NCBI GenBank assembly: GCA_007693635.1
Contig: REDE01000134.1
Location: 1-34,642 of the forward strand
Reading direction: 5' to 3'
Source: Flavobacteriales bacterium
GTDB taxonomy: Bacteria; Bacteroidota; Bacteroidia; Flavobacteriales; Schleiferiaceae
Length of the DNA: 34,642 nucleotides
A model generated the notes under the pieces. That model worked only from the letters and a program-made list of their open reading frames with translations. It searched no databases and was not told the origin of the DNA. The position numbers and the translations under genes are program-made. Each line of letters opens with the position of its first letter. The first letter of the stretch is position 1. Shown here piece by piece: positions 1 through 34,642 of this stretch.

Positions 1-9
1 CACCCCCCA

Positions 10-56
10 GCTCCGTAGGAGCGACCCAAATCATAACCCTAGGTTTTAACCTAGGG
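10..56. repeat. REP-like double hairpin (GCTCC-GTA-GGAGC, spacer, CCCTAGGTT-TT-AACCTAGGG) at the 3' end of ppx
   Basis: Seen directly: 5-bp stem 10-14/18-22 with 3-nt loop, then perfect 9-bp inverted repeat 37-45/48-56. From recollection this resembles a dispersed double-hairpin repeat seen in Bacteroidota intergenic regions; not verified by search. May extend past the left edge of the window. Confidence 0.65.
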
Positions 57-939
57 AAAGCGAAGCGAAAAGCACGCCCTCCTTAAGCGCAAACTGCGAC
101 AAAACAACCCGCTCAATGGAAAACAAATCTAAAATCACAAGAACCAACAATGCACTGAGATGAATGTGGGGCGTCCGACTCAAGTCCATACCCGGCATTT
201 CACGTCGCTCGACCTCTGTAGACCGCAATAAATCACCACAAATACCCCTAATAGAGTCAAGAGGAATCTCTAAACCATTATAGCCCCCACCCTGCTGCTT
301 CAAATACAACCCCGCTAAAGTATCGAAAGACCCCGAAGAACCCACTAAAACACGAGGAATATCCCTTCGCTCAATTACTCGCCAACTGCGTTCAATATCG
401 ACACGTATTCGCTCAATATCTTCAGCAGACAGAGGATCGCTAGGTCCATAAACTTCCAGCAGTCGAGAGACCCCAAAATCATAACTAGCCAGCCACTGAA
501 CACTTTGTGAATCACACATAATTAACTCCGTACTACCCCCACCAATATCCATGATTAAGGTATCGGAGTCTATTTTCACTGCATGATGGATTCCTCTATA
601 AATGTACTCCGCCTCTACCTCACCACTCAAGACCTCAACATGGATATCCAGTTCAGATTTCACCAAATCCACAAAAACCTGCTTATTTTCCGCACTGCGC
701 ACTGCTGAACAAGCCACTGCTCGAATCTCATCAACCTGATGATCGGCACAAATTCCTTTGTACAAACGCAAGACGTCTAGTCCGCGCAGCATCGACTCCT
801 CCGTCAATCTGCGCTCCTTCAATCCGCCCCTACCCAAATGAACCGGCATTTTCTGATTCACCAATATCGCATGAGTGTCTGCATCGGCAATTAACAAATT
901 AAACGTATTGGTACCTAAATCAATTACCGCCTTGTTCAT
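46..939 (-). CDS. Ppx/GppA family exopolyphosphatase
   Basis: ORF 297 aa; N-term AVIDLGTNTFNLLIAD and DIGGGSTELI motifs of the Ppx/GppA (ASKHA) fold. Confidence 0.93.
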   Translation of the reverse strand: MNKAVIDLGTNTFNLLIADADTHAILVNQKMPVHLGRGGLKERRLTEESMLRGLDVLRLYKGICADHQVDEIRAVACSAVRSAENKQVFVDLVKSELDIHVEVLSGEVEAEYIYRGIHHAVKIDSDTLIMDIGGGSTELIMCDSQSVQWLASYDFGVSRLLEVYGPSDPLSAEDIERIRVDIERSWRVIERRDIPRVLVGSSGSFDTLAGLYLKQQGGGYNGLEIPLDSIRGICGDLLRSTEVERREMPGMDLSRTPHIHLSALLVLVILDLFSIERVVLSQFALKEGVLFASLSLG

Positions 940-1847
940 TCTTCACTTTTTTTCACCTGGTTAACTAAAGTCTCTAAATCGCCCGCCTTAATACTAATTT
1001 CTCGCTTAGGAAAAGCGAAACGAATCCCTTCCTGACGAAACAGCCGTTCGATTTCAAAGCGAATATCGCTCTTCAGTCGCTCAATACGAAAAAGGTTGCG
1101 TGAGAAAAAATACAAGTGAAAAACCATATAATTCTCATTCAAATCGCGCAGCATGACAGACGGTGCCGGAATGGCAACCACCTCCTTATTTTCCTTCACC
1201 GATTTGAGTAACGTACTTTCAACACTACGAGCATCAAAACCATAATCGACACGGATTTCCACATGGAATCGTGTAGGCAAGCGATTCTGACTCCAGTTAA
1301 CGACCTGCTCACGAATAAGCTTTGTATTGGGTATGATCACCACAATATCATCGCGTGTGTAAACGGTAGTTGTTCGCAAATGAATCTCTTTCACCTGAGC
1401 CACCATTCCCGCAACCTCCACAACATCACCAACTGTAACCGTGCGTTCAGATAAAATAATAAAACCAGCAACAATATCCCGAAATAAATCCTGAACCCCT
1501 AAACCAATTCCAATGAATAGCGCGGTACCACCAGCAAGAAATAAGGTTATGGAAAAACCAATACTCTGGAGAATTAAAATAACCATAATTACGTAGGCCA
1601 AATACTCCACAATCTGATACACCGCAAACGCCTTTCCGGTATCGACTTGAGTCTGCCTTGCCTTTCGCGTAATAAAACGTTTAAACAAACGCAAAAGAAT
1701 TTTCGTGATGAGTATGATGAAAACGACCAGGAAAATATTATATACCTGAACGCTTACCTTTCCGATATGGAAAAATTCGTATTCCAAAAAAGCCTTTAGC
1801 GCAGTCTTATCGCCTAAAGAATTTGTTATTCCTGATAGAAGAGCCAT
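936..1847 (-). CDS. MscS-family mechanosensitive ion channel
   Basis: 303 aa; TM helices followed by FLAGGTALFIGIGLGVQDLFRDIVAGFIILSERTVTVGDVVEV, typical MscS pore/beta domain; ATGA overlap with ppx. Confidence 0.93.
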   Translation of the reverse strand: MALLSGITNSLGDKTALKAFLEYEFFHIGKVSVQVYNIFLVVFIILITKILLRLFKRFITRKARQTQVDTGKAFAVYQIVEYLAYVIMVILILQSIGFSITLFLAGGTALFIGIGLGVQDLFRDIVAGFIILSERTVTVGDVVEVAGMVAQVKEIHLRTTTVYTRDDIVVIIPNTKLIREQVVNWSQNRLPTRFHVEIRVDYGFDARSVESTLLKSVKENKEVVAIPAPSVMLRDLNENYMVFHLYFFSRNLFRIERLKSDIRFEIERLFRQEGIRFAFPKREISIKAGDLETLVNQVKKSEE

Positions 1848-3145
1848 TTATACAGTTCTTTAAAGGTTGGTTTTTTACCGTACATTAAAATGCCGGTTCT
1901 GTAAATTCTGCCCGAAATCCAAACAAAAAACACCGTAGTCAGCAGCAAAAAAAACATCGACAAAAGTAACTCCCAAGGAGCTACACCAAAAGGCAGCCGC
2001 GCCATCATCAACACTGGTGAGGTAAACGGAATATACGACATAATGACCACCAATGAGCTATCTGGGTCATTAATAACCCGCATCAAAACAATAATCGATA
2101 GAATCAAGGGAATGCTAACTGGCAAAACAAACTGTTGAGCATCGGTCTCGGAATCCACTGCCGAGCCGACTGCGGCTAATAAGGCTCCATACAAAATGTA
2201 TCCGAATAGAAAGTAGTAAACAAAACAGCCAACAACCAACGGAATGTTGATCATTGCCGCAAAATCCAAACCGGAAAGCAGAGCCTCCGCCATTCCGTTA
2301 TCCTCCACCATACCACCAGAAGAAGCTATAACTTCAGGATCCATAAGTGAAGGAAGTAAGAGAAACGAAACTCCAAATACCAAGAGCATGGTCAAAACCA
2401 CCCAAATACCGAATTGGGTTAAACCAACCATTGCAACCCCAAGTATTTTTCCCAATAGCAATTGAAAAGGACGCACCGATGATATGATAACCTCTACAAT
2501 ACGATTGGTTTTTTCTTCAATCACCGAACGCATCACCATACTTCCGTAAATGAAAATGAAAAAATATAGAATAAATCCACTCACCATTCCCACAATCATC
2601 TTTGGGCCTGCATGCGTTTCTGTTTCCACCGTCTTTGATATGTCGATGGTACGCAACTTTACACTGGTTTTTGCCCCAGCAATAACTAGGGGATCAACTC
2701 CTAAAACCTTCAACTTTTCATCGGTGATTTGCTTCTGCAAGTAATCGCGCACATACGACTCTACCTGCATACTAATATCACCCCGAGCGAAAAACACCAC
2801 ATTGGACGAAATGTAATCGGGATCCCAACTCTCGCCGCTGGGAATATATAAAGCCGCATATAAATCTTCGTTATCTCGCAGCATTTGCTTTAAATCCTCT
2901 ACCGTGTAGGTGGAGGGATTGGCGTATTGAAACTGCAACTCATCGCTGCCCTTGTGTCGATCCATTAAATTTGGCTGATCGAGAACGACTATCGCTTTTT
3001 CACTTTGCGGAAGCAACATCATCAAAGAAGGCGCAAGCATAAGTAACGCAAAGAGTATGGGGCCAACTATGGTTAGTAATAAAAAACTCTTCTTGCGAAC
3101 TCGAGATAAATACTCCCGCTTGATAATCAATAAAATCTTATCCAT
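1826..3145 (-). CDS. ABC transporter permease (NatB/ABC-2 type)
   Basis: 439 aa; N-term IIKREYLSRVRKKSFLLLTIVGP, SSVRPFQLLLGKILGVAMVGLTQFGIW, multiple C-terminal TM helices. Confidence 0.9.
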   Translation of the reverse strand: MDKILLIIKREYLSRVRKKSFLLLTIVGPILFALLMLAPSLMMLLPQSEKAIVVLDQPNLMDRHKGSDELQFQYANPSTYTVEDLKQMLRDNEDLYAALYIPSGESWDPDYISSNVVFFARGDISMQVESYVRDYLQKQITDEKLKVLGVDPLVIAGAKTSVKLRTIDISKTVETETHAGPKMIVGMVSGFILYFFIFIYGSMVMRSVIEEKTNRIVEVIISSVRPFQLLLGKILGVAMVGLTQFGIWVVLTMLLVFGVSFLLLPSLMDPEVIASSGGMVEDNGMAEALLSGLDFAAMINIPLVVGCFVYYFLFGYILYGALLAAVGSAVDSETDAQQFVLPVSIPLILSIIVLMRVINDPDSSLVVIMSYIPFTSPVLMMARLPFGVAPWELLLSMFFLLLTTVFFVWISGRIYRTGILMYGKKPTFKELYKWLFYQE

Positions 3146-4055
3146 TTGTCTTGTTTGTTACTCGTTCAATAAAAATATCTTGCAAACTAGGAAGCTTTTC
3201 TTGCAGACCGAACAGTGTTCCCTGCGCCATAAGCACAGATACAAGATTTGACACAGCAGACTGACTGTGTATTCTGAATTGAATGGTATACCTACCTCCC
3301 AAAAACTCGTAATCAACGAGTTCAACATCTTGAGGCCATTGAGATGGTAGACTTTCTCCAAACCACTCAACAACCCACGCGTTACTTCGATAAGACTCCT
3401 TGAGGGCGCGCAGCGGCGATTGCAATATCACCTGCGACTGATTGACCAACGCGATGTTCTCACACAAGGCTTCAACCGACTCCATCCGGTGGGTGGAAAA
3501 CATGATGGTCGTTCCTTTTTGATTGATCTCTAAAATTTCGTCTTTAATCAAATTGGCATTCACCGGATCAAAACCGGAAAAGGGCTCATCAAAGATCAAC
3601 AAATCGGGTTCGTGAAGAACGGTAACGATGAACTGAACTTTCTGAGCCATTCCTTTCGATAAGGCTTGAACTTCCTTATCCCACCAATCTATAATGTCCA
3701 TCTTTTCAAACCAATACCGCAGCTTTTTACGTGCATCCGCTGCCGATAACCCCTTGAGTTGAGCTAAATATAACGCCTGCTCTCCGACTTTCATTTTTCG
3801 GTACAAACCGCGCTCCTCAGGCAAATAACCCACCCGAGAAATATGATGACGGCTAAGCTTTTCACCGAAAAAAGAAACGCTTCCAGAATCAGGACCGGTT
3901 ATTTGGTTGATGATGCGAATTAAGGTGGTTTTACCAGCCCCATTTGGCCCCAGCAATCCAAATATCTTGCCTTCAGGAACCTCTAAGGAAACACCGTCTA
4001 AAATAACCTTTTCTCCGTATGATTTCGTAACTTTATCGCAATGTATTGCTAACAT
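3138..4055 (-). CDS. ABC transporter ATP-binding protein (NatA-like)
   Basis: Walker A GLLGPNGAGKTTLIR, signature LSKGMAQKVQ, Walker B DLLIFDEPFSGFDPVN; start at MLAIHCDKV (4055) preferred over the track start at 4094. Confidence 0.93.
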   Translation of the reverse strand: MLAIHCDKVTKSYGEKVILDGVSLEVPEGKIFGLLGPNGAGKTTLIRIINQITGPDSGSVSFFGEKLSRHHISRVGYLPEERGLYRKMKVGEQALYLAQLKGLSAADARKKLRYWFEKMDIIDWWDKEVQALSKGMAQKVQFIVTVLHEPDLLIFDEPFSGFDPVNANLIKDEILEINQKGTTIMFSTHRMESVEALCENIALVNQSQVILQSPLRALKESYRSNAWVVEWFGESLPSQWPQDVELVDYEFLGGRYTIQFRIHSQSAVSNLVSVLMAQGTLFGLQEKLPSLQDIFIERVTNKTNG

Positions 4056-4239
4056 AGTTTGAGCATTTAGTATGACTGTATTGCTTCTCCACAAATAGGA
4101 TGCATTTGATTATTACAAATTACAATCACGTGCAAATTTATTGGTAAAATATGGGTATTTTTGATGCAATGTAAAAAGCTTTAACAAAGAAAATAAAGCT
4201 TTGATATTCAACCAGCTAAACTACACAAAAACCGCACAC

Positions 4240-5340
4240 ATGTCTCAAGACTCCGCACTTATTGAACCTTTAACCTTCCCCGTATCCCAAAAAACCATCA
4301 AAAATCGCATCGCCTTGGCTCCTATGACCAACTTGCAAAGTCACTCTGATGGATCATTGAGTAAAGACGAACACAATTGGCTGAAAATGCGTATCGAGGG
4401 CGATTTTGGAATGATCATCACCGCCGCGGCTTTTGTACAGAATGACGGCAGGGCGTGGAACGGACAAATCGGCTTGCATAACGAACACAGCGCTGATTCG
4501 TTTGCCACACTATGTCGCGAAGCTGAAGTAAACCGATCATTAACCCTTGCTCAATTATTTCATGGCGGTCTTCGAGCAACCGCCCAAAAACTAAATCCCT
4601 CCCCTTCTGGAGGCACCAACAGCAAGGGAGAAACGATTGGCTATGCCATGCAAATACACGAAATAAAAGAATGCATCGCCGCTTTTGTTGAATCAGCCAA
4701 AAGAGCTCAACGCGTAGGCTTCTCCGGCGTAGAAATTCACGGGGCACACGGGTACCTCGTACACCAATTTTTGAGTAAACAAACTAATACCAGAAATGAT
4801 GAATGGGGAGGAAACTTTACAAATCGTGCGAGATTTTTACTGGAAATTGTCCGGGGAATTCGCATCGCTTGCGGCGAAGACTTTCTTCTAGGGGTTCGAC
4901 TTTCACCAGAAGACAGTCAATGGTTTCACGGCATTGAGTTTTCCGAAGCGTTGGACCTCGCAGCGCAATTGGCCGAAGATGAAAAGGTCGACTACCTACA
5001 CATTTCGCTATGGGATGCATTTAAAGCTCCAGACCATCAACCTGAAGGAATTGCCGCCATCACACAAATGAGAAATTATGTACCCGCAAACACACCTCTA
5101 ATCACAGCGGGAAAAATTTGGTCGTCGAAAGATGCACAGAACGTAATGGAATTAGGTGCAGATATAGTCGCACTGGGAAGAGTGGCAATCGCACATCCCA
5201 ACTGGGCAAAAGAAGCCATCAACAGCTCATTTAATCCGAGCACTCCACCATTTGGTGTCGCCGAACTGAGTAAAGCCGGACTTTCGGAGGTGTTTATCAA
5301 CTACATGAAACGATGGCCAAATTTCGTCCAAGAATCCTAA
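4240..5340 (+). CDS. NADH:flavin oxidoreductase, old yellow enzyme family
   Basis: NRIALAPMTNLQSHSDG, HGAHGYLVHQFLSKQTNTRNDEWGGNFTNRARFLLEIV motif; ATG at 4240 preferred to upstream TTG at 4201. Confidence 0.93.
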   Translation: MSQDSALIEPLTFPVSQKTIKNRIALAPMTNLQSHSDGSLSKDEHNWLKMRIEGDFGMIITAAAFVQNDGRAWNGQIGLHNEHSADSFATLCREAEVNRSLTLAQLFHGGLRATAQKLNPSPSGGTNSKGETIGYAMQIHEIKECIAAFVESAKRAQRVGFSGVEIHGAHGYLVHQFLSKQTNTRNDEWGGNFTNRARFLLEIVRGIRIACGEDFLLGVRLSPEDSQWFHGIEFSEALDLAAQLAEDEKVDYLHISLWDAFKAPDHQPEGIAAITQMRNYVPANTPLITAGKIWSSKDAQNVMELGADIVALGRVAIAHPNWAKEAINSSFNPSTPPFGVAELSKAGLSEVFINYMKRWPNFVQES

Positions 5341-5392
5341 TGCAAAGTCGGAAAAAAAGCAAAATACTTTTAAGATTTTCTAATCGCCAGAC

Positions 5393-6070
5393 TTAAAATG
5401 GTTGAGTAATGATGTACACCGTGAAACGCAATCCTACAATAAAGTTGCGTGCCGGATTATACTCCTCGCCCAACAAATCGACCTGAAAGCGCTCGTTGTT
5501 AATATCGCTGAGGCCATACATAGCAAATAAACTCAAAGTGGCTTTCGTACGATAATCTAAATCCAATAGCACACCAACCTCAGCTTGAAGACCATAATCC
5601 AAATCATTATATCTGTTGGCGTTAAAGAAATTTTGCGTACCCAACATCACATCATGCTTGAAGCGTAATTCTTCACGCACGAGAAACCCAGCGTAACCTC
5701 CAAGCCCAAAAACATAACGATCGGTGAAGTATTTCCCCATTAAATTGACATCCAAATAATCGATTTTGTAGTCACGCGTAACGGTCTCACCGCGCATATA
5801 ACGTTCAAATCGCTGACCCTTTCTCTGATAATCTGTGGTTAAACTCACGGCCCAATTCTCCGTAAAATTATACATCAACCCTACCCCACCACTAAACCGA
5901 AGTGTTGGCGTAACCCCATCGATTTCCTCCGTATAATACTGCGGATTTAATATGGTGGAATGATAACCCGCGCCTTGCATGATCAAGGAAACGTCATTCC
6001 AGCGAAAGGGCTGACTAAAGGACTGCAATGAAAAAAATACGAGCGATAAAACGAGTAAACGTACTTGCAT
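5393..6070 (-). CDS. Outer-membrane beta-barrel protein (PorT/OmpW-like size, family not assigned)
   Basis: 225 aa; signal peptide, alternating beta pattern, aromatic-rich C-term. Confidence 0.7.
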   Translation of the reverse strand: MQVRLLVLSLVFFSLQSFSQPFRWNDVSLIMQGAGYHSTILNPQYYTEEIDGVTPTLRFSGGVGLMYNFTENWAVSLTTDYQRKGQRFERYMRGETVTRDYKIDYLDVNLMGKYFTDRYVFGLGGYAGFLVREELRFKHDVMLGTQNFFNANRYNDLDYGLQAEVGVLLDLDYRTKATLSLFAMYGLSDINNERFQVDLLGEEYNPARNFIVGLRFTVYIITQPF

Positions 6071-6312
6071 AGGTTCGAGATTAGTTTCTTAATTTATGTA
6101 CAATGACCACGAAATTCTGATGTTTGCTGAAAAAAATAACAACGACACGACAAACTTAATTAAAAAAACCGGTCCATTGTAAAGAAAATTAAAAATTAAC
6201 ACACCCCTTGAAATTTCACACTTCTACAACGTTCTATAACCAAGTATTAGGCATTAATTTTGCCCTTTGCAAAGACACTTAATTTCAACCAAATAACACC
6301 CTTTCCCTCATT

Positions 6313-7113
6313 ATGAAGCAAATCATGTATTTCACACTTATCGTGTTATCCACTGCATGTGTGTCTAAGAAACAATATCTCGAGGCCCTCGACGATATCG
6401 AGCGTCTGCGCAACGACAGCACCGTCCTCCACGATGCGTGGAACGCAAAAGACGCAGAGTTTGATTCCCTCCGATACGCCTTTGTGGATTTTCAAAATTC
6501 TGCCGACCGCAATATGGCGAGTTTAATGTCTAAACTAGACGCCAAAACCGCCGATTTGGTTGAAAAAGAAGGACTATTAAGCGAGCGTGCTGCGCGTCTT
6601 CGTGAACTTCAAGAGCAAGTCTCCGCGCAAAACGATGCCATGCAAAGTCTACGAAGAACGCTTCGTGACGCCTTAGTAGATATCCCTGCCCAAGACCTTC
6701 AAGTAGAAATCAAAGACGGAAAAATCTACATTAACCTATCGGAAAACCTACTATTCGGATCCGGTAGCGCAATCGTAGACCCACGAGGAAAAGCGGCTCT
6801 AAAGTCGGTTGCTCAAGTACTTACAAAAAATCCTAATCTGCAGATTGAGGTTGTTGGCCACACCGATTCAATCCCCATTCGCACAGCTCGTTTTTCCGAT
6901 AACTGGGATCTGTCGGTTGCCCGTGCAACAAGTATCACCAGGATACTTGTAGACGAATACAGCGTTGATGGAAAAAATATCAAAGCCGCCGGACGAAGTG
7001 AGTACAAGCCTGTTGGTTCGAATCAAACACCTGAAGGCCGAGCTCGAAACCGAAGAACTGAAATTGTATTGAGTCCAGACCTGGAAAAACTATTCCGACT
7101 GGTGGAAGAATAA
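6313..7113 (+). CDS. OmpA-family lipoprotein/peptidoglycan-binding protein
   Basis: Lipobox-like LSTACVSK; coiled-coil; C-term IEVVGHTDSIPIR...NWDLSVARATSI...GRSEYKPVGSNQTPEGRARNRRTEI. Confidence 0.93.
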   Translation: MKQIMYFTLIVLSTACVSKKQYLEALDDIERLRNDSTVLHDAWNAKDAEFDSLRYAFVDFQNSADRNMASLMSKLDAKTADLVEKEGLLSERAARLRELQEQVSAQNDAMQSLRRTLRDALVDIPAQDLQVEIKDGKIYINLSENLLFGSGSAIVDPRGKAALKSVAQVLTKNPNLQIEVVGHTDSIPIRTARFSDNWDLSVARATSITRILVDEYSVDGKNIKAAGRSEYKPVGSNQTPEGRARNRRTEIVLSPDLEKLFRLVEE

Positions 7114-7132
7114 ACGCTTTTGATGTTAAATA

Positions 7133-7178
7133 CAAAGCCCGAGTTTGCACTAATCCTGCTTATTCGGGCTTTGTTTTT
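7133..7178 (+). terminator. Rho-independent terminator after the OmpA gene, overlapping the 3' end of the convergent gene
   Basis: CAAAGCCCGA (7133-7142) / TCGGGCTTTG (7164-7173), 10-bp perfect stem, followed by TTTTT. Confidence 0.75.
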
Positions 7179-7596
7179 CTAGAGTAATTTGATAATAAAA
7201 AGCGGGAATCAAGAGCATCATTAGTACAGGATTGACAACCAATCGGTGTAAATGCTGGAGAAAAAATCTCGTTTGCTCAAAAGCGAAAATGGTCAAAGAA
7301 AAATAAATAGGCAATAATATTAGCAGCTCAATTAAAAATAAACGAAACCCAAATTGCATAAAATCATCCCGGCGGAAAAGGCCGTAAATGATCAACAAAC
7401 TGCAACCGTCGTTAATTAAAAACCGGATTAATTTGGAAAAAACAAACTTCAGGTTATCAAAATCCGGAAGTTTTGTCGTACCGGCACCCGTATCATAAAA
7501 TCCGGAATAAAATAATTCGCGCTGTAAAATATATACCGAGGCCAAGCCTAAAACACCAATACCGATTCCTAGCACCGATTTCCAACGAGCCTTCAT
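7150..7596 (-). CDS. Exosortase F system-associated membrane protein
   Basis: 148 aa, ~4 TM; overlaps upstream xrtF by 4 nt; matches the known XrtF-partner arrangement (TIGR04127 type) by position and features. Confidence 0.8.
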   Translation of the reverse strand: MKARWKSVLGIGIGVLGLASVYILQRELFYSGFYDTGAGTTKLPDFDNLKFVFSKLIRFLINDGCSLLIIYGLFRRDDFMQFGFRLFLIELLILLPIYFSLTIFAFEQTRFFLQHLHRLVVNPVLMMLLIPAFYYQITLEKQSPNKQD

Positions 7597-8141
7597 TGCT
7601 CTGATGGGTTTAGAATTTCACTATCTGGCGCCTTTTGTAATCGAACCCAGCCCACCCAAAAAAGCAATACAAAAAGATAGATCACTCCCGTAAACAAAAA
7701 CTTGTGGTAGAAGTGAAACAAATTGGACTGGTAATAATTGATAATAATCAAAAGCGCCAAACGAATTAAATTAAAAAGGTGTATCGACAACAATCCCAGA
7801 GGAATGAACCACAAGGCTGCTTTGTTATTTCGACCACGAAAAGCCAATACAAAAGCTATAAATAGAATCATTACCGCCACCCCGTTACAACCTTCAAATA
7901 CACTTACACTTGGCAAATCTTTATAGGTAACCAAAACAAAAGGCATATCTACATCCAACTCCAACGAAATAGGCTGCCCTATTATCGACATGAAAACCCT
8001 TAAGTTTTCAGACACAAATATTGTGAGTGGATCGGCCAATGGATCATAGTGAGAAATGTAAAGGGAATAAAAAATCGATCCCAAACCATACAAAACCCCA
8101 AAGCGAACGAGAAAGAGAATGGTGGGTTTGAAAGACTCCAT
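7593..8141 (-). CDS. xrtF: Exosortase family protein XrtF
   Basis: 182 aa polytopic; putative catalytic Cys in FEGCNGVAVMILF, Arg in FNLIRLALLI, His in FHFYHKFLF as in the exosortase/archaeosortase superfamily. Confidence 0.88.
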   Translation of the reverse strand: MESFKPTILFLVRFGVLYGLGSIFYSLYISHYDPLADPLTIFVSENLRVFMSIIGQPISLELDVDMPFVLVTYKDLPSVSVFEGCNGVAVMILFIAFVLAFRGRNNKAALWFIPLGLLSIHLFNLIRLALLIIINYYQSNLFHFYHKFLFTGVIYLFVLLFWVGWVRLQKAPDSEILNPSEQ

Positions 8142-8188
8142 ATAACTGTAGTTTATTTATTATTTATTCCCCTAGTACATGCAAAGTA

Positions 8189-9079
8189 TCACGATCGGAT
8201 TTCCTGAACGGATGCAAGCAACTTAGCGCGCAAATCATCGCTTACTGGCCAAAGTGGCTGACGCATGGCAGCACCACAAACACCCAAAGTCTCGAGCGAA
8301 ACTTTTATTCCACCGGGATTTCCCTCTGCAAACAAAAGCTGGGTGAATTGAAACATTTTATAATGGGCATCCCGTGCCTTCACGAAGTCTCCATGTAGAC
8401 CAGAACGGACCATATCGCTAAATAATTTCGGAAAGGCCTGACCCGAAACACTAATCACGCCATCGCCTCCCAAAGCTAGCATGGGAAAAGTAAGATTATC
8501 ATCGCCCGAGATCACCAAAAAATCACTAGGACGCCCCTGGATAATTTCCATTACTTGTTCCAAATTACCCGAAGCCTCCTTAATTGCGATAATGTTTGTG
8601 AAATCATGCGCTAATCTCAGCGTAGTTGATGCTGCCATATTGCTGCCTGTACGACCAGGAACGTTGTACAGGATGATTGGCAAAGGTGAAGACTGCGCTA
8701 AAATGGCATAATGCTGATAAATTCCTTCCTGCGTAGGCTTGTTGTAATACGGGGAAACCGATAAAAACGCAGAAACACCTTGGATATTCATAGTCTGCAT
8801 CTCCTTGGCAAGTGCCGATGTATTGTTGCCGCCTAAACCATAAACAACGGGCAAAGCACCGTTATTCTCAGCAAGAACCGCATCGAGAATTTGTCGCTTC
8901 TCCTCGGAAGTCACCGTTACATTCTCGCCGGTAGTTCCCATAACAACCAAATACTCTACCCCACCATCAATAAGATGTCGAGTAAGTTTTTTTAACCCCT
9001 GGAAATCAACCGCTCCATTATCTAAAAACGGCGTTACCATTGCTATGCCAGTACCTCTAAGTGATTGTATATCTTTCAT
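8189..9079 (-). CDS. dapA: 4-hydroxy-tetrahydrodipicolinate synthase
   Basis: 296 aa; GTGIAMVTPF, VMGTTGENVTVTSEEK, ILYNVPGRTG, AIKEASGNL, ISGDD motifs. Confidence 0.96.
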   Translation of the reverse strand: MKDIQSLRGTGIAMVTPFLDNGAVDFQGLKKLTRHLIDGGVEYLVVMGTTGENVTVTSEEKRQILDAVLAENNGALPVVYGLGGNNTSALAKEMQTMNIQGVSAFLSVSPYYNKPTQEGIYQHYAILAQSSPLPIILYNVPGRTGSNMAASTTLRLAHDFTNIIAIKEASGNLEQVMEIIQGRPSDFLVISGDDNLTFPMLALGGDGVISVSGQAFPKLFSDMVRSGLHGDFVKARDAHYKMFQFTQLLFAEGNPGGIKVSLETLGVCGAAMRQPLWPVSDDLRAKLLASVQEIRS

Positions 9080-9080
9080 T

Positions 9081-9563
9081 TTAAGTTTCTTGATTTAAGG
9101 TTTGTAAATATTGCAAAAGAGTGTCAATGCTTTTTCCAAATTGACTATTCTTCACAGGGACAAAAAAACTGTAGACTTCAGAATGCTCCTGCTGAATACC
9201 GCAAACTACAGCATCGGTTCGTCCCTGAAGCAACTTCAGAATTTTCTTGTGCGTGTTGGCTGAAATATCCAAAACAAGGTCGTAATCCGTATTCCACGAC
9301 TCGGCAAAAGTAATCTTCTTTATCCGACCGAAAAAAATATCACTAGGAGTGAGATATGCCGACTTGGAATTGCCTTTCAATCCCCATTTCAAAAGAACAA
9401 ATTCTTTGTTGTGCTGACGAAAAAAACTCGATACTTTCTCCTCTAACTCCGGATTCAAATTTTGCTCATACAGCACACAAACCCTTTTTACCTGATGAAA
9501 TCCAGGGTAAACGACAGGGTTCTTAATACTGTGTTTTTTTGAAAACAAACGAAATGGCGACAT
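9081..9563 (-). CDS. Conserved hypothetical (DUF6913-like), upstream of dapA
   Basis: Soluble alpha/beta protein; start MSPFRLFSKKH (9563) or 9590; one-nt gap to dapA suggests co-transcription. Family name from recollection only. Confidence 0.7.
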   Translation of the reverse strand: MSPFRLFSKKHSIKNPVVYPGFHQVKRVCVLYEQNLNPELEEKVSSFFRQHNKEFVLLKWGLKGNSKSAYLTPSDIFFGRIKKITFAESWNTDYDLVLDISANTHKKILKLLQGRTDAVVCGIQQEHSEVYSFFVPVKNSQFGKSIDTLLQYLQTLNQET

Positions 9564-9651
9564 ATTGAAATCTAAAGGGCAAAAGTACAACAGCCATCAA
9601 TGCTTCAAAGGATATTCAAGATGCATTTACAAATAAAAGAGCGGCATGACG

Positions 9652-9659
9652 TACATTTG
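9652..9659 (+). promoter_or_regulatory. TAnnTTTG -7 element upstream of polyprenyl synthetase
   Basis: TACATTTG, 7 nt before ATG 9667. Confidence 0.45.
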
Positions 9660-9666
9660 TTGCTCG

Positions 9667-10692
9667 ATGGAAAATCAAGTCATCAAACACACTAATAGCC
9701 TAAAGAAATTACAAATGGAGCCACTTCTTCCCTATCTGGAAATGATAGATACTGAAATAAAAGCCACACCTTTTCCGAATAAATCGCTTTACGAGCCAAT
9801 GGAATACATATTGGGCTTAGGCGGCAAGCGCATTCGACCAATTTTCACACTCTTGGGTGCGGAACTTGCGGGAATACCAGCAAAAGATGCAGTTAATCAA
9901 GCTGTTGCCGTTGAGCTGTTCCACAATTTTTCACTGATGCACGACGACATAATGGATCGATCTGACATCCGAAGAGGCTCGCCAACTGTGCACAAAAAGT
10001 GGGACGAACCCACCGCCATATTATCCGGTGATGCCATGATGGTTATGGCGTACCAATGCTTGATTAAAAACAGTTTCGACGCCACTACCAATCTTATCAA
10101 GGTGTTTTCAAAAATGGCAATAGAAGTCTGTGAAGGTCAAATGGACGACATGAGCTTTGAAAATCAAACACCTTCTAAAGACCAGTACATCGAAATGATT
10201 CGTCAAAAAACTGCAGTTCTAATTGGCGCTTCCCTACAAATTGGCTTTCTAGTGGGAAAAGACGATTCTGAAGCTGCAGACAGACTCTATCGCGCAGGCG
10301 TAAATTGGGGACTTGCCTTCCAAATAAAAGATGACTACCTCGACCTTTACGGAGATGAGAAAATTGGAAAGAAAATTGGCGGCGATATTTTAGCCAACAA
10401 AAAAACATTACTCTACATTGTAACCCGTGAAAAAGCGAGCGCGGAGGATTTAAAAACTTTGGACTATTGGTACAATACCAATACAATTAAGCAAACTCAA
10501 GTGAGTGAAAGCGAAAAAATAAACGCGGTAAGAGGTCTCTTCGACAAGTACAACGCCGCCGAAGAAAGCCTCACATTGGCAAAGTTATATTTCAAAAAAG
10601 GAAATAATCTCTTTAACGAATTAGTGCTCCCTCGCGAACCGCGTAAGACCATACTGAAATTGGCCGAAATGCTCGTTGAACGGGATTTTTAA
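9667..10692 (+). CDS. Polyprenyl synthetase (trans-isoprenyl diphosphate synthase)
   Basis: GGKRIRP, first DD motif LMHDDIMDRSDIRRGSPTVH, second motif FQIKDDYLDLYGD, C-term PREPRKTILKLAEMLVERDF; start MENQV preferred over 9646. Confidence 0.94.
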   Translation: MENQVIKHTNSLKKLQMEPLLPYLEMIDTEIKATPFPNKSLYEPMEYILGLGGKRIRPIFTLLGAELAGIPAKDAVNQAVAVELFHNFSLMHDDIMDRSDIRRGSPTVHKKWDEPTAILSGDAMMVMAYQCLIKNSFDATTNLIKVFSKMAIEVCEGQMDDMSFENQTPSKDQYIEMIRQKTAVLIGASLQIGFLVGKDDSEAADRLYRAGVNWGLAFQIKDDYLDLYGDEKIGKKIGGDILANKKTLLYIVTREKASAEDLKTLDYWYNTNTIKQTQVSESEKINAVRGLFDKYNAAEESLTLAKLYFKKGNNLFNELVLPREPRKTILKLAEMLVERDF

Positions 10693-10748
10693 AAACGATT
10701 TATATACCCAATAAAATTTCAAACAAACAGCACATTATCTTATATATC

Positions 10749-12458
10749 ATGAACGAAAATATCACGAAAAAAGCCCTTAACTGGACAAAAGCACCGTTTG
10801 ACGAAAACACTCAAAAGTCTGTAAATGAATTAATAGAAAATAACCCCCAAGAACTTTACGAGTGTTTCTATAAGGACATCGACTTTGGAACAGGCGGCAT
10901 GCGCGGCATCATGGGGGCTGGAACAAATCGCATTAATAAATACACTTTAGGACAAGCCAGCGAAGGACTTAGTAGATATTTGAAAAAACATTTTCCCGAA
11001 CAAGAAATCCGTATCGCAATTGCCCACGATACGCGCAACAATGCTCGTGAACTGATGGAAGCCGTTCAATCTGTGTTTACCGGACACGATTTTCAGGTTT
11101 TTAGTTTCCCCGATTTTGCCGCTACCCCATTACTCTCCTACGCCGTGCGCACTTTGAAATGCCACGCTGGTATTGTGCTTACCGCTTCCCATAATCCGCC
11201 TAAATACAATGGTTACAAAGTGTATTGGAACGATGGAGGACAAATTGTACCTCCGCACGATGAGGCAATTATCGCTGAAGTAAGGAAGGTAAAATACCAC
11301 GAAATATCCTTTCAAGGAAAGCCTGAAAAAATAACCAGCATTCATGAAGATCTCATTACCGGTTATTTTGAAAAAATAAAAGGACTGAGTCTGTACAATG
11401 GCGATAAACAAATCAAAACCGTATTTACCCCACTTCACGGCACTACTGTTCATGTACTTCCAGATGCCTTAGAGGCTTGTGGATTTAATCGTCCGATAAT
11501 TATTGAAGAACAAGCGACCCCAGACGGTAATTTTTCCACAGTAGCTTCACCAAATCCTGAAGAACCCGAAGCGCTGAAGATGGCCGTACAAAAAGCAATT
11601 GACACCAAAGCAGATTTAGTTCTAGGTACCGACCCCGACGGCGATCGAATTGGCATTGGGGTACCAGATGAGAAAGGAAATTTCGTGTTACTTAACGGAA
11701 ACCAAACGGCAGCGGTTCTTATCAACTACCTCCTCAGTCAACACCAAGATCAAGGCAAAATGCCCAAACAAGCCTTTATCGCCAAAACCATCGTCACGAC
11801 TGACCTTCTAGCGGAAATCGCTCACACCTACGCCGTTGACTGCCTAGAATGCCTAACCGGTTTTAAATGGATTGCAGCGCTTATTCGTGAAAATGAAGGA
11901 AAGAAGAAATTTATTGGCGGCGGAGAAGAAAGCTACGGCTATCTCATAGGCGATTTTGTGCGCGATAAGGACTCCATCATTTCCGCCGTAATGATTGCCG
12001 AAGTAGTGGCCTGGGCAAAAAATAGAGGAAGCAGTTTCTACAAAGAACTAAAAAAACTCTACAATACCTACGGGTACTATCACGATCAATTGTATTCACT
12101 CACCTTAGAAGGAAGTGAAGGCGCGAAAAGAATTAACGAAATGATGAATCGCTTTCGGCAAACTCCCCCCTCCTCACTTATGGGTGAACGCGTTGTGAAA
12201 ATGAAAGATTTTAAAGAAGGTAAGCTAAGGCTTTTGGCAGAAAATGAAATTCACGAACTCGACTTCGAACGCTCGAATGTACTGCAGTTTTTCACAGAAA
12301 AAGGCAGTCGAATTACTGTGCGCCCATCCGGAACAGAGCCGAAAATAAAATTCTATTTCAGCATTAAAGAATCGTTCTCTGGAAATATGAGTCTTGAAGC
12401 CCTCGAGATGAAAGGCACTGAAAAAGTAGAAAAATGCAAGGCCGACCTAGGTCTTTAA
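10749..12458 (+). CDS. Phospho-sugar mutase (phosphoglucomutase/phosphomannomutase)
   Basis: FGTGGMRGIMGAG, catalytic TASHNPPKYNGYKVYW, TDPDGDRIGI, GGGEESYGYLIGDFVRDKD, RPSGTEPKIKFY. Confidence 0.96.
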   Translation: MNENITKKALNWTKAPFDENTQKSVNELIENNPQELYECFYKDIDFGTGGMRGIMGAGTNRINKYTLGQASEGLSRYLKKHFPEQEIRIAIAHDTRNNARELMEAVQSVFTGHDFQVFSFPDFAATPLLSYAVRTLKCHAGIVLTASHNPPKYNGYKVYWNDGGQIVPPHDEAIIAEVRKVKYHEISFQGKPEKITSIHEDLITGYFEKIKGLSLYNGDKQIKTVFTPLHGTTVHVLPDALEACGFNRPIIIEEQATPDGNFSTVASPNPEEPEALKMAVQKAIDTKADLVLGTDPDGDRIGIGVPDEKGNFVLLNGNQTAAVLINYLLSQHQDQGKMPKQAFIAKTIVTTDLLAEIAHTYAVDCLECLTGFKWIAALIRENEGKKKFIGGGEESYGYLIGDFVRDKDSIISAVMIAEVVAWAKNRGSSFYKELKKLYNTYGYYHDQLYSLTLEGSEGAKRINEMMNRFRQTPPSSLMGERVVKMKDFKEGKLRLLAENEIHELDFERSNVLQFFTEKGSRITVRPSGTEPKIKFYFSIKESFSGNMSLEALEMKGTEKVEKCKADLGL

Positions 12459-12471
12459 TAAACAAGTCATT

Positions 12472-13746
12472 TTGATGATAACAATAGCATACTGCCACAA
12501 CAAAACCTCGAGACTTCTAACTGTTGCTCGGAAAGTCTCAAAACTGAGCATTATTGTCACACTTACAGCTTTATACAGCTGTGAAGTAAGCAACGAGGCG
12601 AGCAGTATTTCTTCGAATACACCTGAAAATGTACGCTATAAAGCCAAGCTCGTCCTCAACGATAGCATTGACTTGCCTTTTATCATAGAATACACTTCTG
12701 GAAGTTCTTTGGTATTGCATAACAGTACGGAGAAAATAGAGATGATCCCGGAAAGCAACGCTGATAGTATTAACTTCCAGTTTCCTGTATTTAATTCAGC
12801 ACTGAAATTTATCGAACACGACAATGGTGAATTGAGCGGTTTTTTTCACGACTACGATAAAGGACCTGAATTTTCCCTTCGATTTATTGCCGTACCATCC
12901 AACGAACCAAGATTTACTACGAGCACTACCCCATGCTGTAGTTTGAATTACCCCTGGGAGGTTATCATGCGTTACGACTCAGATAAGCCGCGTCACGCAC
13001 TGGGAGAGTTTTTTCAAAATGAATCAATCGTTACCGGCTCAATCATCACTCAGTCTGGAGATTACCGATATCTAGAAGGCGTTCTCGACGGTGACCAAAT
13101 GAGTTTGGCTACCTTCGACGGTAAATTTGCCTACGTATTTCGCGCACGCCTGCAAAACAACGAATTTCTTGGACACTACTTCGCGGGCAACTCCGAGGCT
13201 ATTCCCTGGAAGGCAATCCGCAACGATGACTTCCGTCTTCCCAGCTCCAGTTCACTTACATTTATAAAGTCCGAGTACGATAAATTCAGCTTTAACTTCC
13301 CTGATAAAAACGGCAACCTTAGAGGCGTTATTGAAGGAAAGGTCAACCTAGTTCAAATTTTAGGCTCGTGGTGTCCAAATTGCATGGACGAGGCTCGAGT
13401 ATTGGAGAAATGGTTTCAGCGATATCAAGACAAGGGACTGGTAGTAACCGGCTTGGCCTTTGAATATACCGCCGATGAGGAAAAAGGCTGGCAAGCTATC
13501 GAAAAAATGAAGCGCGATTTACAGTTGAGCTACCCTATACTTTTTGCCGGCCAAGCCACACCTCAAGCCACACAAGAGGCGCTTCCTATGCTCAACAAGG
13601 TAATGGCCTACCCTACAATCATTGTTATTGATAGAAAGGGCAACGTGAGGCAAATAAAAACCGGCTTCAAAGGCCCTGGAACTTCCTATTTCACGGCCTA
13701 TAAAAAAGATATGGAAAGTTTGATCAACGAGCTCCTTCATGAGTAA
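12472..13746 (+). CDS. TlpA-family thioredoxin-like lipoprotein
   Basis: Lipobox-like TALYSC; C-terminal thioredoxin fold with GSWCPNCMDEARVLEKW and cis-Pro region AYPTIIVID. Confidence 0.88.
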   Translation: MMITIAYCHNKTSRLLTVARKVSKLSIIVTLTALYSCEVSNEASSISSNTPENVRYKAKLVLNDSIDLPFIIEYTSGSSLVLHNSTEKIEMIPESNADSINFQFPVFNSALKFIEHDNGELSGFFHDYDKGPEFSLRFIAVPSNEPRFTTSTTPCCSLNYPWEVIMRYDSDKPRHALGEFFQNESIVTGSIITQSGDYRYLEGVLDGDQMSLATFDGKFAYVFRARLQNNEFLGHYFAGNSEAIPWKAIRNDDFRLPSSSSLTFIKSEYDKFSFNFPDKNGNLRGVIEGKVNLVQILGSWCPNCMDEARVLEKWFQRYQDKGLVVTGLAFEYTADEEKGWQAIEKMKRDLQLSYPILFAGQATPQATQEALPMLNKVMAYPTIIVIDRKGNVRQIKTGFKGPGTSYFTAYKKDMESLINELLHE

Positions 13747-14206
13747 AAAGAATAAAAAAAACGACCCTAAAAAGGCGATTTTTGAAAAGTTAAAGAAAGC
13801 CAACCCTCGTGAACTTGACCAGTATTTCTCCGAAGAGAATGAAGATGTATTCAGCAACTTCGACTGCCTGAGCTGTGCCAATTGCTGCAAAACAACCGGA
13901 CCACTCTTTAATCAAGCGGATATTTCCAGAATATCGAAATATATTGGAATGAAAGAAGGTGGTTTTGTTGAAAGTTACCTGCAAATAGACGAGGATGAGG
14001 ATTATGTGTTGAAAAAACTTCCATGTGCTTTTTTAGGAGAGGATAACCGATGCTCCATTTATGACGTACGGCCCAAAGCGTGTCGGGAATATCCGCATAC
14101 ACATCAAAAGAGACAACACGAAATATTGAAGCTCACGAAAATCAATTACAGTATTTGTCCGGCTGCTGAACAAATTGTGCAACGAGTTTTTAGCAGATTA
14201 CAATAA
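13739..14206 (+). CDS. YkgJ-family cysteine-cluster protein
   Basis: CLSCANCCKTTGP...LPCAFLGEDNRCSIYDVRPKACREYPHT; 8-nt overlap with upstream gene. Confidence 0.9.
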   Translation: MSKKNKKNDPKKAIFEKLKKANPRELDQYFSEENEDVFSNFDCLSCANCCKTTGPLFNQADISRISKYIGMKEGGFVESYLQIDEDEDYVLKKLPCAFLGEDNRCSIYDVRPKACREYPHTHQKRQHEILKLTKINYSICPAAEQIVQRVFSRLQ

Positions 14207-14222
14207 ACAAAATCAAATTATT

Positions 14223-14972
14223 ATGACTAGTCTGGGAATCATTCCTGCTCGCCACGCGTCTACCCGGCTTCCCGGCAAACCATTGGCTGATATAGGCGGC
14301 AAACCAATGATACAACGTGTATACGAAGCAGCCGCATCGGGGGTTGATTGGCTCATAGTCGCTACTGACTCTGAAGAGATCGGCAGTATAGTTAAGAGTT
14401 TCGGCGGGGAGGTTATCCTCACGGGATCTCATCATATCAACGGGACTTCACGATGCGCAGAGGCATTGCAAACTTGGACAAAAAGCATCGGTAGAACCCC
14501 AGATGTAGTTGTAAATATTCAGGGCGATGAACCCCTTCTTAAAGCCTCCACAATTGAACAATTGGTGCACTTATTTCATCGAAATGAAGTAGAATTGGCG
14601 ACTTTAGTGCAAGTTATTAGCAAAAATGAAATACCGAAGGAGGGCAGTGATGTCTATGTTGTTTGCGACAAATATCAAAAAGCATTGTACTTCAGTAGAT
14701 CAGTGATCCCTTTTATAAGAGACGAAAATAAAGAAGATTGGAGCAGTGTCCATCCTTATCTAAAGCATATAGGAATGTATGCCTTTCGACCAAAAACCCT
14801 TCTAGAAATTTCAGAATGGGAAGAAGGAAAATTAGAGTTTGTTGAAAAACTAGAGCAACTTCGCTGGCTGGAAAACGGCCAAAACATCTATGTAGTCGAG
14901 ACTGATTATGAATGCATTAGCGTAGATACACCAGAAGACCTAGAAAAAGTACGTCGTCTTAATTGGGATTGA
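14223..14972 (+). CDS. kdsB: 3-deoxy-manno-octulosonate cytidylyltransferase
   Basis: GIIPARHASTRLPGKPLADIGGKPMIQRVYE, VVNIQGDEPLL, HIGMYAFRPKTL...LEFVEKLEQLRWLENG. Confidence 0.95.
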   Translation: MTSLGIIPARHASTRLPGKPLADIGGKPMIQRVYEAAASGVDWLIVATDSEEIGSIVKSFGGEVILTGSHHINGTSRCAEALQTWTKSIGRTPDVVVNIQGDEPLLKASTIEQLVHLFHRNEVELATLVQVISKNEIPKEGSDVYVVCDKYQKALYFSRSVIPFIRDENKEDWSSVHPYLKHIGMYAFRPKTLLEISEWEEGKLEFVEKLEQLRWLENGQNIYVVETDYECISVDTPEDLEKVRRLNWD

Positions 14973-15108
14973 CAACCTCCATTTTACCATCCGGCATTTT
15001 CAGTACACGAATTGATTTTGAATAATGGAGCAAACGCTTAATGGTTTTCTCCGATGGGCCATTGAGCGAGGCCTGATCTTTTTTATGAGGGGTAGTCGTT
15101 TTATGCAT
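14959..15108 (-). CDS. Small conserved-looking protein (49 aa from MHKTTTPHKK)
   Basis: GPSEKTIKRLLHYSKSIRVLKMPDGKMEVVNPN; upstream-adjacent to an ECF sigma gene; convergent 14-nt overlap with kdsB. Confidence 0.6.
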   Translation of the reverse strand: MHKTTTPHKKDQASLNGPSEKTIKRLLHYSKSIRVLKMPDGKMEVVNPN

Positions 15109-15209
15109 GATAAATATGGTTACGTTGATTAGATAACGCAACCACATTTTTCTTTATTATCTGAGATATCTAAAATATTTCCCAAAAGAATGAAATCGCC
15201 CTACAGGGA

Positions 15210-15824
15210 CTATTTCTGGCTCAAAATAATATTATTCTCAGCGATAACTTTACGCAAGTTGATTAAAGCGTAACGCATTCTTCCAAGCGCTGTGTTTATG
15301 CTTACACCCGTTTGTTCTGCGATGTCTTTAAAACTCAAATCAGCATAAATACGCATTTCCAAAACCTCACGCTGCTCAGCGGGTAAAAGTTCCAGCAAGG
15401 AAATTGCCTTAGACTCAATCTGCTCCTTAATGATTTTTGCTTCAATGGTAAGCGAGTCATCTTTTATGTTAGCCATAAAGTCGTATTCGCCCAAGGGAGT
15501 AACCTTGCGCTGCTTCTTTTCTCGACGAAAGTGATCAATAACTAAGTTGTGAGCAATTCGCATCGCCCACTGAATGAATTTACCTTCTTCATTATATCTA
15601 CTGGTGCGGATGGTGTTGATAATTTTCAAAAAAGTATCCTGAAATACGTCCTCCGCTAGTTCACGATCGCGAACTTTTGATAGAATAAACATGAACAATC
15701 TGTCCTTGTGACGACGAATGAGCGTTTCCAAAGCTTTTTCATCACCTCCACCATACATGCGCACTAATTGCGCATCTTGTGCATCTGTATACAGCATACC
15801 TATCCTTTTAAGGTTAATATTCAA
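15210..15824 (-). CDS. RNA polymerase sigma-70 factor, ECF subfamily
   Basis: Region 2 ELAEDVFQDTFLKIINTI...WAMRIAHNLVIDHFRREKKQR; region 4 EQREVLEMRIYADLSFKDIAEQTGVSINTALGRMRYALINLRK. Confidence 0.95.
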   Translation of the reverse strand: MNINLKRIGMLYTDAQDAQLVRMYGGGDEKALETLIRRHKDRLFMFILSKVRDRELAEDVFQDTFLKIINTIRTSRYNEEGKFIQWAMRIAHNLVIDHFRREKKQRKVTPLGEYDFMANIKDDSLTIEAKIIKEQIESKAISLLELLPAEQREVLEMRIYADLSFKDIAEQTGVSINTALGRMRYALINLRKVIAENNIILSQK

Positions 15825-16088
15825 GGAATTAAAAGTAGCTGTCTACCGATAGGCAAATGGTTTTATGTGTAACGAAGCAACAAACCTAGGAAAAATTTTC
15901 GATATAACAAAAATTTAATTTAAAAAACTTGACAAAAATTTTAGGTTTTGTAAAAAACACCCCTAAAAATGGGCTTTTAGTCACAGAAAAAAAATTAGGC
16001 ATGACGATCTTCGAGATAAAGCGAGATTTATCAAAGAATATCGAAGGATTTTATCATTTCTGCAAACCTATCATCCTTCTAAAGGGTT

Positions 16089-16096
16089 TAACTTTG
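16089..16096 (+). promoter_or_regulatory. TAnnTTTG -7 element upstream of uvrA
   Basis: TAACTTTG, 20 nt before the ATG; no clear -33 TTTG. Confidence 0.4.
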
Positions 16097-16115
16097 CACC
16101 CTACCAAATAAAATT

Positions 16116-18911
16116 ATGGAAGAGCTTTCGCCAAAAAAATATATTTTAATCAAAGGAGCCCGAGTACACAATCTTAAAAACATTGATCTGGCCATTCCTA
16201 GAAACCAACTAATCACTATTACTGGCTTAAGTGGCAGCGGTAAATCATCTTTAGCTTTCGACACTTTATATGCGGAAGGTCAAAGGAGATATGTGGAAAG
16301 CTTGTCGGCCTATGCTCGCCAGTTCATGGGCAAGCTAGAAAAACCGGAGGTGGATTATATAAAAGGGATTGCCCCCGCTATTGCCATTCAACAGAAAGTA
16401 ACTTCTAGAAATCCACGTTCAACAGTAGGTACCGTAACGGAAATTTACGACTATTTACGTGTGATGTATGCCCGAATTGGCAAAACCATCTCACCCATTA
16501 GTGGTCATGAGGTCAAGTCGCACAGCGTTGAAGATGTTATATCCGCGGTGATTAAGCTCGCCGAGGGAACCAAGTTTATGATATGCTATAAACCAGATTG
16601 GCTCAACAGAACACCTGCCGCCCAACTGGATGTTTTACAACAGCAAGGCTATAGCCGACTTTTTGATGGAGAAAATACTCTTCGCATCGACGAATTGATG
16701 GAGAATCCACCAAAATTAAGTCTTATAAAAAATTGGATGGTCATAGTGGACCGAGCTTCTGTACAAAAAGACGACGATGAAAACCAAGCGCGAATTGCCG
16801 ACTCCATTCAAATAGCCTTCTTCGAAGGTAAGGGAAGCTGCCATATTGTTATTCCCGGACAGGAAACCCTTGTATTTTCTAATTTATTCGAACTCGACGG
16901 AATCAGCTTTAACGAACCCAGCATTCATTTTTTCAGTTTTAACAACCCCTACGGAGCCTGCCCCACTTGCGAAGGATTTGGATCAGTGATTGGATTCGAC
17001 GAAGATTTGGTCATTCCCAATCCCAAACGCTCCTTATTTGACAACGCAGTAGTTCCCTGGAACGGAGAAAAAATGTCGAAATGGAAAAACGACTTCATCC
17101 GTTACGCCTCGGAATATAACTTTCCTATTCATCGTGCATATCGCGATTTGAGCGATGATGAGAAGAAATTGCTTTGGAACGGAAAAGCAAAGGTGAAGGG
17201 TATCCGACAGTTTTTTGAATACCTAGAAAAAAAGAGCTATAAAATTCAATATCGAGTAATGCTGAGTCGGTACCGAGGTAAAACGAAATGCCACGAATGC
17301 AATGGCACTCGACTAAGGAAAGAAACTGATTTCGTAAAAATTGGCGGCAAAAGCATTATGGAACTCTCGGTAATGCCCATCTATCAGCTGCGAAATTGGT
17401 TTTCTAAACTAGAACTCTCGACCACAGAAAAACAAATTTGTAAAAGACTCCTGCCAGAGATCGAGTCGCGATTGAATTTTGTGGAGCAAGTAGGACTTGG
17501 CTACCTAACGCTGAATCGCGGGTCCAGCACGCTTTCCGGCGGCGAGTCGCAGCGCATTAATCTAGCCACCTCACTAGGCAGCAGTCTCGTTGGGTCCATG
17601 TATATTTTGGACGAACCCAGCATTGGACTACACCCCAAAGACACCGATCGCCTAATTGAAGTCATCAAAGGACTCAAGCAGCTCGGCAATACGGTGATTG
17701 TGGTGGAACACGACGAAGAAATGATGCGCGCCTCGGATATGATTATCGATATAGGACCCGGCGCCGGACAGCTTGGTGGCGAGGTAGTGTTTTCCGGCAC
17801 GTTGGAGAATCTATTGTTGGAAAAAAACAGCCTAACGGGAAAGTACCTTCGAAAAGAGCTCGTAATTAAAACCCCCGAAAAACACCGACCCGCAAAGTCA
17901 TTTATCGAAGTTTTGGGAGCATCCGAAAACAATCTCCAAGACGTACACGCCAAGTTCCCACGAAAAAGTTTAAGCGTAGTTACGGGCGTTTCCGGCTCGG
18001 GAAAATCAACACTGGTCAACAAAGTCTTGTACCCCGCCCTCATGAGAGAAATAATGGGACATGGCGATCGACCGGGAAAACACGACGGAATTAGTGGTGA
18101 CTTCAAAGATATAGAAAACATTGAGTTCATCGACCAAAATCCAATTGGAAAATCCTCGAGATCGAATCCCGTTACCTACCTAAAAGTCTACGACGATATT
18201 CGCAACCTCTTTGCCAAACAAGCCCTTTCCGGAATTCGTGGATACAAACCAAAACACTTTTCCTTTAACGTAGCCGGGGGGCGCTGCGACAGCTGTGAAG
18301 GCGAAGGGACGGTTACCGTCTCCATGCAATTTATGGCCGACATCCACCTTAAATGCGAAAGCTGCGATGGAAAACGCTTCAAAAAAGAAATTCTAGAAGT
18401 TCGCTTTGAAGACAAATCCATATCGGATATCCTGGAAATGGACGTTTCTGAAGCCATTGCGTTTTTCTCAAAAAATGGACAAGATAAAATTGCACGAAGT
18501 CTTCAGCCTTTACTGGATGTCGGACTCGATTATGTAAAACTTGGCCAAAGCTCAAATACACTATCCGGAGGAGAAGCACAACGCGTAAAACTTGCGCTAT
18601 TCTTATCACGCGGACAGCATAAAGGCAACGATTTATACATCTTTGACGAACCAACAACCGGCCTGCATTTTCACGACATCTCCAAACTTCTAGACAGCTT
18701 TAATGCTTTAGTAGACAGAGGGCACACCTTAATAGTTATTGAACATCATCCTGATGTAATTAAAAACGCAGACTGGATCATCGATATGGGGCCCGAAGGA
18801 GGCGATCGTGGAGGAAATATTATCTATCAAGGCCCGGTAGCCGGACTGATGGATTGTGCCGAATCGGTTACCCGACCTTACATTGAAGAAGTGGTGAATT
18901 TAGAGAAATAA
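16116..18911 (+). CDS. uvrA: Excinuclease ABC subunit A
   Basis: 931 aa; GLSGSGKSSLAFDTLYAEGQRRYVESLSAYARQFMG, STLSGGESQRINLA, GVSGSGKSTLVNK, zinc-module cysteines, TLSGGEAQRVKLA. Confidence 0.98.
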   Translation: MEELSPKKYILIKGARVHNLKNIDLAIPRNQLITITGLSGSGKSSLAFDTLYAEGQRRYVESLSAYARQFMGKLEKPEVDYIKGIAPAIAIQQKVTSRNPRSTVGTVTEIYDYLRVMYARIGKTISPISGHEVKSHSVEDVISAVIKLAEGTKFMICYKPDWLNRTPAAQLDVLQQQGYSRLFDGENTLRIDELMENPPKLSLIKNWMVIVDRASVQKDDDENQARIADSIQIAFFEGKGSCHIVIPGQETLVFSNLFELDGISFNEPSIHFFSFNNPYGACPTCEGFGSVIGFDEDLVIPNPKRSLFDNAVVPWNGEKMSKWKNDFIRYASEYNFPIHRAYRDLSDDEKKLLWNGKAKVKGIRQFFEYLEKKSYKIQYRVMLSRYRGKTKCHECNGTRLRKETDFVKIGGKSIMELSVMPIYQLRNWFSKLELSTTEKQICKRLLPEIESRLNFVEQVGLGYLTLNRGSSTLSGGESQRINLATSLGSSLVGSMYILDEPSIGLHPKDTDRLIEVIKGLKQLGNTVIVVEHDEEMMRASDMIIDIGPGAGQLGGEVVFSGTLENLLLEKNSLTGKYLRKELVIKTPEKHRPAKSFIEVLGASENNLQDVHAKFPRKSLSVVTGVSGSGKSTLVNKVLYPALMREIMGHGDRPGKHDGISGDFKDIENIEFIDQNPIGKSSRSNPVTYLKVYDDIRNLFAKQALSGIRGYKPKHFSFNVAGGRCDSCEGEGTVTVSMQFMADIHLKCESCDGKRFKKEILEVRFEDKSISDILEMDVSEAIAFFSKNGQDKIARSLQPLLDVGLDYVKLGQSSNTLSGGEAQRVKLALFLSRGQHKGNDLYIFDEPTTGLHFHDISKLLDSFNALVDRGHTLIVIEHHPDVIKNADWIIDMGPEGGDRGGNIIYQGPVAGLMDCAESVTRPYIEEVVNLEK

Positions 18912-18944
18912 GGGGTTGAGTGTGTGACTTATTTACAAAGAAAT

Positions 18945-18962
18945 CAACCCAGTGAAGGGTTG
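18945..18962. terminator. Hairpin between convergent uvrA and CIA30 gene
   Basis: CAACCC-AGTGAA-GGGTTG; no clear T tract, so a weak terminator call. Confidence 0.35.
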
Positions 18963-18966
18963 GTGA

Positions 18967-19515
18967 TTACTCCACCCCTATCCAATCAATCAACAATTCA
19001 AAGTCTTCTTCTTGACCGTTGGCGATCAAAAAGCTCATTTGCTCGATGCTTGCAAAGTTGAAATTTGGAATGTTTAATTTCCGTCCGCGAAATGAAGGGT
19101 AAAATTCACTAATTGCAAATTTCAAGACTTCCCATTCCCCGGAAGTGGAAAATTGCTGCACGTAAGACTCATTCTGTGAGATTTGACTTTTCAAACGAAA
19201 TTGGTAGCGCTTAGCATCTCCCTTTATGCGCATAACAATGAACTTCGTTTCTTCTTTGAGCTGTATTCGTTTATTCAATTGAACCGAGGTAAATCCTCCG
19301 TTATTAGCCAAGGACACTTTACCGGAGAATAATCCGTGCCCAGAATTGGTTAAGACCAATGAGCCTTTAGAAACCCCACCCATGACGCCATCATTAACGA
19401 CCCGCCATTCTTTAATATTCGTTTGTGACGAGAAAGTGTAAATTTTTTCCATGTTTGAAGTTGTGAAAATACCAGCCAAGAAAAGCATTGGTATATATTG
19501 CCATGAATGATTCAT
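18967..19515 (-). CDS. CIA30-family protein (NADH:ubiquinone oxidoreductase intermediate-associated 30-like)
   Basis: EWRVVNDGVMGGVSKGSL...LFSGKVSLANNGGFTSVQ...LKFAISEFYPSFRGR; typical bacterial CIA30 domain. Confidence 0.85.
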   Translation of the reverse strand: MNHSWQYIPMLFLAGIFTTSNMEKIYTFSSQTNIKEWRVVNDGVMGGVSKGSLVLTNSGHGLFSGKVSLANNGGFTSVQLNKRIQLKEETKFIVMRIKGDAKRYQFRLKSQISQNESYVQQFSTSGEWEVLKFAISEFYPSFRGRKLNIPNFNFASIEQMSFLIANGQEEDFELLIDWIGVE

Positions 19516-19591
19516 AGTTGTTTGTAATTACCTATTTTAAAACGATATAGAAATCGTTCATTCCTTAGTGACGCCAACATGAAAAACAACC

Positions 19592-19786
19592 TCAGGATTG
19601 TCTTTCCGAATTAGCCTCATATCTATTGGATAGCAGCATCGATAAAATCAAGAAAATCATCGAAATTACAACAAGGTAATATCCGGAATTATTCGACCAG
19701 TGATAATTATTATGGTCTACTAAGGCCAGAGAAGTCATTATAATAATCGAGGCGACAAATATTAAAAACAATCGGAATTTCTTCAT
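19592..19786 (-). CDS. Small hypothetical membrane protein (2 TM)
   Basis: 64 aa with two hydrophobic helices; MKKF start; no family recognised. Confidence 0.5.
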   Translation of the reverse strand: MKKFRLFLIFVASIIIMTSLALVDHNNYHWSNNSGYYLVVISMIFLILSMLLSNRYEANSERQS

Positions 19787-19977
19787 TTTAAATTTTAGCC
19801 AAGTTCAAGAAAAAACACAACCATCAAACTTTTTGCTCTCTAAGGCACATCGCATAACATAAGAGAGGTCATTAATCAAACAAAAAGAGTTCTTTCAAAT
19901 GTCTGAGGCCTATACAAGCCCCTAAACTTATAGCTTTCTAAGACTACTTGCAATTATTCAAGCGATAAACACCCATA

Positions 19978-20214
19978 TCATTTTGACTTTTGGCTACGTT
20001 TCTTCGACCTTTCGATGGTTGCTTTTCTGTAATCTTCGTCTGTATGATATCGGTTTCTAGCCCTTTGCAGGGTTTTGTCGCGATACTCCGGATCTGTCTG
20101 ATACTTCTCCCTGTACGTCTTCCTAACCTTTTCGCGATACGCTTCGTCTTCCTGATAACGCTCCTTAAGTCGTTTAAGAATCTTGTCTTTATTCTTCTGA
20201 TAGTAGGACTCCAT
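19978..20214 (-). CDS. Small highly charged protein with three 18-aa repeats
   Basis: RYQEDEAYREKVRKTYRE / KYQTDPEYRDKTLQRARN / RYHTDEDYRKATIERSKK. Confidence 0.6.
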   Translation of the reverse strand: MESYYQKNKDKILKRLKERYQEDEAYREKVRKTYREKYQTDPEYRDKTLQRARNRYHTDEDYRKATIERSKKRSQKSK

Positions 20215-20256
20215 TGGCTACGAATTTTTCATTATTTGTAAATCTCCAAATGCATT

Positions 20257-20272
20257 TTCCGCTCAGGCGGAA
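20257..20272. repeat. Perfect inverted repeat TTCCGC-TCAG-GCGGAA
   Basis: 6-bp perfect stem, 4-nt loop in intergenic region. Confidence 0.5.
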
Positions 20273-20304
20273 CTAGCTAATATCTATGCTAATCTCTGCA
20301 ACAC

Positions 20305-20323
20305 GTCAAGAATTACTCTTGAC
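20305..20323. repeat. Perfect inverted repeat GTCAAGA-ATTAC-TCTTGAC
   Basis: 7-bp perfect stem, 5-nt loop in intergenic region. Confidence 0.5.
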
Positions 20324-20451
20324 AAAGCAGATTTGCTATTCAATCCCCAAATATACTTAAAAAAAAATAACCCGAAATATTTTGATGTCAAAAGTTAATT
20401 TGCAAAACCACAATTAAAAGAACACATCACGGATTGCACTTCAGGTTGTTC

Positions 20452-20886
20452 TCAATTATTTTTCTTATCAATTACGTAGCGTACCCCCACAAAGCCCATA
20501 ATGAATATATCATCAAAACGAGTTTCGTATAGCGGACTTAACTCGATATTTAGGGATAAATTTTTTAGATTCACTAGAGGCTTTATTCCAATTCCAATGG
20601 GAAAAACGAATCCATTGATATTATTAACTACAATTCCACCACCAGCATAAGTATAGTAATTTTCTCGGCGGAGGAAATTATAATTCAAGACGACTTCAGG
20701 TGTGAGGTTATTGATGCTTGTCCCGGAAAAAAGCCTGAAATCTGCCCATAATTTTTCATTAAACTCGTAACCTATTGCATATTTTGAATTTGATTCATTA
20801 ATGTAAAACGAGGTGGTTAATTGGGCGTAAGCAGAAGAAGAAACCATCACTAAAAACAAGACAATAAACGGAATTAATTTTTTCAT
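20452..20886 (-). CDS. Hypothetical secreted/outer-membrane beta-barrel-like protein
   Basis: Signal peptide MKKLIPFIVLFLVMVSSSAYAQ; beta-pattern; start 20886 preferred. Confidence 0.6.
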   Translation of the reverse strand: MKKLIPFIVLFLVMVSSSAYAQLTTSFYINESNSKYAIGYEFNEKLWADFRLFSGTSINNLTPEVVLNYNFLRRENYYTYAGGGIVVNNINGFVFPIGIGIKPLVNLKNLSLNIELSPLYETRFDDIFIMGFVGVRYVIDKKNN

Positions 20887-21081
20887 GATCAAAATATTGA
20901 ATTCAATTTGCATTTGCTATAGACAATAAAGTTTATTTCACTCCTCGAATTAAAGTATCGCTTTTAGGCTTATGACGAAGTATTCAAATTAAAATGCAGA
21001 TACTCCCTGAAGCGCCTCATTTTTATTTAAATCCATCGCCTATCGATGCTAACCTATATTCAATTTGAAATGAAAACAAAC

Positions 21082-21114
21082 AAAAATCAACCGACTCGAA
21101 GCCGGTTCGTTTTT
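21082..21114. terminator. Bidirectional terminator-like palindrome
   Basis: AAAAA-TC-AACCG-ACTCGAAGC-CGGTT-CG-TTTTT; AACCG 21089-21093 / CGGTT 21103-21107 flanked by A-run and T-run. Confidence 0.55.
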
Positions 21115-21161
21115 CGTCTCGAAAAGTACGACACAAATGGTATATCGACACGATGCGTTTT

Positions 21162-21362
21162 GCGCCAGGGACGGAAGCGGTAGCCCGCAGAAGTAAGTGC
21201 CCCATACAGCGGCGTGGGCGGCGGAGGCTGCGACGGTAGGAGCAGACCCCGTACGCCCCGACCGCTGTGGGCACGGCTTCGAGGACTACAAGCGGACGGC
21301 CCGGCGACGGCCCGATGCCGAGAAGCGAATCACCCCGAAAAGTTGGCCGGGCCGGCGGGCGC
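21162..21362. ncRNA. Candidate structured RNA / GC-rich palindromic intergenic element; coding strand undetermined
   Basis: About 71% GC by hand count over 21161-21360; closing stem GCGCC 21162-21166/GGCGC 21358-21362; 13-bp stem GTGCCC(CAT)ACAGCGG 21197-21212 / CCGCTGTGGGCAC 21262-21274; 8-bp stem GGCCCGGC 21298-21305 / GCCGGGCC 21346-21353; no credible protein. Confidence 0.55.
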
Positions 21363-21402
21363 CATAAAAAATATCATACACATAAATGGAACGTATTTGG
21401 CC

Positions 21403-21780
21403 TTAGACACAAACGGCAACACAGGAGATCTCGACGCGGGCACCAGCAGGTAAAGCTTTCACCGCTACGGTTTCTCTTGCGGGAAAATTACCGGTAAAAT
21501 ACCGACTGTACACTTCATTCACTTCGTGAAAATAGCCCATATCGGTTAGGAAAATGCTACACTTAGCTACCTGATCAAGTCCGGAACCCCCAGCCTTTAA
21601 CACCGCTTGAAGGTTTTGCAATACCTGCTCAGTTTCTTCAGCAATACTAGCCTGCTGCATTTCTCCAGAAACGGGATTGATGGCGACTTGTCCACTACAG
21701 TAAAGTGTGGAGTCGACTTTTACGGCTTGACTATAGGGACCAATGGGCGCCGGTGCTTTGTCTGTTCGTATACTTTGCAT
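21403..21780 (-). CDS. ridA: RidA family protein (reactive intermediate/imine deaminase)
   Basis: APAPIGPYSQAVKVDSTLYCSGQVAINP...NLQAVLKAGGSGLDQVAKCSIFLTDM; start MQSIRTD at 21780. Confidence 0.92.
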   Translation of the reverse strand: MQSIRTDKAPAPIGPYSQAVKVDSTLYCSGQVAINPVSGEMQQASIAEETEQVLQNLQAVLKAGGSGLDQVAKCSIFLTDMGYFHEVNEVYSRYFTGNFPARETVAVKALPAGARVEISCVAVCV

Positions 21781-21795
21781 AAAAAAAATTTGCTT

Positions 21796-21803
21796 CAAAG
21801 GTA
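21796..21803 (-). promoter_or_regulatory. -7 element (TACCTTTG on minus) for ridA
   Basis: CAAAGGTA on + strand, 15 nt upstream of the ridA ATG. Confidence 0.4.
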
Positions 21804-21835
21804 CGCAAATACCCAATCTCACGGAAGTCGTTAAC

Positions 21836-21843
21836 TACCTTTG
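21836..21843 (+). promoter_or_regulatory. -7 element TACCTTTG for pabA/trpG
   Basis: TAnnTTTG match 26 nt upstream of the TTG start. Confidence 0.4.
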
Positions 21844-21869
21844 TAGTCCTCAAGAAAAAGATAATTAAT

Positions 21870-22442
21870 TTGGCGACTTTACTCTTTGATAATTACGACT
21901 CGTTTACATTCAATATTCTCCACTACTTAGAAGCAGAGGGTGAAGATGTAGTCGTGGTTACCAATAATACTTTTCAACCCGAGGATGTGCTTAGTTACGA
22001 CAAATTAATTATCTCGCCCGGTCCGGGACTACCTCAAGAAAGTGGAGTGCTTATGCAAACATTAGAATATGCGTGGGGCAAAATGCCGATTTTGGGTGTT
22101 TGTCTGGGTATGCAAGCCATCGCTTTACATGCAGGATTCGAGCTTTACAATCTGCAAGAGCCGCTACACGGAAGAAGTAGAGCGGTTAGCCATACGAGTT
22201 CGGGACTATTTCAAGGCGTCAGCAATCCGACTTCGGTGGGCTTATACCATTCGTGGGCGGTGAAAGAATCGTCGGTTGATAATTGGGAGTTCAACGCCCG
22301 AACGCTTGACGGAATTGCAATGGGACTCTGTAATGTGGAGCTCAATATTCACGCTGTGCAGTTTCATCCAGAAAGCATCATGACCCCTGAAGGTCGGGAA
22401 ATGCTTAGAAATTTCCTGCGACTTAGTATATTAGTCCCCTAA
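21870..22442 (+). CDS. Anthranilate/aminodeoxychorismate synthase component II (glutamine amidotransferase)
   Basis: LLFDNYDSFTFNI, LIISPGPGLPQESG, catalytic GVCLGMQAIA, VQFHPESIMTPEG; TTG start. Confidence 0.92.
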   Translation: MATLLFDNYDSFTFNILHYLEAEGEDVVVVTNNTFQPEDVLSYDKLIISPGPGLPQESGVLMQTLEYAWGKMPILGVCLGMQAIALHAGFELYNLQEPLHGRSRAVSHTSSGLFQGVSNPTSVGLYHSWAVKESSVDNWEFNARTLDGIAMGLCNVELNIHAVQFHPESIMTPEGREMLRNFLRLSILVP

Positions 22443-22452
22443 TTTTTTCTAG

Positions 22453-23787
22453 ATGAGTTCAAGAAATGAAAAGTATACACCTACTCAAAATGCTTGGGCA
22501 TTTTACGATTGGGCAAACTCGGTATATTCACTGGTCATCGCGACTGCGGTATTCCCCATCTATTTTGAAAGTGTAACGCCCGATCTCATTCAAATTGCGG
22601 GCTGGGCAATACCCAATACTTCCCTCTACTCCTATTCGCTGTCGGCTTCCTTTTTAATCGTTGCGCTTATCTCGCCTTTGCTTTCCGGCTTAGCCGACCA
22701 CACGGGGAACAAATTAGGGTTTTTAAAATTCTTTTGTTATTTGGGCGCTGCCGCTTGTCTTTCGCTAGGTTTTTTCTACGGACAAGGGAGTATATGGATA
22801 GCCTTAACGGGCAGCATGTTGGCGAGTATTGGCTTCTGGGGAAGTTTGGTATTTTACAACGCATTTTTACCGGAAATTGCTCCGGCAGAAAAACACGATA
22901 ACTTAAGCGCCAGGGGATTTGCTTGGGGATATATTGGAGGAGCTTTATTGCTAATTATCAACCTGTTGATGATCACCTTTCCGCATTGGTTTTTCCTGCA
23001 AGACGCCGCTCAATCATCGAGGATTAGCTTTATAACTGTGGGCATTTGGTGGGCTCTGTTTGCTCAAGTTACGTTTGCAAAACTACCCGCAAGAAAAGGC
23101 GAGAGAATATCCAAAAAAGGCTATGTGTTTACCGGATACCGCAGACTGAGAGTGGTTTACAAGGACATCCGAGATTCCGGACATTTAGGCTGGTATTTAT
23201 TTGCATTTTTTACATTCAGCATGGGTGTGCAAACGGTGATACTGATGGCTAGTCTGTACGGAAGTAGTCAGATTGGTTTGAGCAGTGACTTGCTAATAGC
23301 CACGATTTTGATTATTCAATTTGTAGCGATTGGTGGCGCCTATTTATTTGCGCATTTATCAAAAAGACTGGGAAATTTCCCCGCTTTGATGATCGCCGTT
23401 AGTGTTTGGAGTTTGATTTGTTTAGCCGCGTATTCTCTCAATCCAGCGCATCCGGCGATTATTGTACACTTCTTCATTGTTGGTGCTTTTGTTGGTCTCG
23501 TAATGGGAGGCATACAGTCCTTGGCCCGCTCCACCTACAGTAAAATGTTGCCCCAAACCGAGAACACGGCGAGCTTTTTCAGTTTTTACGACGTCACGGA
23601 AAAAATAGCAATTGTTTTAGGAACGCTCACCTTTGGTTTAACCATTCAATTTAACGACGGCGACATGCGGATGTCTGCGCTCACCTTGGGGTCCTTTTTC
23701 ATTGTTGCGTTTTTTCTTTTGGGATTTATTTTTTGGCGCAAGCAACCCCAAAAGAAGAACATTTCTCTAAGAGGAAATATGTTTTAG
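22453..23787 (+). CDS. MFS transporter, UMF1/Atg22 family
   Basis: NAWAFYDWANSVYSLVIATAVFPIYF, 12-TM pattern, GGIQSLARSTYSKMLPQTENTASFFSFYDVTEKIA. Confidence 0.92.
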   Translation: MSSRNEKYTPTQNAWAFYDWANSVYSLVIATAVFPIYFESVTPDLIQIAGWAIPNTSLYSYSLSASFLIVALISPLLSGLADHTGNKLGFLKFFCYLGAAACLSLGFFYGQGSIWIALTGSMLASIGFWGSLVFYNAFLPEIAPAEKHDNLSARGFAWGYIGGALLLIINLLMITFPHWFFLQDAAQSSRISFITVGIWWALFAQVTFAKLPARKGERISKKGYVFTGYRRLRVVYKDIRDSGHLGWYLFAFFTFSMGVQTVILMASLYGSSQIGLSSDLLIATILIIQFVAIGGAYLFAHLSKRLGNFPALMIAVSVWSLICLAAYSLNPAHPAIIVHFFIVGAFVGLVMGGIQSLARSTYSKMLPQTENTASFFSFYDVTEKIAIVLGTLTFGLTIQFNDGDMRMSALTLGSFFIVAFFLLGFIFWRKQPQKKNISLRGNMF

Positions 23788-23795
23788 CGCGGAAT

Positions 23796-25430
23796 TTAGA
23801 ACGTGCTCGTGTATCCGATATGCAGCGTTGAAGCTTGAAAGTCGAAGCTGTTGGAACCTTGTTTCCCCACTGCATAAATAAGCTGTAAAAGTCCCAGTTC
23901 GGTTCGAAAGGTCATCCCTGCTCCAACGGCGTAGTTTCTTTGGAGCCCGGTTTGAAATCCACTGCGATTTTCAATCACACCGAAATCGCCTAGCAACTGA
24001 ATATAACTAAACCGGTCGAGGGCGTAGCGCAATTCAGCACTTTGGATAAAATAGCTACTCGCGAAGAGACTTTGCTCATTGACTCCACGAAGTGAGTTCA
24101 CCCCTCCAATGCGATAAAGCTCATTAGGCAAATAGTTATCGGTAAGCAATGTAGCCGAAAGCGAGCGTGAATACGCACCAAAGCGCCCCCAAATTGGCTG
24201 AAAAATCTCGAGGGAACCAAGTGCTCGCCACTGGTTTTCAGACTCCTCAAAACTGTTTCGAACACCACGACCAACGTGACCAAAAAAACGAACGCCTTTG
24301 GTAGGTTGCAGGAAATGATTCGAATTATTGTACTCCAAACCCAATTTAACAAAACGTGCGGAGAAGTTTGCTGCCCCCGTAACGAACGACTCCTCACTCA
24401 ATATCACCGACTGTTTCGATTCGTACAAAAGGCGCAGTCGCGCATCCTTTGACGCCCAAAATCGGAGTCCACCCAAAAAGTCTATATTGAGAAACGAGGA
24501 ATCTTGACGCAAGAAATTCAACGCGCCGGTAACGCCAAAAGGCAAATCAAAAGGAAAGGGAAAATCGAAAGCGACGTCGAGCATTTGCATTTCCACGCCA
24601 GGTCGTCGCCATTGCACCTCCAAGCGTTCACCCTTGTTTAGACTATTTTGCAATAATAAATCGACCTCCCCGGTAACAGTTACACCACCATCTTGAAGGG
24701 AGTTTAGACCCGCGATACCGTTAAACCGGTTATTTTTTTCTTCTTGAATGTAGAGAAAAAGCACACTTTTTTCTTTAGAAAAAAGCACCTGTGGCTGTCT
24801 AGCAAACCCCAGAAAAGGAATACGATCGATCCGCTGTGACAGTCTTGAAATCGTGCGTTCATTGTATTCCATACCCGAATGAATCCCTAGCTCAAAACGC
24901 AGCAATGATCGACGAACGGAGCTGTATCCCTTGAGAGCGATGGAATCGATGCTAATGTACGGTCCCGGTTGAACTTGTGCCCTGCCAGACATCGCTCCAC
25001 CTTGGAGGTTAAAATCGAGAATTTCAATAGAGGCGAACGGATAGCCCGTATTTTCGTAATAGCGCAAAAGTTCATTCAACCACACCGAAGGGTTCTTCGT
25101 GGGGTGCTCGATTTTCCAACGACTAATCATACGTTCAGAAAGCGAATCCAATTCTAAATTCTCCCAAGAAAACTGCGGCCCAGTGCTTAAATAAACATTT
25201 AAGGAATCAGAAATGGTGTCGATACGTGCATTAGCCAACCAATAGCGATCGCGTTGAGCTGCTTGCGTCCATTTCATCAACGCCAAATCCAAATTCTGCG
25301 AACTTGACGAAAGCGCACTAAAATAAGGCTGCTCACCGGCAAAGTCGTCCACAAAGATCCATTTCGTTGGAAGCGATTGAGCAAACAACTGACCGAGTAG
25401 GAAAACAAAAAACAACGTCGCTCGAAGCAT
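23796..25430 (-). CDS. BamA/TamA-like outer-membrane protein with POTRA-like N-terminus
   Basis: Signal peptide; NELYRIGGVNSLRGVNEQSLFASSYFIQSAELRYAL motif; barrel ending LHIGYTSTF. Confidence 0.82.
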   Translation of the reverse strand: MLRATLFFVFLLGQLFAQSLPTKWIFVDDFAGEQPYFSALSSSSQNLDLALMKWTQAAQRDRYWLANARIDTISDSLNVYLSTGPQFSWENLELDSLSERMISRWKIEHPTKNPSVWLNELLRYYENTGYPFASIEILDFNLQGGAMSGRAQVQPGPYISIDSIALKGYSSVRRSLLRFELGIHSGMEYNERTISRLSQRIDRIPFLGFARQPQVLFSKEKSVLFLYIQEEKNNRFNGIAGLNSLQDGGVTVTGEVDLLLQNSLNKGERLEVQWRRPGVEMQMLDVAFDFPFPFDLPFGVTGALNFLRQDSSFLNIDFLGGLRFWASKDARLRLLYESKQSVILSEESFVTGAANFSARFVKLGLEYNNSNHFLQPTKGVRFFGHVGRGVRNSFEESENQWRALGSLEIFQPIWGRFGAYSRSLSATLLTDNYLPNELYRIGGVNSLRGVNEQSLFASSYFIQSAELRYALDRFSYIQLLGDFGVIENRSGFQTGLQRNYAVGAGMTFRTELGLLQLIYAVGKQGSNSFDFQASTLHIGYTSTF

Positions 25431-25691
25431 AGTAAAAAAATATGGTCATCCTTGTCGATGAACTTGACAAAGTTACTCGCTATCGCCTCTCATTAAAAAA
25501 TTGGATCACAAATGAAGAAATATAGGCAAGTTTTCATGCAAATTCGTCCGAAATTATCCTCGACAAAAAACCTTAAGGCGATATAGAACGCATTAAATTA
25601 GAAAAAATGTATGCAAACACGGAGTATTTACACGCAACAATACTTTCCAACGAGAAAAACGAAAAAAGTCCAACATACAAATTTTCTTTTG

Positions 25692-25742
25692 TAGTTTTGT
25701 ATATTGTTTGTTTTTGTTAAAGGGACTTCAAAAATCGAAGTC
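25692..25742 (+). promoter_or_regulatory. Possible -7 element (TAGTTTTG) followed by a GACTTC/GAAGTC hairpin in a long noncoding gap
   Basis: TAGTTTTG 25692-25699; perfect 6-bp stem 25724-25729/25737-25742. Confidence 0.25.
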
Positions 25743-26030
25743 ATCTCGATAACGGGTGATTTGATGATCGTCTTTTTTGAGGCTTGATTTTTTTTCAGCA
25801 ATGATAAACAAAAGCGTGTGTTCAAACTGTTAATTAAGGTATTAAGGCTTTTCGAGTGATTTATTTTTAAAGCCCTAGTTTTTGGATACTTTTACCTCCT
25901 GATTTATTCTGAGGAAAAGGACGTTCAGACTAGGATTCTCCCGATAAAATGTTGGGGGACCGCCAAAATCATATTTAGGTGGTTGAAGTAATTGCGAGAG
26001 CAGCCTTCGTATCGGTAAACTAATTTTAAA

Positions 26031-26150
26031 ATGAAGAAAACAATAATTGGTCTTCTTTTTTTGACTTTTATCGTCAGCGCCTGTGGGTCGAAAGAAAAGT
26101 GTCCGGCCTTCATGCAAAATGACGTACAGCAAGTAGAGACCAACGTTTAA
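26031..26150 (+). CDS. 39-aa small lipoprotein (missing from the ORF track)
   Basis: Translated by hand: MKKTIIGLLFLTFIVSACGSKEKCPAFMQNDVQQVETNV*; classic lipobox VSAC; 15 nt before next ORF. Confidence 0.65.
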   Translation: MKKTIIGLLFLTFIVSACGSKEKCPAFMQNDVQQVETNV

Positions 26151-26165
26151 TACGTTCGCCTATTC

Positions 26166-26921
26166 ATGTCAATTGCGCATTTCAAACATTGGTATTTCAT
26201 CGTAATTTTCGGGTTGGCATTATGCTTTCCCGGGAGTATGCTGGGTCAATTGACCACCGACGCCGATTTCAAGCGTCAGGTATACGATCGAGATTACACA
26301 GTGGGAGTGCTTTTACATACCCGAGGTTTTGGGGTTACGGCGAGATACGGCTTATTGACCAGTGGTTTTACCAAAAGCGCGATTGAATTAGACATAGTAA
26401 ATATGCGTCATCCCAAGGAAAATCGGACATTCACTGATTTCTTGGCCAATTCAAACGGTTTCGTTTTTGGACGTCTCAATAGTTTTTATGTCGTTCGAAC
26501 GGGAATATACCGCGAGCGCATACTCTACGACAAAACGGACCAGGGGACCTTATCCATATCTTGGCACTACAGTGGGGGAATTTCGTGGGGACTCATCAAG
26601 CCCGTATATTTGGAGATTGAGGATTTTGACTCTAGAGTAGTTCGTATTGAACGTTATGACCCCACGAGAACCGATGGTTTTATTCGCGGACAAGCGAGAT
26701 TTGCTCGTGGCTTAAGCGAAACACGGATACAACCGGGAGTTTACATTAAAAGTGGATTCAGCGTTGACAATCATGAGGAGGACAATCGCATACGCAGTTT
26801 GGAAGTTGGAGTAATTATTGACGGATATCACACAGAAATTCCGATTATGCACGACACTTCAAACAATCAGTTTTTTTTTCAGTTATACTTATCACTCAAC
26901 TTTGGCAAAAAATGGAATTGA
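26166..26921 (+). CDS. Hypothetical outer-membrane/secreted protein upstream of lipA
   Basis: Signal peptide; beta-rich; ends ...[16 protein letters not shown]; 10-nt overlap with lipA. Confidence 0.7.
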
Positions 26922-27799
26922 TAACGAAAGAGCCCAACATAAATAAAGAACAAGTCAATCGCGGTAAACCCAAATGGTTGCGGGTAAAGTTACCTGTCGG
27001 ACAAAACTACAAGGCGGTGCGCAAGTTGGTAGACGAGTACAAGTTGCACACCATCTGCGAAAGCGGTAATTGTCCGAACATGGGCGAATGCTGGGGTGCT
27101 GGAACCGCAACATTTATGATTCTTGGAAATACTTGTACGCGTTCTTGTGGATTTTGCGCGGTGCATACTGGGCGGCCCGACAGCGTTGAATGGGATGAAC
27201 CCGAAAAAGTCGCACTTTCCGTGAAGCGCATGAAGATCAAGCACGCGGTAATCACGTCGGTAGATCGCGATGATTTGGCTGATGGTGGGAGCATCATTTG
27301 GGTGGAGACCGTGAAGGCCATTCGCAGAATTTCGCCCGGGACGACTCTAGAGACTTTGATTCCCGATTTCAAAGGGGAGAAACACAACATTGCGCGAGTT
27401 GCGAGCGTTCGCCCAGAAATTGTTTCACACAATATGGAAACTGTTCGCCGGCTGACCCGCAAAGTCAGGATTCAAGCGCAGTACGATAGAAGTCTTGAGG
27501 TACTATCCTACCTAAAAGAGTGTGGTGTAGAACGCACCAAAAGCGGTATCATGCTCGGCTTAGGCGAAACCAAAGACGAAGTTCTAGAGTCACTTCACGA
27601 CCTTAGGCGCAACAACGTTGACATTGTCACATTGGGGCAATATTTACAACCAACCACCAAACACCTTCCAGTTGTGGAATATGTAGAACCCGAAATGTTC
27701 GATTTCTACAAGGAAGAGGGAATGAAAATGGGCTTCCGATATATTGAAAGCGGCCCGCTAGTTCGCTCCTCATATCACGCGGAAAAACATTTGTTCTAA
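26912..27799 (+). CDS. lipA: Lipoyl synthase
   Basis: [36 protein letters not shown] (two Fe-S motifs), [32 protein letters not shown]. Confidence 0.97.
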
Positions 27800-27824
27800 A
27801 ACATTTGACTAAACCATAATTTTG
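27790..27824 (+). promoter_or_regulatory. Bacteroidota-type promoter for the VPS10-type protein
   Basis: TTTG 27790-27793, 23-nt spacer, TAATTTTG 27817-27824. Confidence 0.45.
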
Positions 27825-27896
27825 TGTTAACTTAGCGATTAGAATTCGGAGTTATTGAATTTTTTACTAACCCATTGGGTATTAACAACCTAAAAC

Positions 27897-30800
27897 ATGA
27901 AGAAGAGAACTGTATTGTTGAGTAGTCTGGCATTCGCCTCCATTTTAAGTGCTACTTTTTGGACTACTCAATCGAACAAAATGAAAGAGGAAGGCCCTCT
28001 TTACGCCCCCAGAGTTGCAAATGCGCAGAATATGGATGCGAAAGGATCGGCTGAATGGTTACACGCAATTCGAGCAAATCCTCGAACCGGAGAAATTGAC
28101 CCTCAAGATGTTCTGCAGGCCCGCTTAGAGACTCAGCAGATGCGCATGCGAGAAAACGTAGGCTCATTGTCTTGGGAAGAGCTCGGCCCGGATAACGTTG
28201 GTGGAAGAACTCGTGCATTTTTAATTGATCGCGATAATCCCAATGTCTTGTATGCCGGTGGGGTTAGTGGTGGACTATTCAAGTCCACTACGAGAGGTTC
28301 ATCTTGGCAAAAAGTCAATGACTTTCAAGAAAACCTCGCCATCGTATCTATCGCACAAGCTATTAACGGTGACATCTACTACGGTACTGGTGAAGGTATG
28401 TACTATTTTGCTAGTTTATCGGGAACTGGTGGTATTTTAGGTGGTGGTCTGTTCAGAAAGAAGCACGATGAGAACGATTTCATCCAAATTCCTTCGACCA
28501 CACCAACGCCTTCAAATTCAAGCAACGCAAACTTTGCGGCCATCGGATTTATCATTACCGATTTAAACGATGCCAACAAGCTATGGATTGGTACCAACCA
28601 AGGGTATTACATATCGACTAACGCAGGAGCCACTTGGGAATTAGCCATACCTATTACTGGTCAAGCAACAGATGGAGTGATGGATAAAAATGGCGGACAT
28701 TGGATTTCTGTTGGTCAGCGTGGATTCTATTCACCAACTGGAAATATTGGAAGTTTTGTGGAAATTACCAGACAGCCCGCTGCTGCTGGTGAGTTACCAC
28801 GATCAATTGGTCGAATGGTGTTTGCCGTTTCTCCGGAAGATGCAGATTACGTTTATTGCGTACAAACAACTGGTTTTGGTTCAGGCAACTCTCAGTTTCA
28901 TGAAGCATACCGCACTACCAATGGCGGACAAACTTGGACCAGAATTGGTCAGCGTTCGGCAAGCTTCAACCCACACGGTCGCCAAGGTGGCTTCGACCAC
29001 GCTGTAACCGTAGATGCATGGAATAAAGATCGTGTTTTCGTTGGAGGTGTTGACTTTGTTGAATGGTCTGCCACCGGCGGATGGCAGCAAGTAGCTTCTA
29101 GATTTAGAGGTTCTCCTTTCTATGTTCACGTAGACCATCACCGATATGTATGTGACACCACACAACCTGGTTTAATTTACGCCGTTAACGATGGTGGGAT
29201 CTTCCGCAGTAACAACTTTGGAAACACTTGGGCGGAAATAAATAAAGGTTATGTCACTACCCAGTTTTACGGAATTGGATTTTCTACCAATGGTGGTAAA
29301 ATAATGGGAGGAACTCAAGATAACGGAACCATTTTAATTGACGGAACTGGCAATACTGCAAAAGCAGGTGTACGTACACCCGGTATCGATTACCGCGGAG
29401 CCATTCGCGATGGTGACGGTGGATACGCTGAAATCAGCTCAATCAACTCGAACATCATGGTAAAAGCGATGCAGTACGGTATTTTAGGGCGCTCAAACAA
29501 TAACGGGGAGACCTTCAATGAGTTCTACAACTTTACAAGAATGGACCCTGACAGAATTTCGCCGTCTCTAACCGCTCAATTCGCCCCCTTCGTAACTCCA
29601 TTCTTATTGTTAGAAAACCAATTCGATCAAAACAGTACAGACTCAGTTCGATTTATCGCGAGAGATGGAATTAGCAGTATCGGATTTGGATTAGGAAGAA
29701 GTAATTTTAAAGGATTTATTACCCGGCCACAGGCAGCAGCACAATTCGTTCCTGGAACTTTCCGTGTGATTGCAACACCCGACACTCTGTTTGATGATGG
29801 TAATGGAGAGATAATTGGCGCTGGTAGTGGCACAATCAATTACGCCACCGGTGAGTACGACATCACATTCAGTCGCCAAGGAGGTGTGGCCGCTCAAATC
29901 ACCGCCTTCTTATCGGTTGAGTACGCGAATGGTGATACAATCTTTGTTACAAGCAATACACAAGAGGTGCCCATCCGCCACGTATTGCCTAACGGATTAA
30001 ATTCCAACGACACCATATTTATTCAGGATCAAGTGCAATCAATTTTTGCAGTTGGCCTAACTTCCACCATTGCAAATAATGGAAGACTTCAAGGTGGTAT
30101 TTGGGTCACCCGCGGATTGTTAGACTTTTCAGTTGCAGTGCCCGAGTGGATGCAAATTGCTCACTTCGGTGGAGGAACAACTGGAATATCTCCATCGGCA
30201 ATGGAATTTTCGCCCGATGGTGATGTCTTATTCGTAGGAACATCAAATGGTAGACTATTCCGCATTGCTGGAATGGCTTCTAATCGCGACTTTGCATCAA
30301 TGGATATCGCCTCGCCTGACTACAACCTGCAAGTGACTGAAATTGCAAACTTCAGTAGATTTATCACTGGCTTGACCATTGACAAAACAAATCCTAATCG
30401 CTTGATAGCAACCTTAGGAGGATACGGAAACAGCAACAACGTTCGTTATACAACCAACGCATTGGATACAGGCAGCGTATCATTCTTAGCGAAAGGCGGT
30501 GGAATTCCACCGATGCCAGTTTACGATGCTATCTTCAACCTGCATAACCCGAATGAGGTTATTGTGGGGACTGACCTAGGTGTGTTTTCTACTACAAACA
30601 TCACCTCAGGAAACCCAACTTGGACGGCTGATAACGGAGAATTTGCCAATGTTCCCGTGTTTATGTTACGTCAAGAAGAGATTTTGATTGCGAGTCGCGA
30701 TACAATTAATCCTCGACGTAACGGAATCCTATTTGCTGGAACACACGGTAGAGGAATCTGGAAAACTGGAAGCCTTGCTGTTAACAACCCACTTTCAACC

Positions 30801-31079
30801 GTTACTCATCAAGAAATTGTAGCTGAAGATAAATTGTTGATCTTCCCTAATCCAACGAAGGACATTACAACCATTCGTTTGGAATTACCAAGAAATGGTG
30901 ATGTTAAAATTTCTGTGAGAGATATGTCAGGAGCGCAAGTTCGCTCAGCAACCTATAAAAACCTGCAAGAAGGTAACCAAGACGTTGAGTTTAGTTTGGA
31001 AGGATTGAGAAGCGGTACGTATGTAATAACCGTCAGTTCACCAGCTGGAACAAAAACTTCAAAGGTTGTCAAACTCTAA
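27897..31079 (+). CDS. VPS10/sortilin-type beta-propeller protein with T9SS type A C-terminal sorting domain
   Basis: 1060 aa; repeated Asp-box/GG..F.ST..G.TW motifs; GTHGRGIW; C-term LLIFPNPTKDITTIRLEL...GLRSGTYVITVSSPAGTKTSKVVKL. Confidence 0.9.
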   Translation: MKKRTVLLSSLAFASILSATFWTTQSNKMKEEGPLYAPRVANAQNMDAKGSAEWLHAIRANPRTGEIDPQDVLQARLETQQMRMRENVGSLSWEELGPDNVGGRTRAFLIDRDNPNVLYAGGVSGGLFKSTTRGSSWQKVNDFQENLAIVSIAQAINGDIYYGTGEGMYYFASLSGTGGILGGGLFRKKHDENDFIQIPSTTPTPSNSSNANFAAIGFIITDLNDANKLWIGTNQGYYISTNAGATWELAIPITGQATDGVMDKNGGHWISVGQRGFYSPTGNIGSFVEITRQPAAAGELPRSIGRMVFAVSPEDADYVYCVQTTGFGSGNSQFHEAYRTTNGGQTWTRIGQRSASFNPHGRQGGFDHAVTVDAWNKDRVFVGGVDFVEWSATGGWQQVASRFRGSPFYVHVDHHRYVCDTTQPGLIYAVNDGGIFRSNNFGNTWAEINKGYVTTQFYGIGFSTNGGKIMGGTQDNGTILIDGTGNTAKAGVRTPGIDYRGAIRDGDGGYAEISSINSNIMVKAMQYGILGRSNNNGETFNEFYNFTRMDPDRISPSLTAQFAPFVTPFLLLENQFDQNSTDSVRFIARDGISSIGFGLGRSNFKGFITRPQAAAQFVPGTFRVIATPDTLFDDGNGEIIGAGSGTINYATGEYDITFSRQGGVAAQITAFLSVEYANGDTIFVTSNTQEVPIRHVLPNGLNSNDTIFIQDQVQSIFAVGLTSTIANNGRLQGGIWVTRGLLDFSVAVPEWMQIAHFGGGTTGISPSAMEFSPDGDVLFVGTSNGRLFRIAGMASNRDFASMDIASPDYNLQVTEIANFSRFITGLTIDKTNPNRLIATLGGYGNSNNVRYTTNALDTGSVSFLAKGGGIPPMPVYDAIFNLHNPNEVIVGTDLGVFSTTNITSGNPTWTADNGEFANVPVFMLRQEEILIASRDTINPRRNGILFAGTHGRGIWKTGSLAVNNPLSTVTHQEIVAEDKLLIFPNPTKDITTIRLELPRNGDVKISVRDMSGAQVRSATYKNLQEGNQDVEFSLEGLRSGTYVITVSSPAGTKTSKVVKL

Positions 31080-31100
31080 AAAATTGAAGTTCTAAAACAA

Positions 31101-31132
31101 AAAGGCGTCTCCAAATGAGACGCCTTTTTTTG
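31101..31132 (+). terminator. Rho-independent terminator
   Basis: AAAGGCGTCTC-CAAAT-GAGACGCCTTT, 11-bp perfect stem followed by T run. Confidence 0.92.
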
Positions 31133-31272
31133 TGTCATGCCGTGACACAATTAGTGATAATACACACCACGAATCGACAAAAAAAACCAAAATTTTTTAA
31201 AAAATTACCAAAATAAGACAAAAGCATATTGGCTAGAATTCCAACATTTGCCACGTAGAATAACGAATAGAA

Positions 31273-31767
31273 ATGAATACATCATTAACTCTAAATCGCA
31301 AAGCTATGAAAGAGCAAAACAAACCAAGTATGCAGCAAAGCTACCCTATGACCATTCTGAGCATCTGGAAGAAGATCAAATTGCTCAAAAGCATCAACAA
31401 GGAATGTACAATGATTTATCCTGCAACGCTAAATCACGTGTATGCTTCACAATTAAACGAGGCGACCAACGATATAGCAAAATGCCTAACCAACGGATAC
31501 GAAAAGCATCGTATATACCACACCATAGAACTTTTACTTGAAAAAACAAGCAGACTAAAGCTAATGTGGAAAGATGGCTACCGCCGGGGTTTGACACCCT
31601 GTATTGAAAAAGAAATTGTAATTGAAATAATCAACACACTACAAAAAGAACTGCGAATGATTATGAATTTATCCGGTCAAGAAAGGGTTTCTTCAAACGC
31701 TGGAAAAAGAGCACCTTCGCCTTCTTTGAATCCAATAATGCAGTCGAATTGGCAATCTGCTTCTTAA
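31273..31767 (+). CDS. Hypothetical protein, convergently overlapping the HTH gene
   Basis: 164-aa ORF; helical, charged sequence; last ~107 nt antisense to the neighbouring gene; start may be 31309. Confidence 0.4.
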   Translation: MNTSLTLNRKAMKEQNKPSMQQSYPMTILSIWKKIKLLKSINKECTMIYPATLNHVYASQLNEATNDIAKCLTNGYEKHRIYHTIELLLEKTSRLKLMWKDGYRRGLTPCIEKEIVIEIINTLQKELRMIMNLSGQERVSSNAGKRAPSPSLNPIMQSNWQSAS

Positions 31768-32617
31768 ACCAATGATGCAAATCTTGGCAAAAGTGATTTT
31801 CATCTATACGCAAATAGTTAATTCCCGCATAGGAGATGTAAGCAACATTACGAAGTGGGGTAAGCACGAGTCCATTACTTGCCATCATAAGAAAGTCCAC
31901 CTCGTAAATCCGCCAAGCATTATCGCTTTCCGAGTTTGCCGCCATCTCATCGGATATGGTATCCAAAAGATGGATGACGGATTGGGAAATTTCGACACAA
32001 TCAGCCGCCGAAAGTTGACCAATGGTCTCGTAATATTCAATCTGTTTATGCAGATTTACAAGCGTCTGCATAGACCAAATCTCCCAGCGGTTAAGTCGCT
32101 TGTAACCTTGATAAAACTTGTTACAGGCGTCCATGATGTCAGAGGGCAGGAAACGATAATAATGACTGAAGGGTTTGTCGGAGTCCAATTCACTTAGCCA
32201 AACCGCAATTTTAAACCGAATTAGAACAGGATTTGAAAAAAACAGGAAAACCGGCAAGTCGCGAGCAGCATAATAAAATTCGTGAGGAACATTTGAAAGA
32301 CGATCTAATTCGTTTGCCGTATCCACTAAATATTTCTTTAATCCGTCGATATCGGTAATAAACTGCGGACGACGAACCAAAAAATCCGTTTCACGATTCA
32401 TGACCAATGAGTCGAGTGACACACCAAAAGCAGCAGCTAATAACATATAGTCACGAGAGGTGAGCACGGTCTCACAACGAATCTTTTTATACGCCGACGA
32501 TAAGGTGATATCGAGAATAGTTGCTACTTGATCTGCGAGCTTTAAATTACCAAAATTCTTTTCTTTAATGAGGTCGAAAAACGTACCTTGAATTTCGAGG
32601 AGCCTATCATCTTCCAT
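31661..32617 (-). CDS. Helix-turn-helix-containing hypothetical regulator
   Basis: 318 aa; N-term LADQVATILDITLSSAYKKIRCETVLTSRDYMLLAAAFGVSLDSL is HTH-like; remainder helical. Confidence 0.65.
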   Translation of the reverse strand: MEDDRLLEIQGTFFDLIKEKNFGNLKLADQVATILDITLSSAYKKIRCETVLTSRDYMLLAAAFGVSLDSLVMNRETDFLVRRPQFITDIDGLKKYLVDTANELDRLSNVPHEFYYAARDLPVFLFFSNPVLIRFKIAVWLSELDSDKPFSHYYRFLPSDIMDACNKFYQGYKRLNRWEIWSMQTLVNLHKQIEYYETIGQLSAADCVEISQSVIHLLDTISDEMAANSESDNAWRIYEVDFLMMASNGLVLTPLRNVAYISYAGINYLRIDENHFCQDLHHWFKKQIANSTALLDSKKAKVLFFQRLKKPFLDRINS

Positions 32618-32708
32618 AGTTATAGTACGAATAAAATGGTGGGGAATTAATCGTTTTCAATATCGGTAAATGCTGAGCAAGCAATTTAAAACAAAAATTC
32701 AAACTAGA

Positions 32709-33401
32709 CTACAACGAAAATCCCCAGCTTGATAAAAAGTCTATTTCTGACAAAATATTTATTGACTCCTTTTTTACTGGATGATTGAGCTCTATTCTGT
32801 AAGAGTGCAGACAAATACCACCATCTTTATTTGATCGTCGCGCACCGTATTTAACGTCACCTTTGATTGGGTGTCCGAGCGCAGAGAGTTGTGCCCGTAT
32901 TTGATGATGACGTCCGGTTAAAAGCTTAACCTCAACGAAAGTATAACGATCGAAATAATGAAGCACTTCGTATTGAAGACGCGCTTGCTTGGAGTCTTGA
33001 GATTCTTTTCCTACACAAAAAGACTTGTTCATCTTTGCGTTTTTCTGTAAAAAATGCTCAACCATTGCGCGTGTAGGTTCGAGTCTACCCTCCACCAAAC
33101 AGCGGTAATATTTATCGGGCTCTCGATTTTTAAAGGACTCTGAAACTCGAGACAAAGCCTTACCAGTACGACAAAGCACCAAAACACCTGAAGTCACACG
33201 ATCCAGTCTGTGCGGCAACCCAATAAATACATTTCCGGGCTTCTGGTAAGTTTCGGCGATATAGCGCTTGGCCTTAATAAGGACATCCTCATCACCCGTT
33301 ATATCACCTTGGGCTAGCTCTCCCGAAAGCTTATCAATAACCAACAGATGATTATCCTCGAACAGAACTCTTTTAGATAATTCAATATTGCTCCTCTTCA
33401 T
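32709..33401 (-). CDS. RluA-family pseudouridine synthase
   Basis: [16 protein letters not shown] catalytic Asp motif; [31 protein letters not shown]. Confidence 0.93.
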
Positions 33402-34200
33402 TGGGAAAGTCTATGCGCTTAACATCTTCAACATAACGAGAAACGGCTGAGGTGATTTCCTCATACAGGCTCAAATAACGACGCAAAAAACGCGGTGAGA
33501 ATTCATGAGTCATCCCAAGCATGTCGTGTAAAACCAGAACCTGGCCATCTACCCCACTCCCTGCGCCAATGCCGATAACCGGTATTTCCAGTGATTCCGC
33601 AACTTTTTGCGCCAGATGCGCTGGGACTTTCTCCAAAACCAGACTAAAACAACCAGCGGCTTCCAAGGCCTTGGCGTCTTCTAATAACTTTTCCGCTTCG
33701 GCTTCTTCTTTAGCGCGAACTGTATATGTTCCGAATTTATAAATACTTTGTGGTGTCAAGCCTAAGTGTCCCATTACAGGAATCCCCGCAGTAAGAATAC
33801 GCTTTATAGACTCAATAATTTCTACCCCACCCTCAAGCTTTACCGCGTGAGCTCCGGACTCCTTCATGATACGAATTGCAGAATTCAATGCCTGCTTTGA
33901 ATCGCCCTGATATGATCCAAAGGGCAAGTCCACAACAATGAGGGCACGCTCAACGGCTCGAACCACTGAACTGGCGTGATAGATCATCTGATCGAGCGTA
34001 ATTGGCAAAGTCGTTTCGTGACCAGCCATTACATTAGAAGCAGAATCACCCACAAGAATAACGTCCGTTCCTGCAGCGTCGACCATGCGAGCTAAGGTGT
34101 AGTCGTACGCTGTAAGCATGGATATCTTTTCACCCTTTCGCTTCATTTCCTGAACACTGTGGGTCGTCATCCGTTTATTTTGAGGTCGAATAGCTGACAT
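33382..34200 (-). CDS. panB: 3-methyl-2-oxobutanoate hydroxymethyltransferase
   Basis: [84 protein letters not shown]; start 34200. Confidence 0.95.
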
Positions 34201-34223
34201 AATCGATAATATTAATTGCTTGG

Positions 34224-34252
34224 CAAAGCTACGCAATAATATACAGTCCAAA
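34224..34252 (-). promoter_or_regulatory. Bacteroidota-type promoter for panB
   Basis: On minus: TTTG (34249-34252), 17-nt spacer, TAGCTTTG (34224-34231). Confidence 0.5.
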
Positions 34253-34267
34253 TATCGACTTCTGCTT

Positions 34268-34275
34268 TACCTTTG
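34268..34275 (+). promoter_or_regulatory. -7 element TACCTTTG for the truncated lipoprotein gene
   Basis: TAnnTTTG 21 nt before ATG 34297. Confidence 0.4.
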
Positions 34276-34296
34276 TAGAACTTTTAATTTACACTC

Positions 34297-34642
34297 ATGC
34301 GTAAGCTCTGGAAACAATTCTCACTTTTATTTGGTGCTGCATCACTTATATTAAGTTCTTGTAACAACGACATTCCCGTAAACTCTGAATGGCAAGACAT
34401 AGCCTATGTTTACGGCATACTTAATCCGCAGTTGGACACACAGTTTGTTCGAATTGGGCAAGCCTTTTTAGGAGACGGTCCCCCATCTGAGTTTGCTCAA
34501 ATCCCCGATTCCATCTACTACGAAGACATCACCGTTTTCATGGAGGAGTTTGATGCATCTAACAACAACATCACCAACGTTTTCGGCTTAGAGCGTATTG
34601 AACGTCCGGGGCAACTACAACCAGGTTTCTTTACCACCGAAG
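34297..34642 (+). CDS. N-terminal part of a lipoprotein (runs off window)
   Basis: MRKLWKQFSLLFGAASLILSSCNNDIPVNSEWQDIAYVYGILNPQLDTQFVRIGQAFLGDGPP...; open to window end; absent from ORF track because it lacks a stop. Confidence 0.8.
   Translation, partial: MRKLWKQFSLLFGAASLILSSCNNDIPVNSEWQDIAYVYGILNPQLDTQFVRIGQAFLGDGPPSEFAQIPDSIYYEDITVFMEEFDASNNNITNVFGLERIERPGQLQPGFFTTE

Follow-up and report, generated by a model that had tools for sequence, protein, structure and literature searches.

A GC-rich intergenic segment of a Flavobacteriales genome is probably a copy of a phylum-wide, structured interspersed repeat related to Flavo-1

What is a GC-rich, deeply base-paired segment of about 200 nucleotides doing in the gap between two bacterial genes? 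We address this in a window of 34,642 nucleotides, the whole stretch of DNA analysed (contig REDE01000134.1 of a Flavobacteriales bacterium), where the original prediction was of a multistem RNA or else a family of REP-like elements between genes. GC content at 21162-21362 is 71.6% compared with 36.5% and 43% in the flanking 200 bp on either side, in line with the predicted jump to about 71%, and the segment is the GC maximum (z = 5.6) of a window with 42.5% GC overall. The whole element copy, matched by both covariance models described below and ending as other copies do, spans 21162-21363 (+ strand), from the first closing arm to one C of the usual CC, at 71-72% GC with sharp edges. Its + strand has a folding energy of -114.8 kcal/mol, a level that none of 200 dinucleotide shuffles reached (z = -4.9), and the - strand fold is weaker (z = -2.7). 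The element lies 39 bp beyond the stop of a ridA-type gene (Ribonuc_L-PSP, 21403-21822, - strand; Pfam PF01042, E = 2e-38) and on the opposite strand to it; the gene on the other side (20452-20913, - strand) had no match in the Pfam search. The sole open reading frame overlapping the element (21023-21274, - strand) has no Pfam match either, which agrees with the prediction that nothing protein-like crosses it: the element overlaps no recognisable gene and codes for nothing. Elsewhere in the window, genes at 7150-8141 (- strand) resemble, by sequence, an XrtF-type exosortase with a small partner.

A composition so sharply unlike its surroundings could be that of a chance GC island or an assembly chimera. 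In the BLAST comparison suggested at the outset, 5 copies turned up within the window's own genome and many more in related ones, with up to 86% identity over 209 nt and at least 20 copies in genome G003. We then used two covariance models, R1, built from 26 copies, and R2, built from other genera only, with no window sequence. The window copy scores 143.8 bits with R1 and 25.4 bits (E = 3e-4) with R2, for which it is the only match in the 34.6 kb. Its genome holds at least 33 copies by R1 and at least 39 by R2, and model searches gave at least 40 in G003, 55 in G007 and about 75 in G218, some of these per-genome counts being lower bounds. With R1, matches occur in 16 of the 80 genomes searched from the family and in 19 of 297 from the phylum; R2 reaches 64 of 396 sampled phylum genomes, in 32 of 172 genera. 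When an exact two-arm pattern was searched in 85,000 species, the named organisms among the matches listed were nearly all Bacteroidota (Flavobacterium, Algibacter, Pedobacter, Mucilaginibacter, Chitinophagaceae, Bacteroides and others). The original prediction placed GGGAYRGAAGCGG...GCCC elements between genes of marine Bacteroidota, and homologous, dispersed copies are indeed present. Given 39 or more copies in the genome, within a covarying family that spans the phylum, a chance island or chimera is already refuted and retains a negligible probability. The phage collections searched contained no match; in the 2.9 million contigs of IMG/VR the general pattern occurs in 12 and the pattern of the window's subgroup in none. 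One metagenome-assembled genome labelled Spirochaetales (Gx481_bin132) carries many copies (L170, L173, L183, L188, L192, L197, L212, L218, L220, L232), which reflects either a mislabelled bin or transfer.

Members of the family share one plan: a closing helix P1, an A, a helix P2 capped by a variable hairpin, a second variable hairpin P3, and the returning arm P1'. In the window copy (all + strand) P1 is GCGCC at 21162-21166 with GGCGC at 21358-21362, the closing pair noted originally. Across 150 distinct elements the downstream complement of P1 was located in 140, compared with 11% when the P1 of another element was used as a swapped control, and the arms vary together (GCGCC/GGCGC, GCGTG/CACGC, GCGTT/AACGC, GCGGC/GCCGC, CTGCC/GGCAG and others). 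P2 is formed by GGGACGGAAGCGGTAGCCC at 21168-21186 and GGACTACAAGCGGACGGCCC at 21283-21302, both arms supported by covariation, on one antidiagonal, and arranged like the Flavo-1 core; Watson-Crick pairs alternate with fixed non-canonical internal loops. The arm consensuses, GGGAYNGNARYGRAAAGCCC and GGACUUGNARYGRAWAGCCC, are nearly identical in sequence, so the helix is quasi-symmetric. Its cap in the window, at 21187-21282, is a long GC-rich hairpin specific to the subgroup, with the 13-bp stem and CAT bulge (21197-21212/21262-21274) and the inner stems present as described; other copies have short or unrelated hairpins instead. P3 (21305-21357) varies in sequence yet remains paired through compensatory changes. 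It is missing in L005, L023, L030 and L008, and copies without it retain their ends. Those ends are fixed: copies start GCGCC-A-GGGA and finish GGCGC, after which there is usually CC and then an A-rich stretch. One element of the originally proposed fold has to be redrawn. The 8-bp stem at 21298-21305/21346-21353 is indeed perfectly complementary, but relatives pair in another register: 21298-21302 forms part of the main helix, in its 3' arm, and pairs with GGG at 21168-21170, and the second hairpin is P3.

The covariation asked for at the outset is extensive. In alignment A3, 88% of cells are paired and 32 of 49 pairs have two-sided changes; in A4, where P1 was located by its complementarity, 99.0% of cells are paired; and in A5 (105 sequences, fitted to the model) the figures are 99.3% of cells and 15 of 17 pairs. 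An independent test aligned the 150 distinct elements on sequence anchors only, without structure fitting, and the strongest correlation fell on the predicted antidiagonal i+j = 29, which holds 4 of the top 8 pairs; one pair occurs as A-T 61, T-A 56 and G-C 26 times. The counts at pair 16/13 (12 T-G, 1 C-A) identify the window's + strand as the one that folds, whether as RNA or as single-stranded DNA. These data establish a conserved three-helix fold on one strand.

In Rfam 15 the window copy has no match to Flavo-1 (RF01705), even at E <= 10, and no credible match to any other family; RNase P, HEARO, IMES and other Rfam classes were ruled out in the absence of a match. The copy does not reach Rfam's own Flavo-1 gathering cut-off of 42 bits. 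Most relatives do match Flavo-1 in register, at 24-40 bits and thus below the cut-off (L104 36.4, L117 40.3 and L121 37.4 bits), as do L030, which belongs to the R1 alignment, and L008, another copy in the window's genome (29-31 bits; 31.2 for L008). L218 lies above it, at 58.7 bits. Because R2 matches both the window copy and this accepted Flavo-1 member (L218:58-159), and relatives match in register, we place the window copy in a divergent subgroup of a Flavo-1 superfamily. The Rfam structure line and the family agree in the core helix, which has 3+2+2+3/4 pairs interrupted by fixed internal loops, and homology ties the family to accepted members. Flavo-1 (Weinberg et al. 2010, PMC2864571) has this helix pattern with internal loops, GGGAYNGNARYGRAAAGCC ... 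RYUUGNARYGRAWAGCCC, is likewise found in Bacteroidota and is listed as not cis-regulatory. It differs in that the Rfam model, of 76 positions, lacks P1 and P3, and its cap is short and AU-rich where the window's subgroup has about 96 nt of GC-rich hairpin. The window copy itself matches no Rfam family, but its relatives lead to Flavo-1 and make this the enlargement of a known family and not a new one. The original prediction was to fall if there were neither homologues nor covariation, or if an Rfam family matched cleanly; with homologues and covariation present and no Rfam match to the window copy, neither occurred cleanly. Flavo-1 and the 'atypical' structures described for TnpA subclass 2.6 were the only candidates to emerge from our literature search for such a Bacteroidota repeat.

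Copies often lie near gene ends (medians 50-190 bp), as would be expected of a cis-acting mRNA element such as a terminator, stabiliser or 5' leader. Orientation speaks against it, since among 76 elements with both neighbours called the four classes are about equally frequent (22/21/18/15), and so does the sequence after P1', which is A-rich and not U-rich. Comparison of neighbouring proteins across elements revealed no recurrent gene family; with the even orientation classes, this leaves no cis-regulatory pattern. A cis-acting mRNA role is very improbable, and terminator or leader function is ruled out by orientation and the missing U run.

Copies also multiply within genomes. Of 69 copies, 50 have their nearest neighbour in sequence within their own genome, where 22 would be expected. 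The window's genome shows a recent burst, 20 copies of a sister subgroup whose identity is mostly 86-99%; their ends are sharp, their flanks are unrelated to one another, and no target-site duplication was seen in the 20 flanks. The core of the window copy is 92% identical to a copy at another place in G003, and DNA of the ridA region matches G003 at 65%. There, ridA still lies beside the GATase gene with no element at that site. Among Flavobacterium congeners, presence and absence differ at the purT and metH2 sites, where the flanks have diverged too far for exact breakpoints, and Bacteroides conjugative plasmids carry a copy adjoining a recombinase gene. The copies are thus dispersed between genes in random orientation and multiply within genomes, and homologues, dispersal and covariation support the proposal of a multistem or REP-like intergenic family.

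The main rival is selection for a cellular RNA function, each copy being either a gene for an RNA or an RNA site that binds protein, for example a decoy for an RNA-binding protein. Strong covariation, G-U tolerance on one strand and conserved internal-loop nucleotides would fit a functional small RNA family, as would the Rfam entry type of Flavo-1 ('Gene; sRNA') and the metH2 site, where orthologous copies with intact fold persist in 10 Flavobacterium species. Random orientation, the lack of a shared neighbour and recent bursts of near-identical copies count against it. Further, Flavo-1 matches in F. psychrophilum lie sense or antisense to transcribed regions alike, and many lie outside them (PMC9723704), data that agree with a passive or mobile repeat. 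We consider this rival unlikely. In the region upstream of metH2 in the ten Flavobacterium species (L296-L307), at least four different hairpins cap P2, several of which also occur at other sites; either gene conversion or repeated insertion at one site would give this diversity.

The best explanation (probability roughly 0.7) is that the segment is a copy of a phylum-wide group of structured non-coding interspersed repeats, the GC-rich long-hairpin subgroup of the Flavo-1 superfamily, non-autonomous and spread in trans. The enzyme responsible may be encoded by the host or by an element and would recognise the single-stranded fold, as DNA or RNA, chiefly through P2, whose conserved core contains the non-canonical loops; the closing helix and the CC after it may contribute. 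If the P2 core is what it reads, the variable hairpins would be tolerated spacer. HUH transposases are candidates, and an RNA-based route is equally possible. Several observations weigh against a mobile repeat: our search for autonomous copies, or copies with an ORF between the arms, found none; no target-site duplication could be read; the link to Y1/HUH transposases is weak (3 of 36 loci, with differing transposase types); and selection on each copy could explain the persistence at metH2. More tentatively, Flavo-1 itself may be the small, AU-rich end of these phylum-wide mobile elements and not an sRNA, with the quasi-symmetric non-canonical core as substrate of a Bacteroidota transposition or retrotransposition enzyme.

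A narrower version would make the element a true REP of the REP/RAYT type, a large 'atypical' Bacteroidota REP that a TnpA_REP (HUH) transposase would process in single-stranded DNA form. Like REP, BIME and REPIN sequences, the element is dispersed, extragenic, palindromic, present in many copies and randomly oriented. TnpA subclass 2.6 of Bacteroidota reportedly has 'atypical' structures at its flanks (PMC6006769), and in 3 of 36 PF01797 loci an element sits upstream of the transposase gene, on the same side and strand. These three transposases are of different types, however; L142 and L149, the most subclass 2.6-like by motif, have no element; and several element-rich genomes of the window's genus, as draft assemblies, contain no intact PF01797 gene. 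A REP is a 20-40 nt hairpin with GT[AG]G at its 5' foot; the element has a variable P1 start instead and at least 76 nt. It is also longer (about 76-200 nt), with three helices and a non-canonical core, and it accompanies a transposase gene at some of the loci compared (3 of 36). We regard a true REP as slightly less probable still than a functional small RNA. At the three loci (L129, L137, L154) the element lies upstream and divergent, 150-250 bp away. Nor does the element resemble a MITE, which would share its terminal inverted repeats with an autonomous element and be bordered by target-site duplications: it has only the 5-bp covarying P1, no ORF-bearing relative and no duplication in the 20 flanks.

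Repeats of the BOX and RU-1/RU-2 type are, to our knowledge, confined to single genera or families; this element's family spans a phylum. Pneumococcal BOX (PMC3049150) and enterobacterial RU-1/RU-2 (PMC2759123) are likewise intergenic, short, multi-copy, mobile-like and ORF-less, a likeness in general features. The novelty is mainly one of scope: a known orphan Rfam motif becomes a much larger, mobile-looking and structurally defined repeat family, with two extra conserved helices and members in many Bacteroidota genera. The analysis supplies evidence that this Flavo-1-type family spreads, and raises the testable question of which enzyme copies a folded, gene-less element throughout the phylum. 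In practice, copies break draft assemblies and may pass for riboswitches or sRNAs.

Some minor observations concern the sites. A semi-conserved CCCKATNNGCCC stands directly upstream of GCGCC in L273-L292, copies of the recent subgroup in the window's genome, as part of the element or as a target preference. Some copies (L105, L008, L186) come in inverted or direct pairs, touching or some 200-300 bp apart, an arrangement that resembles REP doublets. In G003 a second repeat, GAGTCCACTCYAAAAAGGATGATTT...AGATTTTGGCAGAAAGGGACTTTTTGGAGCAGACTC, occurs near many Flavo-1-like copies (L014, L019, L022, L028, L031, L033). Local GC skew, taken as a measure of leading/lagging strand bias, averages +0.020 +/- 0.008 (sign test p = 0.35). 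In the complete genome G262, all six copies listed follow the half of the record, + in the first and - in the second, a possible replication-strand bias.
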